Source of the DNA: Bacteriovorax sp. | Lineage (GTDB): Bacteria; Bdellovibrionota; Bacteriovoracia; Bacteriovoracales; Bacteriovoracaceae | DNA length: 64,000 bases | Direction of reading: 5' to 3' | NCBI GenBank assembly: GCA_028710485.1 | Contig: JAQTTZ010000006.1 | Coordinates: 1-64,000 of the forward strand | In this document: in pieces, positions 1 to 64,000 of the stretch | How positions within the stretch are numbered: position 1 is the stretch's first letter | Layout: each line of letters opens with the position of its first letter | Notes under the pieces: generated by a model | Told to the model about the DNA's origin: nothing | The model's database searches: none | What the model saw: the letters and a program-made list of their open reading frames with translations, nothing else | Program-made: the position numbers and the translations under genes

Positions 1-190
1 AACTGGATCGATACTAAATTTTAGAGAGTTGATGACGATAAGGTCACTGTACGAGAGTTTGAAAGTTCAAAAAGCTTTGTGATTCAGACGAGTTCATGAA
101 AGCACCCACTGTCAAAAGAGTAGAGCCGTTTTAGACCTCAAGAGGTTTAATGTGTCTGAAAACTTAATGATGTTGAATAGTTAAAAAAGA
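1..190. other. Left-end stretch without a clear gene
   Basis: No convincing gene is seen. On the plus strand one frame is open from base 2 to a stop at 80-82 (26 codons, ending KVQKAL), so the tail of a gene lying outside the window is possible, but an open frame this short can occur by chance. The rest (83-190) has stops in all frames and would be the region downstream of the tRNA gene on the minus strand; I see no strong terminator hairpin. Confidence 0.3.
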
Positions 191-273
191 TGGTGCCCTG
201 CGAGGGACTTGAACCCCCACGCTTGCGCACCAGATCCTAAGTCTGGCGTGTCTGCCAATTTCACCAGCAGGGC
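191..273 (-). tRNA. tRNA-Leu (anticodon UAG)
   Basis: Reading the minus strand gives a complete cloverleaf. The 7-bp acceptor stem GCCCTGC pairs with GCAGGGC, followed by discriminator A and an encoded CCA. The anticodon stem CCAGA/TCTGG encloses the loop CTTAGGA, anticodon TAG. The T-loop GGTTCAAGTCC is canonical and the D-arm contains GGTGAAATTGGCAGAC. The variable region is only moderately long for a type II tRNA. The UAG anticodon identifies a leucine tRNA reading CUN codons. It stands alone, with no other tRNA beside it. Confidence 0.96.
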
Positions 274-333
274 ATCGATTTGTAGAAATTATTTTTACTC
301 AAATTGCTTCGGACTGACAAGAAAAAATTTTAA

Positions 334-2826
334 TTAAGCCGCTTTTTTATCAATATTACTTAGTTTTTTTTCAAGTTCGGATACTTTTGAAGCCAGAAGT
401 GCGTTTTCTAGTTTTAATTTGATGGCTTCTTTTTTCTTTTCGGTAATATCGTTGTTTGCCTCAGTAATCCGCGCACTGGCATTCTCTAACTGTTTAACAT
501 ACACTTCATTACTCTTACTTATGGCAACGGTAGGCTGAGTTTTGCGCTTTTGCGATTCTTCCAATTGAGCAATCGAGAACTTGAGTTTCTGCTCAAGTTT
601 TTTAAGCTCTATCCCTTGAATTCTTTGCTTATCTTCCAGGGATTTTTTCTCAACTTGCAGATTGATCAACAACAAGTCCTTTTCCAACTGCTCTTTTGAA
701 GGGCCGGCCGCGATAGCCTTTTCATCTTTAAGTTTGATGTATTTTTCTTTTTCTTCGGCAATTTTATTTTCAAGGTCCGTTCGCTCTTGTTTGAATTTCT
801 CAATCAAGGCTTGAGCCAAATGAAAATTAGTTTTTAATGCTGTAAGCTCTTTATCTTTTTTCACTAAAGAATCGCTGTCATGCTTGCCCATGTTCTCGTT
901 AATGATAACAACTTTTCGATTGGCAAGTTCCAAGCGAGCAGCAAGACTCTTATTTTCGACAAGTAGCATTTCTAATTTTTCTTCATTGGCAAATTCACGA
1001 CTTCTAGAAAATTCATCCTTTAATCCCTCAAGATGTTCCTCTAGCGTTTTGTTTTTATTTTCTTTAGCAATGAGAATTTGCTCGAAATCTATTTTTTGCT
1101 TTAGTGCGATTGTCTCTTTAGCTTTCATCATTTCAAGCGTTTTAGTAAGTGCATGCTTAAGATCTGATATTTCCTCTGCTTGAGCCCCAGTAAGCGTAGA
1201 ATCTTTTTCCTTCTGAGCAACGTTAACCTCTGCGCGAAGTTTTACAATTTCACTCCGCATCTGCTCCATGATTTTTTTCATACGGACAATTTGACCTTCC
1301 AATTTCTCACGAGCTGCATCCTGCCCTGGTTGCTGAGAAAGAAAACGAAGAGCAAAAGCTTCTTCTAATTTTTCTTTTTTAATCAATTCACCACTGATTG
1401 CTTCTTCCACTAATCCTTTAACGATAGTTCTTACTTCTTCAGGATCAGCGCTGAGTTGCTCTGAAACAATTTTGACAATATCCTCTTCAACAACATTGCG
1501 CCCAGATGATTTAATCGTAACGACTTGTTCTTTTATTTGGTCTACCAGGTCGGAGCGTTTCACTTTCCACTCTTCTTCATTTTGAGTTTCTGTCAGTCCA
1601 CTAACTTTGGTCACGTCATTACTTTCATCCTTAGGACCTGCTTTCAGCCTGATTATCTCAATGATGTCTTCAAGGGATTTCTGGCTTAAAATGCGCTGAA
1701 TTTCATCAACATGAGAGTCTAAATTGGAATTGGCAATTTTTTGAATATAATCGGTGACGCCATCATACAAGCTGTCATCGTTAAGCAGCTTAATTATAAA
1801 ATTCTTAATTTCCAAATCAATGGCAAGTAAAGCGTCTTGCCTAGGATAATGAGAAAGATAGGTATCGATGTCTTCAATAGTGAGAGAAGAAAGTTTAGGT
1901 GGAGACTCTTCGCTTGTTCTGAAATTTTTAATAAACAGACTGAACTTTCTCGCCAAATGAAGTTTTTCAGATTGATCAATTCTATTTAAATTAGCTTCGT
2001 ACTGAACACTATCCGGGACTTCATCCAAACGATTAATTAAAGCTGATTTTGAGTCACTGGTATTATGACGTTCACTAATCTCAGTAAGAAAAAATGATTT
2101 AAATGGTTGGAGCTTCTTCTCCTTAAACCAAAGAGAGGATAAAAGAAGTCTTTCTCTCTTTTTAAAATAACTTGCATCAAAATAGTTAGCACTCGAAGAA
2201 AATTTCGCAACCTTCTCGCTCTTGGAATTAAAATTTTTGCTCATCTCAAAACTTCCAGCACTCATCGAAATTTGAATTGCAAAACCTTTTTCTGAGTAGG
2301 AAAAGGAGACATCAAGTGGAAGTGGACCTTCTTCTTGTTCTATTAATTTAAGAGAGTAAGGAAGAGCGAAATTGAGATAATTTCTAACTTGCTCGTAATC
2401 GAATTTATTTTTATAAGCTTCCAACACGATAGTATCAATAAAATAGCCAACGTTTAGATAATCATGAATTTTCAAAGTGAAAACATTTTGAAAATCTTTT
2501 GAAAAACGATCTACTAAATCGAAATTTTGAGCATCAGAGAAATAAGAATTTAGAAGAGATCTTGCGCCCTCTTCATTAATAAGATTTTCATCAAAAAAAC
2601 CTCTAACTTCAGACAAACAAGCGGAGGCAATCGTTTTTCTAGTCTGAATTCTAGGAAGAATCTTTAATTCTTCCAGGTAATCATCCACGATGAATAGATA
2701 GTCTGCTAAGTGCTCTTTATCAAATTCAGTACAAAGCTCCAGACCCAATTCACGAAAAAAAGATCCCACCTGAGCATTTTGCTGCTCAGTCGAGATTAAT
2801 ATTCTTTTTTTAGTCAAATGATTCAA
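334..2826 (-). CDS. Large coiled-coil protein of unknown function
   Basis: An 830-residue protein in two parts. Residues 1 to about 400 look globular (mixed helix, with a beta-rich patch near 170-200); from about 400 to the end it is almost entirely heptad-like coiled coil rich in K, E, L and Q. No signal peptide or membrane segment is visible, so it is probably cytoplasmic. The start is a TTG codon at 2824-2826, supported by a GGAGAA Shine-Dalgarno six bases upstream. It follows the gene at 2846-3751 after 19 bases, so the two are probably co-transcribed. The family is not recognised; a scaffold or cytoskeleton-like role is possible but unproven. Confidence 0.85.
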   Translation of the reverse strand: MNHLTKKRILISTEQQNAQVGSFFRELGLELCTEFDKEHLADYLFIVDDYLEELKILPRIQTRKTIASACLSEVRGFFDENLINEEGARSLLNSYFSDAQNFDLVDRFSKDFQNVFTLKIHDYLNVGYFIDTIVLEAYKNKFDYEQVRNYLNFALPYSLKLIEQEEGPLPLDVSFSYSEKGFAIQISMSAGSFEMSKNFNSKSEKVAKFSSSANYFDASYFKKRERLLLSSLWFKEKKLQPFKSFFLTEISERHNTSDSKSALINRLDEVPDSVQYEANLNRIDQSEKLHLARKFSLFIKNFRTSEESPPKLSSLTIEDIDTYLSHYPRQDALLAIDLEIKNFIIKLLNDDSLYDGVTDYIQKIANSNLDSHVDEIQRILSQKSLEDIIEIIRLKAGPKDESNDVTKVSGLTETQNEEEWKVKRSDLVDQIKEQVVTIKSSGRNVVEEDIVKIVSEQLSADPEEVRTIVKGLVEEAISGELIKKEKLEEAFALRFLSQQPGQDAAREKLEGQIVRMKKIMEQMRSEIVKLRAEVNVAQKEKDSTLTGAQAEEISDLKHALTKTLEMMKAKETIALKQKIDFEQILIAKENKNKTLEEHLEGLKDEFSRSREFANEEKLEMLLVENKSLAARLELANRKVVIINENMGKHDSDSLVKKDKELTALKTNFHLAQALIEKFKQERTDLENKIAEEKEKYIKLKDEKAIAAGPSKEQLEKDLLLINLQVEKKSLEDKQRIQGIELKKLEQKLKFSIAQLEESQKRKTQPTVAISKSNEVYVKQLENASARITEANNDITEKKKEAIKLKLENALLASKVSELEKKLSNIDKKAA

Positions 2827-2845
2827 GACTTGTTCTCCAAACTAA

Positions 2846-3751
2846 TTAAGCACCCATTTCAAGGGGGGCAATTTCTTTTTTTGTTTCTAAACTTTTCCTC
2901 AGGACATTTAAAATTTTCTCATCACACTTAAAAAGTGAATTTTTTATTTCATAAAAAATTGATTTATGAGGTCCACATGAAAACGAGTAATGATTATTTA
3001 AAGCAACCAACACCAACTCAAGATCAGTCATCTCATGCTTGTTAATTTGCATAGCTCCCGATCCATTATACCGTTCCCCCAAGAGCAAGTTTCGATTATT
3101 GCTCAACTGGTAAATGTCTTCAAGAATTTGTTGATCTTCAACTTGTAAATTTTCTTGAGTTCTAATTTTTTCCAATTGCATCTTTAAGGTTTGCAACGGT
3201 ACTGATATTTTCAAATCCATAAGATTTAAAAATGTTTCAGTGAAAATTTGCGATAAAAAATCATCGTGATAATAGCCCAATAAAAAAGCACAGAGAGTGT
3301 AACCTGTTGCCATGCTCATGCTTCTCTTGAAAAGATCAATATCTTTTTCCAGATAATTTCGGGATTGCTCTCGGTCTATCTTAGAGAAGACGCTCCATGC
3401 CAGTTGATCAACTTCAAATTGAGAGGCTTCGTCGCTGCCAAGTTCTTCAGAGAACAGGTTCATTAGTTTCCTACGCCATTTCAATTTTTCTTTGACTAAT
3501 ATTTCTGAGTGATGGCCTTTAAAAAACTCAACAAAGTCATGCTGAAGTTGCAAATTAATTTGATCTTCAATAAGCAAGACATGATTGGCCTTGAACATTT
3601 TTTCAATTAAGTGGATATTGAGAAAATCTGATTTGGCTGACAACAAAACATGAGTGCCCGACTTTTGTTGCCAAAAAATATTTCCAGGTGAAAGGATAAA
3701 TCCTTTGATCTCTTTTAAATTTAAATCACGTTTTTCCAAAATAAGAACCAT
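2846..3751 (-). CDS. Degenerate HD-GYP-like protein
   Basis: A 301-residue soluble protein. Residues 140-190 follow the pattern of an HD domain helix pair ending KISVP, as in HD-GYP proteins (HDIGKIGVP), but the metal-binding HD dyad is replaced by LM (177-178). Residues 226-256 (GERYNGSGAM, then ALNNHYS) resemble the HHERYDGSGYP...ADxYDAL block, but the two histidines and the GYP tyrosine and proline are missing. The protein therefore looks like a catalytically dead HD-GYP relative that might bind a nucleotide or a partner. It is the upstream partner of the coiled-coil gene at 334-2826. The homology is inferred from motif spacing and needs a profile search. Confidence 0.7.
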   Translation of the reverse strand: MVLILEKRDLNLKEIKGFILSPGNIFWQQKSGTHVLLSAKSDFLNIHLIEKMFKANHVLLIEDQINLQLQHDFVEFFKGHHSEILVKEKLKWRRKLMNLFSEELGSDEASQFEVDQLAWSVFSKIDREQSRNYLEKDIDLFKRSMSMATGYTLCAFLLGYYHDDFLSQIFTETFLNLMDLKISVPLQTLKMQLEKIRTQENLQVEDQQILEDIYQLSNNRNLLLGERYNGSGAMQINKHEMTDLELVLVALNNHYSFSCGPHKSIFYEIKNSLFKCDEKILNVLRKSLETKKEIAPLEMGA

Positions 3752-3818
3752 ATTAAGGTGTTACTGCCAAATGGCTTTTCGGAAAAAAATGATTAATATT
3801 GAATTAAATTAAGGTAAT

Positions 3819-3847
3819 AAAAACTCTCTCAAAGAAAGAGAGTTTTT
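3819..3847 (-). terminator. Rho-independent terminator of the opp operon
   Basis: An 11-bp perfect stem (AAAAACTCTCT / AGAGAGTTTTT) with a 7-base loop lies 17 bases past the oppF stop codon. The outer A-T pairs supply the U-tract in the minus direction, and only minus-strand genes flank it. Confidence 0.85.
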
Positions 3848-3863
3848 CCGTCTGATATTTATA

Positions 3864-4838
3864 TTACTTGATAGGATTATAACAACGATACTGATGTGTG
3901 GCAGACTGATTTGTGATTGGAGGGAAATTTACGCGACACTCTTCTGTAGCATTCCAGCATCTTGGATTGAAATGACATCCGGAAGGTGGATTCATAGGAC
4001 TTGGAATATCCCCTTCAAGAATAATTCGACCTGCACGCCCACTGGTGCTTGCATGAGGAATAGCCGAGAAAAGTGCTTTAGTATATGGATGTTTTGCGTG
4101 GCCATACAGCTCGCTCGACTCTGCTATTTCTACCATATTTCCAAGGTACATAACTGCAACTCTACTTGAAATATACTCCACAACTTTTAAATCGTGAGCA
4201 ATGAAGAGAAAAGTTAAACCAAGATCGCGCTGAAGATCCATCAAAAGATTTACAACCTGAGCTTGCACCGATACATCCAAAGCAGAGACGGGCTCATCAC
4301 AAACAATAAATTCTGGCTCTACAGCAAGTGCGCGAGCAATACAGATACGTTGTCTCTGACCACCTGAAAACTCATGTGGATATTTATTAAGGGCGTCTGC
4401 TGGAAGTTGTACCTGGTTAAGAAGTTCAAGCATGCGAGCTCTTCTTTTACTTTTTTCAGTATGTAATCCATGAATTTCCATTGGCTCTGAGAGAATATCC
4501 CCAACTGTCATTCTTGGATTCAAAGAAGCATATGGATCTTGAAAAATGATCTGCATTTTTCTTCTTATTGCTCTCATTTCCGCAGGAGTATAATTAACAA
4601 TATTCTGGCCATTAAAGATAATTTCACCAGATGATGGTTCGATTAATCTTAGGATAGAGCGACCGAGAGTTGTCTTTCCACAACCAGATTCACCAACCAG
4701 ACCAAGAGTTTCACCTTTTTTAATTTTAAAGCTTACGTTGTTAACAGCGTTGACTGCACCAACTTCTCTACCAAATAATCCACCTTTGATTGGGAATTTT
4801 TTGCATAGATCTTTTACTTCAATTAAATATTCGCTCAT
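3864..4838 (-). CDS. oppF: Oligopeptide/dipeptide ABC transporter ATP-binding protein OppF
   Basis: A 324-residue cytoplasmic ATPase that, with OppD, powers peptide import. Visible are Walker A (GESGCGKTT, about residue 53), the Q-loop ([13 protein letters not shown]), the ABC signature ([10 protein letters not shown]), Walker B ([13 protein letters not shown]) and the H-loop (FIAHD). The C-terminal oligopeptide extension carries the cysteine cluster C-H-F-N-P-R-C...C...C that is typical of Opp/Dpp ATPases and often binds an Fe-S cluster. It is the last gene of the oppABCDF operon, 29 bases after oppD, with a terminator directly behind it. Family assignment is firm; the exact peptide specificity cannot be read. 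Confidence 0.95.
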
Positions 4839-4867
4839 ATTTTCGATCCTTAAAATTATCTAAAAAA

Positions 4868-5863
4868 TTAGTTGAGTGGATTAAAGCAAGCCACATAGTG
4901 ACCTTCGCCTTTAGACGGTTTCAACACTGGGTCTCCTTGAGATCCTCGACATGCATCAGTTACTTTTGAACATCTATCCTGAAAATTACATCCATTAGGA
5001 AGATCGAACAATGAAGGAACCATCCCTTCGATTGTTTGAAGTCTTTCTTTTTTACCACCACTAGTAGAATCGAATGATGGAATTGAATCCATCAAGCCCT
5101 TTGTATATGGATGTGCAGGGTGATTAAAAAGAGTTACGACGTCAGCGCTCTCTACAATTTGTCCGCAATACATAACAGCAACAGTGTCACAAGTTTCAGC
5201 AACAACTCCAAGGTCATGTGTAATAAGAATAATTCCCATTCCCAATTCTTTTTGGAGTTTTTTCATCAATTCTAGAATTTGAGCTTGAATCGTAACATCC
5301 AAAGCAGTTGTTGGTTCATCTGCAATGAGAACATCTGGCTCGCATGAAAGTGCGATAGCGATCATTACACGTTGTCTCATCCCACCAGAGAGCTGGTGAG
5401 GGTATTCATTAATTCTTTTATCAGGAGATGGAATTCCAACCAGGCGAAGCATATCGACAGCTTTAGCAGTTCTTTGTGAACGTGATAAATGCGGTTGGTG
5501 AAGTTCAATAACTTCTTCAATCTGATTTCCAATTGTAAAAACGGGATTCAAAGAAGTCATCGGCTCTTGAAAAATCATGGCAATTTTATTCCCTCTGATT
5601 TTTCTCATCTCGCCTGCTGACATATTAACTAAACTCTTCCCTTCGAAATTAATTTGTCCACTGGCAATTCGTCCTGGAGGATTTGGAATTAATCCCATAA
5701 TCGCCAGCGCTGTTACTGATTTTCCAGATCCGGACTCACCTACGATACCAACGGTTTTTCCCTTGAAGACATCAAAATTAACGCCGTTAACAGCTTTCAC
5801 TGCACCACGATCAGTTTTAAATTCAACAACGAGATCTTTTACTTCTAAAACCTTCTCGGCCAT
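4868..5863 (-). CDS. oppD: Oligopeptide/dipeptide ABC transporter ATP-binding protein OppD
   Basis: The 331-residue partner ATPase of OppF. It has Walker A (GESGSGKSV), the Q-loop ([13 protein letters not shown]), the ABC signature (LSGGMRQRV), Walker B ([13 protein letters not shown]) and the H-loop histidine (ITHDLG). The C-terminal Cys motif (GCNFQDRC...C...C) matches OppD/DppD. Its start lies one base past the oppC stop, so translation is probably coupled. Length and motifs are all normal for the family. Confidence 0.95.
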
Positions 5864-5864
5864 T

Positions 5865-6731
5865 TTATTTTCCCTTCAATTTAGGATCGAGCGCATCGCG
5901 GAGAGCGTCTCCTAAAATATTAAATGCTAATACGATTAAAAACATCGCTAAAGTCGCAGCTGCTAATTGCCACCAAACTCCGCGAGCTAATTCTAATTTT
6001 GAATCATCGATCATTGTTCCCCAACTAGGACGTCCTACAACTCCTAAGCCTAAAAAAGACAGAACAACTTCTGCTTTAACCGCAGAATCAAAAGTCTGGG
6101 TAAAGTTGATAATTAATAAGTGAGAAATATTCGGCAAGATATGTTTCCATAGTTTTCTAGTATGAGTCGCTCCAATTGCATTCGCGGCATGGATGTACTC
6201 TCTCTCTTTGTGCTTCATAACTTCTGCTCTAACGATGCGACAGAGCCCCACCCAGCTTGTTAACCCCAAAGAAAGAAAGACGGTGGTCGTTCCTTTTCCT
6301 AAAATAAAAGCAATGGCCACCAGGAGCATCACTCCAGGGATGGAAGAAAAAGTTGTATAGAACCAAACAACAATCTCATCGATGAATCCACCAAAATATC
6401 CGGCGATCATTCCAAGTGTAGTTCCAATAACAATACTGATCATTGAAACCACAACACCGATAACGACGGCAGTCTCAGTTGCTTTAACAGTTTTTAAAAG
6501 AACACTTCTTCCAAAAATATCAGTTCCAAAATAAGAAATTGAACTTGGTGCCATGTAAGATGCACCAATTTCTTTTCCCCAATCTGAGGCTAAAAGGCCT
6601 GCACCAGTAAGGATCGCTATTAGAAAATAAATACCGACAATAACTAAAGCAATTAAAGAAATTTTCTCGCTGACAATTCTCAAAAGAGCGTTATGTAAAA
6701 GAGACTTGGATTGTTTTATTTCTATACTCAC
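5865..6731 (-). CDS. oppC: Peptide ABC transporter permease OppC
   Basis: A 288-residue inner-membrane permease. A cytoplasmic N-terminal segment is followed by a first membrane helix (about 22-47), then the BPD_transp_1 core with five more helices. The ATPase-contact EAA loop reads [21 protein letters not shown]. The N-terminal OppC_N-like helix and a C-terminus ending in [12 protein letters not shown] are typical of OppC/DppC. It lies 8 bases after oppB and forms the heterodimeric channel with OppB. Confidence 0.94.
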
Positions 6732-6739
6732 GTTTGCCC

Positions 6740-7681
6740 CTACTTCAACTTCATTCTTGGATCGACAACAGTATAAAGAACATCTGTAATCACTCCGAAA
6801 ATAATAAATCCAACAGCACTCATAATAGTCATCGCTTTAATAACTGGAAAATCACTATTATTAATTGCATTGATAGTCATCGCACCTAATCCGGGGATGC
6901 TAAAAAAAGATTCAGCAAATAATAAACCTAAAATTAAACTAGGGATTTGAATAATAATTTGAGTTAAAATAGGAATCATCGAATTTTTAAGAACATGCTT
7001 AAACATGACTTTTAATTCCGACAAGCCTTTTGAGCGGGCAGTTCGAACATAATCTTGATAAGCTTCGTCAAGAATAACTGTTCTATAAAATCTGGTGTCA
7101 GCACCAAAAGAAATTACAATATAAAGAAGAATAGGAAGAATGACATAAGGAACGAAATTTGGAAATCCAAACTCATAACCGGAAATTTCAAAAAATCCGA
7201 GTTTATAAGCAAAGAAATATTGTCCAAAAAGAACTACTGCCAAACTTGGAATACTCATCCCTGCGATAGATAAAATTAATACAAACTTATCAATGAGCTT
7301 CCCTCTATAGAAAGCAACCAGCAATGCCAGAGAGATTGCGATGATATTTGAGATGACAAAAAGCGGGCCAGTGATAGCAAGAGAAGGTCCAGCCCCCGTC
7401 TTAATCATTTCCCAGATATTTTGCTTCGAACTCCATGAATAACCAAAATCAAAAGTGAACGCTGTTTTCACAGTATCCAAATATTGCATGAAGTATGACT
7501 TATCCATTCCCAACTCGTGGTGAAGCTCTGCAATCTGCTTCAGAGTTGCATGCTTACCCAATAAGGTATAGGCCGGATCAGGGGCCACAAGGTTAAAGAG
7601 AACAAAGATAACTAAACAGACCCCCAAGAGCACCGGAATGATATAAAGGAGTCTGCGAAAAATATATGAGTACAAGTTCAT
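6740..7681 (-). CDS. oppB: Peptide ABC transporter permease OppB
   Basis: A 313-residue inner-membrane permease with the diagnostic OppB N-terminus (YIFRRLLYIIPVLLGVCLVIF). Six predicted helices follow, with an EAA loop near residue 215 (DYVRTARSKGLSELKVMFKH) and the C-terminal DPRMKL ending seen in OppB/DppB proteins. It is spaced 18 bases from oppA upstream and 8 from oppC downstream, in standard operon order. Confidence 0.95.
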   Translation of the reverse strand: MNLYSYIFRRLLYIIPVLLGVCLVIFVLFNLVAPDPAYTLLGKHATLKQIAELHHELGMDKSYFMQYLDTVKTAFTFDFGYSWSSKQNIWEMIKTGAGPSLAITGPLFVISNIIAISLALLVAFYRGKLIDKFVLILSIAGMSIPSLAVVLFGQYFFAYKLGFFEISGYEFGFPNFVPYVILPILLYIVISFGADTRFYRTVILDEAYQDYVRTARSKGLSELKVMFKHVLKNSMIPILTQIIIQIPSLILGLLFAESFFSIPGLGAMTINAINNSDFPVIKAMTIMSAVGFIIFGVITDVLYTVVDPRMKLK

Positions 7682-7699
7682 TTTATAAATTTACCAAAA

Positions 7700-9457
7700 T
7701 TAAAATTTCTTTAATAGTTCTGCTTTTTTTGCCGTATCAACATTTAAGTACTGAACTGCATCATGATGAAGATCAGTCGGGTGGAAATTTTTCAACCATC
7801 CTTGCTCCATTATATATGCTTGTCTATGCACTCCAAAAAGTGCAACAACTTCTTCAGCTAAAAACTTATTCATTTTTTCATACTTCGCAGTTCTCTCAGG
7901 AGAATCTTGCATCTGAGTTGCAACTTCAAATTCTTTATTGAACCCTGGATCATCATAATTAGATCCGTTAGCGCCTGGAGATTTATTTGGCCCATAAAAT
8001 AGTTGAAGGAAATTTTCAGCATCTGGGTAATCTGCTCCCCACGCTAAACCATAAATCTCAACTGATTTCTTTTTTACTTTTGCTTGGAATTCAGGCCAAG
8101 GGCTCGAAAGGATTTTTATCTTTACACCAATTTGCTCCATTTGCTTTTGGAAGTACTCCCCCATTTGTCTTGAAGTTGTTGAGTCTGGAATATCGTATTT
8201 TAGTTCGGGAAGACCTTTACCACCTGGGTAGCCGGCTTCCGCTAACATTTTTTTAGCTTCTTCTAATTTAGGACCCTTGTACGGATTTTTATAATTAGTG
8301 TCTACACCTGCAATTCCAGGCGGAATAATTGACTGAGCTGGAAACGCAGTATCGTTGTAGAACAACGTATTTGCTTTCCCTTCATCATAAGCCAAGTACA
8401 TTGCTTGTCTTAATTTCTTATTATGAAAAATTTTATTCTCAAAATTAAAAGCGGTATAGGTCACATCTAACTGAGGCGCGATTTCCAGTACAAATCCTTT
8501 TGTCACTAATTCATCAGATAATTTATTATTTTTTACTGCTGAAGCAAAATTATCTTTTGGAACACTATAGTAATCGACTTCACCTTTATTTAACTTCAAC
8601 CAAGCTGGTTGAGATTCTTTCATAACATAAACAATAACTTTATCTACTAATGGCAGTCTTTTTCCTGCATCACCTAATAGATGTTTTAATTCTGGTGAAG
8701 CATCACTTGGGTAAAACTTTTCTCTAAAAGTCGGATTCTTCGTATAAGTAATTTTTTTACCTTGATCAAAGATTGGCAGGACATATGGACCTGTTCCAAC
8801 TGGATGGTTGATAAATTCCTTGCCGTATTTTGCTACGACTTCTTTAGATACGACGTAGGCAAATGGCATCCCCAAAGTGTAGATAAACTGAGGAAAAGGT
8901 TTTGCTAGTTTAAATTGCAATGTATATTTATCAAGGGCCTTAAGACCTTCTACTTCTTCATCATAATTAGATGCTGCAAGTTTCGCGTTTTTCTCTCTCC
9001 ATTCATTTAATCCTTTCAATTTTCCATCGAGAGTCCACCAACCAGTAGATTGATTTCTTGAATCGGCCATCCGCTTAATTGAATAAACAAAATCGGAAGC
9101 TTCCATTTCGCGACCCTTTCCACCTGGAAAAGCAATATCGTCTTGGAATTTTACTCCCTGACGCAATTTAAAAGTATAAGTGATTCCGTCTTTTGAAATA
9201 GTTGGCATTTCAGCAGCTAGGTTGGGAACCAATTGATAAGGCATTTTCAACCAGTGATACTGAAGAAGACCTTCATAAATTTTTGAAATTTCTCTACCAG
9301 AGTAAAGATCGTCTGCTTGGATAGGATCATATCCTTTAATCTCGGTGATACTAATAAGATTCAAAATCTTTTCATTGGGATTTTGCTTCTTAGTGCAACC
9401 GGAAAAAACCAAAAGAGACGCGCTCATCACAGTCAATAAAATGTTTCGCAATTTCAT
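7700..9457 (-). CDS. oppA: Peptide ABC transporter substrate-binding lipoprotein OppA
   Basis: A 585-residue SBP_bac_5 protein, the receptor that delivers peptides to OppBC. The N-terminus is a lipoprotein signal peptide with lipobox VFSGC (Cys at 21), so it should be anchored in a membrane facing the periplasm. The family pattern is clear: an early YEGLLQY block, KDGITYTFKLRQGVKFQD, and the late block containing AEAGYPGGKGLP. An AAGGA-like ribosome site sits upstream of the ATG. It is the first gene of the operon and the promoter must lie in 9458-9563 or further upstream. For an organism that may live on host protein this is likely a main nitrogen and carbon entry route (inference). Confidence 0.94.
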   Translation of the reverse strand: MKLRNILLTVMSASLLVFSGCTKKQNPNEKILNLISITEIKGYDPIQADDLYSGREISKIYEGLLQYHWLKMPYQLVPNLAAEMPTISKDGITYTFKLRQGVKFQDDIAFPGGKGREMEASDFVYSIKRMADSRNQSTGWWTLDGKLKGLNEWREKNAKLAASNYDEEVEGLKALDKYTLQFKLAKPFPQFIYTLGMPFAYVVSKEVVAKYGKEFINHPVGTGPYVLPIFDQGKKITYTKNPTFREKFYPSDASPELKHLLGDAGKRLPLVDKVIVYVMKESQPAWLKLNKGEVDYYSVPKDNFASAVKNNKLSDELVTKGFVLEIAPQLDVTYTAFNFENKIFHNKKLRQAMYLAYDEGKANTLFYNDTAFPAQSIIPPGIAGVDTNYKNPYKGPKLEEAKKMLAEAGYPGGKGLPELKYDIPDSTTSRQMGEYFQKQMEQIGVKIKILSSPWPEFQAKVKKKSVEIYGLAWGADYPDAENFLQLFYGPNKSPGANGSNYDDPGFNKEFEVATQMQDSPERTAKYEKMNKFLAEEVVALFGVHRQAYIMEQGWLKNFHPTDLHHDAVQYLNVDTAKKAELLKKF

Positions 9458-9563
9458 TTAAAAATCCTTATATGCAAAATAGAATTGTCGGGCTTTCATT
9501 TATATCTAGAATGCAGTGCATTTGTCATTTTTTTAGGCCAACTTTTTTTAACGCAACGTTTTC

Positions 9564-10187
9564 TTACTTGTCACAAGACTGGGGAACTAAAAACAGTGTC
9601 ATTATGGGATTGGTTGACGAGGAAGATTTGAGTAAAATTTTGAAAACAGTCCGCTCAAAATAATTTTGGTTTTCCGAAAAATTATCTACTAAAAAATTAT
9701 AATGGGGTGTTTCTCGGCTGAGAATAAAGTGACCATTTTCAGTGCTTGAAATGAAATGGGCAGGATAAACACCAGAGGCCTTGTAGTGGATAAAATCAGA
9801 AGCAAAGACAAAAAACTCTTCAATCGTTTTCACGATTTGGTCGCGATCGGCTCTCTCTCCAACTTTTTCCTGTAAAACTACAACCAACTCAGAATGACTA
9901 ATTTGTTTTGAAACCTCTTTGGGATTTAAACTCAAACTAACTTTAGATTCGCCAATAATGGGAAAATCCAAGGCCAGTTCAAATAGGTTTTTAAGCCGAT
10001 TGATTTGGGACTCGTAAGCGAAAGTGTATTTCGAACCCACTAACTCAATTCTTCCTTTCCCCGATCCTTCCATACAGATTTTTTTAAATTTACCGGTTAA
10101 ATAGGATGGAATCTGAGCTTCCCTGCCAACCTTTGTCCCTATAGCTGCACATGAAGCTATACTTAAATATAATAAGGAGAGACCAAT
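9564..10187 (-). CDS. Small lipoprotein with apparent AUU start
   Basis: The first ordinary start codon is the ATG at 10071-10073, giving 169 residues. The same frame is open for 38 more codons upstream and reads as a lipoprotein signal peptide with lipobox IASC, then AAIGTKVG. The extension begins with an ATT at 10185-10187 that overlaps the TAA stop of the TPR gene in a TAATT arrangement, the place where coupled genes usually show TAATG. No ATG, GTG or TTG occurs in the extension. I therefore propose an AUU start (208 residues). The body has no recognised domain. Its neighbour is also a lipoprotein, suggesting a shared envelope role. The start is inferred; the reading frame is seen. Confidence 0.7.
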   Translation of the reverse strand: MGLSLLYLSIASCAAIGTKVGREAQIPSYLTGKFKKICMEGSGKGRIELVGSKYTFAYESQINRLKNLFELALDFPIIGESKVSLSLNPKEVSKQISHSELVVVLQEKVGERADRDQIVKTIEEFFVFASDFIHYKASGVYPAHFISSTENGHFILSRETPHYNFLVDNFSENQNYFERTVFKILLKSSSSTNPIMTLFLVPQSCDK

Positions 10188-12037
10188 TACTTGGATTCCG
10201 AAGCCGGTAAACGAACCCTTTCGACATCGCTTAAGATTTTTAATACATCCTCTTTGTCTGCTTCAACGCGAGCTTGTTTGAGTGCCTCAGTTAAAAATTC
10301 TTTCGCCTTGTCAAAATAATTGAGGCGTTCATAAATCATCCCGAGATGTTTAGTGATAATAACATCGCTTTTTACTAACTCAAAAGCTTTCTTTGCTTCA
10401 GCAAGAGCTTCCTTATATTTCCCCGTTTGGAAATAATACCAAGCGAGAGAGTCGCGAATATACCCGTCTTCTGGTCTGAGTTTGACCGCCTTAGAAATAT
10501 AATTAAAGGCCACATCTAAGCGTTCATTTTTTTCCAAATAAGAATAGCCTAAAAAGTTCAAGGCGTGAGCATTGTTTGGATCTTTATCAATTATAATCTG
10601 CACCAATTTTCTCGCTTCTAAATATTGTCCGTCTTTTTCCATGATAGAAGCTAAATAATAACTATGAGATTCAGTAAAGTTTTTATGAGTTTTAACATCA
10701 TTCATTACTTGAATTGCGGTTTTATATTGAAAAGTGTCTTCAAAGAAACTTGCTTGAAGCATCTTGAACTCTACGGCCATTTCTTCATGGTCTTTAATTC
10801 TCTCGGCAGTAAAACTCATAAATTTGCCTTGAGCTTCCCCACTTTTTTTACCTTGCACATATTCTTCGCGAGCAAAGGCCCCCAGCATCTGTCCAACCTG
10901 AACCCCTGCATCTCCAAAAAGAGCAGAACTAGCAGGGATGCGTTTAAAAAACTCAATCGCTTCTTGATAATGATTCGTTTGTTGATTTAGGGCCCCAAGA
11001 TAGTAAATCACCTTATCTGATTCAGGTACCACTGTTAAAACTTCTTTAAAAAGATTTGTAGCCTCATCATAGCGCCCAGCATCTGAATACAGAAGGCCTA
11101 GGCGCACCTTCAAGTTAAGATCGGTATTATCAATTGAACTCAATGCTTCCGCGTAGGGAATAACCGCTGTATTTTCTTCCATTGAAAAAAGAACTGTCAC
11201 CAAGCGCGACAGAACAGGAAGGCTCGCGCTGTTGCCGTCAGCAGCTAAAAAGGCTTTATAAGTTTTTACGGCCGACTTTAAGTCTTCTTTTTCTTCATAA
11301 AAAGCACCAAGCGCTAAAGCGGCTTGAGAATATGTATGATCCATTTTTAAAGATTTTTCAAAAAACTTTTTAGCTTCAGGCTTATGACCGCGTTCGTATT
11401 CAATTTTACCTCTGTAAAAAGCATAGACCGGATCATCCTTGCTCTTTTTTTCACACTTTGCTAAAAGTGCATGAGCTTCAGTGTATTTTTTTTCGGTTGT
11501 ATAAGATTTCGCCAAAAATAAACAAGCCTCTTCTGCATCTGCACTAGTATTAATAATTTTTTGATAAGTCGTTCGTGCTTGATCTGGTTTTTCCAGTGCT
11601 GCATAAACTCCTGCCAAAATTAATCCAATCGAATCGTCCCTACTGTGAGACTCAGCGAAAACTGTCTCTAGAATTTTTTCTGCTTCTTTTAGCTCTCCGA
11701 TACGAATTAATTCAATTGAGAGTTTTCTTTTTAAGTAAGCGTCCTGAGGTTGCAGCTCCACTACATATCTAAAAATCTGAGTCGCGGTCTGGTAATCTCC
11801 GCGAATCGAGGCGTCGTTTCCTTTAATAAATAAGTCTGTCGCTAGGTATTCGGAAGCTCTTCCACCAATAGACTTAGCTTTGGCCACCATCTCTTTAAGC
11901 TCATCAGATTTAAACCCCAGCTCCACTGCGGGATCTGCCATTTTCTTAAAATCAATGGATCTACGTTCAGTAGGAAGCTGCGAACATGCGACTAGAGAAA
12001 AGGTTGTTGCGAGTAAAGATATTTTTAATAAACGCAT
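10187..12037 (-). CDS. TPR-repeat lipoprotein
   Basis: About 616 residues from the ATG at 12035-12037, which directly precedes a lipoprotein signal peptide (MRLLKISLLATTFSLVAC, lipobox LVAC). An ATG 13 codons further upstream (12076) is possible but would give an unusually long n-region. Nearly all the mature protein consists of tetratricopeptide repeats (for example YSQAALALGAFYEEKEDL and NAHALNFLGYSYLEKNE), forming a superhelical protein-binding scaffold. Comparable TPR lipoproteins occur in outer-membrane and secretion assemblies of delta-type bacteria, but the specific partner is unknown. The stop overlaps the next gene by one base. Confidence 0.88.
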   Translation of the reverse strand: MRLLKISLLATTFSLVACSQLPTERRSIDFKKMADPAVELGFKSDELKEMVAKAKSIGGRASEYLATDLFIKGNDASIRGDYQTATQIFRYVVELQPQDAYLKRKLSIELIRIGELKEAEKILETVFAESHSRDDSIGLILAGVYAALEKPDQARTTYQKIINTSADAEEACLFLAKSYTTEKKYTEAHALLAKCEKKSKDDPVYAFYRGKIEYERGHKPEAKKFFEKSLKMDHTYSQAALALGAFYEEKEDLKSAVKTYKAFLAADGNSASLPVLSRLVTVLFSMEENTAVIPYAEALSSIDNTDLNLKVRLGLLYSDAGRYDEATNLFKEVLTVVPESDKVIYYLGALNQQTNHYQEAIEFFKRIPASSALFGDAGVQVGQMLGAFAREEYVQGKKSGEAQGKFMSFTAERIKDHEEMAVEFKMLQASFFEDTFQYKTAIQVMNDVKTHKNFTESHSYYLASIMEKDGQYLEARKLVQIIIDKDPNNAHALNFLGYSYLEKNERLDVAFNYISKAVKLRPEDGYIRDSLAWYYFQTGKYKEALAEAKKAFELVKSDVIITKHLGMIYERLNYFDKAKEFLTEALKQARVEADKEDVLKILSDVERVRLPASESK

Positions 12038-12076
12038 AAGCCATCCAAGGCATTTAAGAGAATGATCTCCCTTCAT

Positions 12077-12488
12077 TATTCTTTTTCGAACTTCCCTCTA
12101 AAAGCTTTAACCTTAATTGGAAATTCAAAAAAAATGGCCTTTTTTGCGCTCTGTTCCTAATACCTGATTTAATTGCATTATTAAAATTTTCTAGAAATAC
12201 ACCAAAAATTGTTTTGAAAAATGTTTGACAGCATCAATTTAAAATTGTTATTTCATGGCGTGAGTCGCCTGAGAACCGCGACAAAAACAAGGGTAAAGCC
12301 ATAAGATACCGAGTTTACTAGACTTTAACTCATCCCTTTAAAGAGCGACTAGATCCTCAAACGCGTGATGAAAAAAGTACGCGAATAGACTCTGCGCTAG
12401 AAAAATATGATAGAAAAATTACGGCATTTTGCCGCGAAAGCAAAATTCAGAGAGCTAAATAGACTCTCTTCAAAATAGGGGAATTAAA
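12077..12488 (+). other. 412-base non-coding region; structured leader candidate
   Basis: No gene is visible. The right part (from about 12258) lies between a sigma-70-like promoter and the phaR-like gene and contains a row of inverted repeats: GTCGC/GCGAC, AAGGG/CCCTT with GAGTT/AACTC nested inside, CGCGT/ACGCG, CGGCA/TGCCG and AGAGAG/CTCTCT. The last sits just before the AGGGGA ribosome site at 12478-12483. This could be a long regulated 5' leader or a separate small RNA. I do not recognise a known riboswitch class. The left part (12077-12220) should hold the promoter of the TPR gene on the minus strand. Confidence 0.45.
12225..12251 (+). promoter_or_regulatory. Sigma-70-like promoter upstream of the phaR-like gene
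   Basis: A perfect -35 box TTGACA (12225-12230) is followed after 15 bases by TGTTAT (12246-12251), four of six matches to TATAAT. An alternative -10 with a 17-base spacer (TTATTT) is weaker. Transcription would start near 12258 and produce a leader of about 230 bases before the ATG at 12489. Confidence 0.45.
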
Positions 12489-12860
12489 ATGAGCATGAGC
12501 GACATTCGAATCATTAAACGTTACCAAAACAGAAAACTTTATGACACTCACCAGAGCTGTTATGTGACTCTAGAAGAGATCGCACAAATCGTTCGTGAAG
12601 GTAACGAAATCCAAGTTATCGACAATAAAACTAAAAACGACATTACTTACATTACTCAAATCCAACTTCTATTTGATCAAGAGAAAAAATCAACGAGAGT
12701 CGGAGATGTTGAACTTCTTAAGCGAGTTATTCGCTCTGAAGAAGGAACTTTTACTGGTTATATCAAGTCTCTTGAAAAGAAACTTGGTGGCGAAGTAGCT
12801 GCTCCTTTCATGGCAAATGAAAATAACTCTGCTATTGAAACTACAACTACTTTAAACTAA
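12489..12860 (+). CDS. PhaR-like polyhydroxyalkanoate regulator (DNA-binding domain only)
   Basis: A 123-residue protein. Residues 5-68 match the PHB/PHA accumulation regulator DNA-binding domain: IIKRYQNRKLYDTHQSCYVT, then LEEIAQIVREGNEIQVID and KNDITYITQIQLLFDQE. Typical PhaR proteins carry additional C-terminal PHB_acc domains that bind granules; here only a short tail of about 50 residues follows. No PHA synthase or phasin gene is in the window. It probably binds DNA, but the link to PHA is only by family. The AGGGGA ribosome site is well placed. Confidence 0.85.
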   Translation: MSMSDIRIIKRYQNRKLYDTHQSCYVTLEEIAQIVREGNEIQVIDNKTKNDITYITQIQLLFDQEKKSTRVGDVELLKRVIRSEEGTFTGYIKSLEKKLGGEVAAPFMANENNSAIETTTTLN

Positions 12861-12899
12861 AATTCTAAGCATTAGTCCCCTAAACCATAAAGGTTCTTA

Positions 12900-13583
12900 A
12901 TGCTTAATCAAATTTTAAAAATAGTTCTATTTACGCCCGTCTTAATGGCGGGTGTATCTTTCTCTCCTCAAGCTCTTTCAGAAGAAAAGCAAGTCAAACC
13001 AAACATTCACCTGCTAACGAACGACAAAACATCTCAAAAAGCCAATATTGGTGCCACATCAGATTCCAATGAAAGAATCCCTGGTGAAATCCATAAGCAT
13101 TCCCTTGGAATTGGTGTTGGCCAGACATTTCTTCGCTCTGACCTTGGAGACAATGGAAATGATAAGATTACGGCCGATCTTTATTATAATTATTCAGCAA
13201 GCTACTCATTTGATTTCGTCGCCAATGCTCATTACTCCGAGCACACTTACCTAAATCGCCAATCAACAATCAGAGGCCTTGTCCTCGCGATCAAAGGGAA
13301 AGGATTTCAATTCGATGCCTTCTCTCCATTTGTTTTAGGTGGATTGGGATTTTATCTTCCAAGTGCAAGCCGAATTCAAAATAACGTGCCGACTGAAACG
13401 CGAAAGCAGTTAGTCTTTGGGGTTAATGTTGGAGCAGGAGTTGAATTGCGATTAAATAGCGATGTTACTGTCGGTGTAATCCTTCACTACCATGACCCCT
13501 TTGATGTTCGACAAGACTCAGGACCTAAACTCGAAGGTTCTTATATGAAACTATTAATCCTTGCTTCTTACACATTCAACTAA
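12900..13583 (+). CDS. Outer-membrane beta-barrel protein
   Basis: A 227-residue exported protein with a signal peptide (residues 1-27, ending PQALS). A short linker is followed by alternating amphipathic beta-strands typical of the OmpW/OMP_b-brl group (GIGVGQTFLRSDLG, YNYSASYSFDFVANAHY, FDAFSPFVLGGLGFY, VGAGVELRLNSDVTVGV). It ends in a terminal strand with aromatic residues at the end (LILASYTFN), the usual BAM targeting signal. It lies 10 bases upstream of the ATPase pair, so co-transcription is likely, though a functional link is not evident. Confidence 0.8.
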   Translation: MLNQILKIVLFTPVLMAGVSFSPQALSEEKQVKPNIHLLTNDKTSQKANIGATSDSNERIPGEIHKHSLGIGVGQTFLRSDLGDNGNDKITADLYYNYSASYSFDFVANAHYSEHTYLNRQSTIRGLVLAIKGKGFQFDAFSPFVLGGLGFYLPSASRIQNNVPTETRKQLVFGVNVGAGVELRLNSDVTVGVILHYHDPFDVRQDSGPKLEGSYMKLLILASYTFN

Positions 13584-13593
13584 CAGGTAATCT

Positions 13594-14397
13594 ATGCCAT
13601 TAGCGCATCACCGACTTTATATTATTACCGGTAAAGGTGGCGTGGGAAAAACCACAATAGCAATGGCCTTTACCAAATATCTTCAAAAACAAGGTGTGAA
13701 TGTTAAGTACAATTGCTTTCATCAGCACCCTGAGATTGCTTTAGAAAAAAAGTTAAACCTCCCTACTATTGAAATGAGCATTGAGGCCAGTGCAGAAATT
13801 TATATCGGCAGAAAACTCAACTCAACCACCATCGCTTCATGGATTATGAAAACTCATTTTTTTAAGTCTCTTTTCCAAATGATCCCGGGCCTTGGGCATA
13901 TGATTCTTTTAGGTCATTTGATTTCAGAACTAAATCTTGATCCAAGTCTGGTTATCGTTTTAGACTCGCCGGCTTCAGGACATGCTCTTACCATGTTTGA
14001 ATCTACTTCGAACTTCAAAGCAATTTTTAACACCGGCCTAGTCGTTAAAGACATAGACATAATGCAAACCTTTTTGAAGGGTCCAAATAATTTAAAAACT
14101 CATGTTGTCACGCTCGCAACAGAACTTTCCCTTTCAGAAGCTCAAGATTTAAAAAATGAACTTGATAATAACCTTCCGGATACTGAAGCTCACTGCGATT
14201 TAGTGGTCAATGATAGCTTTAAGAAATTTTTTGAATATCATCATGTCGATGAAAGTTTACTGCCTCCATTTTTAACTCAGAAAGTTGCCTTAGAAGAACA
14301 GATTGTGAAAAGGTATTTGTCACTACCACATATCGACAAAGATAACGTGGTCGATATTGTGATGGATTTATCACTCTTGGTGGAGGGATTAGTATGA
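13594..14397 (+). CDS. ArsA/Get3-like ATPase, subunit A
   Basis: A 267-residue P-loop ATPase of the ArsA/Get3 (SIMIBI) class. The deviant Walker A is GKGGVGKTT (residues 13-21) and retains the signature lysine that reaches across the dimer. A DSPASGHAL block matches the switch II region (DTAPTGHTLR) of ArsA/Get3. The switch I aspartate-proline motif (DPA) is not recognisable; that position reads NCFHQHPE. It overlaps the following ATPase by four bases (ATGA), implying a stoichiometric pair. ArsA pumps arsenite and Get3 targets tail-anchored proteins; no ArsB, ArsR or arsenate reductase is nearby, so arsenic resistance is not supported. Confidence 0.85.
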   Translation: MPLAHHRLYIITGKGGVGKTTIAMAFTKYLQKQGVNVKYNCFHQHPEIALEKKLNLPTIEMSIEASAEIYIGRKLNSTTIASWIMKTHFFKSLFQMIPGLGHMILLGHLISELNLDPSLVIVLDSPASGHALTMFESTSNFKAIFNTGLVVKDIDIMQTFLKGPNNLKTHVVTLATELSLSEAQDLKNELDNNLPDTEAHCDLVVNDSFKKFFEYHHVDESLLPPFLTQKVALEEQIVKRYLSLPHIDKDNVVDIVMDLSLLVEGLV

Positions 14398-15449
14398 AAA
14401 TTCCTTTAAAAAAAGTTGAGATATTTTGTGGTACTGGAGGGGTTGGTAAAACGACCATCGCTACCGCCCGCGCGCTGACACTGGCATTAGAAGACAAAAA
14501 AGTGTTACTGATCACCATTGACCCGGCCAAGCGATTAAAGCAAATTTTAAACATGAAAGATAATGATGATGGAATGATTAATACCATTTCACTTGATCTT
14601 TTTGGTTACGAAAAAGAAAAATCCTTTGATGCGATGCTGATGTCTCCAAGGGCTACTTTGCAGAAAATGGCTGCAGAAAAAAATCTGCATGCTGAATTTG
14701 ATTCGACCATTATAAAAACACTTTCACGTCCCTACGGGGGAATGAATGAGATCATGTCAATTATTGAAGTTCAAACACAACTTGAGAAAAACTATTACGA
14801 TACCATTATTCTTGATACTCCTCCCGGAAAACACTTTATCGACTTTCTAGAATCGTCAGAAAAAATTAAAAACTTTTTCGATAAATCTTTTTTAGAAATT
14901 TTTGAATATCTTGGAAAAAATATCACTGGTGGCGGCAAGGCACGCAATTTTATCACCATGATCGTTTCAACCGGAGTGAAAAAGCTTTTGAGTTATCTCG
15001 AAGCTGTAACAGGTGCGGATTTCGTTCGAGAATTTATCGAGGCGGTACTGGCGCTCTATAAATGTCGGGAATCTTTTTTAAATGCCCTGAAATTTCAACA
15101 AGAACTAAAAAAATCAAGTTTTTCTAATTGGTTTTTGGTTACCTCTGTCGAACAACAAAAAATGACCGAAGCCCAGGATATGAAACTTCAAGCTGTGAAT
15201 TTTATGCATAAAGATCTTTTTCTGGTTATGAACAAATGCCTTAGTAACTTTTTGAATGACTGGGATCCAGGAAAAAATGATGCCTTAATTAACCTGAAAA
15301 AATCAATGACTAAACGCGAACAAGATCTCCAAGACTTTGCTAGCAATAATTTTTCAAACGTATTAAAATTTCATGAAATTAATCATCCTTCTCCACTTGA
15401 GCACGTTAAAGGATTGGCTCAAATGTTTTTGGTTCAATCTAAGCAGTAA
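14394..15449 (+). CDS. ArsA/Get3-like ATPase, subunit B
   Basis: A 351-residue relative of subunit A. Its P-loop reads GTGGVGKTT (residues 13-21), so the signature lysine is replaced by threonine, while switch I is intact (TIDPAKRLKQIL, 41-52) and a switch II-like DTPPGKHFIDFL is present. The losses in A and B are therefore complementary, suggesting an obligate heterodimer (inference). The middle region (about 150-250) is helical and hydrophobic, where Get3 binds clients. Eight bases later comes gshA. The exact substrate is unknown. Confidence 0.87.
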   Translation: MKIPLKKVEIFCGTGGVGKTTIATARALTLALEDKKVLLITIDPAKRLKQILNMKDNDDGMINTISLDLFGYEKEKSFDAMLMSPRATLQKMAAEKNLHAEFDSTIIKTLSRPYGGMNEIMSIIEVQTQLEKNYYDTIILDTPPGKHFIDFLESSEKIKNFFDKSFLEIFEYLGKNITGGGKARNFITMIVSTGVKKLLSYLEAVTGADFVREFIEAVLALYKCRESFLNALKFQQELKKSSFSNWFLVTSVEQQKMTEAQDMKLQAVNFMHKDLFLVMNKCLSNFLNDWDPGKNDALINLKKSMTKREQDLQDFASNNFSNVLKFHEINHPSPLEHVKGLAQMFLVQSKQ

Positions 15450-15456
15450 GGACGCC

Positions 15457-16677
15457 ATGGAATTTAAAATTAACAATAAAGATCAGCTAGAACAATTTGT
15501 TTGTGAAAACTGGGATAAGATAAATGCCTATATTGCACAATTGCAAATTGGTTTACCTGTTCCCTTTTATTCGAGTGTCGATATTCGCGAAAGCCGTGAG
15601 AAGTATGCACCGGTCGATCATAATATGTACCCCGCAGGATTTAACAATCTTTGCAGTGTCGATATTCGGAATGCCACTAGCTTGGTACGCGATACGCTTA
15701 AAAAAATAAATTCTGAAGCTCGCAATGTAGGAATTATTCCTGAGTCGCATACTAAAAATTTAATGTACCTCGATCATCTCGCGACTCTCGCCAAACTTAT
15801 TACAGATGCAGGCTATAGAACATCTTTCGTGAGTTTTGACTCTGCTCTTTTTCCTGACAACGAAGACTTTATTGATCTGGTTTCAGCTTCAGGGAGTCCT
15901 ATTAAAATTGTTCGAGGACAGATTCAAAATGGAGCTATCTTCGCACTTGGTGAGAAGATGGATGTGGCCATCAATAATAATGACCAGTCTAATCCCTGGC
16001 CAATTGAATGGAGAGAAATTACAACTCCAATCGCTCCGACTCCATTAATCGGTTGGTTTAGACGACAAAAAAATACACATTTTTCTTATTATAAAAAAGT
16101 CGCCGATGAATTTGCCAACCATTTTGAAATAAATCCAGATTTGATCCAAGCTCAGTTTCGCGCGGTAGAAGATGTAGACTTCGAGACAAAACATGGATTA
16201 GAAAAATTAGGAAATGCTGTTGATGAAGTCATTTCAAACCTAAAACCAGGTTCAAAAGTTTTTGTAAAAGCCTCACAAGGCACTTATGGGATGGGGATCA
16301 GTGTCGTGTCTTCTGGTGAAGAAATTATCAACATGAATCGCAAAACCAGAAATAAGATGGATGTAGGTAAGAACAAAATTAAATTTACATCTCTACTTGT
16401 TCAAGAAGGTGTAGAGACCATTATTAAATACGATAATAATCCAGCAGAAATTACAGTCTATTTAATCGATGGAAAAAGTATGGGGGGCTTCATGAGAATC
16501 AATGCTGAAAAAGACAGCCTTGCAAATCTCAATAGCCGCGGAATGGTTTTTAGGAAATTATGCATGAGTGATCTGGTAAGTACGGTAGAAGACCACAAAT
16601 CAAAAGATGCAATCTACTCAATCATCGCAAGACTTGCGACGGTTGCTGCAGCTTACGAAATTAAAGAAGTTTTATAA
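15457..16677 (+). CDS. gshA: Glutamate-cysteine ligase (proteobacterial/Acidithiobacillus type)
   Basis: A 406-residue enzyme that joins glutamate and cysteine to gamma-glutamylcysteine, the first step of glutathione synthesis. The sequence carries blocks of the gshA type described from Acidithiobacillus ferrooxidans: PFYSSVDIRESREKYAPVDH, NMYPAGFNNLC, FVKASQGTYGMGISVV and the late ATP-binding segment ITVYLIDGKSMGGFMRIN. An AAGGA ribosome site precedes the ATG; a longer in-frame start exists inside the previous gene but lacks support. It lies directly upstream of the transsulfuration genes that make its cysteine substrate. No gshB is visible in the window. Confidence 0.9.
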   Translation: MEFKINNKDQLEQFVCENWDKINAYIAQLQIGLPVPFYSSVDIRESREKYAPVDHNMYPAGFNNLCSVDIRNATSLVRDTLKKINSEARNVGIIPESHTKNLMYLDHLATLAKLITDAGYRTSFVSFDSALFPDNEDFIDLVSASGSPIKIVRGQIQNGAIFALGEKMDVAINNNDQSNPWPIEWREITTPIAPTPLIGWFRRQKNTHFSYYKKVADEFANHFEINPDLIQAQFRAVEDVDFETKHGLEKLGNAVDEVISNLKPGSKVFVKASQGTYGMGISVVSSGEEIINMNRKTRNKMDVGKNKIKFTSLLVQEGVETIIKYDNNPAEITVYLIDGKSMGGFMRINAEKDSLANLNSRGMVFRKLCMSDLVSTVEDHKSKDAIYSIIARLATVAAAYEIKEVL

Positions 16678-16702
16678 CAGTTATTTTTTAAGGAGAATAT
16701 AT

Positions 16703-18085
16703 ATGATGAAAGGAGCTAAGAAAAATATCTTAGATGCCATCGGTAACACGCCAATCGTAAAGCTTAATAAAGTTACAACCGGTGTTGAATCTGAAATTTA
16801 TGTAAAACTAGAATTCATGAACCCAGGTGGATCAAGCAAAGACCGCATTGGTGGATATATCATGGACAGAGCAGTGGCATCGGGCAAACTTAAGCCAGGT
16901 GGAACCATTATCGAAGGGACTTCTGGGAACACCGGTGTGGGTTTAGCGATGTGGGCAGCTGTTAATGGATACAAATGTGTATTTGTTATGGCCGATAAAC
17001 AATCAGTTGAAAAAGTAAATAACTTGAAAGCCTTTGGGGCCAAAGTCGTTGTGTGCCCAACCGATGTTGAGCCGGAAGACCCTCGTTCTTATTATTCAGT
17101 TTCAAAAAGATTAGCAGAAACAATTCCGAATTCGTATTACGTTAATCAGTACGACAATCTTTGGAACCGCGAAACTCATATCGCGACAACGGGACCTGAA
17201 ATCTTTGAACAAACCCAGGGAGATTTCGATGTATTTATGGCAGGAGTTGGTACAGGTGGAACAATCTCAGGTATTTCTTCTTATTTAAAAACAAAAATGC
17301 CAAAACTAATTACAGTTGGTGTTGATGTTGAAGGTTCTATCGTTGCTCAATTTGCCCGCACAGGGGACTTAAGTGGAGCACGCTCTTATGTTATCGAAGG
17401 AATCGGGGAAGATTTTATTCCTGAGAATTATGATTTCAAAGTTATCGATGACTGGGTTGTGGTTGGCGATAAAGAATCTTTTTTGATGACTCGCGCACTT
17501 CTAAAACAAGAAGGAATTTACACCGGCGGATCTGGTGGAGCTGCTGTAGTCGGAGCGATTAAATACGCGACGACGCTAAAGGAACCGAAAAAAATTCTGG
17601 TTATTCTTCCTGATTCGGGAAATAGATATGCCTCAAAAATCTTCAATGATGAGTGGATGATGAGCAAGGGTTATATCGCTTCTTCGTTTAATGTAATTAT
17701 TAAAGATCTTTTGAGTGATCTTGAAAAAAAGAATGATCAGGTTATTTCAATTACGGATCACGCCAATATTGGTGATGCTATTAAACTGATGGAGCAAAAA
17801 AGTGTTTCTCAACTTCCTGTCGTAAGTGATGGAATAATTAAAGGTGTTTTAAGTGAAAATGCTCTTCTAAAACCTCTTTTCAATGGCGAGTACCATTTAA
17901 GTGATTCGGTTTCTCTGGCCTATACAGATAAATACAGAACCGTCGATATTAACGATCTTCTTTCAAACGTAGCTGACTCTCTTCTAAAAAAAGAGGTTGT
18001 TCTTGTTACTGAAAAAGGAAAAATCGTTAATCTTTTATCAAATATCGATATCCTTAACTATATTTCCAAGAGAGAAAGTATATGA
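16703..18085 (+). CDS. Cystathionine beta-synthase (PLP enzyme with CBS domain pair)
   Basis: A 460-residue enzyme that condenses serine and homocysteine to cystathionine. The N-terminal fold type II PLP core has the lysine motif GGSSKDRIG (Lys46), the substrate loop EGTSGNTGVGLA, and the phosphate-binding GVGTGGTISG. Residues about 345-460 form two CBS domains (ITDHANIGDAIKLMEQKSVSQLP and a second ending NIDILNYI), usual for cystathionine beta-synthase and rare in CysK. AAGGAG lies seven bases upstream of the ATG at 16703. It overlaps the cystathionine lyase gene by four bases, supporting reverse transsulfuration. Confidence 0.93.
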   Translation: MMKGAKKNILDAIGNTPIVKLNKVTTGVESEIYVKLEFMNPGGSSKDRIGGYIMDRAVASGKLKPGGTIIEGTSGNTGVGLAMWAAVNGYKCVFVMADKQSVEKVNNLKAFGAKVVVCPTDVEPEDPRSYYSVSKRLAETIPNSYYVNQYDNLWNRETHIATTGPEIFEQTQGDFDVFMAGVGTGGTISGISSYLKTKMPKLITVGVDVEGSIVAQFARTGDLSGARSYVIEGIGEDFIPENYDFKVIDDWVVVGDKESFLMTRALLKQEGIYTGGSGGAAVVGAIKYATTLKEPKKILVILPDSGNRYASKIFNDEWMMSKGYIASSFNVIIKDLLSDLEKKNDQVISITDHANIGDAIKLMEQKSVSQLPVVSDGIIKGVLSENALLKPLFNGEYHLSDSVSLAYTDKYRTVDINDLLSNVADSLLKKEVVLVTEKGKIVNLLSNIDILNYISKRESI

Positions 18086-19284
18086 GTAAAAAAATTACTA
18101 AAAAAGCTACAACAAAAACTACGGCAAAAAAAAGTACGCATGATTTTGCAACCAGAGTTATTCACGTTGGCGGTGAACCAGATAAAGAAACAGGTGCGAT
18201 CATGCCTCCTATTTATCAAACTTCAACATATGTACAAGAGTCCCCTGGAGTTCATAAAGGTTATGAATACACACGATCGCATAATCCAACCAGAACTCGC
18301 TTACAAGAATGTCTGGCTTCTCTTGAACAAGCAAAGCATTGCCTCGTGACAGCGTCAGGACTTTCAGCTGAAATGTTAATAATGCATCTTCTACCTGCAG
18401 GATCTAATATTATTTGCGGAGATGATGTTTACGGAGGAACTTATCGTTTATTCACGACAGTTTTCCACAAAATGCACAATTTCAAATTTATCGATACTAC
18501 CGATGCTAAAGTAGTAGAAAAGACAGTGAAGGAATTTAAGCCTGCACTTATTTGGCTTGAGACTCCAACTAATCCACTTTTAAAAATCACGGACATTGTT
18601 GCTGTCACTGCAATTGCTAAAAAAGCAAAAGCACTTACAGTCGTTGACAATACTTTCATGAGTCCTTATTTTCAAAACCCAATTGTTTTAGGCGCAGATA
18701 TCGCTCTTCACTCAATGACTAAATATTTAAATGGTCACAGTGATGTAGTTGGTGGATGTATCATGATGAACGATGATTTAATGCATAAGCAATTATTTAC
18801 TCTTCAAAATTCAATTGGCCCTTGCCACTCTCCTTTTGATTCTTGGTTGGTTCTTCGCGGCTTAAAAACTTTAGCAATCAGAATGGAAGCTCATCAAAAG
18901 AATGCAATGGTCGTAGCTCAATACCTGGAAAAACATCCTAAAGTTGAACGTGTTGTTTATCCTGGTTTAAAATCACATCCACAACATGCTATCGCTAAAA
19001 AACAAATGTTAGGCTACGGTGGAATGATCACTTTCTTTTTAAAAGGTGATATTAAAAAATCAAATAAATTCCTTTCAACAGTAAAACTTTTTGCTCTTGC
19101 TGAAAGCCTTGGTGGTGTTGAAAGTTTAATTGAGCATCCGGCAATTATGACTCATGCTTCGATTCCTAAACCAATAAGAGAAAAATTAGGGATTACTGAT
19201 AATCTTATTCGTTTGTCAGTGGGAATTGAAAACGTAGATGATTTACTTGATGATTTGGAAATGGGATTTAGTGCTATTAAATAG
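18082..19284 (+). CDS. Cystathionine gamma-lyase/gamma-synthase family PLP enzyme
   Basis: A 400-residue fold type I PLP enzyme of the Cys/Met metabolism family. The Schiff-base lysine is Lys214 in HSMTKYLNGHSDVVGG; other hallmarks are YEYTRSHNPTR and WLETPTNPLLKI. Coupling (ATGA overlap) to cystathionine beta-synthase favours gamma-lyase activity, cleaving cystathionine to cysteine, over gamma-synthase. The first 20 residues are an unusual K/T-rich, charged tail (MSKKITKKATTKTTAKKS) not part of the fold. A hairpin terminator follows, closing the thiol operon. Confidence 0.93.
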   Translation: MSKKITKKATTKTTAKKSTHDFATRVIHVGGEPDKETGAIMPPIYQTSTYVQESPGVHKGYEYTRSHNPTRTRLQECLASLEQAKHCLVTASGLSAEMLIMHLLPAGSNIICGDDVYGGTYRLFTTVFHKMHNFKFIDTTDAKVVEKTVKEFKPALIWLETPTNPLLKITDIVAVTAIAKKAKALTVVDNTFMSPYFQNPIVLGADIALHSMTKYLNGHSDVVGGCIMMNDDLMHKQLFTLQNSIGPCHSPFDSWLVLRGLKTLAIRMEAHQKNAMVVAQYLEKHPKVERVVYPGLKSHPQHAIAKKQMLGYGGMITFFLKGDIKKSNKFLSTVKLFALAESLGGVESLIEHPAIMTHASIPKPIREKLGITDNLIRLSVGIENVDDLLDDLEMGFSAIK

Positions 19285-19292
19285 TTTTTTTA

Positions 19293-19322
19293 AAGAACCC
19301 CAATCTAATAATTGGGGTTCTT
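19293..19322 (+). terminator. Rho-independent terminator after the transsulfuration genes
   Basis: A perfect 11-bp stem (AAGAACCCCAA / TTGGGGTTCTT) with an 8-base loop lies nine bases after the cystathionine lyase stop. The downstream T-tract is imperfect (CATTT). It lies between convergent genes and may also stop transcription from the minus-strand gene. Confidence 0.8.
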
Positions 19323-19339
19323 CATTTACCTTAAGTATC

Positions 19340-20428
19340 TCAAGACAACTGGTACAAAACGTTCTCTTCTATTTCTAGCACGGCCATTAAAGCATCAAAA
19401 ACCAGAAAATTGCCTGATTTATTACGAGAGACTTCAAAGAAAAACTCATTGATCAAATCTTTAGTGACTTTTGCTTCATTATCCATAAAAAATTTTTTAG
19501 TAGAAATTTTCGACAAGAGTTCCCAATTTTTCATAGCTCCCTGAGAAATTACACAAAGCCTATCGCGAGGCTTTAGTTTTAATTTCATCGGTTGATCAAA
19601 ACTAATGAGTTCTCCTTGATAAAAAAGATACCCCATTCCCTTTAGCGTGAAAGAAGCCTGAAGAGTTTTTAAATTGAGAATCATCATGCAGTAAGTGAGC
19701 TCAGCATTATTTTCATTCGCATGGTGAATGATTACTTTTTTAAATTGCTCTAACTTCGTTTGCAAATTAGTCGTGCTTGATTTTTCTTTGAGCATCTCGA
19801 TTTCAGATAAAATCATAGAAGATAATAAATAAGAATCACTACCTGCCTGTATAAAAAGAATTTCTTGGTCATTTTGAATAACTTCAAAAAACTCTCCGCC
19901 ACTTTTTTCTCCGGCCATAAATTTACTCGAAAGAGTCGCCCCTTTTAATTGGTCGACACGAACTTTTACAAAACGATTGTGGAGGTCTTTGATTTTGACG
20001 AGTTCACTCTTTGTGAATTCATACACACGATCCAGGTCAGTCGCTAATTTGTCGAGTTTCATAGATTGTTTAGAAAAGTTCATATTAAGATAATTATTTA
20101 AGATTGGAGTATTGTATTCAATCTCTTGAGACAGATCAATGAATCCAAAAATTTTATCAAAGTTAGATTTTAATTCTGAAACTAATTTAAAATCTTTTCT
20201 CGAATTAAGTGCAACGATAATTTTCTGCTCTCTGGAAGCAATTAGATTTTTAAGATCCAAGAGATGTTCAGGATCAGCAATTAAAATAAGTGGGGAGCCA
20301 CTGCTTATTGCCAAGCTTTTCCAATCGATAAATTTTACTTCATAGCTTACTTCTTTAATTAATTTCTTTAAATAGCCATCCAGCGGAGGGCTGGCGTTTT
20401 CAACTCGAACACATTCAATTTCATTCAT
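19340..20428 (-). CDS. Degenerate SpoIIE/PP2C-type phosphatase-like protein
   Basis: A 362-residue cytoplasmic protein. Residues 1-110 look like a small alpha/beta (receiver-like) domain; 120-150 is a helical linker. From about 163 the order matches RsbU/SpoIIE phosphatases: SSKFMAGEKSGGEFFEVIQ, where active enzymes have GGDFyD; both metal-binding aspartates are changed to glutamate. The next hallmark (DVsGHG) is replaced by QAGSDSY. The protein therefore may be an inactive or altered regulator in a partner-switching system. AAGGAG stands upstream of the ATG. It is transcribed away from the intact HD-GYP gene. Confidence 0.75.
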   Translation of the reverse strand: MNEIECVRVENASPPLDGYLKKLIKEVSYEVKFIDWKSLAISSGSPLILIADPEHLLDLKNLIASREQKIIVALNSRKDFKLVSELKSNFDKIFGFIDLSQEIEYNTPILNNYLNMNFSKQSMKLDKLATDLDRVYEFTKSELVKIKDLHNRFVKVRVDQLKGATLSSKFMAGEKSGGEFFEVIQNDQEILFIQAGSDSYLLSSMILSEIEMLKEKSSTTNLQTKLEQFKKVIIHHANENNAELTYCMMILNLKTLQASFTLKGMGYLFYQGELISFDQPMKLKLKPRDRLCVISQGAMKNWELLSKISTKKFFMDNEAKVTKDLINEFFFEVSRNKSGNFLVFDALMAVLEIEENVLYQLS

Positions 20429-20573
20429 TAAATCTCCTTATTAACTCCTAACATTCTAAAAGGAGGATAGAAAAAGAGACAATTAAAAAATTTCTTGCCG
20501 ACTTTTTGAGGCAGTAATACTAATGCCCGACTATTTTTATCTGCTTGATATCTTGAAATATCCGTATTCTTAC

Positions 20574-20601
20574 TAAAGTCGTATGAGAAACTGTCCGATA
20601 C
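20574..20601 (+). promoter_or_regulatory. Sigma-28 (FliA)-like promoter of the HD-GYP gene
   Basis: TAAAGTCG, then 12 bases, then TCCGATAC, compared with the FliA consensus TAAAGTTT-N11-GCCGATAA: six of eight matches in each box, with the spacer one base longer. The predicted transcript starts near 20608, about 40 bases before the start codon, a normal distance. This suggests coupling of the c-di-GMP phosphodiesterase to the flagellar regulon. Confidence 0.5.
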
Positions 20602-20647
20602 TAAAGCAAAGAGGTTGTGACTAAACCCTTAGTGGAAGTAAAAGGTA

Positions 20648-21379
20648 ATGACTAAAAAGAACAATGTATTTCAACTGTCAGTAGTAAAAGAAAACCGTGA
20701 GCGGCTAAAGAAAGCTGCGGCTCTTGAGCTATCACCTATTGAACTTGTCAAAAAAGAATATTTTGAATTAGTCATCAAGACCCTTTTAAGCGCTCTAAAA
20801 TGTAAAGATGACTATACTTGGGGACATTCTCTTCGCGTGGCCTATTTCTGTGTGTCTGTAGGCCAAGAGATGGGATTTTCGGAAGCTGAGATTTATGAAC
20901 TAGAAGTTTCTGCACTCTTTCACGATATCGGTAAAATTGGTGTCCCAGATTCTGTTCTTTTAAAACCTTCACGTTTAACAGATGAAGAATTTTCAGAGAT
21001 GAAACTTCACCCTTCTAAATCCTACGAGATACTACAGGATTTTCCAATCTTTCAAGATATGGCAATCAATGCCAAATATCATCACGAACGTTACGATGGT
21101 CGTGGATATCCGGAAGGACTGAAAGGCGAAGATATTCCATTGTATTCAAGAATCATTTTAATTTCTGATACTTTTGATGCCATGACATCAACTCGTCCGT
21201 ATAGAAAAGGACTTCCCTTCGAAGTGGCATTCGCGGAACTCAGAGAATTTGCGGGAACTCAGTTCGATCCATACATTGTTGAAAAATTTATTTCCTGCAT
21301 GACTAAAGAGCAAAGTAAAAACGAAGACACATTCAATCTTCAAGTTATCGAAGGAAATTTCAAGAAAGACGCTGCTTAA
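20648..21379 (+). CDS. HD-GYP domain cyclic-di-GMP phosphodiesterase
   Basis: A 243-residue soluble protein with a complete HD-GYP domain and no sensor domain. Metal and catalytic residues are all present: His60 (WGHSLRVA), His92-Asp93 (FHDIGKIGVP), His121, His145-His146 with ERYDGRGYPEG (GYP at 153-155) and Asp174 in SDTFDAMTS. The family hydrolyses c-di-GMP to pGpG/GMP. The first 40 residues are charged and may bind a partner. It stands alone behind a sigma-28-like promoter, suggesting a link with motility control. Confidence 0.93.
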   Translation: MTKKNNVFQLSVVKENRERLKKAAALELSPIELVKKEYFELVIKTLLSALKCKDDYTWGHSLRVAYFCVSVGQEMGFSEAEIYELEVSALFHDIGKIGVPDSVLLKPSRLTDEEFSEMKLHPSKSYEILQDFPIFQDMAINAKYHHERYDGRGYPEGLKGEDIPLYSRIILISDTFDAMTSTRPYRKGLPFEVAFAELREFAGTQFDPYIVEKFISCMTKEQSKNEDTFNLQVIEGNFKKDAA

Positions 21380-21382
21380 TTT

Positions 21383-22309
21383 TTATTGGCAAAAAGGCGT
21401 AGGTTTGCTGGTAGATATATTATATTTTTGAACAACACCACAATCATCATCCGAGTTATAAACATTTAAAACTGAACATTCCGCGGGCTTTCCGTGAGAC
21501 TTATTCCACTTCATATTTTTATTACATTGCACATAAGACGATTTATCGATACAGGCCCAATGTTTTTCTTTGCAGTTGTAAACCAATCCTCTTCCTAATT
21601 GATCATAAAATGGAGGTTCTGTGTAAATATCATCTGCAACAATTTTGTCTTCAAGCTTGGTCTCTTTTTTGGCTGAACTCTCATCTGTCATTTTATCTTT
21701 TTCATCTACGCTATCAATCAAGCTATCAATACTCTTATCAACTTGTTCACTAGATTTGGCTTCACCCATTTTAGAAGCTGGCTCACTTGCAATTTTTACA
21801 ATTGGAGTCTCATCAATGGCCTTCTCTTCAGCCTTAGGAGGCGGGACTTCTTCAACTTTTTTCTCAGCAATATTGACATTTTCTACAGGAGGTAGGGCCT
21901 CAACTGGTTTTGTTTCGGATGTTTTATCTGTTGCTTTATCTACTGGTGCAACGGCACTAGGGTTTTCAGGGCTTGTTGTTTTGCCAACAGCGGCGGCCAC
22001 TACGGGCTTAACTCTGTGCTTGCGTGGCTTTGTCGGTATATTCTCGATTTGAGTTTGTGGATCTTCTTTTAGGAGAAAATGATCAACAGCTAAATAACCT
22101 AACCCAATGACCACGACGACTCGAATGATCATACTGATCTGTTTCTTTTTTTTATCATTTTCGACAGGATTTTCGTGACTATCTTCAAACTGTTCTTCAG
22201 ATTGTTCTTCAGAATGTTCGTCGTGAGTATTATCGTTCTCAATACCTAACTTCTTTCGAAGAGGTGCTGGTAGACTTTGTTTTAGGCTAGCGAGAAGTTT
22301 TTCAAACAT
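21383..22309 (-). CDS. Membrane-anchored Pro/Glu/Lys-rich protein with Cys-rich C-terminus
   Basis: A 308-residue protein. Residues 1-56 are acidic and cytoplasmic (repeated SEEQ/EQFED); one membrane helix follows at about 59-79 after KKKK. Residues 85-230 form a long low-complexity region rich in P, A, E, K and V (TonB-like spacer). The last 65 residues form a compact domain with six cysteines (YNCKEKHWAC, VQC, AEC, DDDC, PFC), presumably disulfide-bonded in the periplasm. The topology resembles a periplasm-spanning anchor. The family is not recognised. It converges with the HD-GYP gene three bases away. Confidence 0.8.
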   Translation of the reverse strand: MFEKLLASLKQSLPAPLRKKLGIENDNTHDEHSEEQSEEQFEDSHENPVENDKKKKQISMIIRVVVVIGLGYLAVDHFLLKEDPQTQIENIPTKPRKHRVKPVVAAAVGKTTSPENPSAVAPVDKATDKTSETKPVEALPPVENVNIAEKKVEEVPPPKAEEKAIDETPIVKIASEPASKMGEAKSSEQVDKSIDSLIDSVDEKDKMTDESSAKKETKLEDKIVADDIYTEPPFYDQLGRGLVYNCKEKHWACIDKSSYVQCNKNMKWNKSHGKPAECSVLNVYNSDDDCGVVQKYNISTSKPTPFCQ

Positions 22310-22333
22310 ATAGATTTATTATAAAGGATTTTT

Positions 22334-22969
22334 GTGAAAGTCATAGATGATGGAGTTATCAAGTACGATCGGTCAAATTTTACCCAGTGTAACCCGATAG
22401 ATTTAGTAGAATATTTAGCCTTGGAATACTGGAGAAAAAAACTTTTTAAACTCAACTTGATTGGAGAATATCCTGAAGCTGGAGTGGGATTCGGAAACTT
22501 ATCCGAGCTTCGTGACTACTCACAATTCCACCAAAACTCTCATCCTCAATTTATCATCACCGGCACCCAAACTGGAAAATATCCAGAGCTCGACGGAAAT
22601 TTCTACACACGAGTTTTAGATTACGATATTGAAAACCTAAAAATTAACATGATGGGCCCGATCGAAGCTTCAAGCGAAGCCCTCACTCACGCCGCCATCT
22701 ACTCTTTCAATAGAAAAATAAAAGTGGTCTTTCATATTCACTCACAAAAGATCTGGAAAGGAATGATTGACGATCATTCAGACTTTACAGCTATTGATAT
22801 CCCTTATGGAACTGTTGAAATGGCACGAGCAACCGAAAGATGTATTGGAAATAAAGATTTCGGAATTTTTTGTATGCATGGACATGAAGATGGAGTGGTT
22901 GCGTATGGAAGGACTTTGGAAGAGACAGGGGAAATTATTTTGAAGATTTACCAACAATATATTGGATAA
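22334..22969 (+). CDS. Class II aldolase/adducin-like protein
   Basis: A 211-residue protein resembling the class II aldolase/adducin fold. Seen are the substrate-phosphate loop GFGNLSEL, a FIITGT block, and the probable zinc ligands HIHS and HGHEDG in the expected order. The start is GTG at 22334, six bases after an AAAGGA ribosome site. Substrate is unknown: relatives include fuculose-phosphate aldolase and methylthioribulose-1-phosphate dehydratase. It is a single gene between two minus-strand genes, and the long WRKKLFKLNLIGEYPEAGVG N-terminal region is not typical of fuculose aldolase. Confidence 0.8.
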   Translation: MKVIDDGVIKYDRSNFTQCNPIDLVEYLALEYWRKKLFKLNLIGEYPEAGVGFGNLSELRDYSQFHQNSHPQFIITGTQTGKYPELDGNFYTRVLDYDIENLKINMMGPIEASSEALTHAAIYSFNRKIKVVFHIHSQKIWKGMIDDHSDFTAIDIPYGTVEMARATERCIGNKDFGIFCMHGHEDGVVAYGRTLEETGEIILKIYQQYIG

Positions 22970-22978
22970 TATTACTAC

Positions 22979-24022
22979 TCAAGCGAAATTAATTTTCAGA
23001 AAGCTCTGTAAATGATTTCTGTCGGGTGAAAGCCTAATCCACTCTGAATTAAGAGGATTTTTTTTAACCTTTTTAACCGACTCTATTCTCCATTCTACCC
23101 AATCAGCTTCTGGATATTTTGAAGCGAGCGACTGAATAACTAATCCCATGGTTTTTCGATAATTCACTTCAACCAAAGCATAGGTTTTTAACTCCCCATT
23201 TTCACGATAAATAAATGAATCAATTTGAATATTTGAGACAGCTCCCAAGTTCAAATAAGTTTGAGCGATTTGCTGAGTCGTTTTTTCTAATTCATCTAAT
23301 GAGTAAGAATATTTTTTAAAAATATATTTTTTAAATTTATCCACATCACTTGATCCGGCCCCACCTTTAAAACTTCCGGATTCTGAATTGAAGTTTTCCA
23401 CCATAAACTGTCTCTTTATAATACCATCGACAACTTCAAAGGTTGTTCCAATATCAAAAACGCGCTCGTAAATAGGTTCCAGTAAAACCTTTCCCTCTAG
23501 AATTTTTGAAAGTAATGATTCATCTAGCGCATCAGTCCTAAATTGCTTATGACCTATACCACTAAAACTATCGGGACGTTTAATGATCCATTTTTCTATT
23601 TTAGGAAATTTTTTCAAATGATTTTTGAGTTCATCCCAGGTTTCAACAACCGCTCCTTGTTTAAATCCCCAATGATTGAGAATGGCAATTTGCGCTGAAG
23701 TCAGTTTAGAATTAAGAGTTCGCTCCAATTCAATATTTAGATGTTGCCCCCACCAATACTCGAATGTTAATGCCTCTGGATTGAATTCTGGAATAACAAA
23801 TTCCATATTCTTTAATCTTGCGAGATAAGATTGGTCATAAACTTGACAATTTTTTAGAATAGCTTTTTCCTGATTTACCAGAAAAAAAACATATTCAAAT
23901 TCTCTAATAATTTTTTGATTGGTCGGACTGCCTTCTTTGTATTGAGGATCAAAAAGAAAGGCTTCATAATCGAGATCAACTTTGTAAATTTTTTTAATGG
24001 GACAAGTTTTCAAAACTACCAC
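22979..24022 (-). CDS. ATP-grasp-like protein
   Basis: A 347-residue cytoplasmic protein. Residues 120-330 have the order of an ATP-grasp ligase: WIIKRPDSFSGIGHKQF (lysine plus glycine-rich loop), KVLLEPIYERVFDIGTTFEV (adenine hinge), a small-residue stretch SFKGGAGSS, and a C-terminal QIDSFIYRENGELKTYALVEVNYRKTMG, where Asp/Glu/Asn would bind magnesium. The substrate is not evident. Its start overlaps the end of the DUF455 gene by seven bases. The assignment rests on motif order, not on close similarity to a named enzyme. Confidence 0.75.
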   Translation of the reverse strand: MVVLKTCPIKKIYKVDLDYEAFLFDPQYKEGSPTNQKIIREFEYVFFLVNQEKAILKNCQVYDQSYLARLKNMEFVIPEFNPEALTFEYWWGQHLNIELERTLNSKLTSAQIAILNHWGFKQGAVVETWDELKNHLKKFPKIEKWIIKRPDSFSGIGHKQFRTDALDESLLSKILEGKVLLEPIYERVFDIGTTFEVVDGIIKRQFMVENFNSESGSFKGGAGSSDVDKFKKYIFKKYSYSLDELEKTTQQIAQTYLNLGAVSNIQIDSFIYRENGELKTYALVEVNYRKTMGLVIQSLASKYPEADWVEWRIESVKKVKKNPLNSEWIRLSPDRNHLQSFLKINFA

Positions 24023-24831
24023 GACTTGCGATTGGTCACTTTGAAATCGTCGCGAAATGCATCCAATTGGTCCAAAAAGGCATGATCAATTCCGGCGCGT
24101 TCTCTGGAGCTACGATCAAAATGAATTCCTTTTGAACGAGCAGGAGTCATAACACCTGGAAGGTTATTTCTAAAATAGTTCCATAGGTCTTTATCGCCTC
24201 TCCACTGATTGAGCCAGTGGGCCCCCAATGCCACGTGAGAAATTTCATCTTCAAAAACTATTCGCATAATCTTGGCAGTTTCGAAATCCTCAACGGCCAA
24301 GAATGATTTTTCGTAATATAGAGCAAAATCAAGATTGGCCGATTCGAAGGTCATGGCCATGGCCGAATAAAACTGTGAAGGAGTAATGCATTTTTCCATT
24401 GAACGCCAGAAAAAATCATTCAGAGGAAATTCTCCCAATTCAATCCCAAATTCTTTCATCCGCGATAAATAGAGTTTTAAGTGTTTTTGCTCGTCTTGAA
24501 TTGTTTTCACCAATCCTTTTTTAAAAAGAATCGAATCTGGTCTTGTATCTGGATAAACAAGAAGTGCTGCGGCCATCATTTCAATTGCAAGTAATTCATG
24601 ATTGGCAAAAAAATGTAAGGCCAATCCTCTTTTTTCTTCAAGGTGAAAGCTGGTATTTTTGGGAAATTTAACTTGTTGATTATCAAACTTTAACTGGTTT
24701 GAGCGCCCAGGATTTTCAGGCAATTCATATAGGTCTACACATTCGGTGTAATCAATATTTTTAAGTGGGATCAATTTGTCTTCTAAACTCGCACCCTCTA
24801 AGAGGATGCGAGCATATTCACGATAGTGCAT
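24016..24831 (-). CDS. DUF455 family ferritin-like protein
   Basis: A 271-residue all-helical protein of the DUF455 (ferritin-like/MiaE-related) group. Candidate diiron ligands appear at the expected repeat: NHELLAIEMMAAALLVYP, IQDEQKHLKLYLSRM, MTFESANLDFAL and FEDEISHVALGAHWLNQWRG. The C-terminus contains PARSKGIHFDRSSRERAG, a conserved basic patch. Such proteins are presumed non-heme iron oxygenases but have no settled function. It starts three bases after the helicase stop and overlaps the ATP-grasp gene, so all three are one transcriptional unit. Confidence 0.85.
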   Translation of the reverse strand: MHYREYARILLEGASLEDKLIPLKNIDYTECVDLYELPENPGRSNQLKFDNQQVKFPKNTSFHLEEKRGLALHFFANHELLAIEMMAAALLVYPDTRPDSILFKKGLVKTIQDEQKHLKLYLSRMKEFGIELGEFPLNDFFWRSMEKCITPSQFYSAMAMTFESANLDFALYYEKSFLAVEDFETAKIMRIVFEDEISHVALGAHWLNQWRGDKDLWNYFRNNLPGVMTPARSKGIHFDRSSRERAGIDHAFLDQLDAFRDDFKVTNRKSW

Positions 24832-24834
24832 AAA

Positions 24835-27498
24835 TTATTTCTTAGTTTTTCCTTGAAATTTTCTTTTTTTAGAAGGTTTACCCTGTCTAAAGTCCTTATT
24901 AGTCGAGCCTACAGCCGAAGCTAAATGGCTTGGTCTCTCGCCCGGTTTGCCTGGAGCAGCTCCACGTCTAGGGAATGGTCTTCTGGTAAATCGTCTTTCT
25001 TTAAAACAATTATCGCAAATTGGAAATTTCGATTGATCAGGAAGTTTAGCTCCACAGCTTGAGCATGTCGGCGTGATCTTATCTGATAAAAGAACGTTGA
25101 GTTTTTCAATCGCTAAAAGTTTATTTTCGAGTAGATCTTTGTCTTCAAACTCAAAGTTCTTATTACTAAAGTGACGTGCTAGCCACTGATAAAGCTCTAC
25201 GCATTTAATTGTTGTTTCTAGATAATCAATCTCGTTTGAAGTGTGATTAATATGTTCGTTTTTGATAATCTCACTCGCGACATATTTTTTAAGAATCCAA
25301 ACATAATACTGAACGTGTTCTAGCAATCCTAAGTTAACAGGGGCACAAGCAAATCCAAAAATTTCGGAGGAAGTTAAAATATTTTCATGATCGATATCTT
25401 CAACTGTTTCTGCGAGCTCAATCATTTCCTTTAAATCAACACAATAAAAAGGCTTAGTGAAAGTCATGGTGTTAAAGAGTCTCAAAAATTCGGACAATTT
25501 AAGAATAGGAAGATTGTTAGACGAGAGAGCATTATTAACTTTGGTAAAAATATCTAAATCGGGACCAACCATACTCTGAGTTTGTTGATCGAGAGTTGAA
25601 TCAAGTGCATTTTGAATATCAGAAAGTCCTTCTTCCACTTTTTGCAGACAAGTAACTTTCCCCACAGGAAAACGCTGGAATCGTCCTGCTCGCCCTGCAA
25701 TCTGCTTAATCTCACTCACCGTAATCTGGTGTTCTTGAGAGTTAATATGTTTAGTAAGAGTCGAAAAAACAATTCTTTGGATCGGAAGGTTCATCCCCAT
25801 TGAAATCGCATCGGTACTGACGATTACATCTGTAATTCCCTTATCGAACTTACGGGCCTGCTCACGGCGAACTTCCGGTGAGAGCATTCCATAAATTATC
25901 GAAACTTTAAACCCGACTTGTTCTAAATCGTATTTATACTTAAGGGCATTTCTTCTTGAGAAAACAATTAATGCATCACTTTTTTGAAGTTGAGTAAGAG
26001 TAATTGGGCGATCTTCTACTTCAAGCTTGGTCATGCGTTCATAATTTTTAATTTCTAATTCATCACCACAGAGCTCAACAATTTGTTTTACTAAATCGAG
26101 AACTGATCCATCACCACAAACATGCACTTCATAAGCATGAAGATTAACCAGTGCTCTAGTCCAAGCCCAGCCCCTTTGCTTATCTGTGATCATCTGGATT
26201 TCATCTATAACGGCACAAGAAAACTCTTCGCTTAATTTTGCCATTTCAATAGTAGATGAATAATGAGTGGAATTTTCCACTTCGATAACTTCTTCTCCAG
26301 TCAGCAACGTGGTCGCAACCCCTTTGGAGTTCATCGTATCGTATAGTTCAGCAGCAAGAAGTCTTAGAGGTGCCAGATAGCATCCCTTTCTCGATTTAAC
26401 GAGAGCTTCAATTGCATGATAAGTTTTCCCTGAATTGGTTGGCCCCATATGATAAATAATTTTGCGGGGAACTTTTCTGGCGTGAGAGTGAATCCAGAAT
26501 TGTCCTAGATACTCTTGAAGAATATTAGAAGAGATATCTTTTCTTTTTAAAACCAACACTGATTTTATTAATTTTTTAAACTCACCTTCTAGATATTTTT
26601 CATTTCTCCAAATATTACTAGAGAGCTGTTTAAAGAAGCGAATATATTCTTCATCGCTTACAAGATCAATCGATAAGCCTTGCTCAGATAATTGGCGGTG
26701 AAAGAATAATATAAGATTTTGCGAGTGGCGAAGGGCAATCTCTCCCGGATAAGTGAAAGTATCTTCGCTTAAAATCTTAATTTGAGCTTCAAGACGATTA
26801 AGAGATGATTTTTTTAATTTAAACTGAACCTGTTGAAACTTGCGATCTAGGGTTCTGAGTAAATGTTGGTAGTGATTGTTTACAGCTGAAATGCCTTTAT
26901 CGACTTCAGTATTAATCTGCTCTTCGATTTTTGCTTTTGTGTCATTAATGGCCTGAACACACTCATCAAAAACAACTTCGCGAACACGAGTTCGGTAATC
27001 GGCTAAACAGGCCACACACTGACAGGCCAGGGCGGCTGTTTTAAGTTCAATATTAAAATGTTCTTTAACTAAGGATTGAGTATCAGCGTGATTTTTTTCT
27101 TTATCTTCACTCCATTTTCGGAGAATGGCATGATGGACTTCAAGCACAGGAGGATTTAGTCCTCCATCTTGCCCAAAATAAAAAATTTCTTTTTCTGGCA
27201 TTAAGCAGTCATCAGCAAATATCAAAGAGATAATATTATCTCTTTGTAAAAATTCGTAAAAATTAATGTATTCAGTATTAAAAATAGAAACAAGAGAAGG
27301 ATTTCTCTTAAAATTATTCCAGAGAAGAGTTTGTGTTTTTTGTACAAAATTCAAAACAATTTCAGCATCTTCAACGGTTCGAAGATAGTCGTCATTTTCA
27401 GCGAAAGAATGAATTTTTATTAGGGTTTTTCTTTCAATGTCTAGGAGACTGCGAATTCCTTCGTAGTCCGGGAGAGAGGGAAAATCAGTCGTACTCAC
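24835..27498 (-). CDS. SUV3-like DExH RNA helicase with zinc ribbon
   Basis: An 887-residue superfamily 2 helicase resembling mitochondrial SUV3/SUPV3L1. Walker A is GPTNSGKT (352-359); the DExH box reads DEIQM, the SUV3 form. Motif V/VI are VSTDAISMGMNLP and QIAGRAGRF. A SUV3-like C-terminal region follows (residues about 640-800), then a zinc ribbon (CSSCGAKLP, CDNCFKE) and a K/R-rich tail. The first 340 residues are an extra helical region with a CQCVAC cysteine cluster. SUV3 acts with an exonuclease in RNA turnover; such a role here is inference. First gene of the operon with DUF455 and ATP-grasp. Confidence 0.88.
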   Translation of the reverse strand: MSTTDFPSLPDYEGIRSLLDIERKTLIKIHSFAENDDYLRTVEDAEIVLNFVQKTQTLLWNNFKRNPSLVSIFNTEYINFYEFLQRDNIISLIFADDCLMPEKEIFYFGQDGGLNPPVLEVHHAILRKWSEDKEKNHADTQSLVKEHFNIELKTAALACQCVACLADYRTRVREVVFDECVQAINDTKAKIEEQINTEVDKGISAVNNHYQHLLRTLDRKFQQVQFKLKKSSLNRLEAQIKILSEDTFTYPGEIALRHSQNLILFFHRQLSEQGLSIDLVSDEEYIRFFKQLSSNIWRNEKYLEGEFKKLIKSVLVLKRKDISSNILQEYLGQFWIHSHARKVPRKIIYHMGPTNSGKTYHAIEALVKSRKGCYLAPLRLLAAELYDTMNSKGVATTLLTGEEVIEVENSTHYSSTIEMAKLSEEFSCAVIDEIQMITDKQRGWAWTRALVNLHAYEVHVCGDGSVLDLVKQIVELCGDELEIKNYERMTKLEVEDRPITLTQLQKSDALIVFSRRNALKYKYDLEQVGFKVSIIYGMLSPEVRREQARKFDKGITDVIVSTDAISMGMNLPIQRIVFSTLTKHINSQEHQITVSEIKQIAGRAGRFQRFPVGKVTCLQKVEEGLSDIQNALDSTLDQQTQSMVGPDLDIFTKVNNALSSNNLPILKLSEFLRLFNTMTFTKPFYCVDLKEMIELAETVEDIDHENILTSSEIFGFACAPVNLGLLEHVQYYVWILKKYVASEIIKNEHINHTSNEIDYLETTIKCVELYQWLARHFSNKNFEFEDKDLLENKLLAIEKLNVLLSDKITPTCSSCGAKLPDQSKFPICDNCFKERRFTRRPFPRRGAAPGKPGERPSHLASAVGSTNKDFRQGKPSKKRKFQGKTKK

Positions 27499-27578
27499 TA
27501 AAAAAATTTCCTTTTTAAGGTTATACGACTGATTATATCTTACTAAATTCTGTAGGTCTATTTTCTAACGGCCAATAA

Positions 27579-28778
27579 CTAGTGATCTAACTCAACAATA
27601 TACCCAATTGCCATCTTGGCGAATTTCACTGCATGAGAGGCGTTATTATTTGAAACTGTCAAAGTATCATTTGCAGTGTGGATATTATGGTTCATAGTGT
27701 CCATTGTAGCCTCAAATGGCATAGATGAGGGGTATCCCTGAGTGTGCCACGAAGCATGATCTGAACAAGCGTACCCACATTTATCGAATCCCCATTTTAT
27801 TCCTGGGACGTAATGATCAATGATTGATCCAATAAATTTATTTTGCTCGTCGTTGGTAAAGTCTCTCATCATAACGATATCGAGAGAGTCGTCACCTTTA
27901 AAATTGGTCATATCAAGTTGCATAACACCTATGACATTAACATTTCTTTTTTTGAAATCGCTTGCAATTTCTTTTGACCCAAGTAAACCGACCTCTTCCG
28001 CTGCGTAGGCCATAAATTTTAAAGTTTTCTGTGGTTGGTAAGAATTATCCACTAAGAGGCGAATAACTTCGGTGATAGTCGAAATTCCTGAAGCATTATC
28101 ATCTGAACCTGGAGCACGAGCAGTTGCCCCGATACGTCCGTTGATTGAGTCTTGGTGACCACCTAGTACAATCGTTTCATCAGACTGGCCTTTTATCGTC
28201 AGAATAATTGAAGGCTGGTCCCATCTTGCGTGTTTAAAATATTCGACTGTGGCGTCTGTACGATTTTTGATTAAGTTTGACCAAGTTTCCTTGATAAACG
28301 CTGCTGACTTTTGCCCAAATTCACCCTTGTAATAACGGTTTTGGAAAAGTGAAAGTTGAGTGATGGTAGCTGTAATATTGGCGGGACTTGCTTGTTCGAT
28401 CATCGGTTTAACAATTGCATCTTGGTCGATCTTATAGCTAACAAATGAATTCTTCTTAGCGAAGAGTTGATCACCTTGAGAGTTTAGAAGATTGTCGGCT
28501 TCAACTGCATCGTCGTGAAGCATGAATCCGCCGCAACGATTAAAAGTTCTATGCATTAGCAAAGAAAGCCATGGAAGAGCGTCTTCATCGATCTTTACAA
28601 TACTTATCCCATCTCGACTTTCAACTTCTTTGACTCTTGATCCGAATTTTTTTTGGATAAAGCTAAGAGCATCTGTACCGATTGAAATGAATACATTTTT
28701 ATCTTCAACCGCATTTACCGTTAGCGATGAAAAGATAAAAGAAGCAATAAGAAGCCTGCTGAGTAATTTGATTTTCAT
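27579..28778 (-). CDS. Secreted M28-family zinc aminopeptidase
   Basis: A 399-residue exported peptidase with a signal peptide (residues 1-23, ending VNAV). It resembles Vibrio-type leucyl aminopeptidases. Zinc ligands and catalytic residues are visible: GGHQDSI (His), GSDDNASG (bridging Asp), AAEEVGLLGS (catalytic Glu plus Glu ligand), QLDMT (Asp) and MNHNIHT (His). Two cysteines in FDKCGYACSDHASW likely form a disulfide, as in the Vibrio enzyme. It would release N-terminal hydrophobic residues from extracellular or periplasmic peptides, supporting Opp-based nutrition. Confidence 0.92.
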   Translation of the reverse strand: MKIKLLSRLLIASFIFSSLTVNAVEDKNVFISIGTDALSFIQKKFGSRVKEVESRDGISIVKIDEDALPWLSLLMHRTFNRCGGFMLHDDAVEADNLLNSQGDQLFAKKNSFVSYKIDQDAIVKPMIEQASPANITATITQLSLFQNRYYKGEFGQKSAAFIKETWSNLIKNRTDATVEYFKHARWDQPSIILTIKGQSDETIVLGGHQDSINGRIGATARAPGSDDNASGISTITEVIRLLVDNSYQPQKTLKFMAYAAEEVGLLGSKEIASDFKKRNVNVIGVMQLDMTNFKGDDSLDIVMMRDFTNDEQNKFIGSIIDHYVPGIKWGFDKCGYACSDHASWHTQGYPSSMPFEATMDTMNHNIHTANDTLTVSNNNASHAVKFAKMAIGYIVELDH

Positions 28779-28905
28779 AATTGTTGTCCTTTTTTAGTGG
28801 GAATCATCCTTGATGATAAAATTGTGTGTAAATTTTTGTGAATTGTCTAATTTTCTATCCTTTTCTATTCTTACTTCTTACAATCTTTCCATAAAGGAGC
28901 ATTTT

Positions 28906-29898
28906 ATGATTTCAACCTGGCTTACTAAAACATTCGATATAAAATATCCCATCATTCTTGCCCCTATGTTCCTCGTCTCAAACAATAAAATGTTAATCGA
29001 GGCGTATAAAAATGGAATAATAGGCTGTATCCCTGCCCTCAATTATAGAACTCCCGAGGAATTTGAAGAGGCGCTTAAAGAGCTTCAAGATAAATGCCAG
29101 GGTAAATTTGGAGTTAATCTCATAGTAAATAAGTCGAATATTCATCTCAAAAATCAACTTGAGGTCTTAGTTAGAAATCCACCTGCTTTTGTGATTACCT
29201 CCCTAGGCTCCCCAGAAGAGACAATCAGATTATTGAAACCTAAAGGCGTTAAAATATTTTGTGATGTCGTCGATGTTGAATATTCTAAAAAAGTTGAAAA
29301 ACTTGGAGCGGACGCATTGATTGCTGTTAACTCTGGAGCCGGTGGACACGCTGGTAATATCCCCGCTTCCATTTTGGTTCCGATGCTTAGAGAGCAATGC
29401 AAGCTTCCAGTTATTTCTGCCGGAGGAGTTGGAACCGGGGCCGGTTTACTTTCCACTCTTGCTCTAGGAGCAGAAGGAGTTTCAATTGGATCACCTTTTA
29501 TCGCGACAATGGAGTCTGGAGTTTCACAGGAATATAAACAGGCAGTCATAGATTACGGTGCTGAAAACATTGTCATGACAACCAAGATTTCTGGGTCTCC
29601 ATGTTCTGTAATCGAAACACCCTACGTTAAAAAAATTGGAGTTGATCAAAATTTTCTTGAATCTTTTTTAAGCCAAAACAAAACAGCTAAAAAATATGTC
29701 AAAATGCTCACCTACTACAAAGGAATGAAGGCTGTTGAAAAAGCGGCTTTTGCAGCTACCTATAAAACAGTTTGGGTCGCGGGACCATCAATTGAATTTA
29801 TCCATAAAATCGAAACAATTCAGAGTATTGTTGAAAGGCTCATCGCTGAATACCAAAAGACCCACGACGAAGTATGTTCAAGAAATCAGCGGCCTTAA
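28906..29898 (+). CDS. Nitronate monooxygenase (2-nitropropane dioxygenase family)
   Basis: A 330-residue FMN TIM-barrel enzyme. An AAAGGAG site precedes the chosen ATG. Key features: the N-terminal YPIILAPMF, the catalytic-histidine motif NSGAGGHAG, and the FMN phosphate loops PVISAGGVGTGAGLL and GAEGVSIGSPFIATMES. The family oxidises alkyl nitronates such as propionate 3-nitronate, but many members are misnamed enoyl reductases or detoxifiers, so the substrate is open. It overlaps the following MFS gene by 25 bases, suggesting coupled expression. Confidence 0.9.
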   Translation: MISTWLTKTFDIKYPIILAPMFLVSNNKMLIEAYKNGIIGCIPALNYRTPEEFEEALKELQDKCQGKFGVNLIVNKSNIHLKNQLEVLVRNPPAFVITSLGSPEETIRLLKPKGVKIFCDVVDVEYSKKVEKLGADALIAVNSGAGGHAGNIPASILVPMLREQCKLPVISAGGVGTGAGLLSTLALGAEGVSIGSPFIATMESGVSQEYKQAVIDYGAENIVMTTKISGSPCSVIETPYVKKIGVDQNFLESFLSQNKTAKKYVKMLTYYKGMKAVEKAAFAATYKTVWVAGPSIEFIHKIETIQSIVERLIAEYQKTHDEVCSRNQRP

Positions 29899-31103
29899 AA
29901 AATCCAGAGTTTTTAAAACTCTATCTAGCAGGCTTGACGAGCGAACTTGGTTCTTTCATAACCGATACGGCAATGATGTTGTTTGTATTTGCTCTAAGTA
30001 ACCAGGATAAATCTTTTCTTGGAATTACCCGGGCCATTTTTCTTTTGTGTTACACCATCGGAAGTTTACTTGGTGGTCCCCTTGGATTGCATTTTAACAA
30101 AAGAAATATTCTTATTTTTTCCGAAATGCTTCGCATACCAATTATTTTAAGTCTGATGTTTTTTCACGATATTTATTTTGTGATGGTCGCCAATGGACTC
30201 ATCGGACTTTTTACCGGAATTTATAATCCCTCCAGACAAACACTGATCAATGAAATTGTTCCCGAGGAAGACATCAAAGAAGCCAATTCACTTTTTGGTA
30301 CGACCATGGCCGTATTACATTTAGGTGGTCCATTAATTGGCGCTACGCTTTATAGTTATTTCCATGGCGTTTTTCAGGTTTTAAGTCTCGATCTTATTAC
30401 TTATCTTTTAGGTATCATTCTTTTATTTAAAATAAATTTCACTTATAAAGTGACTCAGAAAAATATTCTTCATCAAACAAAACTCAAAACTCCCAAAAGC
30501 ATGGTCCTAGATTTTGTCGAAGGATACCGCTATGTTCGTTCCCGTGCTGATCTATCATCCATGCTAATCTTTACATTGATGGTGGGATTTTGCGTGGGCA
30601 TGCTTGTACCGCTTCTTTACCCTTTCGTGGTTGAAGTACTTCACAAAAGTGAGCGAGAATATGGGGTGAACATTTCTCTTTTTGGCCTTGGTGGAATTAT
30701 TGGGGGTTGGCTTTCAGGAACACTCAATAGACGTTTCAAGGCTTCCACACTTTTTTTGATGGGTATTATTGCCGAAGCAGTATTAATGCCCCTATGGATC
30801 CGAACAACCGACTTTAAGCTTAATTGTTTTGTTATTTTCTTCTGGGGAATTATGGTGTTTATCCGCATCCCTTCTCAACTCAACTACATCTCAGCTCATG
30901 TACCAAAAGAGTATATGACTCGAGTTTATTCATTTCTAGACCTTGTCTTTGTTGTGCCTAATATATCTGCTGGTATTATAGTGGCACTGATAGGAAATAA
31001 ACTCTCTACCTTCGAGATTTTGAATTTTACCTCAATACTCTTTATACTATTAGTAGGAGTTGGCTTAATGACGAGAGGGACTAGATCCTTGCTCAATAGA
31101 TAG
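29874..31103 (+). CDS. MFS transporter
   Basis: A 409-residue inner-membrane protein with about 10-12 hydrophobic helices. The N-terminal FLKLYLAGLTSELGSFITDT and the loop GPLGLHFNKRN fit the MFS_3/enterobactin exporter or macrolide efflux type; the second half repeats the pattern (GIIGGWLSGTLNRRFK). These are usually drug or siderophore exporters, but the substrate cannot be read. The start lies inside the end of the nitronate monooxygenase gene with no strong ribosome site, so translation may depend on coupling. Confidence 0.88.
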   Translation: MFKKSAALKNPEFLKLYLAGLTSELGSFITDTAMMLFVFALSNQDKSFLGITRAIFLLCYTIGSLLGGPLGLHFNKRNILIFSEMLRIPIILSLMFFHDIYFVMVANGLIGLFTGIYNPSRQTLINEIVPEEDIKEANSLFGTTMAVLHLGGPLIGATLYSYFHGVFQVLSLDLITYLLGIILLFKINFTYKVTQKNILHQTKLKTPKSMVLDFVEGYRYVRSRADLSSMLIFTLMVGFCVGMLVPLLYPFVVEVLHKSEREYGVNISLFGLGGIIGGWLSGTLNRRFKASTLFLMGIIAEAVLMPLWIRTTDFKLNCFVIFFWGIMVFIRIPSQLNYISAHVPKEYMTRVYSFLDLVFVVPNISAGIIVALIGNKLSTFEILNFTSILFILLVGVGLMTRGTRSLLNR

Positions 31104-31118
31104 CCACCAATAGGAGTT

Positions 31119-31811
31119 ATGAGACCTTTCTTATTACTCGTCCAGATTCTCTTTTTTTCTTTACTCACAATGGGAGCAAAGTCCCATATAGCTTCAAACT
31201 CAGCTATAAAAAATAAAGATATTAAAATTTTAGACTTGAAACTAAAAAAAGAATTAAGCGATAAAAAATTACCACCTCTGAAAAAATATACTTTTGCTAT
31301 TTTAGCGGCTCGCGAATTAAAACAACTGTATTATTCCGATAAAGCACTTGAGTTCTATCAATTGGCCCGTGAAATGAAAGTTGATGAAAACAAAGCGGAA
31401 ATCACTCAAGCTTTTTCTAAAAAGCATTTATTTTCTCCCTCCTCCGTTTTTTTCTATGAAGTAAACTTAAAGGCTCTTCTAAAAAACAAGTCTTACGAAA
31501 GGGCCATCTTAAGCTTAAATCCTGAAAAATTGAATGAACCTGAAAATGCACATTACAAAATTATCTACGATCTCTTAAATGTAAAAATTAAAAGAAGAGC
31601 GGTTAAAAAACTTTATTGTTTTGATGATTATCAAAAAGACCCTGAAGACTATCAGTATTCAAATTTACTTTGCGATTTATTAATTGATTATCTTCGCGAT
31701 GGAAAATTGGGAAATGATCATATTAAAGTAGTGGAAGAGTATTTTTTCAAACACGACTTAAAGGAAATTTATCTTCTGCAAGTTGCCAAAGATTTAAAAA
31801 CCTCTCCCTAA
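31119..31811 (+). CDS. Exported helical protein of unknown function
   Basis: A 230-residue protein with a signal peptide (residues 1-19, hydrophobic FLLLVQILFFSLLTMG). The mature part is helical and lysine-rich, with a TPR-like stretch around residues 60-90 (YTFAILAARELKQLYYSDKALEFYQLA). No known domain is recognised. AGGAG lies two bases before the ATG, a close spacing. It follows the MFS gene by 15 bases and precedes another helical protein, so the three could form one transcript. Confidence 0.75.
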   Translation: MRPFLLLVQILFFSLLTMGAKSHIASNSAIKNKDIKILDLKLKKELSDKKLPPLKKYTFAILAARELKQLYYSDKALEFYQLAREMKVDENKAEITQAFSKKHLFSPSSVFFYEVNLKALLKNKSYERAILSLNPEKLNEPENAHYKIIYDLLNVKIKRRAVKKLYCFDDYQKDPEDYQYSNLLCDLLIDYLRDGKLGNDHIKVVEEYFFKHDLKEIYLLQVAKDLKTSP

Positions 31812-31854
31812 TTTTCTTAGGACAATTATTATTTATTGTGCTAAATAACTTCTA

Positions 31855-32982
31855 ATGAGTTTGAGTAAAAATGTATCGCTGCAAAGCAATCTTCCCAGTG
31901 TTTTAGAGTCTATCTATTTTCTACAGCGCGTGGGTGACTATCAAGCGGCACTCGTCCTGTCAGAGAAAAGTAAAAAAGAAATAGAAAGTTCTCTTGATCA
32001 TAAGAAACTGGCCCTGCTTATCGACCTGATAGGTAGATATGAGCAAAATTTATTCAATGCTCGCGATTATGCTGAACTAGAAAACAATCTCAAAGAAACA
32101 ATTGAAAAATCGGGCATAGCTTTTTATCAGGGCTGGTTGCATTTTTTATTGGGCTATTATTTAAAAAAAGAAGATGAGCTTAAATTAGCGGCTTCCCATT
32201 TTCTTGAAGGCTCGCATATCAATGAACTTTATGAAGTTTATTATTGGATGAATAGTTTCAGACTTCTTCCAGCGGAAGAAAAATATAGCACCTTTCTCCG
32301 TACCTACCCAGTAAAATCCATCTATTCCCAAATAATGGGAAATACCTTTTTCAAAGAAGAACTCAAACCTTTAACTCAAATTCAAAAAGACCAAGCTAAA
32401 AATTGGCTTATCAGTGATAAAGACGAGCAAGAAGATGAGCAAGAAGAAGCCTCATTTGATTGCTGGCTAATCTCCGGCGATGCCATAACGCCTGCTCAAT
32501 ATGTTAAACTCGACCTTAATAACGAAAGTTTTCTTGATATTTACGCCGGTCTCATTAACGATCGCGGTGAGTACTCCTTTCTCCTAATCACTGAGCTCAA
32601 CTGCCTCTCCTTTCTAATTGCCACTCAATTAACAGGAGCAACGACAGGACAAATAGCGGAATTTTTAGATCGCTCAGAAAAAGACTTAGAAGAAATCATC
32701 AAGTCTCTCATTGGAATAGGAATTAAAATTAATAAAAATAACAATCGCTACTTTCTTAATTGGGAGGCAAAGCCAAAAATAATTATTCCGCGATCTCTTA
32801 AAGTAATAGGTCTTCAAGAATACGTAAAAAAGAAAGTGCCAAAATTTTCAAAAGCTCAACTGGTAGATCTTTTGCAATTAACTCAGTTTGGTGCGGAGGC
32901 ATTGATGAAAAGATGGGCATTATCCGGTTTGATACGTCCTACTGAAAAAATAGAAAATGCAAATATTTGGAAATTTCTTTAA
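31855..32982 (+). CDS. Helical protein with two C-terminal winged-helix-like segments
   Basis: A 375-residue cytoplasmic protein without signal peptide. The first 170 residues are helical repeats (TPR-like, for example YQGWLHFLLGYYLKKEDELKLAASHF). An acidic stretch with DEQEDEQEE follows at about 193. The C-terminal third holds two segments resembling winged helices: TGQIAEFLDRSEKDLEEIIK and KAQLVDLLQLTQFGAEALMK. It may bind DNA or a partner. Family unknown; the neighbour upstream is an exported protein of similar composition. Confidence 0.72.
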   Translation: MSLSKNVSLQSNLPSVLESIYFLQRVGDYQAALVLSEKSKKEIESSLDHKKLALLIDLIGRYEQNLFNARDYAELENNLKETIEKSGIAFYQGWLHFLLGYYLKKEDELKLAASHFLEGSHINELYEVYYWMNSFRLLPAEEKYSTFLRTYPVKSIYSQIMGNTFFKEELKPLTQIQKDQAKNWLISDKDEQEDEQEEASFDCWLISGDAITPAQYVKLDLNNESFLDIYAGLINDRGEYSFLLITELNCLSFLIATQLTGATTGQIAEFLDRSEKDLEEIIKSLIGIGIKINKNNNRYFLNWEAKPKIIIPRSLKVIGLQEYVKKKVPKFSKAQLVDLLQLTQFGAEALMKRWALSGLIRPTEKIENANIWKFL

Positions 32983-32989
32983 ACTTCTA

Positions 32990-34174
32990 TTACGGACGGA
33001 GATAAAATTTTTCAGTGCTGTTTGGTTCGCTTTTCCTGATAAATAATCTTCTCTCTGCATCAATCCCCAAAATTACTTGAAAAACGTCACCTAATATCGC
33101 TCTAGATGAATAATAACTATGCCCTAATCCAAGCCCCATTGTTGGCGCATCGACTAAACTCACATTGATGGTATCGAGATTTTCAGAAAAGGTACAAGCT
33201 CCAAGGCGCTCAGTTTTATTATAAGTTTCTGAAGCCACCATCGCTTTGTCATTATAAGAACAATACAGCGTAATACGTTTACTGGTCTCCTTAATATTCT
33301 CGATTAATTTTATAAATTCATTGGCCTCGAAATCTGGAGCATTTAAAATAAGTTCATTGATCACACTTTTCCCTGTAATTGATCCTGTAAATTCTTTAAG
33401 TGCAGGAAGAACTACTTGATGTCCCATCGAATGAACAACCAAGTTAATTTTCAGATCATTCGCTTGAAGTTCAGTCAAAAAGTTTTTAAAAGTCTCGATT
33501 GATCCTTTGGCATTTTTAATATTGCTTTCATAAGTTCTAGTAATCATTTTATCATCGAAGAATCCGTCTCCGGCACCAGCGGGCCATGAAAATAGGACTA
33601 TCGGCCCCTGATATTTTAGATCATAAGCAATCTGCGCTGCTCGCAGGACTGCGTCTTCATAACGTACATTAAACCCATGAACAAAAACTAAGGGGGTTCG
33701 CTTGGTTTTTTTAAGGAAATCAATCACCGTTAATTCTGGAAGCATTTTTGAATTTAGAATTTTAAAATAATCATGAGAAGATTGACGATTGTCTTTAGTG
33801 AGTGTGACCTGACCAGTGCTGTGGTTTTTAGGTACATTAATTTTACAAATTCCAAAATGAGTAGAATTATCTAACTCCACTCCGAACTGATTATTAGTAC
33901 AACCAAATGTTTTGCTCTTTAATTTTCTATTGGTCACAACAAAAACATCCAAAGCTTTTGTATCGGTATAATCTTCTTTGAAATAATTATCCCAAATAAG
34001 TTTTAAATTTTTCTGAAATTCGTCATCGATACTAATTGGACGAACAGGTGCAACGGGATTAAAAATTGCCGGAATGGTTGTGCCACTAAGTACTGGCTCG
34101 ACGTATTTCGGCGTTCCTGAAGAACAGGCGTTGAATATCAAGAGACTAATGATGGTGAAGAAAATCTTTTTCAC
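32990..34174 (-). CDS. DUF900 alpha/beta-hydrolase lipoprotein
   Basis: A 394-residue lipoprotein (signal peptide with lipobox FNAC, Cys at 17). It belongs to the DUF900 hydrolase group: VFVHGFNVRYEDAVLRAAQI (oxyanion region), VLFSWPAGAG, then the nucleophile elbow LVVHSMGHQ (Ser). A candidate catalytic Asp lies in ILNAPDFEANEF and a C-terminal GLGLGHSYY histidine completes the triad. DUF900 members are esterase-like with unknown natural substrates. It is presumably anchored in the envelope. It converges on the 31855-32982 gene. Confidence 0.86.
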   Translation of the reverse strand: MKKIFFTIISLLIFNACSSGTPKYVEPVLSGTTIPAIFNPVAPVRPISIDDEFQKNLKLIWDNYFKEDYTDTKALDVFVVTNRKLKSKTFGCTNNQFGVELDNSTHFGICKINVPKNHSTGQVTLTKDNRQSSHDYFKILNSKMLPELTVIDFLKKTKRTPLVFVHGFNVRYEDAVLRAAQIAYDLKYQGPIVLFSWPAGAGDGFFDDKMITRTYESNIKNAKGSIETFKNFLTELQANDLKINLVVHSMGHQVVLPALKEFTGSITGKSVINELILNAPDFEANEFIKLIENIKETSKRITLYCSYNDKAMVASETYNKTERLGACTFSENLDTINVSLVDAPTMGLGLGHSYYSSRAILGDVFQVILGIDAERRLFIRKSEPNSTEKFYLRP

Positions 34175-34224
34175 AGTATTTTACTCGGATAATATAGTTA
34201 TTGAACTAGCCCCAAGTATATCTG

Positions 34225-34260
34225 AAAAAAGAACACTAGGCCCGAAATCAGGCCTAGTGC
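34225..34260 (-). terminator. Rho-independent terminator after the M3 peptidase gene
   Basis: A 9-bp stem (CACTAGGCC / GGCCTAGTG, 34234-34259) with an 8-base loop. On the minus strand it is followed by TTCTTTTTT, a good U-tract, and it lies about 50 bases past the peptidase stop codon. It also separates the peptidase from the start of the DUF900 gene. Confidence 0.8.
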
Positions 34261-34308
34261 TTAATTGGAAATTTATTTTATTCTTTTGGTTGATCTTTGA
34301 TTTGTGAA

Positions 34309-36363
34309 TTACTTCACTAATCCAGCTCTTCTTAATAGAGCTTCTGGGTTTGGTTCTTTTCCTCTAAAGGCAACATACAAATTCATCGGATGCTGACTTC
34401 CTCCTTTCGAAAGAATGCTATCTTTAAACTTATTGGCCACTTCCCGATTAAAAATACCCATTCCTTTGAAAAATTCAAAAGCATCTGCATCTAAAACTTC
34501 AGCCCACTTATATGAATAGTATCCTGCTGAGTATCCGCCTGCAAAGATATGAGAAAAAGCAGTCGAGATACATGTGCCTTTAACTGATGGTAAAAATTCC
34601 ATATGTTCCATTATGCCTGTTTCAAAAGCTTCGATATCCTGAATTTTTTCAGGATTACTTGAGTGCCAGGCCATATCAACATAGGCAAAACTTAACTGGC
34701 GAAGAGTCGCTCTTCCTTCCAAAAATGAAGCTGAGTCTTTAATTTTTTTAATAAGATCAGCGGGAATTTTTTCGCCAGTTTCATAATGCTCTGCAAATAA
34801 ATCCAAACATTCTTTTTCGTAAGCCCAATTTTCTAAAATTTGTGAAGGAAGTTCAACGAAATCCCAGTAGACATTAGTTCCAGATAAAGTTTCGTACTGA
34901 GTATTTGCTAACATCCCATGAAGAGCATGGCCGAATTCATGGAAAAGAGTTGTCACTTCACCGAACGCCAAAAGAGAAGGTTTTGTTGGAGTAGGTTTTG
35001 TAAAATTACAAACGATGGCGATATGAGGGCGAATATTTACACCATCAACAATTTTTTGTCCGCGGAAGCTCGTCATCCATGCGCCATTTCTTTTTCCAGC
35101 TCTCGGGTGAAAGTCGGCATAAAAAACCGCTACGTGATTATTATTTTCATCCAGTACTTCATAAGTTTTTACCTCTGGATGATAAACAGGGATATCCAAT
35201 CGTTGTTTAAAACTAAGACCAAATAATTTATGAGCGACCTGAAAAACACCATCAATAACTTTTTCCAATTTAAAATAAGGGCGAAGCATTTCATCGTTAA
35301 CTTGAAATTTTTCATTTTTAAGTTTTTCGGCATAATACATATTATCCCATTTTTGATAATCCATGATGCCGTCAGTTTTTCTAGCATACACTCTTAACTC
35401 TTCAGTTTCAGCGGCCGCTGCCGGTGTAGCGTGATTAACAATATTATCAATAAAACTCATAACAGTTTTTGGAGTTGAGGCCATACGCTCTTCGAGGACA
35501 AAATGAGCGTGAGATTCATAGCCTAGAAGCTGCGCCTTTTGATGACGTAGTTTGGCAATTGATTTAACAATTTCCCGATTATCTTGATCGTCGCCTTTAA
35601 ACCCCTTGGTAGAGTTAGCCAGGTACATTTGCTTGCGAAGTTCGCGATTACTTGCGTAAGTTAAAAAAGGAATCACGCTTGGATAAGCAAGAGTAAATCC
35701 CCACTTTCCTTCGTGACCTTTTTCTTTCGCTGTCTGAGCAGCAGCTTCAACAATATCTTCCGGAAGACCTGCTAAATCAGCAATATTATCAATTAACATT
35801 AAGTAATCATTTGTCTCTTTCAAGATATGATCGCCAAACTGGAGGCCTAGGGTTGAAAGTTGTTTTGAAATATCTCTCATAACTTCTTTTTCTTTGTCAT
35901 TTAACAAGGCGCCATTTCTTACAAAACTTTTGTAGCTTTTTTCAAGCAACATCATTTGTTCTTCATTTAAATTGAAGTTATTTTTGTCATCCCAAACTTT
36001 TTTAATTTTCAGGAAAAGTTCTTGATCCAGACTGATATCGTTTCCATACTCAGTTAGGATGGGGGAAAATTCTTTCGCGATACCTTGAATATCGTCATTT
36101 GTTTCCGCGCTGTGAAGATTGAAGAAAATACCTGAAATCAATTCTGCTTCCGGCCCTGCATGCTCCAAAGATTCAACAACATTTTTAAAGTTTTCTGGTT
36201 CAGTATTTAGTTTGATCGCTTCAATTCTTTTTTTCGCCATCACGATTGCTTCCTTAATGGCCGGAAGAAAATCTTGAGGTTTAATCTGGTCAAATGGAAC
36301 CGTTTCAAAAGGTGTCTTAAATTTTTGTAATAAAATATTCTTGGTATTATTCGTTGTTTCCAT
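34309..36363 (-). CDS. M3-family oligopeptidase (Dcp-like)
   Basis: A 684-residue cytoplasmic zinc peptidase of the thimet oligopeptidase/Dcp family. The metal site is FHEFGHALHGML (HEFGH), with the third ligand in YWDFVELPSQILENW. The C-terminal block SHIFAGGYSAGYYSYKWAEV is diagnostic for this family. Such enzymes cleave short peptides, dipeptidyl carboxypeptidase Dcp removing C-terminal dipeptides. No signal peptide is present. It would digest peptides brought in by the Opp system. The family length is normal; the choice between Dcp and PrlC (oligopeptidase A) is not settled. Confidence 0.93.
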   Translation of the reverse strand: METTNNTKNILLQKFKTPFETVPFDQIKPQDFLPAIKEAIVMAKKRIEAIKLNTEPENFKNVVESLEHAGPEAELISGIFFNLHSAETNDDIQGIAKEFSPILTEYGNDISLDQELFLKIKKVWDDKNNFNLNEEQMMLLEKSYKSFVRNGALLNDKEKEVMRDISKQLSTLGLQFGDHILKETNDYLMLIDNIADLAGLPEDIVEAAAQTAKEKGHEGKWGFTLAYPSVIPFLTYASNRELRKQMYLANSTKGFKGDDQDNREIVKSIAKLRHQKAQLLGYESHAHFVLEERMASTPKTVMSFIDNIVNHATPAAAAETEELRVYARKTDGIMDYQKWDNMYYAEKLKNEKFQVNDEMLRPYFKLEKVIDGVFQVAHKLFGLSFKQRLDIPVYHPEVKTYEVLDENNNHVAVFYADFHPRAGKRNGAWMTSFRGQKIVDGVNIRPHIAIVCNFTKPTPTKPSLLAFGEVTTLFHEFGHALHGMLANTQYETLSGTNVYWDFVELPSQILENWAYEKECLDLFAEHYETGEKIPADLIKKIKDSASFLEGRATLRQLSFAYVDMAWHSSNPEKIQDIEAFETGIMEHMEFLPSVKGTCISTAFSHIFAGGYSAGYYSYKWAEVLDADAFEFFKGMGIFNREVANKFKDSILSKGGSQHPMNLYVAFRGKEPNPEALLRRAGLVK

Positions 36364-36375
36364 CCAGGTCTCCTT

Positions 36376-37155
36376 CTATTTAAATTGCAGTTCGTATACT
36401 GTTTCGTTTTTTTCTGTCGTTTGGCTGATTTCAGTTTGAGGGATTCCCAATGTTTTGGTTTTATCATTTAAGTCTTTTAAGACTGAGGCAATATTTAGCC
36501 ATTCCCCTTTTTTTACTATAACCTGAGAGCTAACCAGGACTTGAGAGTTAACAATTGTTTTTTTTATTTCAGAATACGAAAAAATCAAATTAGCGCTGTC
36601 GCTTCCAAAAGGCTGACAAATGACTTTTAAATTCTCTTCGCCTATTCCAATTTCACCATTTATTCCCGCCCCTAAAAGAAGCTCCATGATGTTCACACTT
36701 CGATTGGCAGTTTCCCCTTTATTCAATACATTTTTTTCACCAATTTTAAAATTACTGGTATCAATTTTTGTTTTCTTGGTAGTTTTCAAATCAAGGCGGC
36801 AATCGTTTTCATTGAGGGGTAATTTCTCTGCTTCAATTCTATCAGAAACACCGGCATCTCTCTTCAAAGAGTATCTCTTACTCAGGTATTTCTCAAATAG
36901 TTTTCCTCTATCGAGCGATGTAACAATATCAATGCAACTGTCTTCATCTCTAAACTCAACGATATCCCTAGGTAGCAACAGAATCTTTAGAGATTTATAA
37001 ACGTCGCGCAAATTGACACTTTTATCAAAACAATAAGAATTGAGATCGCTAGGCGGCGTTTGCGCAATTGCGATAGAAAACAGACTCGCTAATAAAAAGA
37101 AAATACTATTTACTCCGTAAATGGCTATCACCTTTTTGGTGGTGGATAAAATCAT
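36376..37155 (-). CDS. Exported protein of unknown function
   Basis: A 259-residue protein with a signal peptide (residues 1-31, hydrophobic FFLLASLFSIAIAQ). The first cysteine after the cleavage site, the pairs near residue 74 and the LICQPF region could form disulfides. Sections such as DLNSYCFDKSVNLRDVYKSL and KKGEWLNIASVLKD show no recognised domain. It overlaps the end of the metalloregulator gene by 50 bases (an internal GTG would shorten this to 26). It lies 12 bases upstream of the M3 peptidase gene. Confidence 0.7.
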   Translation of the reverse strand: MILSTTKKVIAIYGVNSIFFLLASLFSIAIAQTPPSDLNSYCFDKSVNLRDVYKSLKILLLPRDIVEFRDEDSCIDIVTSLDRGKLFEKYLSKRYSLKRDAGVSDRIEAEKLPLNENDCRLDLKTTKKTKIDTSNFKIGEKNVLNKGETANRSVNIMELLLGAGINGEIGIGEENLKVICQPFGSDSANLIFSYSEIKKTIVNSQVLVSSQVIVKKGEWLNIASVLKDLNDKTKTLGIPQTEISQTTEKNETVYELQFK

Positions 37156-37714
37156 CTGATGTTGAATACGAGCAAAGATCTAGTGCCGTTTTAAACTGGA
37201 AAGACTTTGGAAGTTGTCCTTTTTTACTCAGGTCTTCACAGGTACAGGCGAGCGTTTTCATAAAACTAAAAAATTTTTCACTCGTTTGTGGACTCATCAA
37301 ATGCTCCATTTGGCATGAATCATTTTCTGCCGTGGCATCATCGACGCCAACAAAATCTCTTAAAAAATAATAAAGCAAAGTGCGCGAAGATAAAATGCGG
37401 TGAACTTCTTCGTGGCCAAGTTCAGTCAGGACAACAAATTTACATTCTTCTTCTTCTTGAATTAATCCTTTTTTCTTAAGATTATTCAGCATGGTTGAAA
37501 CTGACCCTTTAGTTAGTTCCAAATCTTTTGCGATATCGGTGACTCTCGCAAAACCTCTGTTTTCTTTTAATTTATGAATGGTTAAAAGATAGTGAACCAT
37601 TGAGTGAGAAAGTTCCGTTTCCATTGTATCTTTCATAGGACCACTGCCTGTTGTTTTATTTATCATACACAAATTTGTATCAGCGAATAAGGGGCTTAGT
37701 AAAGAGCGAAACAT
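37106..37714 (-). CDS. DtxR/MntR-like metal-dependent regulator
   Basis: A 202-residue protein with an N-terminal winged helix (VTDIAKDLELTKGSVSTMLN) and a dimerisation domain ending in the metal motif CQMEHLMS. That CxxEH matches the primary iron site of DtxR (C102, E105, H106); a His takes the place of Met10. The ancillary-site histidines appear lost, and the SH3-like C-terminal domain is missing. So metal sensing is likely but altered. The start is uncertain: ATG 37714 has a poor ribosome site and ATG 37666 lies just behind a palindrome. Downstream it overlaps an exported protein gene by 50 bases. Confidence 0.82.
   Translation of the reverse strand: MFRSLLSPLFADTNLCMINKTTGSGPMKDTMETELSHSMVHYLLTIHKLKENRGFARVTDIAKDLELTKGSVSTMLNNLKKKGLIQEEEECKFVVLTELGHEEVHRILSSRTLLYYFLRDFVGVDDATAENDSCQMEHLMSPQTSEKFFSFMKTLACTCEDLSKKGQLPKSFQFKTALDLCSYSTSDDFIHHQKGDSHLRSK
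37669..37678. promoter_or_regulatory. Possible operator palindrome of the DtxR-like gene
   Basis: The perfect palindrome ACAAATTTGT lies directly upstream of the alternative ATG at 37664-37666. It could be an autoregulatory operator if that ATG is the real start. Ten A/T-rich bases are weak evidence, so this is only a candidate. Confidence 0.3.
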
Positions 37715-37851
37715 GCCTTTAAAACAGGGCAGGAATATCGGCTATTGTTGACGGCGACTTCCTTCCTATCCATCTGATTTCATAAGTGATTACCCTGACC
37801 ATTTTTGCCTCTGGGTTCATTCGTATAAGCTTCTGTTAAAATAGATTCAGT

Positions 37852-39576
37852 ATGAAATATTTAATTCTTTTTACTATGTTATTTACCCACTTCACAGGTT
37901 TCGCTGCGGATGCGACTAACGCAACTTCGAGCGAAACGGCACTCAATCAAACTCTCCTCGATAACGGAGCGGCCGCTCAAAAACTGCTGGAAGCTTCAAG
38001 CGCAAATAAAGCTCCAACCACTATTAAAATTTTAAGTAACAAAGGTAGCAGCTCAACAACATCATCAACGAGCAATTTAACTGATCAAGATAAGCAGCTA
38101 AGCGAAAATTATGTCGACCAAGGTGCTGCCAATCGGATTCTTGCAGAAAAATGCGTTGGCGAGATGGCCCAAGCTTGTGCCGGTACCGAGGTCGATCATA
38201 AGGTAATGGGAATGAGTCCAGGTTTGATAAAAGCAGCTGCTCAAGCCTACGCGAGTTTCGGGGTTATGAGTGATAGCATTTTAACTTTATCAAGACCATC
38301 GGCAAAGGCCACTGAAACAAAGGCCACTGACACAAAGACTGCTGAGGCAAAGGACACTGAGACAAAAACTGATAACTCAAAAGACAAGCCAACAGATTAT
38401 TGCAAATACATCCCCGCTGCCACTGAAGCTATTTCGGCTTTTGCCCAAAAAAATACAGTTGCAGGATTAAATAATGGCGGAGAAACTTCTCAGAAAGAGG
38501 TACTTCTAAAAGCAGCAAAAAGCCATGATGGAAGGGCCGAACAAGCCCAAATACAAGCAGTGGGGTGGTATGGAGGAGCTGCCTGCTATGCGGCCAATGC
38601 CGCTTTCGGGAACTTTGCCACAGATACTTCTTTGCTTGTAAAACTCGGTGCTGCTACTTTACTTGGAACTTTTTACCAAGCTGAAGTTGCGGCCAATAAA
38701 GGTTATGCTCAAAAAACTCGCGATATCGCCAATTCTCTTCCTAGTAAAGGAGACTGTAATCCTGTTACTCAAAATGATTGTTATTGCGCTGAAGCTGAAA
38801 ACGAAAATAACCCCACCTACTGTCAGGCACAAATTGCTAAAAAAGCAGCGGCTTCTGCATTCACTCGTGTCGCTTGCACGGACAGTAAAATGCAAATTGA
38901 TCCAAGTTGTGCCTGTGAAAAAACTAATAATTGTTTTGATAAATTTTTAGAAAATTCCGGCGCTGCAGAATTACAACTTGGTATGGGTTATAGCAATTCT
39001 CCTTTTAAATCCATCGCCTCACTCGCTCATGGAAAACTTGAAGCTGGTACCTTAAGTTCACAGGCCTACGCTGGAACGGCGGCCATCGCCAAAAAAGCAC
39101 TCAACGATCTTGCCTCAAAGGTTCAAGCAAATAATAATCCTTTAACTCCCGCTCAGAAAGCGGTGGCAGACGCTATTGCCTCTAAAGGAATACCATCTAA
39201 TATCGCTCGACTCATGGCCCAGAATTCTCCACCGCAAAGTGCCGTCGATAAATCAATGGCAAAAGTCGGGGGCCTTGGCTCTTACCAAGTGGCAAATTAT
39301 TCATCAGGAAGAAGTAATGTTCTCGATTTCTCCGGCGGAGACGGCCTGGGCATCGGTGGAAAAAAAGGTGATAAAAAAGGCAATGCTGCAGATGATTTCC
39401 TCGGGAAACTCAATCCTAAAGCAGCTGCCTCTAATTCCAAAGTTTTAGAGTTTGCTCAAAAAGCACAAGCGCAAGCATCGCAAATTACAAAATCGGACAA
39501 ACCAATTTTTGAAATAATATCCATTCGTTACCAAACCTCAGGTAGAAGACTGTTACAGCTCGACTCTAATAATTAA
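37852..39576 (+). CDS. Secreted Ala-rich protein with tandem repeat and Cys pairs
   Basis: A 574-residue exported protein (signal peptide 1-18, ending TGFA). The body is rich in A, S, N and K. A low-complexity spacer of about 25 residues (KATETKATDTKTAEAKDTET) encoded by a 15-bp DNA repeat separates an N-terminal part (containing ENYVDQGAANRILAEKCVGE) from a central part with several cysteines (for example NDCYC and CACEKTNNC), presumably disulfides. A GGDGLGIGGKKGDKKG loop lies near the end. No known domain is recognised. A TAAAAT box at 37838 may be part of its promoter. Confidence 0.75.
   Translation: MKYLILFTMLFTHFTGFAADATNATSSETALNQTLLDNGAAAQKLLEASSANKAPTTIKILSNKGSSSTTSSTSNLTDQDKQLSENYVDQGAANRILAEKCVGEMAQACAGTEVDHKVMGMSPGLIKAAAQAYASFGVMSDSILTLSRPSAKATETKATDTKTAEAKDTETKTDNSKDKPTDYCKYIPAATEAISAFAQKNTVAGLNNGGETSQKEVLLKAAKSHDGRAEQAQIQAVGWYGGAACYAANAAFGNFATDTSLLVKLGAATLLGTFYQAEVAANKGYAQKTRDIANSLPSKGDCNPVTQNDCYCAEAENENNPTYCQAQIAKKAAASAFTRVACTDSKMQIDPSCACEKTNNCFDKFLENSGAAELQLGMGYSNSPFKSIASLAHGKLEAGTLSSQAYAGTAAIAKKALNDLASKVQANNNPLTPAQKAVADAIASKGIPSNIARLMAQNSPPQSAVDKSMAKVGGLGSYQVANYSSGRSNVLDFSGGDGLGIGGKKGDKKGNAADDFLGKLNPKAAASNSKVLEFAQKAQAQASQITKSDKPIFEIISIRYQTSGRRLLQLDSNN
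38303..38377 (+). repeat. Imperfect 15-bp tandem repeat inside a secreted-protein gene
   Basis: Five head-to-tail units of CAAAGGCCACTGAAA-like sequence (38303-38317 onward) encode an A/T/K/E linker. The first two units differ at one base; later units diverge more. The unit length is a multiple of three, so copy-number changes would not shift the frame. Confidence 0.8.
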
Positions 39577-39643
39577 TAAAGACAATCAATCTTCTTGAAG
39601 CTACAATTTTTTCTTAATATTTTAAAAATTTTGAGAAATCCAA

Positions 39644-40372
39644 ATGGCACTTCCTTTTGAGCAATCCCTAATTATCATTCCTACGTATAACGAAATTGAT
39701 AATATCGAGAATATGATTCGCACCCTCTTTGGACTCTATCCAACAATATCCCTGCTTATCATTGAAGATGGTTCTCCCGATGGCACTGCAAACGTCGTTA
39801 AAAGCTTAATGAGCGAGTTTAAAAACCTTTCCATAATTGAGCGCAAAGGAAAACTCGGACTCGGTACGGCCTATATAACTGGCTTTAAATGGGCACTTCA
39901 AAAAAATTATCAATATATTTTTGAAATGGATTGTGATTTTTCTCATGACCCCAAACAAGTTGTAGATTTATTAGCGCAAGCCAAAGATAACGACCTGGTC
40001 ATCGGCTCTCGATACATCGGAGGAATCCGTATAATCAACTGGCCGATACAAAGATTGCTTCTATCTTATGGTGCTTCTCTCTATACTCGTTTTATCACAG
40101 GCATTCCTGTCTTTGATACTACTGGTGGCTTTAAGTGCTTTAAGAGATCAGCGCTCATGGCCCTCGACTTGGATAAAATAATTTCCAACGGTTATTCATT
40201 TCAACTCGAACTCAACTATAAAATCTGGGTGAAAGGTTTAAAAATTAAAGAAGTCCCTATCATTTTTTATGAAAGACGTGACGGTCAATCAAAAATGGGC
40301 GGGGGAATTATTCTAGAGGCTTTATTTGCTGTTTTTAGATTGAGATTTAAAAAAATGCTTGGAACGCTTTAA
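39644..40372 (+). CDS. GT2 glycosyltransferase (polyprenol-phosphate mannosyltransferase-like)
   Basis: A 242-residue family 2 glycosyltransferase like dolichol/polyprenol-phosphate mannosyltransferases. It begins IIPTYNEIDNIE and shows the nucleotide-sugar motif IIEDGSPDGTA, the metal-binding EMDCDFSHDPKQV and the C-terminal block containing GYSFQLELNYK and ERRDGQSKMGG. No membrane domain is seen at the C-terminus. It would transfer a sugar to a polyprenyl phosphate at the cytoplasmic face. It stands alone; the neighbour on the opposite strand is a membrane protein with no known link. Confidence 0.92.
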   Translation: MALPFEQSLIIIPTYNEIDNIENMIRTLFGLYPTISLLIIEDGSPDGTANVVKSLMSEFKNLSIIERKGKLGLGTAYITGFKWALQKNYQYIFEMDCDFSHDPKQVVDLLAQAKDNDLVIGSRYIGGIRIINWPIQRLLLSYGASLYTRFITGIPVFDTTGGFKCFKRSALMALDLDKIISNGYSFQLELNYKIWVKGLKIKEVPIIFYERRDGQSKMGGGIILEALFAVFRLRFKKMLGTL

Positions 40373-40408
40373 AGAACTTCAAAGAACTTCAAAGATAATT
40401 AGTGAATT

Positions 40409-41080
40409 TTATCTCACCAAAGATTTGCGAGAAAAAACTTCATCATTGAGTGGATTGTACATCATTAGAACTAAAATCCAGTAAAATCCAAATTCGAAAA
40501 TAACAAAACGCAGCTCAGAAGGAATCAGACTAATTAATCCAGCAAGGATTATATAGGCTCCTGTTTGAGTGTAGCGAGGAAGAGGAATGGCGAAACGATT
40601 CACGAACTGTTTTATTTTATCGAGCTTAGTGTAAAAAAAGGGCAACACTAAAAAATAAAGGGTAGCGATAATTTTTATAGCTAATGTAAAAATAATATTA
40701 TTGAGATGAAATCCATTCAATACCAAATGCTGCAAATTAAACTGCATTTTTGTATTATGAGTGAGAAAGAACTGAGGAGAACTGAAATTAAAAATGCGTT
40801 GTCCCCATGACATTTCATCCATCGCAAAAGCTAAAAAAATAATTCCTGCTATTACCTGGCTGGCAGCAAAACCTGCACCTCTAAAAGGTTTTAGAATACT
40901 GGCACGGTAAAAACACATAACTGAAGCAAATAGAAGTGTGTAAAATATCATCCATTGAAAAAATCCATCTTCTGCGACCATTGCTGATTCAAAATATAAA
41001 AGGTTAGTTTGTGAATAATAAATCGCAAGACCTAGGAAAATAATTAATACCGGATACATGATTTTTTCAAAAAGCTTCAA
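40409..41080 (-). CDS. Multi-pass membrane protein with DEMSWGQR motif
   Basis: A 223-residue inner-membrane protein with about six helices. The conserved-looking polar motif AMDEMSWGQRIFNFSSPQF lies between helices three and four, followed by NTKMQFNLQHLVLNG; the acidic pair and Arg inside or near the membrane suggest an enzyme or transporter. The EMSWGQR motif recurs in uncharacterised bacterial membrane proteins (recollection, not checked). It overlaps rpiB by four bases, so translation is coupled. Function unknown. Confidence 0.78.
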   Translation of the reverse strand: MKLFEKIMYPVLIIFLGLAIYYSQTNLLYFESAMVAEDGFFQWMIFYTLLFASVMCFYRASILKPFRGAGFAASQVIAGIIFLAFAMDEMSWGQRIFNFSSPQFFLTHNTKMQFNLQHLVLNGFHLNNIIFTLAIKIIATLYFLVLPFFYTKLDKIKQFVNRFAIPLPRYTQTGAYIILAGLISLIPSELRFVIFEFGFYWILVLMMYNPLNDEVFSRKSLVR

Positions 41081-41517
41081 AGAGACTCTCCCAAATTTTG
41101 AAACTTATTGAGACGATCCCCATGGCGTCCACCTTCAAAAAGGCTTGCAAACCACGAATCAATGATGGCCTTGATTTCTTCTTCTGAATTAGTGCGAGCT
41201 CCAAGACAAAGGACGTTAGCATCGTTATGCTTACGTGCCATTTCAGCATCGTAGGGAGATCGGCAAAGTGCTGCTCTAATTCCCTTATAGCGATTGGCCA
41301 CAATGGAAACACCGATTCCAGATCCACAAAGAAGGATGCCTGAATATTTTTGATTTAAGACTACTTTAACTAAAGCACTTGCGTAGTCTGGATAATCACA
41401 ACGCTCGAGACTTGTAGTACCAACATCGACGACTTCAATATTTTTAGAAAGAAGGAATTCGCGAACGAACTCCTTCATTTCAAAAGCGGCATGGTCTGAA
41501 CCAATTACGATTTTCAT
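41077..41517 (-). CDS. rpiB: Ribose-5-phosphate isomerase B
   Basis: A 146-residue enzyme interconverting ribose-5-phosphate and ribulose-5-phosphate in the non-oxidative pentose phosphate path. Seen are the N-terminal IGSDHAAFEMKE, DVGT, the catalytic-cysteine loop LLCGSGIGVSI and the RKHNDANVLCLGAR block (His/Asn at the active site), all typical of RpiB. Nine bases upstream lies the ahcY stop codon; downstream it overlaps the membrane protein gene. Confidence 0.95.
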   Translation of the reverse strand: MKIVIGSDHAAFEMKEFVREFLLSKNIEVVDVGTTSLERCDYPDYASALVKVVLNQKYSGILLCGSGIGVSIVANRYKGIRAALCRSPYDAEMARKHNDANVLCLGARTNSEEEIKAIIDSWFASLFEGGRHGDRLNKFQNLGESL

Positions 41518-41525
41518 TCTAAATC

Positions 41526-42827
41526 TTAATATCTGTAGTGGTCTGGTTTATAAGGTCCTTCAACCTTAATTCCCAGATACTCAGCTTGTTTGTTTGAAAG
41601 TTTATCCAACTTCACTCCGATTTTTTCTAAGTGAAGGCGAGCAACTTTTTCATCCAAGTGTTTTGGAAGAACGTAAACTTCGTTTTTATAATTTGCATGG
41701 TTAGCCCACAATTCCATTTGGGCCATAACTTGGTTGGTGAATGAATTCGACATAACAAATGACGGGTGTCCAGTTCCACAACCTAAATTAACTAATCTTC
41801 CTTCAGCAAGAAGAATGATTTTTTTGCCGTTCGTGAAAACATACTGATCAACTTGAGGTTTGATGTTTACTTTTTTGATATCTGATTTGCTGTTTAAGTA
41901 AGAGACTTCAATTTCTAGATCGAAGTGGCCGATGTTTGCAACGATTGCTCCATCTTTCATCATCTCTAAATGTTTACCTGTAATTACGTCAACACATCCA
42001 GTAGCCGTAGTGAAGATGTCCCCGATTTTGGCAGCATCGTCCATATTCATTACTTGGAATCCTTCCATTGCCGCTTGAAGCGCACAAACTGGATCGATTT
42101 CAGTGATGATAACTCGTCCGCCTAATCCCTTGAACGATCCAGCACATCCCTTACCAACGTCACCGTAACCAGCAACAACACAAACCTTACCGGCAACCAT
42201 TACGTCAGTTGCGCGTTTTACTGAATCTACAAGAGACTCTCTACATCCATAAAGATTGTCGAATTTTGATTTTGTAACAGAGTCATTGATGTTGATTGCA
42301 GGAACTTTTAGTTCACCTTTTTTCACCATCTCATAAAGTCTATGAACACCTGTTGTTGTTTCTTCAGAAAGACCTTTGATACCTTTAAGTAGTTCTGGGA
42401 ATTTTGAGTGAACCATAACAGTCAAGTCACCACCATCATCAAGAATCATGTTTAGTGGAGATCCGTCAGCCCATTTAAGAGTTTGTTCAATACACCAGTC
42501 GAATTCTTTTTCGTTCATCCCTTTCCAGGCAAAAACTGGAATCCCAGCAGCAGCCATGGCCGCAGCAGCTTGGTCTTGAGTAGAAAAAATATTGCATGAT
42601 GACCAGCGCACTTCTGCACCGAGTTCAATCAAGGTTTCGATAAGTACTGCCGTTTGAATAGTCATGTGAAGACATCCAGCAATACGAGCACCTTTAAGTG
42701 GTTTAGATTTTCCAAATTCTGCTCTGAGCGACATAAGTCCTGGCATCTCAACTTCAGCAATTTGAATTTCTTTACGTCCCCATTCTGCAAGCGACATATC
42801 TTTTACTTTGTAATCTGTAAAGGCCAT
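41526..42827 (-). CDS. ahcY: Adenosylhomocysteinase (SAH hydrolase)
   Basis: A 433-residue NAD-dependent enzyme splitting S-adenosylhomocysteine into adenosine and homocysteine. It has the N-terminal [31 protein letters not shown], the NAD-binding [14 protein letters not shown], the GHFDLEIE segment, and the C-terminal KPDHYRY, where Lys and Tyr reach the cofactor of the partner subunit. Length matches the short form. AGGGGG precedes the ATG. The homocysteine product feeds the cystathionine genes at 16.7-19.3 kb. No SAH riboswitch is evident upstream. Confidence 0.97.
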
Positions 42828-42916
42828 AATTCCCCCTAGTGGTTTTTGAAATATGAGTTAAAATAATTCTGATTAATATAACAGGATCGAACTGCAGTCA
42901 CAAGGTAATTGCAATC

Positions 42917-43864
42917 ATGGCAAGCTATACACAGATAGGCCTTAAAGAGGCCGAAGATATCCTTAAGCTTTACGGCAGGGAAGGTATCCTAAAAATGACT
43001 CCTTTGTCGTTGGGCATCTCCAATTCAAATTATCGAGTTGATCTCGCTGGAGAATCAGTTCTTTTAAAAATCTCAAATGATAAAAATCAGCTCCAATTAG
43101 CTGAGGAACAAGCAATTTTGCTTTACCTAAATCAACGCGCATACCCTTATTCACTTAAGCCATTTGCTCTGATTTCTGGGGAATTAGTTTACAACTATGA
43201 ACCCTATTTTGGTGTGGTGTATCCCTTTGTAGACGGCATCCCTCCAGGTCCCTCTGACTATACTTGCAAAGAAGTGGGAGCAGCTCTAGCAACATTGCAT
43301 TCGATCGCCCATGACCACACAAAGTTAAATCATTTACGCCCTCATGAAAATGTGGGATTCGGCGCATATGAAATTCTAAAATATTCAGAAACGCTATCTT
43401 GTCCAAAGGATTACCGAGAGGCTTTTCAGTATTTTTTTCCAGATCAATTGAAAGATTTTCTAGAAACCCCTTTTGAAAAAGGAATCATTCACGGGGATCT
43501 TTATTACGATAATACACTCTTTAATAATAACCACCTGAGTGCCGTTCTCGATTTTGAACAGGCCGGACGAGGTGAATACTTACTGGACTTGGGGATTTCA
43601 ATCTCTGGAACTTGTTTAGAAAAAGGAAGAGTTATCTCGCCACTTGTAAACTCGTATTTAGAGGGTTATGAAGCTATCAGACCATTAAGCAGTACTGAAT
43701 TAAAATTTCTTGATCACGCCGTCATCCTGGGACTTCTATCGATATCCCTTTGGAGAATCAAGCGTTTCAAGGAAAGGGATCTAAATCCACTAATGGAAAA
43801 TTCTTATCAGGATCTTTTGGTGCGAGCAATGAACTATTATCAAATGAAACAACTAGAAAAATAA
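42917..43864 (+). CDS. Homoserine kinase-type APH-fold kinase (ThrB-like)
   Basis: A 315-residue small-molecule kinase of the aminoglycoside phosphotransferase fold, closest in pattern to ThrB-type homoserine kinase. The glycine loop region reads LGISNSNYRVD, the ATP lysine is in VLLKIS, the catalytic loop is IIHGDLYYDNTLF and the metal-binding motif is VLDFEQAGRGE. It would phosphorylate homoserine in threonine synthesis, but choline kinase and other APH proteins share this pattern. No other threonine genes are in the window. Confidence 0.85.
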   Translation: MASYTQIGLKEAEDILKLYGREGILKMTPLSLGISNSNYRVDLAGESVLLKISNDKNQLQLAEEQAILLYLNQRAYPYSLKPFALISGELVYNYEPYFGVVYPFVDGIPPGPSDYTCKEVGAALATLHSIAHDHTKLNHLRPHENVGFGAYEILKYSETLSCPKDYREAFQYFFPDQLKDFLETPFEKGIIHGDLYYDNTLFNNNHLSAVLDFEQAGRGEYLLDLGISISGTCLEKGRVISPLVNSYLEGYEAIRPLSSTELKFLDHAVILGLLSISLWRIKRFKERDLNPLMENSYQDLLVRAMNYYQMKQLEK

Positions 43865-43896
43865 AGCTAAAAAGATAATTAATAGGAATATGACCC

Positions 43897-45267
43897 ATGG
43901 CAAAGATCGCCCCTAAACCAGACCGAAAATACTCTGATCGCACTCCAAGAGAAGAAAGAAAAGCACGTGAATCAAGAGAAGTGAAAAAATACAGCGATGT
44001 AAAATCTAACCCTCGCGCCAAAATTAATCCGGATGGAACAAAGACATTTGATCAAGCGACATTCTTTGCGTCGTGTCCGCGCGAAGTTGAACATCTTCTA
44101 GAAAAAGAAATTAGAGACCTCGGCATAACTCGTATCGAAGTAGAAAAAGGTGGTGTGGCCTTTAAGTGTGAAACTGAAGAAGCTCTAGACGTTCTTCTTA
44201 ATTCAAGAGTGGCTTCAAGAGTTTTTAAAGAAATTCAGGTCTATACTATTGCCAGCGAAAAAGACATTTACACCATGGCCAAAGAAAAATGGTGGGATAA
44301 AATTTTTGATGTTCATCAAACTTTTAAAATCAATACTCTTTTTGATCGCGAGACAAAAGAAAACTTCAACAACTCAATTATTTTTTCACAACTTTTAAAA
44401 GATGCTATTGCGGATAACTTTAGAGAAAAATTTGGAGAACGCCCTTCAGTTGATACTGGAAGACCAGATATTACTTTTCTTTTGCGAGTTGAAAGAAAAC
44501 CAGGAAGCGATCTTTATAATGCACGTATCTTGGTTGATATGTGTGGTGAACCTCTTTCTAACCGCGGCTATAGAGAAGAATCGCTAAAAGCCCCTCTGAG
44601 AGAGAATTTAGCAGCGGCCATTATTATGACGACTGATTTTGACCCAGCCGTTGATCTCTTCACCGATACAATGTGTGGATCGGGAACTTTGTTAATTGAG
44701 GCCATCCTAATCAGAGCAAAAGTAGCTCCGACTTATTTAAAAATCAGACAATATATCGAAAAGAAAGTTCCGGTTTTTGATTTTTTAAAACACCCTTGGT
44801 TTATTGTTGATAGAAAGTCAGTCCGACTTTTTGAAGACAAAGCTCAGGCCATATACAACCACTCATTAGGTGCTTTGAACGAATTGCAAACCCGACAATT
44901 TTTTGGTTTCGATATTACTGAGCGAGCACTCGAGACAACTCGTGCTCACCTTTACAACGCTCATATTGACCCTCAGATCGTTACACTCAATAAAAGAGAC
45001 GCGACAAAGATCACACCAATGGATGAACCACCTGGAATCGTGATTTGTAACCCTCCTTACGGAGAGCGTATGGGGGAAGAAGAAGAGCTTAAAAACTTAT
45101 ACCGAGACTATGGTGAGAACTTAAAGCAGAATTTTAAAGGTTTCAGAGCATACGTTTTTACGTCTAATCCACTTTTACGAAAGTCTATTTCGCTTGGAAC
45201 TTCTAAGCGTTACACTTTTTATAACGGGAGCCTTGAGTGTAGATTATTGAAATATGATCTATACTAA
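43897..45267 (+). CDS. THUMP-domain 23S rRNA (guanine-N2) methyltransferase, RlmL-like
   Basis: A 456-residue SAM-dependent enzyme. The first 45 residues are a basic, disordered tail (many K, R, S). Residues about 50-160 look like the ferredoxin-like/THUMP region, followed by the UPF0020 methylase: SNRGYREESLKAPLRENLAA, FTDTMCGSGTLLIEAI and the catalytic NPPYGERMGEEEEL. E. coli RlmL is a fusion about 700 residues long; this is the shorter N-terminal enzyme type (YpsC/YcbY N-half). It would methylate guanosine in 23S rRNA. The exact site is inferred. Confidence 0.9.
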   Translation: MAKIAPKPDRKYSDRTPREERKARESREVKKYSDVKSNPRAKINPDGTKTFDQATFFASCPREVEHLLEKEIRDLGITRIEVEKGGVAFKCETEEALDVLLNSRVASRVFKEIQVYTIASEKDIYTMAKEKWWDKIFDVHQTFKINTLFDRETKENFNNSIIFSQLLKDAIADNFREKFGERPSVDTGRPDITFLLRVERKPGSDLYNARILVDMCGEPLSNRGYREESLKAPLRENLAAAIIMTTDFDPAVDLFTDTMCGSGTLLIEAILIRAKVAPTYLKIRQYIEKKVPVFDFLKHPWFIVDRKSVRLFEDKAQAIYNHSLGALNELQTRQFFGFDITERALETTRAHLYNAHIDPQIVTLNKRDATKITPMDEPPGIVICNPPYGERMGEEEELKNLYRDYGENLKQNFKGFRAYVFTSNPLLRKSISLGTSKRYTFYNGSLECRLLKYDLY

Positions 45268-45352
45268 AACCCTGTAATAAATACAAAGCTTCATCCAAAG
45301 TACAAAAAAATCGGTACTATCACCCCAACTTTTATTTTTGGTGGGATGGTTT

Positions 45353-46783
45353 ATGATTTTTATAAAATCTTTAGCAATGGCTCTAATCTTAACTCTTGGT
45401 GTGAACTCGTTTGCACAGGAGCTTCCTGCAATTATGCAGAGAGACCCAGGCAAAGTTGACTGTAATGATGAACTTAAACGATGTACTTATGTTGTTCAAA
45501 ATCTCACTGCCAAAGAACTAATCGCCAAATTAAATTCGAACGTATTTCCTGGAAGTTTTTTATCTCCGTCTGAAGGATTTATCGTCGTTGAAAATTTTAA
45601 AAAAATAAATTTCTATATAAATGATGAGACTCTACGTTTGAAATTTATTTCATTAATTCCTTTGATGGATGTTTTTGAAGATTTCGTTCCAGCAAGTCTC
45701 GTTGAGCTTACTACTGAAATTTACTCTTTGTCTGAATCAGCATCAACTGAAATTCAGGCAAAGCTAACTTCTGCTGATACAAATCCGATTACTGAAATTT
45801 CAGATGGTGTAGTAAGTGCGCTCGCTGGTGGAGCTGCAGCATTCGGAATAAAAATTGGAACAAATTTATTAGCTTCTATTTTAGGATCTAAAAAAATAAA
45901 AGAAGAGAGCTCTAAAATTTCGACGGTTACTCAATTAATTCCTAATTTGGCCGGAATTAATTATTCTCAAAGCACAACTCTTTATGTTTCCCCAAAAGGC
46001 TCGGGCGTAGTGAAAGAGCAAGAAGCCGGAGTGACAATTGGTGGTGCAGTTTCAATTTCTGCAAGCGACTCCGATCTGGTACTTATTAAAGATTATTCAT
46101 TAAAATACGGTGTTATTGATCCGGCCTCGGTTGAAGGCAACGAAAGGGTTAACTTATTAAGTATTTCGAACCCTCAACTCTACCTTGTGAAAGGAACTTC
46201 AAGTGTTTTGGTTAGTACAGTCACAACCGAAGAAAAAAGCAGCAAAGAGTTAAGTGTTCTCTCTTTTGGAAAAACTAAAGATAAATTACAAAATCAAATT
46301 TTAATTGTCACAAGAGCTGAAGCCATTAGTTTTAAAGCATTCGTCGCAGACTTGAAAAAAGTTAGAACTCTAGAGTTACACCGTCAATTCACAGCAGAAG
46401 AAAAAGCTAAGTTTCCAAGCAATGAATTAACGATAGAAGAAGTCTTGGCTCATATTAAGCCTTATTCATTTTTCACTGTCTCCGGAGACAGAGTTTTAGG
46501 TTTTACGCTTGATAAAAACGATGCCCGAAATTCCAATATTAATAAAAACATTGAAATTAGTGTAAAGAATGGAAGCGCATTCACAAAAGGAAGTATCGAT
46601 CAAAAAATAATTCTTTCAGTTGAAAACTTAATGTTAAGTGGATTAAAATTTGACAACCTTTTGCCTAAAGACATTGATCAAGCAAAAGTTAAAATTAAAC
46701 TGGGCTTAAAATTATTTAACCAAAGTACGAGCGTAAGTAAAATTCTTTACTACAACCCAGAAACTAATAAATTTATCGAGTAA
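45353..46783 (+). CDS. Exported protein with weak secretin-like pattern
   Basis: A 476-residue protein starting at ATG 45353 with a signal peptide (MIFIKSLAMALILTLGVNSF, ending AQ). Residues about 45-70 (YVVQNLTAKELIAKLNSN) resemble the start of a secretin N-domain, then VELTTEIYSLSESAS recalls the secretin core strand. Later, STTLYVSPKGSGVVKEQEAG, the ISNPQLYLVKGTSSVLVSTV block and the following NQILIVT recall secretin C-terminal strands. The match is loose. It may form a periplasmic or outer-membrane structure with the next two exported proteins. Confidence 0.7.
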   Translation: MIFIKSLAMALILTLGVNSFAQELPAIMQRDPGKVDCNDELKRCTYVVQNLTAKELIAKLNSNVFPGSFLSPSEGFIVVENFKKINFYINDETLRLKFISLIPLMDVFEDFVPASLVELTTEIYSLSESASTEIQAKLTSADTNPITEISDGVVSALAGGAAAFGIKIGTNLLASILGSKKIKEESSKISTVTQLIPNLAGINYSQSTTLYVSPKGSGVVKEQEAGVTIGGAVSISASDSDLVLIKDYSLKYGVIDPASVEGNERVNLLSISNPQLYLVKGTSSVLVSTVTTEEKSSKELSVLSFGKTKDKLQNQILIVTRAEAISFKAFVADLKKVRTLELHRQFTAEEKAKFPSNELTIEEVLAHIKPYSFFTVSGDRVLGFTLDKNDARNSNINKNIEISVKNGSAFTKGSIDQKIILSVENLMLSGLKFDNLLPKDIDQAKVKIKLGLKLFNQSTSVSKILYYNPETNKFIE

Positions 46784-46788
46784 TAAAA

Positions 46789-47793
46789 ATGAAAATATTA
46801 TTTCTGATTATTATTTTAAGCACGAAACTACACGCAGAAAACGTACCATTGCCAGCGTCTGTTTCGGGTGTAGATGAAATCGTTTCAGAATTTAGAAATC
46901 AATTTGCCACTAAAATTATTGACCTTGGAAAAAACTATATTTCTACGATTACCAACGAATCACTTATTTTCACCAACAGTGAAGCTCTAAAGTGTAATGG
47001 AGGTGATAATATTGCGGGTGAACAACTTGCAAGTATACAATATACTTATAAAAAACAAAAGACTGCAGCGCTCTTGGAGAAAGTCACTTACACCGGCTGC
47101 AGTTCAGAAATATCTCTCATTGAAGAGGTTACCACCACAGGTACTAACCTAGAACCTCTCAAGTTTTCCGATATCATCAAAGGGAAAAGAAGCATTGATT
47201 TAAAAGACAACGAATTATCACGATACTACAAGATCTCAAATGGTGACGGAGATGAAATTTTCAGTGTTATTATAGAAAAAAAAGATAATTTAAAACTCCT
47301 AAGCTTTTCAATTCTAGGACAAAAATTCCTGACAATGAATTTTGAATATAAAAACAATACAACAAGAGTTGTGTTTACCTATTTTGGATATAACGCCTCT
47401 TATTCAAGACAACACGCTGGCTGGAGTATGAAAAACAATTTTACAGAATTTACCAATACAGTGATTGCAAAAAAAGCAGAATTTGTCACATACCTGGATA
47501 GAGATGGAAATCGCATATCTTTATCTAATTTCATAAACTCATTTAATCAAACGGTTATGGACAGTGCAATTAAAACGATTGGAAGTATTATTGAATATCA
47601 TACATATTATTTTCCACCGACAGAGGCCACCAAAACAGGAAGTCAAAGCCAGCGCTTTATTGATGAAATCCGAGTAGCTCAAAATAGAATAACTGCAAAT
47701 ACAGAAATAAGTCTGGTTAAAAAGTTATTGCAGGATCTCCTCAACGCTGCCGAGCTTGGGCAAATTATTGATAACCGTCCAAAGAATAATTAA
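46789..47793 (+). CDS. Exported protein of unknown function
   Basis: A 334-residue protein with a signal peptide (residues 1-16, FLIIILSTKLHA). Middle residues show antiparallel beta character (FLTMNFEYKNNTTRVVFTYF); two cysteines (TGCSSE and LKCNGG) may form a disulfide. No known domain. It begins five bases after the preceding exported protein and ends one base before the next, so the three form one transcript. All three have similar composition and are likely assembled or exported together (inference). Confidence 0.75.
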   Translation: MKILFLIIILSTKLHAENVPLPASVSGVDEIVSEFRNQFATKIIDLGKNYISTITNESLIFTNSEALKCNGGDNIAGEQLASIQYTYKKQKTAALLEKVTYTGCSSEISLIEEVTTTGTNLEPLKFSDIIKGKRSIDLKDNELSRYYKISNGDGDEIFSVIIEKKDNLKLLSFSILGQKFLTMNFEYKNNTTRVVFTYFGYNASYSRQHAGWSMKNNFTEFTNTVIAKKAEFVTYLDRDGNRISLSNFINSFNQTVMDSAIKTIGSIIEYHTYYFPPTEATKTGSQSQRFIDEIRVAQNRITANTEISLVKKLLQDLLNAAELGQIIDNRPKNN

Positions 47794-47794
47794 A

Positions 47795-48595
47795 ATGAAT
47801 AGCATTATTAAAAATCATTTTTTTATTTTATTTTGCTTTTTTATCCTTACCATTAATGCATACGCTGTTGACGAATCAGTATTTGCTGAAAGATACCCAA
47901 ACTTTCAAGACTACCAATCCTTATCTCTGCAGGGACTTAATAATTATTTCTATTCGCTTTTTTCTAAAAGTATTACACTGCATGGACAAAAAGATTTCTA
48001 TCAATTGGTTGTCCTTGATGATTTGGGACAAACAATTACGAAGATTGATGCTCGGATCGAACGGAGTAGAACGGAAGCCACCTTAACCGAAAGTATGCAT
48101 TTTATATTGCCGAACGATGAGCATTTTGATTATACACTTACAAGAGCTGGAATAAATTTAGTTGAAACTGCAGACATGGATCTACTTACCTTTAATTTTA
48201 ATACTAAAGAAGAATCTTATGATTTAGCATTTAAGCAACTTGAAGCTCGATTTCAAAAGCAAAAAAATAATAAAGGCGTTGAGAAATCTTTTATCTTGCT
48301 CGGGATAATGGAAATAAATATTCTGATTGAAACAAACTTACAAGAATTCGAGGGCAATCGAAATTATATCTATTTCTTTAAAGGAATGCCCAATCCCCAG
48401 ACTATACTTACAGTCAGAGTGCTAAGCGAAAACCACAATCTAAATTTTATACATTCCTCAAAGGGAGTTAAAATCTCACCCAAATATTTTTTCCAAGGAC
48501 TCGACGAAGGTTCTCAAATCTTTACAGGATTTTCTCAAATTTCTCTAAAAACCCTGGAGACTATCGGATTTCCAAAAATTAAAGGCATCAATTAA
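47795..48595 (+). CDS. Exported protein of unknown function
   Basis: A 266-residue protein from ATG 47795, with a signal peptide (residues 1-25, FFILFCFFILTINAYA). It is mainly beta-like (YQLVVLDDLGQTITKIDARI) with a C-terminal segment ILTVRVLSENHNLNFIH. No recognised domain. The ribosome site is poor and the start lies one base after the stop of the upstream gene, suggesting translational coupling. It converges with the nuclease-like gene 12 bases away. Confidence 0.72.
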   Translation: MNSIIKNHFFILFCFFILTINAYAVDESVFAERYPNFQDYQSLSLQGLNNYFYSLFSKSITLHGQKDFYQLVVLDDLGQTITKIDARIERSRTEATLTESMHFILPNDEHFDYTLTRAGINLVETADMDLLTFNFNTKEESYDLAFKQLEARFQKQKNNKGVEKSFILLGIMEINILIETNLQEFEGNRNYIYFFKGMPNPQTILTVRVLSENHNLNFIHSSKGVKISPKYFFQGLDEGSQIFTGFSQISLKTLETIGFPKIKGIN

Positions 48596-48607
48596 CATAT
48601 TCTTTTT

Positions 48608-49435
48608 CTATTGATTTAATTTTTCAGACAACTTCATCGCCAAACTTGGTGAAGCATACTTTAAAAAAGTAATAGGATTAATGATTTTATCAAAATGCTT
48701 TGATGATTTTGAGAAGAAGTATGAAGAGACATCGCTGTCTTTTAAAAAGATTGTATGCCCCTTACTTGAAAACTTTCTTGAAACATATTCTGAATCTAGA
48801 AAACAAACTTCGCGAATCATAAAATTTTTAGCAACATAGATGATGACACAATAATCTGAAAGATCGACTAAGGTTTTTTTAATCTTCACGCCTTTTGGTG
48901 AAGAGACATCACTCCACTCGACTTGAATTTCTACACGCTTACCATCACCCATAACGAAATCAAATCCACGTTGCGAAGTAGACTTTACTTGCTTGAGGCC
49001 AAAGATACATTTCGCGTACCATTCCCCCAATTGAGTTGGAAGGTTTTTATTATTCAGTAGAATTTGTTCGTGTGCGAGGATTTCATACGAACGGTTCACT
49101 AGGCCAATTTGATCAAGGATCAGTTTATTATTAGGAACATAAACAATTGAAATTTTTCTAGCATCTCTTCGAAGCAATTTTTTGGAAAATTGCTTCTCAT
49201 ACCAGATTTGAAAATTTTCATTATTTGAAAGTTCGAGCGAATCGTAAACAAAACCAATCCTCAAAAGAGAATTGATGTCTTTATATTCCGGAACACGCTT
49301 TTGGATATATTTTAGAGGAGCGAATTCCATGCGGCTTTCGCTCATGACAAAGAATTCATCTTTGTCATAGTCACTGCTTCCATGCGTAGTAGACGTGAAG
49401 AGTTTAATCTCTTCATTCAGTTTATTAATTTCCAA
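48608..49435 (-). CDS. PD-(D/E)XK nuclease-like protein
   Basis: A 275-residue soluble protein. Residues about 130-200 read GEWYAKCIFGLKQ, then STSQRGFDFVMGDGKRVEIQ, then VEWSDVSS. This order (Gly-Glu-Trp, then Gly-Phe-Asp, then Glu-Ile-Gln) fits a PD-(D/E)XK fold, as in proteins with GEWLA...GYD...RVQVK. The usual catalytic lysine is absent (Gln then Val), so activity is uncertain. The start is probably TTG at 49433-49435; a GAGA-type ribosome site lies in an inverted-repeat arm upstream. No partner methylase or toxin genes are adjacent. Confidence 0.65.
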   Translation of the reverse strand: MEINKLNEEIKLFTSTTHGSSDYDKDEFFVMSESRMEFAPLKYIQKRVPEYKDINSLLRIGFVYDSLELSNNENFQIWYEKQFSKKLLRRDARKISIVYVPNNKLILDQIGLVNRSYEILAHEQILLNNKNLPTQLGEWYAKCIFGLKQVKSTSQRGFDFVMGDGKRVEIQVEWSDVSSPKGVKIKKTLVDLSDYCVIIYVAKNFMIREVCFLDSEYVSRKFSSKGHTIFLKDSDVSSYFFSKSSKHFDKIINPITFLKYASPSLAMKLSEKLNQ

Positions 49436-49440
49436 ATGTT

Positions 49441-49511
49441 TATCTCAATTTTAAAAAGTTACAAATTAAGACTATTGTAACACCAATGGAGCTAAACATT
49501 CAATTGAGATA
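49441..49511 (-). terminator. Nested inverted repeat after the acyl-CoA dehydrogenase gene
   Basis: An outer repeat TATCTCAATT / AATTGAGATA (49441-49450 and 49502-49511) encloses a hairpin GTTACA / TGTAAC (49458-49463 and 49476-49481), which on the minus strand is followed by TTTTT. It sits at the end of the acyl-CoA dehydrogenase gene. It is likely a terminator, though the outer arm overlaps the ribosome-site region of the next gene and may be regulatory. Confidence 0.5.
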
Positions 49512-51201
49512 GATCTTCAGCGAAGCCCAGCATTGAATAAGATAAACCTACGTTTTTAACCAGTTGTTGTTGAACAAAGAATCTAAAGTCGAGTGTTTTG
49601 CTCTGGTAATAAGCTTTTTCTTCCTCGCTAGTTGCCGAGGCCTTAGACTTAATAGCTTCGCATGCTCCCTCGAGTAAGAGCCAAGAGGCCACTAGATTTC
49701 CACTAAAGCTTAAAAAAGAAGTTGCGTGAAAAAGAATCGCTTCGGTTTTCTGGGCCTTGGCCTCTTTTCCAAAACGCTCTACTATCGCCTGCGCCTTCTC
49801 TAAGTTTTTAGCGATAAGTGCCAATTCCTCTTTAAATATTTGAGCTTCTGGTCTGGCCATAGTCTTTTGCATCTTTGCTCCAACAGTCATAAAAGTTTTA
49901 GCATTATCTCTTAAAACTTTTCTCATGGTGAAATCCACTGCTTGAATTCCGTTGGTTCCTTCATAGATAGTAGAAATTTTCAAGTCGCGCGCGAATTGCT
50001 CAATTCCATATTCAGAGCAAAAACCATATCCACCGTGAGTTTGAATAGCATCGATAGCAACGTTAAAACCTTCATCAGAACAATAGGCCTTACAAATTGG
50101 AGTCATAAATGCGATTTCATCTTGAAGAGTTGGATCTGCATGAACTCTGTCAAAAAGATCAGCGGTATAAAGCACAAGTGCTCTCATCGCTCTGCCCATT
50201 GAGCGCATTTTTAAAAGCGTTCTTTTCACATCAGGGTGTTTAGCTATTTCTTTTCCAAATTGAGAACGTTCCTGCGCGTACTGTTCAGTAAGCATGTATG
50301 AAAGATTGGCCTGAGCTTCACCTTGAACACCACAAAGCAATCGCGCTTCGTTCATCATGATGAACATATTTGTCATACCTTCAAATTCTTTTCCAATTAA
50401 TACACCTTCGCAGTTTCCATTGGCACCAAAGGTAAGCTCACAAGTAGATTGACCGTGAATTCCCATCTTTTCTTCAATTTTTGTACAACGAACATCATTA
50501 GCGGAACCATCTTTGCGAAACTTCGGAACGATAAAGAGCGAAAGCCCCTTTGTTCCCACAGGTGCTCCCGGAGTTCTTGCTAAAACCAAGTGTATAATAT
50601 TTTGATAGAGATCATTGTCTCCAGATGAAATAAAAATTTTAATTCCACGTACTTTAAAAGTTCCATCACCAACGGGAGTAGCAACTGTAATTGCCGCACC
50701 AACATCACTTCCGGCACCAGGCTCGGTCAGACACATCGTTCCGCCCCACTCGCCAGTCATCATTTTGGGAACGATTGAATCTTTTTGTTCCTGAGATCCG
50801 ACTTTTAAAATAACATCCATCGCTCCGCGAGTTAATCCTGGGTACATAGCAAATGAAACATTGGCACCATTCATAATTGACTGGCAGGCAAGTGAAACGG
50901 CATGAGGACAAGGCATTCCACCAATCTCTTCAGGGTAGCCCATTCCATACCAACCATTTTCATAATATTTTTTCATTGGCGCTTGAAATGAAGGTGGAAT
51001 AGTTACCTTGCCATCTTTTAAATGAACACCCTCTTGGTCCCCGATGGTTCTACTCGGATAAATTTCTTTTTCAATAAATTTATTGCACTCATTAATAACA
51101 TCTTTCATGTCATTCTCTGAGTAGCCGGTATGATTTTGAATTTTTAAAACATTGAACAAGTTAAAATAAATATCGCGAAGATCTGTTTTGAATTGGGCCA
51201 T
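49492..51201 (-). CDS. Acyl-CoA dehydrogenase family protein
   Basis: A 569-residue flavoenzyme. Start at ATG 51199-51201 with AAGGATGG upstream. The mid domain has CLTEPGAGSDVGAAIT (FAD and substrate binding) and KIFISSGDNDLY; the C-terminal catalytic glutamate lies in STIYEGTNGIQAVDFTMRK. A further 120 residues past the core form an additional C-terminal helical domain as in long acyl-CoA dehydrogenases (DmdC/AidB-like). It dehydrogenates acyl-CoA thioesters in fatty acid or amino acid breakdown; the chain length cannot be read. No other beta-oxidation genes are adjacent. Confidence 0.92.
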   Translation of the reverse strand: MAQFKTDLRDIYFNLFNVLKIQNHTGYSENDMKDVINECNKFIEKEIYPSRTIGDQEGVHLKDGKVTIPPSFQAPMKKYYENGWYGMGYPEEIGGMPCPHAVSLACQSIMNGANVSFAMYPGLTRGAMDVILKVGSQEQKDSIVPKMMTGEWGGTMCLTEPGAGSDVGAAITVATPVGDGTFKVRGIKIFISSGDNDLYQNIIHLVLARTPGAPVGTKGLSLFIVPKFRKDGSANDVRCTKIEEKMGIHGQSTCELTFGANGNCEGVLIGKEFEGMTNMFIMMNEARLLCGVQGEAQANLSYMLTEQYAQERSQFGKEIAKHPDVKRTLLKMRSMGRAMRALVLYTADLFDRVHADPTLQDEIAFMTPICKAYCSDEGFNVAIDAIQTHGGYGFCSEYGIEQFARDLKISTIYEGTNGIQAVDFTMRKVLRDNAKTFMTVGAKMQKTMARPEAQIFKEELALIAKNLEKAQAIVERFGKEAKAQKTEAILFHATSFLSFSGNLVASWLLLEGACEAIKSKASATSEEEKAYYQSKTLDFRFFVQQQLVKNVGLSYSMLGFAEDLSQLNV

Positions 51202-51354
51202 GAGATACCATCCTTGATTTGAAAACGAGAATATTAAATAGAATTCTTTTCTATTATAAATCAAAGTCGCTAAAAAAAAAGAGGTCCGAATGATCTTATT
51301 TAATTAAGGTTATCTGGAGATTAATTCTTGATAAAAATGTTTTGAGAAAATAAA

Positions 51355-51391
51355 AAGCCAATTCATCGGGGGGGGGACGATAAATTGGCTT
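51355..51391 (-). terminator. Terminator of the small lipoprotein gene, with G9 loop
   Basis: A 9-bp stem AAGCCAATT / AATTGGCTT continues as ATCG / CGAT across a C-A mismatch. The loop region contains nine consecutive G (51368-51376). On the minus strand it is followed by TTTTATTTTC. The run of nine identical bases is unusual in this AT-rich region and could be error-prone. Confidence 0.75.
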
Positions 51392-51403
51392 CTTTTGACT
51401 AAC

Positions 51404-51925
51404 TTATTTAATTGAAATTAACTGGACTGCTTTTCCATCAACATTGTTTAAGTTATAGACTGGATTAGCTTGAATCGGTAGATCTGTTCTAATTGTATAA
51501 GTGTAGTTATCAGTTGTTCTTAAAGTAAACAGTGTTGAACTCCATTGTCTAAAAACAACAGTCTTAGAAAGAATTGCATTCAACTCTGCTTTCTTGGTAT
51601 CTAAAATAATTTTGCCATAAATTTGCATTGTTTCGCTACTTATGCTTGACGAGCAAGATTGATAGTCAATTCCAAACCAGCCATCTTTGGTTACACAAGT
51701 ATTTATCAAGGAACCATAATGAAACTCAGTATAATAGTTACTATTTTGAGCATTAAAATTGTTATTAGTAATTGCACTCGCCAGTGCTTGAAAACCAGAA
51801 TCCGAATTAATCGTTGAGATAGGTGAAGTTGCAACTGTTAGTGCTCCTGCATTACCGACTGTATTATTTTTTCCACATGAAACTAGTGAAGTTAAAACCA
51901 TTAAAGCTACGATAAATTTTTTCAT
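51404..51925 (-). CDS. Small lipoprotein of unknown function
   Basis: A 173-residue lipoprotein with signal peptide (MKKFIVALMVLTSLVSC, lipobox LVSC at Cys17). The mature part is rich in S, T and N, with two cysteines around a DGWFGIDYQSC segment and beta-like strands toward the end (TDNYTYTIRTDLP). No domain is recognised. GGAGG lies upstream of the ATG. Two 11-bp direct repeats in the region before the gene may be regulatory. Confidence 0.78.
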   Translation of the reverse strand: MKKFIVALMVLTSLVSCGKNNTVGNAGALTVATSPISTINSDSGFQALASAITNNNFNAQNSNYYTEFHYGSLINTCVTKDGWFGIDYQSCSSSISSETMQIYGKIILDTKKAELNAILSKTVVFRQWSSTLFTLRTTDNYTYTIRTDLPIQANPVYNLNNVDGKAVQLISIK

Positions 51926-51951
51926 AACGTCCTCCTATAAGGCGTGTTCGA

Positions 51952-51981
51952 TTAAGCTGTTTCTTAACGTTTAAGCTGTTT
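51952..51981. repeat. 11-bp direct repeat upstream of the small lipoprotein gene
   Basis: TTAAGCTGTTT occurs at 51952-51962 and again at 51971-51981, 19 bases from start to start. The spacing of about two helical turns places both copies on the same DNA face, as in regulator sites. The rest of 51926-52156 shows no gene; a TAAGGCGTGT sequence also occurs twice (51938 and 52129). Confidence 0.5.
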
Positions 51982-52156
51982 GGTATTGTATAAAGCAACG
52001 AGTGTGCCAAAAGGGAGTCAGAGGGTCTTAGTCTGAATATAATGAGTTAAACCAAGGGCTGCAATAAGCCGTCTGAAGAACAGACAGACACCTGTCAAAA
52101 CATTAGTCGATTTACACTGTTTTTTAGTTAAGGCGTGTAAAGAATAATCGATTTTT

Positions 52157-53077
52157 TCACTCCTGACAGGTTAACTTCTTAAATACCACAATCTTCAATC
52201 CTTCTTCTGGATTTGTTTCCATCGAATTAAAAGCAGAATAGATTATCTCTTCAAATTTAAATTCCGGAGCGTGTTCTTTAAAAAGATCAATTAAAAACTG
52301 GCTCGTCAAATGGGGAGAATTAAGACAGGCCATTATAACGGCTTCATTATTGGTCATCTCATTTAAGCGCTTAACTATCTTGTAGTAATCGCGCTCTACC
52401 TTGAAACTGTCACCTTGATTTGTCGGTGGATCAATCACGACGATATCGTATGGGCCAAATTTAAAAATTTTATTCCAAGACTTCATAATATCATAAGGCA
52501 AGAAGCGGACTTTGTTCATGTCGAGTTTATTTAAAAGATGATTGCTCTCCCCTACTGATAAAGCAGCTTTACTCATATCAATATTCACCACCCCACTTGC
52601 CTCTCCTTTTAGAGCTGCTACTGACAAAGAGCAAGTATATGAAAAAAGATTAAGTACTTTTTTATTTTGAGATATACGTTCGAGCATTTCTCGACCTGGA
52701 GACATGTCTAAAAAGAATCCAATGTTTTGGGTGTCACCAAATTTTAAATTGAATTTAGAGCCACGCTCAAGGGCCTCTGCAATTGTCGGAATAGATCCTT
52801 CAACCGCGATTAGCTCCGGGCGAGAAAGATATCTTTTTTGAAGAAGAATATTTTCAATCACTAGGTCAGGAATTTCTTTTAAAGACTGAACTAATTCCTT
52901 GATAAATTCGGCTTCAGACTCCTTCTCTTTATAAATAGTAATAAGAAGATGAGGTGAAAAATAATCAATCACCACGTGCTCAAACCCCGCCCACAATCTT
53001 CCACGACCATGAAAAATTCGTGAACTCTCTTTTGTCTTTAATAGATTTTGGATGACTATTTGCTGAAGATCTTTCAT
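52157..53077 (-). CDS. RlmI-like SAM-dependent methyltransferase
   Basis: A 306-residue enzyme with the RlmI/RlmK C-terminal methylase. Motif I is VLNLFSYTCSLSVAALKG and motif IV YDIVVIDPPTNQGDSF; the upstream block QNIGFFLDMSPGREML is the usual entry of this group. The N-terminal PUA domain of E. coli RlmI is not clearly present. It probably methylates 23S rRNA cytosine or another base (inference). Overlaps the RlmM-like gene by four bases, so two RNA methyltransferases share an operon. Confidence 0.86.
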   Translation of the reverse strand: MKDLQQIVIQNLLKTKESSRIFHGRGRLWAGFEHVVIDYFSPHLLITIYKEKESEAEFIKELVQSLKEIPDLVIENILLQKRYLSRPELIAVEGSIPTIAEALERGSKFNLKFGDTQNIGFFLDMSPGREMLERISQNKKVLNLFSYTCSLSVAALKGEASGVVNIDMSKAALSVGESNHLLNKLDMNKVRFLPYDIMKSWNKIFKFGPYDIVVIDPPTNQGDSFKVERDYYKIVKRLNEMTNNEAVIMACLNSPHLTSQFLIDLFKEHAPEFKFEEIIYSAFNSMETNPEEGLKIVVFKKLTCQE

Positions 53078-54033
53078 TTGCTGTTTTGCTTTAAATTAAT
53101 CCAGGTCACTTCGTGTTTATTGCAAGAGAGATGGATAATTTTTGAGCCGGGAATCGCTTTTAATTTGAACATAGTTTCAAAATCAGTGGGTGCTTGAAAT
53201 TTAATGGTACAAGCGAAGTTATCCACTAAACCTGAATCGCGAAAACGCGTAACTAATTCTAAAAGTTTATCAGGGTAACAAATAATATCTGAAAAAAACC
53301 AATCAAGTTTTCCAATATGCTGAGGCCGAAGGCCAAAGGCACTCTCTTGTCTAAAATCAATGCGCGGTAGAGCGGCAACCCTTGGATCGAGAGGGGCCTT
53401 ATCAACACTTACGACATCGCATCCAATATTATGCAGAACCCAAGTCCATCCACCAGGACAGCTACCGACATCAATCACTCGCATCCCAGGCGTTGGCATA
53501 ATCTTATAGAGCGTAAAGAGTTCCCATAATTTTAAATAAGCGCGCGAAGGAGGATTGATTTTATCTTCGTTGAAATTAATTTCACCAAAAGGCAGTGGAC
53601 AATTAGTTCTATTGGAAACGAGCATCATGCTCTCTGATAACAGAGAGAAAACTCCTATCGGAGTCGTTGGAATTGGGTCGAGAAAATTATAGCGTTTGAT
53701 TTTAACCGAAGGTAATTTCTCTAGGATTAATTCAGCACGACGATGGTTATTTAGGGAGTAATGACTCCATCGATTGGCGCGTCCCCTTAAGAGTTCAGCG
53801 GCATTACCAATCGAGCTATAGCTGACTTTTTCAACATCATGCCAAGTGTCTTGCGCGAATACGACATCTTGGGCCTCTCCTTCGCACAGGATCAAGCGGC
53901 CATGAGTTTCAAGCATAGTAATGCCCAGCAAAGTTAACTCGACTTTTAAATCTGCTTCGAAATCGACTGGAGCTAAATAGCCCGTACATTTGCTTTGACC
54001 CATACTTATCAAAATTGATACCATAGGTGTCAT
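53074..54033 (-). CDS. RlmM-like 2'-O-ribose RNA methyltransferase
   Basis: A 319-residue protein with a C-terminal Rossmann methylase: MRVIDVGSCPGGWTWVLHN (motif I), SVDKAPLDPRVAAL, and ACTIKFQAPTDFETMFKLK, with Asp and Lys of the ribose methylase set. The overall arrangement matches RlmM (2'-O-methylation of C2498 in 23S rRNA), with an N-terminal domain of about 150 residues. Its possible start codons lie within 40 bases of the start of the divergent TrmH gene (first ATG 54033), leaving almost no room for separate promoters. A shorter start at 54003 is possible. Confidence 0.85.
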   Translation of the reverse strand: MTPMVSILISMGQSKCTGYLAPVDFEADLKVELTLLGITMLETHGRLILCEGEAQDVVFAQDTWHDVEKVSYSSIGNAAELLRGRANRWSHYSLNNHRRAELILEKLPSVKIKRYNFLDPIPTTPIGVFSLLSESMMLVSNRTNCPLPFGEINFNEDKINPPSRAYLKLWELFTLYKIMPTPGMRVIDVGSCPGGWTWVLHNIGCDVVSVDKAPLDPRVAALPRIDFRQESAFGLRPQHIGKLDWFFSDIICYPDKLLELVTRFRDSGLVDNFACTIKFQAPTDFETMFKLKAIPGSKIIHLSCNKHEVTWINLKQNSK

Positions 54034-54034
54034 T

Positions 54035-54781
54035 ATGAGTAAAAAGTTTAATCGCGAAAGTGAAACAAAAATCTATGGTGAAAACGCCTGCTTGGCCCTT
54101 TTTAAGAAGCGGCCGGAAGATATTATTCAACTTTTTTTGACTAAAGAGAAATTGAAAACTTTTTCCCATATCACCAAGTACTGTGCTCAAAATAAAAAAG
54201 CATATCATATCGTGACTCGCGAAGAGTTAGAACAAATGACTAAGGCCACTCATCACGAAGATGTGTGCATGCTGATTAGAAAAGAATCCAATCGCACTTT
54301 AGAGCAATACCTGCAAACCAAACCCACGAGTTCATTGTTAATAGCTCTTGAAAATGTTTCCAACCCTCATAATGTCGGGGCCATTCTACGAAGTGCTGCT
54401 CACTTTGGAGTAAATGGACTCATTCTGCCTGAAGCGAAGGCTGCGACTACTGCGGCAGCAGTTAGAACTTCTGAAGGCGGATCTGAATACGTTGATATTT
54501 ATGAAGCGAGCGATTTTAAAAAAACCATCGCTCTTCTAAAGAAAAATGGATACCAAATTTTAACGACCTCTTCCCACGCTAAAAAAAGTTTATATGAATT
54601 AAAATGGGAGAAAAAAGTCGTGATCCTTTTCGGCGAAGAAGCCGAAGGACTCTCAAAAGACACTCTCACTTTAGGCGATACAATAAAAATCCCAGGAACA
54701 GATAATATTGAAAGCTTGAATGTTTCAGTCGCGGCGGCTGTTATTCTTTCAGATTATTATCAAAAGGTTCAAAAGAAATAG
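54035..54781 (+). CDS. TrmH/SpoU-family RNA 2'-O-methyltransferase
   Basis: A 248-residue methyltransferase with an N-terminal substrate-binding domain (KIYGENACLALFKKRPEDII) and a SPOUT core: ENVSNPHNVGAILRSAAHFG, VVILFGEEAEGLS and IKIPGTDNIESLNVSVAAAV, the three signature motifs of RlmB/TrmH enzymes. It methylates a ribose in rRNA or tRNA; the RlmB-like pattern points to 23S G2251 (inference). It heads a group with gpmI and pfkA; the gap to gpmI is eight bases. Confidence 0.9.
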   Translation: MSKKFNRESETKIYGENACLALFKKRPEDIIQLFLTKEKLKTFSHITKYCAQNKKAYHIVTREELEQMTKATHHEDVCMLIRKESNRTLEQYLQTKPTSSLLIALENVSNPHNVGAILRSAAHFGVNGLILPEAKAATTAAAVRTSEGGSEYVDIYEASDFKKTIALLKKNGYQILTTSSHAKKSLYELKWEKKVVILFGEEAEGLSKDTLTLGDTIKIPGTDNIESLNVSVAAAVILSDYYQKVQKK

Positions 54782-54789
54782 GAAGACAA

Positions 54790-56322
54790 ATGAAATCACT
54801 CTACGCCATAAATAAAAGAGTTCTACTTGTTATTCTCGATGGCTTTGGAATTAATCCCAAAGATAATAAGAATGCTATTCTTCACGCCAAAAAACCAAAT
54901 ATCGATTTTCTGTTTGAACACTACCCGATGACTACCATTGAAGCTGGTGGTTTACTGGTTGGTCTTCCTAAAGGAGTCGCTGGAAATTCTGAAGTCGGAC
55001 ATATGAATTTAGGTGCTGGAAAATCTGTGCGCCAGGATTTAGTTCGGATCAATGAAGCCATTGAAAATAACTCTTTGAAGGATATGCCTGAACTAAACAA
55101 ACTTATTGCTTACGCGAAATCTCATTCAAATCGCATTCACCTGATGGGACTTCTCTCTGATGGTGGAGTTCACTCACATATAAATCATTTAAAAGAATTA
55201 ATTAAAATTTTATCTCGTGAAGGTATCGAGTTATGCCTGCACGCTTTCATGGACGGAAGAGATACTCCTCGAGATGTCGGGGTGAAATTCGTGGAAGAGA
55301 TGGTCCAGATAAAAGAAATAAAATTTGCGTCGATACAAGGCCGATCAATCGGAATGGATCGCGATCGCCGTTGGAATAAAATTAAAGAATGTTATGAAAC
55401 TATTATTGGAAGAGGGAAAACGACAACTCTTTCAGCGCCAGAATATATTCAAAGCGAATACAAAGAAGATCGTTATGATGAATTCATAACACCTGCTTTG
55501 CTTGATAAAAACCTCGCCATAAAATCAGACGATGCGGTTTTCTTCTTTAACTACCGTCCTGATAGAGCAATCGAAATAACTTTGGCGCTCACTGATCCAA
55601 AATTTGATGAATTTGAAACTCCTATCCGTCCTGGATATTTTCTTTGCATGACTCCTTACGTGCAAGAAAATGTCGATCTTCCTATTTTATTTGATAAGGA
55701 AAAACTTCGCGGAACCCTGTCTGAATACATATCTAAGAGTGGATTAAAACAATTTAAAATTGCTGAAACAGAAAAATACGCACACGTGACTTACTTCTTT
55801 AATGGAGGAGAAAAAACTCCTTTTCCTGGAGAAGAGCAGGTTTTAATTCCTTCCAATCGTGAAATTGCGACCTATGATGAAAAACCAGAGATGAGTGCTC
55901 CTCAGGTGTTGGCCAGACTGGAAAAAGCACTTGCAGATCATACAATTAATTTTTATGCTGTAAACTTCGCGAATTCAGATATGGTTGGTCACACTGGAAA
56001 TTTTGAAGCCGCGGTAAAGGCGATTGAAGTTCTCGATGAATGTGTCGGACAATTAATGAAAAAATGCGAAGCTGAGAAAGTTACAATGCTAGTGACGGCC
56101 GATCATGGAAATTCAGATCAAATGGTTTACGACAATGGAGATATCCACACATCTCACACTGAAGCCCCTGTACCATTTGCAGTTTTCGATCCTGACTTAA
56201 AAGATGAAAAATTAGAATTGAACGAAGGCCCTTTTGCTTTAAAAGACGTGGCCCCTACTGTTCTTAATATTATGGGACTTCCGAAAGCCGATAATTTCGA
56301 AGGTATGAGCATTTTTAAATAG
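54790..56322 (+). CDS. gpmI: 2,3-bisphosphoglycerate-independent phosphoglycerate mutase
   Basis: A 510-residue enzyme interconverting 3- and 2-phosphoglycerate. Manganese-binding and catalytic features: LVILDGFGIN near the N-terminus, GNSEVGHMNLGAG (catalytic Ser), MDGRDTPRDVG, GRSIGMDRDRRW, YRPDRAIE, and the C-terminal NSDMVGHTGN and VTADHGNSDQM. Full length and canonical. It lies between the RNA methylase and pfkA with short gaps (8 bases), so all three are likely co-transcribed. Confidence 0.97.
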   Translation: MKSLYAINKRVLLVILDGFGINPKDNKNAILHAKKPNIDFLFEHYPMTTIEAGGLLVGLPKGVAGNSEVGHMNLGAGKSVRQDLVRINEAIENNSLKDMPELNKLIAYAKSHSNRIHLMGLLSDGGVHSHINHLKELIKILSREGIELCLHAFMDGRDTPRDVGVKFVEEMVQIKEIKFASIQGRSIGMDRDRRWNKIKECYETIIGRGKTTTLSAPEYIQSEYKEDRYDEFITPALLDKNLAIKSDDAVFFFNYRPDRAIEITLALTDPKFDEFETPIRPGYFLCMTPYVQENVDLPILFDKEKLRGTLSEYISKSGLKQFKIAETEKYAHVTYFFNGGEKTPFPGEEQVLIPSNREIATYDEKPEMSAPQVLARLEKALADHTINFYAVNFANSDMVGHTGNFEAAVKAIEVLDECVGQLMKKCEAEKVTMLVTADHGNSDQMVYDNGDIHTSHTEAPVPFAVFDPDLKDEKLELNEGPFALKDVAPTVLNIMGLPKADNFEGMSIFK

Positions 56323-56330
56323 GAAAATAT

Positions 56331-57308
56331 ATGAGTAAGTTAAAACGTATTGCTGTTTTATGTAGTGGTGGAGATAGCCCTGGAATGAACAGTGCCATTC
56401 GGGCCGTTGTTCGTACCGGTATTGGCGCTGGCCTTGAAGTTTTCGGCGTCCAAAAAGGCTATGCTGGTCTTTTAGAAGGAAATATACGTCAACTTGATGT
56501 CTCATCTGTCGGTAATATTCTTCAACACGGAGGAACGATGCTCCAGACTTCCCGTTGTGCTGAGTTCATTACACCGGAAGGAAGAAGAGAAGCGGCTAAT
56601 TTACTTAAAAGAAAAAAAATTGATGCTCTGATCGTCATTGGTGGAGATGGATCTTTTAACGGGGCCATGAAACTGCATGACGAACACCAAATTCCGGTTG
56701 TAGGCATTCCCGGAACAATTGATAACGATATCGATGGAACAGATTACACTATTGGATTTGATACTGCTGTTCAAAATGCAGTAGATGCCGTCGATAAACT
56801 CCGCGACACCGCCAACTCGCACGGAAGAACTTTTATCGTCGAAGTCATGGGGCGTCGCTCACCTGCAATCGCCCTTAAAGTTGGAATTTGTACGGGAGCA
56901 GAAAACGTTGTGCTTCCGACTGCTACTATTGACTACGATAAAATTGCGGCCGATATTGACCGCGGTATTAAGCGTGGAAAAACTTCTTCAATTATTATTG
57001 CCTCTGAAGGTGAAGTTGAAGGAGTTGGGTATACGATTAGAAATAATTTGAAAGATAAATTTAAACTTGAAGCTCACGTCTGCATTTTGGGACATATTCA
57101 ACGCGGTGGAAATCCAACACCAACTGATCGATTGATTGCTTCTCAAATGGGCAATTTTGCAGTTCAGGCCTTACTGGCCGGAGAATTGTCATCTGCTACT
57201 GTTTTTCTTCAAGGAAAAGTAACCCTTTCACCATTAAAAAATTGTTTAAGAAAGAAAAATGAATTTGACTTGGGCGACGTTCAACTTTTAACGACTCTCT
57301 CAATTTAA
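56331..57308 (+). CDS. pfkA: ATP-dependent 6-phosphofructokinase
   Basis: A 325-residue PfkA-type enzyme that phosphorylates fructose-6-phosphate. Motifs: IAVLCSGGDSPGMNSAIRAV (ATP loop), IGGDGSFNGAM (Gly pattern of ATP-PFK), PGTIDNDIDGTDYTIGF (catalytic Asp; PGTIDND rather than the PPi-type PKTIDND), and VEVMGRRSPAIAL. So an ATP-dependent enzyme is expected. Follows gpmI by eight bases; glycolytic flux control is normal for the family. Confidence 0.96.
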   Translation: MSKLKRIAVLCSGGDSPGMNSAIRAVVRTGIGAGLEVFGVQKGYAGLLEGNIRQLDVSSVGNILQHGGTMLQTSRCAEFITPEGRREAANLLKRKKIDALIVIGGDGSFNGAMKLHDEHQIPVVGIPGTIDNDIDGTDYTIGFDTAVQNAVDAVDKLRDTANSHGRTFIVEVMGRRSPAIALKVGICTGAENVVLPTATIDYDKIAADIDRGIKRGKTSSIIIASEGEVEGVGYTIRNNLKDKFKLEAHVCILGHIQRGGNPTPTDRLIASQMGNFAVQALLAGELSSATVFLQGKVTLSPLKNCLRKKNEFDLGDVQLLTTLSI

Positions 57309-57312
57309 AAAA

Positions 57313-57654
57313 TTATTCGCAAATGCTTAAGCAGTCTAGTGTCTGAAATGAACTCTTACAAAAAGTAAGGCAAGTATCGAACCCTTCACTCAGGCACTGA
57401 CTATTAGAGCGTTTAAAATTAGGCCAGACCTGATTCAGGCATTCTTCAACAGAGTTGTTGATATTTGATTTACAGTAATCGAATTTTGCTTTTAAGTTTT
57501 TTACTGGAAGCTTGCAAGTTGCGTTGTCTCCGCCACAACTAACTGTCGTGGTAGAGTTTGCTTGCAAAGTGATTGTATCACCTACATTTAAATTAATGGC
57601 CGTTGCATGAAGAAGTGTTGATGAGAAAAAAGTCAGCGCCAGTAAATATTTCAT
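57313..57654 (-). CDS. Small exported Cys-rich protein
   Basis: A 113-residue protein with a signal peptide (residues 1-19, ending LHATA). The mature part begins LNVGDTITLQANSTTTVSCG and holds nine cysteines (for example VSC, ATC, DYC, EEC, SQC, DTC, TFC, LDC, SIC), suggesting several disulfides in the periplasm or outside. No domain is recognised. It converges with pfkA four bases away. Confidence 0.75.
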   Translation of the reverse strand: MKYLLALTFFSSTLLHATAINLNVGDTITLQANSTTTVSCGGDNATCKLPVKNLKAKFDYCKSNINNSVEECLNQVWPNFKRSNSQCLSEGFDTCLTFCKSSFQTLDCLSICE

Positions 57655-57743
57655 ATGAACTCCTTTTAGTAAAATTCGTTTAATTTAGATTAGCAGGAGT
57701 AATACCTCTGTCTCAACTTATTCGTAGTTTGCCTGGCATCAAG

Positions 57744-58271
57744 TTATGAATTGTTATGTAGCAATGACTCCATCAACCCTTCAATCGGCAAATGGTAATA
57801 ATCTTCATAAACTTTCATATTGTTGGGCGCAATCACTTTCAACGACTGTGGTTCATTCAATTTAAATAAATCCCAAAGATCAATTTGCTGATTCTCCGTA
57901 AGTTCCAGTGAAGTAACCTCACCTTCCACCGAAATTTTTCCTGATGCAAAGCAATCTTCTAGGGCCTGCAAAGGTAAATGACCAGTTAGACTCCAAAGCA
58001 TCAGAAGCAGTGGTAACTCCAAATAACGATACTCTTCATCTTTAAATTTTTTTCCCTCCAACTCTCCTTCAACACAAAGGACAAATCTCTTTAGTGGAAA
58101 TTTCAGTTTATTTTTACGAGAAAGATAAACAAATTTCTCTTTCATTGTTCTGGAATATTTTCCGACTCCAACAATCTCAATTCCGGGAATTCCGTTGGAG
58201 GCATAGCCAAAAATATCTACCGGACAATACTGTCCAGCGTAAGGATAAAGACTTTTCGTTCGCATGTTCAT
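57744..58271 (-). CDS. Stand-alone ComM N-terminal-domain-like protein
   Basis: A 175-residue protein. The chosen ATG at 58269-58271 has a perfect GGAGG five bases upstream. Residues about 10-110 follow the N-terminal domain of ComM/YifB: GYASNGIPGIEIVGVG, then KEKFVYLSRKNKLKFPLKR, then ELPLLLMLWSLTGHLP and SGKISVEGEV. The AAA+ magnesium-chelatase-like ATPase and the C-terminal domain that normally follow are absent; the rest has no known motif. The function of such a free domain is unknown. Confidence 0.7.
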   Translation of the reverse strand: MNMRTKSLYPYAGQYCPVDIFGYASNGIPGIEIVGVGKYSRTMKEKFVYLSRKNKLKFPLKRFVLCVEGELEGKKFKDEEYRYLELPLLLMLWSLTGHLPLQALEDCFASGKISVEGEVTSLELTENQQIDLWDLFKLNEPQSLKVIAPNNMKVYEDYYHLPIEGLMESLLHNNS

Positions 58272-58412
58272 GGGGACCTCCAATGCCCTTAATGCAGTAT
58301 TTGTGAAAGATGATAAACATTAGCTCCTCAAATATAAAAAAGACTTGCTCCCACGAAAGCAATTTCTGACAATAGGGCAATCATTTATATACTGATAACG
58401 GAGATTTTTTAT

Positions 58413-59843
58413 ATGGGTCAGGAATTACATCAATACAGAACTGAACACGACCTCCTGGGAGAGAAGGCTATTCCTTATGGTGCTTACTATGGAATCCATA
58501 CTCTTCGTGCGATGGAAAACTTCAAAATCTCACACTCAAAAATTAGCCATAATACTTTGATGGTGAAGGCCTTAGCTCTAACCAAAAAAGCATGTGCCAT
58601 GGCCAATGGTGAAATCGGAACTATTGATAAAGAAGTGGCTGCAGTAATTGTCCGCGCCTGTGATGAAATAATTATAAAAAATCGCTGCCTTGATCAATTT
58701 CCGATTGATACTTTCCAAGGCGGAGCGGGCACTTCGGTCAATATGAACGCCAACGAAGTTATCGCTAATTTAGCACTAGAACTTCTTGGTGAGGAAAAAG
58801 GAAATTATAATATTGTTCACCCTAACGATCATGTGAATAAATGCCAGTCGACAAACGATGCTTATCCAACCGCATTTAGAGTGGCCCTCTTTAGCCATTT
58901 ATTGGAACTTTTATCAGCACTGGAATTATTAAAAGAATCATTTGAAAAAAAATCAATTGAGTTTAAAAGTATTTTAAAAATGGGACGCACTCAACTTCAA
59001 GATGCAGTACCAATGTCTCTTGGACAAGAATTTAATGCTTACGCCACTCTGGTAAAAGAAGACATTAAGCTTCTCTCTTCTATAAAAAATTTAGTTCTTG
59101 AAGTAAATTTAGGGGCTACAGCAATTGGAACCGGTATCAATACTCCGGACGATTACGCTCCTTTAGCTGTGCAAAAGCTTCGAGAGGTCACAGGTTACGA
59201 ATTTACTCTCTCTGAAGATTTGATTGAAGCGACTTCTGATTGTGGCGCTTACGTTATGATCTCTGGCGCGCTCAAGCGCACGGCCGTAAAGCTTTCTAAA
59301 ATTTGTAATGATCTTCGCTTGCTTTCTTCAGGGCCAAGAGCTGGTCTCAAAGAAATTAATCTTCCTGAACTTCAGGCCGGCTCAAGTATTATGCCCGCAA
59401 AAGTTAATCCAGTTATCCCAGAAGTTGTGAATCAAGTTTGTTTCAAAATAATTGGAAATGACCTAACTATTACGATGGCGGCAGAAGCCGGACAACTTCA
59501 ATTAAATGTGATGGAACCAGTGATTGCTTCTTCATTATTTGAATCAGTAAATCTTCTAAAAAATGCTTGTCACACTCTGCAGTCAAAATGCATTGATGGC
59601 ATTACCGCAAATCCTGCAATCTGCCTGAAAAATGTTATGAACAGTATTGCGATCGTTACATTTCTCGATCCTATATTAGGCCACGAGGTGTGTGATCAGA
59701 TTGGAAAAATTTGTGCAAAAAGTGGAAAAAATGTTTCGGAAGTGGCACTCGAAAAAGGGCTAGTCACTCAAGAGCAATTAGATAAAATATTTTCGATAGA
59801 AAATATGCTCAATCCCAAATACTTAGGAAAAAAGCACTTCTAA
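58413..59843 (+). CDS. aspA: Aspartate ammonia-lyase
   Basis: A 476-residue enzyme releasing ammonia from aspartate to give fumarate. It has the N-terminal [37 protein letters not shown], the substrate region [20 protein letters not shown] and the fumarase/aspartase signature [15 protein letters not shown], with Ser/Lys at the active loop. AspA rather than fumarase is favoured by this signature variant and the HTLRAMENF block. The stop codon lies inside the terminator stem shared with the next gene. Confidence 0.95.
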
Positions 59844-59913
59844 AAGGTTCCTCCTAAAAGGTTCCAGGAGACTTCTTGAAAAGAAGTCTCCTGGAACCTT
59901 TTAGGAACCTTTT
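59842..59913. terminator. Large bidirectional terminator spanning both stop codons
   Basis: A 33-bp stem in three blocks (10, 17 and 6 bp) with a 3-base loop (59878-59880) and one 3-base bulge (59852-59854). The stem repeats AAAAGGTTCC twice in each arm. The aspA stop (59841-59843) and the stop of the FecR-type gene (59912-59914) lie at its two ends, so both convergent genes end in the same hairpin. The outer A-T pairs give U-tracts in both directions. Confidence 0.88.
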
Positions 59914-60505
59914 AGAGAACGCCCATGTCTTTAAATACAATGTTGGTCATATTGATCATACTTTTTGCAGCGACAGTGGCCTTAAGTTCACTCTTAGGAG
60001 TTGCCAAGCTCAGGTCTTCATCTTTATTAACGTTCACTTCACCTGTTGCCGATTTTGCAGAAACAACTCCTTCGCAAACACAAAGATAAGATTGTTTTTT
60101 TGTTTCTTCGATCATGAAGCGAGTTCCCCGAACAGCAAATGAAACTCTTTTAGTTTTAACATCAAAAGTTTCATTTTGAGTCAGAGGCTTGATGGCAGAA
60201 TAAAGCTTGCCTCTTAAAAGATTAAAAAGGGTATTTTTTGGATTTAAGGTTTCAACTTTTACTGTTGCACCAGTGAAGCGCACGAGATGGCCGTTTTGAA
60301 ATTTTACTTCGACGTAGTCACCAGATTTTGGAATTGTTAATTCCATTCTTTCTGCGATCTCTGCGCCAACTTTAATTTGTTCTTTATTAATAAAAGCCTT
60401 TCCATGAATTTTTGAAACATTGGCAACGGCCATAAATTCAGCATGAGCAGCTGAGATTAGAGCTAGCGTTAAAAAAATCGAAGCAAGTAGTGTTTTAAAT
60501 TTCAT
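59912..60505 (-). CDS. FecR-domain exported protein
   Basis: A 197-residue protein with a signal peptide (residues 1-22, ending SAAHA). The FecR-like domain reads ISAAHAEFMAVANVSKIHGK, then KVGAEIAERMELTIPKSGDY, VEVKFQNGHLVRFTGATVKV and FAVRGTRFMIEETKKQSYLC. FecR proteins usually control a sigma factor, but no sigma gene is here; periplasmic FecR-type domains are also found in other contexts. It overlaps the neighbouring exported protein by 11 bases, suggesting a paired function. Confidence 0.85.
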   Translation of the reverse strand: MKFKTLLASIFLTLALISAAHAEFMAVANVSKIHGKAFINKEQIKVGAEIAERMELTIPKSGDYVEVKFQNGHLVRFTGATVKVETLNPKNTLFNLLRGKLYSAIKPLTQNETFDVKTKRVSFAVRGTRFMIEETKKQSYLCVCEGVVSAKSATGEVNVNKDEDLSLATPKSELKATVAAKSMINMTNIVFKDMGVL

Positions 60506-60971
60506 TGAGACTCTCCCCTATATGTTTTGAAAAATAGCAGTTTAAATTTTTTTCGAGCATTGAAAAGTGAGCAATCTCTAAACGATTGGCGTATATTTTT
60601 CCAAGTTCTTCACATCCTTTTTTTGGATTGAAGCAGTATTTTAAATCCCGCTGATCGCAAGACACGCTCAGCATAATACTTTCACTCATCTCACAGACGA
60701 CTTTCTTTTTAGCCAGATCGACATATCCTCTGGTTAATATTTTTTCCAAAGGAAATTGTTTGAGACAAAAATCAATCAGGTGATATGACTTATTCAAGCA
60801 TTCAATTTCTATTAATGATTTCAAAGAAATCAATACAGCATTTTTGGCACCCATAAGATCACAGACCTCGGCGTAGGAAAATTCTTTATATTGAGGCATG
60901 CTGATTTCGTGCTTTAGAACCTCAGCTTGAAGATTAGAAAACAATAATAGAAGTGATACTGGTAGTGACAT
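60495..60971 (-). CDS. Exported Cys-containing protein of unknown function
   Basis: A 158-residue protein with a signal peptide (residues 1-16, SLPVSLLLLFSNLQA). The mature part has nine cysteines (for example VCDLMG, ECLN, DFCLKQF, VVCEMSE, SCDQRDLKYCF, GCEELG and NCYF). No domain is recognised. It overlaps the FecR-domain gene, with which it is co-transcribed. Confidence 0.75.
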   Translation of the reverse strand: MSLPVSLLLLFSNLQAEVLKHEISMPQYKEFSYAEVCDLMGAKNAVLISLKSLIEIECLNKSYHLIDFCLKQFPLEKILTRGYVDLAKKKVVCEMSESIMLSVSCDQRDLKYCFNPKKGCEELGKIYANRLEIAHFSMLEKNLNCYFSKHIGESLNEI

Positions 60972-61024
60972 ATAAAAAAAATTGTAACAATAATTTTTCC
61001 CACCGTCATAGAATTTCTGGTGAT

Positions 61025-61054
61025 AAAAAAGGCTGCAATAAAGCAGCCTTTTTT
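61025..61054 (-). terminator. Rho-independent terminator after the glutamate dehydrogenase gene
   Basis: A 12-bp perfect stem AAAAAAGGCTGC / GCAGCCTTTTTT with a 6-base loop lies 29 bases after the stop codon. The A/T runs provide U-tracts in both directions. Confidence 0.9.
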
Positions 61055-61082
61055 AAAAATTGTGAAAAATGATAACGTTAAA

Positions 61083-62342
61083 CTATGATGGCCAAAGACC
61101 TCTAAGTTTCATCGCTTTTTCTAAGCGACGAATCGCTGCCACAAGGGCTGCACTCTTCATGTTTGTATTGAATTCTTTTGAAGTAGCGTAAACATTTTCA
61201 AAAGCGTTCTTCATAATCGAATGAAGTTTGCTATTAACTTCATCTAGATCCCAGAAGAAACTTTGCAGTCCTTGTACCCATTCAAAATAAGAGACAATAA
61301 CCCCACCAGAGTTACAGAGAATGTCTGGAATAAGGAAAGATCCATTTGCAGTAACAATATCAATGGCCTCTTTTGTAAGAGGACCGTTCGCACCTTCAGC
61401 AATGATTCTCGCTTTTACCGTGTGTGCATTTTTTTCTGTAATAACACCGTCAATCGCAGCTGGAATTAAAACATCTACTTTAAGAGCAAAAAGTTCATCA
61501 TTAGTTATATGTTGTGTTCCTGGCATTCCTTTAAGAACTTTATTTTCTTTTACCCATCTCTCACATTTTTCAATATCGAGACCTTTTGGATCGTAAACTC
61601 CTCCAGAAATATCTGAGACTGCTACAATTTTTGCTCCTTGAGCACTTAAATCATAAGCAGCAGGAATCCCAACTTTACCAAAACCGTGAATCGCTACAGT
61701 TGTATTTTGGTCAATAGTCATACCGATTTTTTCAGCAGCGAAGTTTACACAGAATGCAACTCCTTTACCTGTTGATTCAGCTCTACCTAGTGATCCACCA
61801 AGATCAATTGGTTTACCTGTAACGACAGCGCCGTCAGTGTAACCTTTGATTTGTGAATAAGTATCCATGAACCAAGCCATAGTTTGAGAATCCGTTCCAA
61901 TATCTGGAGCTGGAATATCAATATGAGGCCCAATGATCATGTTAATTTCTGTCGCGTATCTTCTCGTTAGGGCCTGAAGCTCTTGGCGAGAAAGATGAGT
62001 TGGATCAACGCAAATACCACCCTTTGCTCCACCGTAAGGAAGACCAACAAGAGCGCATTTAAAAGTCATCAACATTGCTAATCCTGCAGTCTCTGAAAGA
62101 TCGACACCTGGATGGTAGCGAATTCCTCCTTTACCTGGCCCAAGAGTTAAATTGTGTTGAACTCTGTATCCGATAAAAGTTTTTACCGTTCCGTCATCAA
62201 GACGGATAGGAACTGAAACTTGTAGTGCGCGTTTTGGATATTTTAATCTCTCAGCAACGTTTGGGTCGAGACCCATAATTTTACTAGCGTCTTCCAATTG
62301 CTTAATAGCATCTTGGAATAAAAGACTGTCAAACAGACTCAT
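61083..62342 (-). CDS. Glutamate dehydrogenase (Glu/Leu dehydrogenase family)
   Basis: A 419-residue enzyme oxidising glutamate to 2-oxoglutarate and ammonia. The chosen start (ATG 62340-62342) has a strong GGAGG six bases upstream; an ATG six codons earlier lacks this. Motifs: GPGKGGIRYHPGVDLSETAG, PYGGAKGGICVDP (catalytic Lys), DIPAPDIGTDSQTMAWF and the NAD-binding VAIHGFGKVG. It resembles NAD-linked GudB/RocG forms. With AspA, it suits growth on amino acids. Confidence 0.95.
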   Translation of the reverse strand: MSLFDSLLFQDAIKQLEDASKIMGLDPNVAERLKYPKRALQVSVPIRLDDGTVKTFIGYRVQHNLTLGPGKGGIRYHPGVDLSETAGLAMLMTFKCALVGLPYGGAKGGICVDPTHLSRQELQALTRRYATEINMIIGPHIDIPAPDIGTDSQTMAWFMDTYSQIKGYTDGAVVTGKPIDLGGSLGRAESTGKGVAFCVNFAAEKIGMTIDQNTTVAIHGFGKVGIPAAYDLSAQGAKIVAVSDISGGVYDPKGLDIEKCERWVKENKVLKGMPGTQHITNDELFALKVDVLIPAAIDGVITEKNAHTVKARIIAEGANGPLTKEAIDIVTANGSFLIPDILCNSGGVIVSYFEWVQGLQSFFWDLDEVNSKLHSIMKNAFENVYATSKEFNTNMKSAALVAAIRRLEKAMKLRGLWPS

Positions 62343-62413
62343 TAAAGACCTCCGATTCATAGAATAAGTGGTCTAAAGATACTCTTAGATTTCCTCAAAA
62401 TCTAGAAATTTAA

Positions 62414-63214
62414 CTAAAGATTAAAAGGAAAACTGGCGGTCATCTCAAGTTTTTTGTCTGCGTCAACTCCATTGGGCATTGATGTAGAAGACATGCGAGC
62501 TTTGATGTTTTTTGTAATTTCTTGGTCTACGAAGGCAACCCATTGTGACTCGTTTAAGTTATATTCAAACCCTGTAGAGGTACCAAGTTGATTAAAATCT
62601 TTTTTGGTTAGGATTTTGGCTTTTCCGTTTACTCCAACTATTGCGTTACATTCTAGCCATGGATTTCTCACATCCATGATGGCTTTTCCTTGGAGAACGC
62701 GGGCCTTGAATTTTAAGCTGATATATTTTGAAACAGGAACAGAAGCATTTGGACGAAGAGATTTTTCAACTTTTCCCACTGTATGCAAAGCTGATCCTTC
62801 TTCGGCGTCTCTTACTTCACCAGCTATACGCTTATCTGCATATCTCAAAAGATTTTTCATAATAAATTTTGTTTTAACTTTAGTTGTAGGAGCATTATAA
62901 AGATGAGTAGATCCTAAATCCCATTTTTGTGAGAAGTCTTCAACATCTTGCCAAGAGTTTAATGAATCTCTCATTCCTTTCATTACGCCAGCATCATCTT
63001 CAGCAAATAAAGACTGGACCATAACTTTTTGTTCTAACGGAACAGTTAAAACCTCTTCGTCGAAAGCACTTGCTGGCGTTCGTGAACTGGCAATTTTATG
63101 CTCTAAAGAAAACGCTGATAGACTTAAAAGTGACAAAATGATGAACAGTGACAGGTGTCTAAAATTTGGACATCCACATGTTGCTAGTTTTTCTTTTAAA
63201 TTTACAGTTTTCAT
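62414..63214 (-). CDS. Exported protein of unknown function
   Basis: A 266-residue protein from ATG 63212-63214 (AAGGT-type ribosome site). The hydrophobic segment (HLSLFIILSLLSLSAFS) makes a late signal peptide after about 20 residues, an unusually long n-region that coincides with an imperfect palindrome. The mature part has no recognised domain, with beta-like strands near the end (FEYNLNESQWVAFVDQEI). It stands between the gdh and parB genes. Confidence 0.7.
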   Translation of the reverse strand: MKTVNLKEKLATCGCPNFRHLSLFIILSLLSLSAFSLEHKIASSRTPASAFDEEVLTVPLEQKVMVQSLFAEDDAGVMKGMRDSLNSWQDVEDFSQKWDLGSTHLYNAPTTKVKTKFIMKNLLRYADKRIAGEVRDAEEGSALHTVGKVEKSLRPNASVPVSKYISLKFKARVLQGKAIMDVRNPWLECNAIVGVNGKAKILTKKDFNQLGTSTGFEYNLNESQWVAFVDQEITKNIKARMSSTSMPNGVDADKKLEMTASFPFNL

Positions 63215-63309
63215 TGGCTTATACCTTGTAACATTCAAAGTTAATCTTGTTACTTAGTTATTATTGCAAAGGATAAGCCAGAAACAAATTATTGCTAACA
63301 CTGGGAAAA

Positions 63310-63336
63310 AAGGGCCGTCGTTAAATGACGGCCCTT
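63310..63336 (-). terminator. Rho-independent terminator of the parB gene
   Basis: A 10-bp stem AAGGGCCGTC / GACGGCCCTT with a 7-base loop lies 12 bases past the parB stop. On the minus strand it is followed by TTTTTCCC. Confidence 0.88.
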
Positions 63337-63348
63337 AATGAATAGAAA

Positions 63349-64000
63349 TCACTGATCCATCATCTCTTTAGTCTCTGCAACCAAATTGCGAAGGAGTTCT
63401 TGAGTTTTTTTGTCAAGGTTTAAGTCCTTTGACTTAGAAGTCATGGCCTTTAAGAAGGCATTGGCACTTATACCTTTAGGAAGAATCGACTTAATAGGAG
63501 CTTTTTTAGAAACCTTTATCAGACCGCCGTTGCTAATAATTTGTGCAAGTTCTGATCGCTTAGTGATTCCCCCAGTGAGGATCCTTTTTTCAATATCATT
63601 CTTGAAATCACTTTTGGCCATAGCATCCCACTCGAGCAAAACATATTTTTCAATATCATGTTTTTTAGCTGCTTCTTTTAGCGTGCGTGGCATTTTAGCA
63701 ATTAATAATGAGCGGTGAACTTCTGACTTAGAAATTCCAAGTGCAGCTTGAATTTTTCTTTCACTCGCTTCTGTTGCGATTTGATAGTTTAGTATGCCGT
63801 CAGCTTTATCAACATAATGAAGTTCTTCACGAGAAGAGTTCTCAGAGAACTGAATGGCCATTAACTCTTCTTCAGACTTATTTTCCAAAACAAAGCACGG
63901 TGCTTTCTCTGTTTTATTGAAACTTAAAGCACGGAAACGTCTCTCACCACAAATAAGTCTATAACGACCATTTTTATCCTGGTGTAACACTAGGGGCTGA
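63349..64000 (-). CDS. ParB-family partition protein (partial, N-terminus outside)
   Basis: The frame is open to the window edge (QPLVLHQDKNGRYRLICGER at the edge), so the real start lies beyond. Seen are the ParB box GERRFRALS, the KorB/ParB helix-turn-helix (ASERKIQAALGISKSEVHRS) and a C-terminal dimer-like end. ParB with ParA separates replicated chromosomes or plasmids by binding parS; a parA should lie upstream, outside the window. Whether this is the main chromosomal copy cannot be seen. Confidence 0.88.
   Translation of the reverse strand, partial: QPLVLHQDKNGRYRLICGERRFRALSFNKTEKAPCFVLENKSEEELMAIQFSENSSREELHYVDKADGILNYQIATEASERKIQAALGISKSEVHRSLLIAKMPRTLKEAAKKHDIEKYVLLEWDAMAKSDFKNDIEKRILTGGITKRSELAQIISNGGLIKVSKKAPIKSILPKGISANAFLKAMTSKSKDLNLDKKTQELLRNLVAETKEMMDQ

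Follow-up and report, generated by a model that had tools for sequence, protein, structure and literature searches.

Two adjacent genes in a 64,000-nucleotide stretch of Bacteriovorax sp. DNA (hereafter, the window) probably encode the halves of a BagAB-type asymmetric heterodimer, in which subunit B would hold the one complete ATP site, finished by a lysine contributed by subunit A, and the site of A itself would be crippled; this reading is assigned a probability of about 0.83. Judged on sequence, the pair belongs to the known BagA/BagB type, and its design is not new. What appears to be new is the spread and strictness of the rule by which the motifs are divided between the two subunits in the Bdellovibrionota, the decay of the A site, a natural A-B fusion and a link to gshA. 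The design with one good site would then be an old and strictly kept rule rather than a mycobacterial oddity, one site having been free to decay, through replacement of its Walker lysine by arginine mostly within a single clade, while no loss is seen of the lysine that A would supply to B.

The gene pair and its motifs

The features of the locus are collected in Table 1. An earlier note on this DNA had described a subunit A with the P-loop GKGGVGKTT and no switch I DPA, a subunit B in which the signature lysine is replaced by threonine (GTGGVGKTT) and the DPA is kept, and an overlap of four bases between their genes. All of this is borne out on the two open reading frames, the shared bases being the ATGA at 14394-14397. 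When the subunits are aligned, the stretch of A corresponding to switch I is YNCFHQHPE, which sets His43 of A against Asp43 of B. Both proteins exceed the gathering score of the ArsA_ATPase family PF02374 (24.3 bits), A scoring 37.7 and B 83.5 bits.

Table 1. Features of the A-B locus, with positions in the window
Feature	Position	Strand	Basis or conservation
PhaR-type regulator (PF07879), upstream neighbour	12489-12860	+	Pfam; 41/41 family loci
Putative outer-membrane beta-barrel protein	12900-13583	+	OMP_b-brl E 2.9e-4, below gathering score
Subunit A, BagA-like Get3/ArsA-fold ATPase, 267 aa, ATG start	13594-14397	+	ORF, Pfam, AlphaFold2 model
A P-loop GKGGVGKTT, residues 13-21, signature Lys14 (codon 13633-13635)	13630-13656	+	
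Degenerate switch I of A (CFHQHPE), without DPA	13714-13734	+	
A switch II DSPASGH	13963-13983	+	Asp in 84/84 A
Subunit B, BagB-like Get3/ArsA-fold ATPase, 351 aa, ATG start	14394-15449	+	ORF, Pfam, profile, model
B P-loop GTGGVGKTT, residues 13-21, Thr14 for signature Lys (codon 14433-14435)	14430-14456	+	
B switch I TIDPAKRLKQIL, residues 41-52, includes TIDPAKRL	14514-14549	+	Asp43, Pro44, Arg47 in 84/84
B switch II DTPPGKH	14814-14834	+	Asp and Thr in 84/84 B
gshA, PF08886-type glutamate-cysteine ligase	15457-16677	+	Pfam E 2.4e-118
Cystathionine beta-synthase-like gene	16700-18085	+	Pfam
Cystathionine gamma-lyase/synthase-like gene	18082-19284	+	Pfam, NCBIfam

Loci and searches

The family of the window was represented by 41 loci (the window and 40 others), and a second set comprised 39 loci, of which 36 were hand-picked from 20 other families and three were further members of the window's family. 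Together with locus L225 and three actinobacterial records from Nonomuraea, Nocardia and Tsukamurella, which constitute the sample from outside the Bdellovibrionota, these make up 84 aligned pairs. A search of the phylum for B gave a match at E <= 1e-12 in 173 of 191 genomes. As exceptions would hide among the weakest B matches, the 26 genomes in which B fell below the matches listed in that search were also searched; with the addition of genome G140, this made 27 genomes. The further loci comprise L229-L258, which account for all but one of the 31 places listed there, together with L226 and L227. L237, the A of L251 and L256, which are pieces with no visible P-loop, were left out of the counts for these further loci, and a fused pair was counted separately.

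The profile used to search for B was built from sequences with threonine at the signature position; it also recovers ArsA halves carrying lysine, and is therefore not blind to that residue. A set of 80 named loci came from a search pattern containing FCGTGGVG and was, for that reason, excluded from the signature counts, 57 of the 80 being used, for alignments A3 and A4 alone. The P-loop appeared to be absent from the A of L033 and from the B of L206 and L212, and these cases were rejected as start-codon artefacts.

Conservation of the divided motifs

In 41/41 loci of the family, A stands immediately before B in the same orientation, and in none of them does B have the signature lysine; it is this combination that makes chance an untenable explanation of the motif pattern. 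The same order and strand recur in 39/39 loci of the second set. Across the aligned pairs, the signature lysine is found in 84/84 A and 0/84 B, being replaced in the latter by threonine (58), serine (17), proline (5), alanine (2), cysteine (1) or glycine (1). Switch I of B has its aspartate, its proline and the arginine four residues on in 84/84 sequences, and the Walker lysine and switch II aspartate of B are likewise kept in 84/84. The Walker lysine of A is present in 82/84, with arginine in the other two. Among the further loci, the A subunits have the signature lysine in 28/28 and the Walker arginine in 11/28, and the B subunits the signature lysine in 0/29 and DP[AS]xR in 29/29, bringing the totals, with the fusion included, to 113/113 and 14/113 for A and to 0/114 and 114/114 for B. 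The co-occurrence of the two losses, which the earlier note had proposed as a test, hence holds in every pair with readable motifs (113 A, 114 B), and, except where they are fused, the two genes lie side by side in every case in which both were recovered intact. As far as these sequences go, the split loss of motifs is a lineage-wide rule.

Switch I of A is less uniform, the column of the aspartate being occupied by aspartate in 25 of the 84 sequences, glutamate in 16, glycine in 14 and other residues in 29. Because aspartate remains in those 25, this switch appears to have been relaxed rather than uniformly changed, and the same 25 subunits count against the main explanation. The description of A as having no DPA stands for the motif, since DP[AS] occurs near switch I in 1/113 A (L218, where it is shifted by one), and fails for the aspartate itself.

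An arginine at the Walker position of A (GKGGxGR), accompanied by a retained signature lysine, was observed at L211, L217, L231, L233, L235, L236, L238, L239, L242, L243, L246, L247, L250 and L258, and the loci concerned belong mostly to one family (f12). Four highly divergent pairs of family f9 (L252-L255) have a short A and a B with G[PS]GGVGKS, and still keep the split.

That A and B form separate homodimers or act as monomers, their motif changes reflecting independent drift in two paralogues, is very improbable. Each model is a complete domain, which speaks in favour of it, yet a homodimer of B would be devoid of any signature lysine while keeping its Walker lysine and both switch aspartates in 84/84 sequences. 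Independent drift also fits poorly with a signature lysine that is invariant in 113/113 A while the Walker lysine and switch I of the same subunit vary, and a natural A-B fusion, along with three PDB entries that hold both Rv3679 and Rv3680, also counts against it.

Relationship to BagAB and ArsA

The best NCBIfam match of A is BagA (E 2.6e-10), and that of B is BagB (E 1.3e-28). These two models are curated for the mycobacterial equivalogs, and the scores of the window proteins fall far below their cut-offs, with 40.3 against 400 for NF053622 (BagA) and 100.1 against 521 for NF053621 (BagB); the pair is consequently described as BagAB-type rather than as the mycobacterial equivalog, and the low scores count against the main explanation. 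In the PDB, B has its best match in 6bs3 chain B (E 3.1e-20; 4.2e-31 by profile), and the profile of A matches chain A of the same entry (E 1.4e-18), although ArsA chains outscore the latter. This entry is entitled 'Crystal structure of ADP-bound bacterial Get3-like A and B in Mycobacterium tuberculosis', and chains of Rv3679 and Rv3680 are both present in the same three entries (6bs3-6bs5).

In the PDB alignments, Rv3679 (BagA) has GKGGTGKS and VEVEGRQG, and Rv3680 (BagB) has CGAGGVGKTT and TIDPAKRL. The M. tuberculosis proteins therefore resemble the window pair in being two Get3-fold proteins with the signature lysine in A only and the switch I DPA in B only, and the pairs of Nonomuraea, Nocardia and Tsukamurella display a split identical in kind. 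Window A is the shorter protein, at 267 aa compared with 340 in the BagA PDB chain. BagAB has reportedly been described by Hu in 2019 and by Whitaker in 2020, and mycobacterial bagAB is said to have a role in tolerance of glycerol and nitric oxide.

In an unrooted tree of 60 rows with long branches, 29 A sequences including three actinobacterial BagA form one group (98/93), and 29 B sequences including three BagB form another (100/98). The ArsA halves fall apart from both groups in this unrooted tree, in which the halves may attract each other. The unrooted, long-branched nature of the tree beneath the A and B groups counts against the main explanation.

The suggestion that the pair is ArsA, the ATPase of the arsenite pump, divided between two genes is barely credible. 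Membership of PF02374 would agree with it, as would the best PDB sequence matches of A, which are ArsA chains aligned in the C-terminal half, and A and B together share with ArsA both the fold and the organisation as a two-domain unit, an A and a B being fused in ArsA style in one genome. However, a 605-aa ArsA (L001, at G000:C173), used as a control, is encoded separately in the same genome, and keeps lysine and DPA in both of its halves. The ArsA arrangement of one chain with two P-loop halves, each with the signature lysine, is not that of the window pair, which is divided between separate genes, and the tree sets A and B apart from ArsA. As the earlier note had remarked, no arsenic gene is nearby, none having been found among 10 neighbourhood proteins scanned; on the grounds of this absence and of the separate ArsA, the arsenite pump was rejected.

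Predicted structures and a possible targeting role

AlphaFold2 monomer models were obtained with a pLDDT of 91.6 for A and 86.0 for B, and each subunit is shown by its model to have the predicted fold of a Get3/ArsA nucleotide-binding domain. The best structural match of the A model is 6bs3_A (Z 21.5, rmsd 3.3, 256 residues aligned), tied with a second match to 3zq6 (Z 20.6). For the B model the best match is 3zq6_B (Z 26.2, rmsd 2.9, 274 aligned), tied with 6bs3_A at Z 25.3, and this tie counts against the main explanation.

It is conceivable, at somewhat less than even odds, that the pair is a targeting factor of the Get3 kind for tail-anchored or amphipathic proteins, to which its asymmetry would be secondary. 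The Get3 fold of both subunits points this way, as do a helical insert in B (147-238, partly of low confidence) that can be read as lying at the place of the client-binding domain, a hydrophobic conserved helix in A around FFKSLFQMIPGLGHMILLGHLI, and the presence of the trigger factor gene in 13 of the 36 loci from other families. The pair shares with Get3/TRC40 the fold of the models and the intradimeric logic of Walker A, but differs in comprising two unlike subunits arranged asymmetrically, with no signature lysine in B. Neither window A nor window B has the zinc-binding CXXC of the Get3/TRC40 dimer interface, and any CXXC is found in just 3/84 A and 2/84 B. Likewise the scores against TIGR00345 (Get3/TRC40) are 21.2 for A and 78.8 for B, below the cut-off of 135. 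A targeting role of this kind would be compatible with the BagAB-type heterodimer rather than exclusive of it.

A proposed single composite active site

In the literature (PMC10248533), the second lysine of GKGGhGK is described as crossing the dimer to stabilise active-site charge, and placement of the attacking water in cytoplasmic Get3 is ascribed to the aspartate of switch I. In a BagAB-type heterodimer, ATP in the P-loop of B would meet Asp43 in switch I of B, which would position the water, and Lys14 of A would reach across to join Asp43 and the Walker lysine of B, thereby making one complete site. Since the site of A is without a partner lysine, without a conserved switch I and sometimes without its own Walker lysine, it would at most bind nucleotide, in a structural or regulatory role. 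As in Get3 and ArsA, the dimer would close and reopen at the cost of a single ATP in each cycle, and would thereby capture and release a client.

An invariant Lys14 in A, beside a drifting Walker lysine and switch I, is what would be predicted of a lysine serving the partner, and the lysine of A probably does serve the site of B. The earlier inference of an obligate heterodimer with one composite active site is well supported by these comparisons. Its portrayal of the losses as complementary has to be amended, as the A site appears to be crippled twice and the B site complete only with the lysine of A, such that the losses are concordant, both falling on the one site whose nucleotide A holds.

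Gene neighbourhood and the link to gshA

In the window, the putative outer-membrane gene ends 10 bases before A, and gshA begins 7 bases after B. A PhaR gene, followed by a gene for a putative outer-membrane barrel, precedes A-B in 41/41 family loci. Both gshA and the transsulfuration genes mentioned in the earlier note are indeed found downstream, and gshA, the gene for the first step in making glutathione, emerges as a phylum-wide conserved neighbour instead of an incidental one. The PF08886 type of gshA is present in 146 of 191 Bdellovibrionota genomes; among the B matches listed, which cover 147 of the 173 genomes and so leave the other 26 outside this count, it follows B within 6 kb and in the same orientation in 110 of the 120 genomes with both genes (32/32 in the family and 78/88 outside it). 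The link is not strict, as there are genomes with B and no gshA (G130 and G138) and others with gshA and no B (G032, G092, G094 and G252).

The neighbours of the 36 loci outside the family include gshA at 27, a TPR protein at 21, trigger factor at 13 (in the range L182-L218) and an EI24/CysZ-like protein at 11. The Tsukamurella locus differs from that of the window, where gshA, and within the family PhaR, are the neighbours, in having WhiB, Crp, MBL and transglycosylase genes. No paper on ArsA/Get3 or on gshA/ArsA in Bdellovibrio was found among the open-licence papers searched.

The conserved position before gshA, taken with the role in glycerol and nitric oxide tolerance reported for mycobacterial bagAB, hints weakly at a task for the pair in stress or thiol homeostasis. 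A bolder and rather unlikely proposal is that BagAB of the Bdellovibrionota is a part of low-molecular-weight thiol metabolism, inherited jointly with an uncommon type of gshA, that it would be concerned with other thiols in other phyla, and that it represents a Get3-fold machine with a single ATP site which is not devoted to tail-anchored proteins. If true, a thiol role in other phyla would account for the mycobacterial phenotypes with glycerol and nitric oxide. The tie to gshA offers a genetic hint, from outside the actinobacteria, of the purpose that a BagAB pair might have, and Bdellovibrio or Halobacteriovorax would lend themselves to a test of it.

Fused, duplicated and degenerate copies

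The natural A-B fusion is found at L231 (G246:C24, 89-2617 on the minus strand), as one frame that is open at the upstream end of its stretch. Its A half has GKGGVGRS and is without DPA, and is joined by a linker rich in proline and alanine to a B half with GAGGVGKTT and TIDPSKRL. Such a fusion would provide a ready single chain for structural and ATPase work. The same genome has, besides the fusion, a split copy (L258) and a piece of B (L256). An apparent frame of 701 aa in G230 was rejected as an A-B fusion, its A and B not being read in one and the same frame.

Some genomes have two copies of A-B, as seen with L215/L216 in G220, L217/L218 in G240 and L231/L258 in G246; in G220 and G240, gshA accompanies one of the two copies only. 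Of 29 genomes with no B or a weak one, 23 gave no match to A at 1e-6. The remaining six with an A match are G083 and G054, where it is weak, G111, where it is at a contig end, G065, where it is a 98-residue piece, G253 and G041. In the last of these, an A-like sequence with four stops (C56:748-1344) is perhaps a decaying copy.

Follow-up and report, generated by a model that had tools for sequence, protein, structure and literature searches.

The chemistry of ferritin-like diiron enzymes is the oxidation of C-H or N-H bonds, and ATP-grasp enzymes form an acyl phosphate that is then passed to an amine, the amide being merely the commonest outcome of a repertoire that also includes thioesters, carboxylations and phosphorylations. 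With a different diiron fold, oxidation and ATP-grasp ligation also lie side by side, as in the case of mangotoxin, where the diiron oxidase MboA adjoins the amino-acid-joining ATP-grasp ligases MboC and MboD (PMC13185094). For the ferritin-like family DUF455 (PF04305), the De-DUFing survey reached a fold relation solely through designed sequences (PMC4520260), and no DUF455 substrate, product or protein structure turned up. The open-access papers that were searched yielded neither a description of a DUF455-ATP-grasp architecture nor a paper containing both terms, and nothing was found in it on bacterial SUV3 helicases with Bdellovibrio.

The window (the whole stretch of DNA that was analysed, 64,000 nt) originates from Bacteriovorax sp. 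(assembly GCA_028710485.1, contig JAQTTZ010000006.1, positions 1-64,000 of the forward strand). It contains three co-directional minus-strand genes, at most 10 bp from each other, for a helicase, a DUF455 protein and an ATP-grasp protein (Table 1). The junctions agree with those reported in the first-pass annotation, i.e. a 3-bp gap between the helicase and DUF455 genes and a 7-bp overlap between the DUF455 and ATP-grasp genes. The window also carries, at 21383-22309, a fast-evolving gene whose product resembles GltJ weakly and has a C terminus that is conserved and contains Cys; this gene is kept in 49 of 51 long loci.

Table 1. Features of the Bacteriovorax sp. locus (window positions) and coordinates of fused homologues.
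Feature	Position	Strand	Remarks
SUV3-type DExQ RNA helicase	24835..27498	-	887 aa, GTG start
DUF455 ferritin-like protein, long type	24016..24831	-	271 aa
Predicted ATP-grasp ligase	22979..24022	-	347 aa
N-terminal helical region of the helicase	26494..27498	-	residues 1-335
Possible sigma-70-like promoter, TAGACC-17-TATAAT	27532..27560	-	ahead of the helicase start; score not above chance
Helicase parts (residues)			N-terminal all-helical region 1-335; core 337-620; CxxC..CxxC zinc-ribbon-like motif 812-831; basic tail
Putative Mg-ATP residues of the ATP-grasp protein			K147 and G155 in WIIKRPDSFSGIG loop; D268; E285-V-N287-Y-R289-K-T-M-G293 (metal/ATP motif)
Fused DUF455-ATP-grasp genes	L061:6137-8101; L123:4466-6595

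The DUF455 and ATP-grasp proteins

Pfam searches upheld the first two domain calls, with the helicase matching DEXQc_Suv3 (PF22527, E 6.2e-63) and Helicase_C (1.2e-13), and its neighbour matching DUF455 (E 4.5e-44; 151.3 bits against a gathering cut-off of 34.3). The ligand set of ferritin-like diiron four-helix proteins (E, ExxH, E, ExxH) is complete in the window's DUF455, and the putative ligands (E79, E114-x2-H117, E163 and E196-x2-H199) are invariant in 24 proteins, distant short forms included. When the DUF455 profile was compared with the PDB, the nearest natural structures were aldehyde deformylating oxygenase and the tRNA hydroxylase MiaE (8fhc, 5.8e-4), all with weak scores (best natural protein 5e-4). 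MiaE was not the best family of the window protein, for which Pfam at E<=1 gave DUF455 alone. Because these PDB matches are weak, the label 'oxygenase' is applied to DUF455 at the level of the family, and a non-catalytic or an oxidase role is possible.

The third gene, for which an ATP-grasp-like product had been guessed, has zero matches in both Pfam and NCBIfam. In the PDB, a profile built from 19 relatives matched PurK at 9.1e-5 and a peptide ligase of the ATP-grasp type at 2.5e-3, and a Foldseek search with the AlphaFold2 model (mean pLDDT 92.9) gave 479 matches at E<=0.001, the best 50 of which are all ATP-grasp enzymes (top E 3.4e-13; the best matches being peptide/amino-acid ligases and PurK/PurT/Ddl-type enzymes). 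Six residues (G155, D268, E285, N287, R289 and G293) are invariant in 19 sequences, with K147 aligned in most rows, in agreement with the usual Mg-ATP site. Profile search and model thus strongly support the guess: the product is a genuine member of the ATP-grasp ligases, and carboxylate-amine ligation is its most likely activity. An ATP-grasp ligase label can now be given to a family missed by Pfam and NCBIfam.

Other members of this family were observed in different settings. A Prevotella record (L222:5737-6846) encodes a stand-alone relative, also without a Pfam or NCBIfam match, which has an FNPEHD start and an ELNLRTTMG motif and shares E-x-N-x-R-x-T-M-G with the window protein. In two genomes (L133:5335-7974 in G273 and L138:4631-7278 in G065), another ATP-grasp from this family is fused to, or lies beside, a carbamoyltransferase, with a glycosyltransferase gene adjoining.

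Fusion and joint loss of DUF455 and the ATP-grasp ligase

The survey covered 340 genomes of the phylum, 121 of which belong to the window's family. In these 121 genomes, counted by hand from separate searches with a PurK-like match and the carbamoyltransferase fusion set aside as paralogues, DUF455 and the ATP-grasp gene are both present in 95, both absent in 25 (in part incomplete assemblies), and DUF455 is alone in one, at a contig end; a true ATP-grasp gene alone was found in none. As the 121 genomes are kin, a Fisher value computed from these counts is no real probability. Outside the family, long-type DUF455 was detected in 20 genomes, 19 of which carry the ATP-grasp part, while in the 20th the locus is cut by the contig end.

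A DUF455 profile search of genome contigs gave 556 candidates, from which 80 loci were kept, all of them close relatives; the retrieved records are mostly from Bacteriovorax, Halobacteriovorax and other Bacteriovoracaceae. All 80 named family loci have both genes, split and co-directional, in most cases with an overlap. Beyond the window's family, the ATP-grasp matches among the 340 genomes are mostly located in frames of 600-800 aa, and reading of loci from families f3, f8, f12, f14, f22 and f23 revealed one-frame fusions with DUF455 at the N terminus and ATP-grasp at the C terminus; frame length indicates the same for f20. The neighbours of the fused genes had no common theme across the fusion loci that were read. 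In a phylogenetic tree the long-type DUF455s form one clade, separate from the stand-alone short DUF455s (support 100/99), and the short forms (f6, f11, f27 and Alphaproteobacteria) are without an ATP-grasp partner; the tree is compatible with fission of a fused gene as well as with fusion of split ones. A further DUF455 match in the window's own genome is short and has a TAA within it (L221, G000:C147:1656-2120). Plasmid matches comprised short-type DUF455 or lone ATP-grasp and no more, and carriage as phage cargo was rejected, as the fused protein had zero matches in 50,697 phage records.

Thus, DUF455 and the ATP-grasp ligase are inseparable: across the phylum they come and go as a unit and are often joined in one protein, which strongly supports the oxygenase-ligase pairing proposed in the first-pass annotation. 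This pairing is genuine and recurs, and it seems not to have been described before. For DUF455, a family without an assigned function, and as far as the open-access papers searched go, its fusion and joint loss with an ATP-grasp ligase are the first concrete functional constraint.

The two proteins probably are the halves of one enzyme system, a ferritin-like diiron oxygenase or oxidase and a carboxylate-amine ligase, since fusion and joint loss are most simply explained if both act in turn on one substrate. The diiron half would oxidise (hydroxylate, desaturate or N-oxidise) a small carboxylate or amino-acid-like substrate; the ligase half would activate the carboxylate as an acyl phosphate and couple an amine to it by an amide or peptide bond, so that the outcome would be an oxidised small peptide or conjugate. 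We infer the consecutive steps, their order and the kind of substrate from the families involved and from their association.

It is quite improbable that the pair belongs instead to a lipid or hydrocarbon branch, in which a fatty aldehyde or an acyl compound would be the substrate of DUF455, as with aldehyde deformylating oxygenase, and the ATP-grasp protein would activate the carboxylate. In the PDB, the DUF455 profile matches aldehyde deformylating oxygenases most often, but these matches are weak and ferritin-fold enzymes are all alike; a FabK/nitronate-monooxygenase-type gene lies nearby (28810-29898), but it is one among several syntenic neighbours and is on the other strand. Moreover, the nearest structures of the ATP-grasp protein are peptide and amino-acid ligases. 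Gene order at the locus is fixed across the family, as it would be if DUF455 were a non-catalytic ferritin-like protein handling iron or peroxide and the ATP-grasp protein an unrelated biosynthetic ligase, held together by frozen order. This explanation is very unlikely, given that at least six other families, whose neighbourhoods are unrelated, have single-frame fusions and that the two genes are almost always present or absent together.

Rates of divergence from the nearest genome differ among the three genes (dN of 0.022 for the helicase, 0.030 for DUF455 and 0.129 for ATP-grasp), and the dN/dS ratios (0.028, 0.021 and 0.146, respectively, with dS near saturation) indicate purifying selection on all three alike. 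An ATP-grasp protein that evolves so much faster than DUF455 is odd if both are halves of one tightly fixed pathway; the several-fold faster divergence of the ligase may reflect a flexible or changing partner substrate.

A MoxR-type ATPase paired with a CoxE-like VWA protein has, elsewhere, a role in metal-cofactor maturation. In the f12 genus three loci (L061:4361-6135, L129:6367-8138 and L130:2536-4310) have such genes immediately ahead of the fused DUF455-ATP-grasp gene, and a fourth locus has a VWA gene nearby; two of the pairs were domain-scanned, and the others, including L130, were judged by length and order. These neighbours are consistent with help in maturation of the metal site.

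As a single compact protein, the fused form of the diiron-ligase pair is open to expression and assay. A new oxidised peptide or cofactor of predatory bacteria could originate from this pair.

The helicase as a conserved neighbour

SUV3 structures align with profile positions 333-775 of the helicase, i.e. its core and part of its C-terminal half (E 3e-107; SUV3 structures <=4.4e-107), and SUV3_C (PF12513) gives a weak match (E 0.11). The N-terminal region (residues 1-335), confidently predicted to be all-helical (pLDDT 89.9), is as novel as had been proposed: it has no significant match in PDB and viral structures and no Pfam family, and as a helicase part it is essentially confined to the window's family. 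The two cysteine features noted earlier are also conserved. In the N-terminal region, the invariant residues H137, C159, C161 and C164 could constitute a metal site, and at the C terminus the zinc-ribbon-like motif C812/C815/C828/C831 (CxxC..CxxC) is kept in nearly all members. Membership of a defence system was rejected, since PADLOC gave generic helicase matches only.

The three-gene order, which the first-pass annotation had suggested searching for among relatives, recurs in nearly all family members and is therefore far beyond chance. The helicase lies directly upstream of DUF455, often overlapping it, in 71 of 79 informative loci, while in the remaining 8 an opposite-strand gene splits it from the pair. 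In several loci (L069:6462-8015, L065:1819-3360, L066:6868-8376 and L137:2290-3825) an opposite-strand gene of about 510 aa, without a Pfam match, was identified between the helicase and DUF455. However, 38-49 of the 51 long loci also retain flanking genes with other functions, so the adjacency of helicase and pair is near the background of a frozen locus.

This bears on the possibility that the three proteins form one system, in which the helicase would open or present RNA or a ribonucleoprotein and the pair would modify it, either by MiaE-like RNA hydroxylation or by RimK-like tagging of ribosomal proteins. Besides the frequent position of the helicase directly upstream of DUF455, two observations speak for such a system, i.e. 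the presence of MiaE among the DUF455 profile matches and a locus from another family (f8; G149, L224:1-1137 and 1165-3288), where a SUV3-like helicase is divergent from a DUF455 gene with a gap of 27 bp. That helicase is 34% identical over the core and different at its N terminus, and the ATP-grasp part following its DUF455 is cut by the contig end. The helicase is missing beside the fused genes in all cases but one. As a single independent adjacency, this locus keeps a functional link open.

The distribution of the genes argues against a three-part system. The helicase is present in 114 of the 121 family genomes, 18 of which lack the DUF455-ATP-grasp pair, and in two of them (G224/L232 and G332/L230) the helicase and flanking genes stand in their usual order with only the pair gone. 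In the latter (L230:3806-6513) the helicase consists of two overlapping open frames, by frameshift or assembly error. Conversely, a helicase of the window's type was undetected in most families carrying the fusion (340-genome survey), and the pair has no recognised RNA-binding domain. The three genes are thus not retained and lost jointly: in the three-gene system of the first-pass annotation the DUF455-ATP-grasp unit stands, whereas the helicase as a part of it, acting within one RNA-modifying system, is not supported, and the three-part reading is unlikely. The helicase is best read as an RNA helicase in its own right, near-universal in the family and encoded at the same locus; it is for the most part a conserved neighbour and not a required component.

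The idea of RNA modification is a weak one and rests on the helicase. Its boldest form, which we consider improbable, is that a hitherto undescribed bifunctional enzyme, diiron oxygenase and ATP-grasp ligase in one, produces or transfers an oxidised group resembling an amino acid and is core to many bacteria of this predatory phylum, with the activity being coupled to the helicase in the window's family and directed at RNA or a ribonucleoprotein. If this were true, the helicase-coupled pair would be a new nucleic-acid or ribosome modification.

Comparison with described systems

The window helicase shares with the mitochondrial RNA helicase SUV3/SUPV3L1 its core as well as a portion of the C-terminal half, and differs from it in the 335 N-terminal residues, unrelated to any solved structure, and in the added C-terminal zinc-ribbon-like motif. 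With MiaE (8fhc) the DUF455 protein has a ferritin-like diiron fold in common; this kinship is no closer than that to aldehyde deformylating oxygenase, and nothing points to a tRNA substrate.

Within the DUF455 family itself (PF04305), to which the window protein belongs at E 4.5e-44 and with all six diiron ligands, it falls in the long-type clade tied to ATP-grasp, whereas the short type stands alone without a partner. The ATP-grasp protein has the fold and catalytic motif of ATP-grasp peptide ligases (8ynd from Streptomyces, the ATP-grasp protein 3wvq, and SAOUHSC_02373 of S. aureus, 7r8q), yet it is only about 11-15% identical to them, has no domain-level family match and comes with a diiron protein, to which it is fused or coupled. 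The mangotoxin proteins MboA and MboC/MboD (PMC13185094) resemble the DUF455 pair in joining diiron oxidation to ATP-grasp ligation. MboA-type oxidases, however, have a haem-oxygenase-like fold and are separate proteins encoded in biosynthetic gene clusters, while the DUF455 pair has a ferritin-like fold, is often fused and resides at a conserved chromosomal locus.
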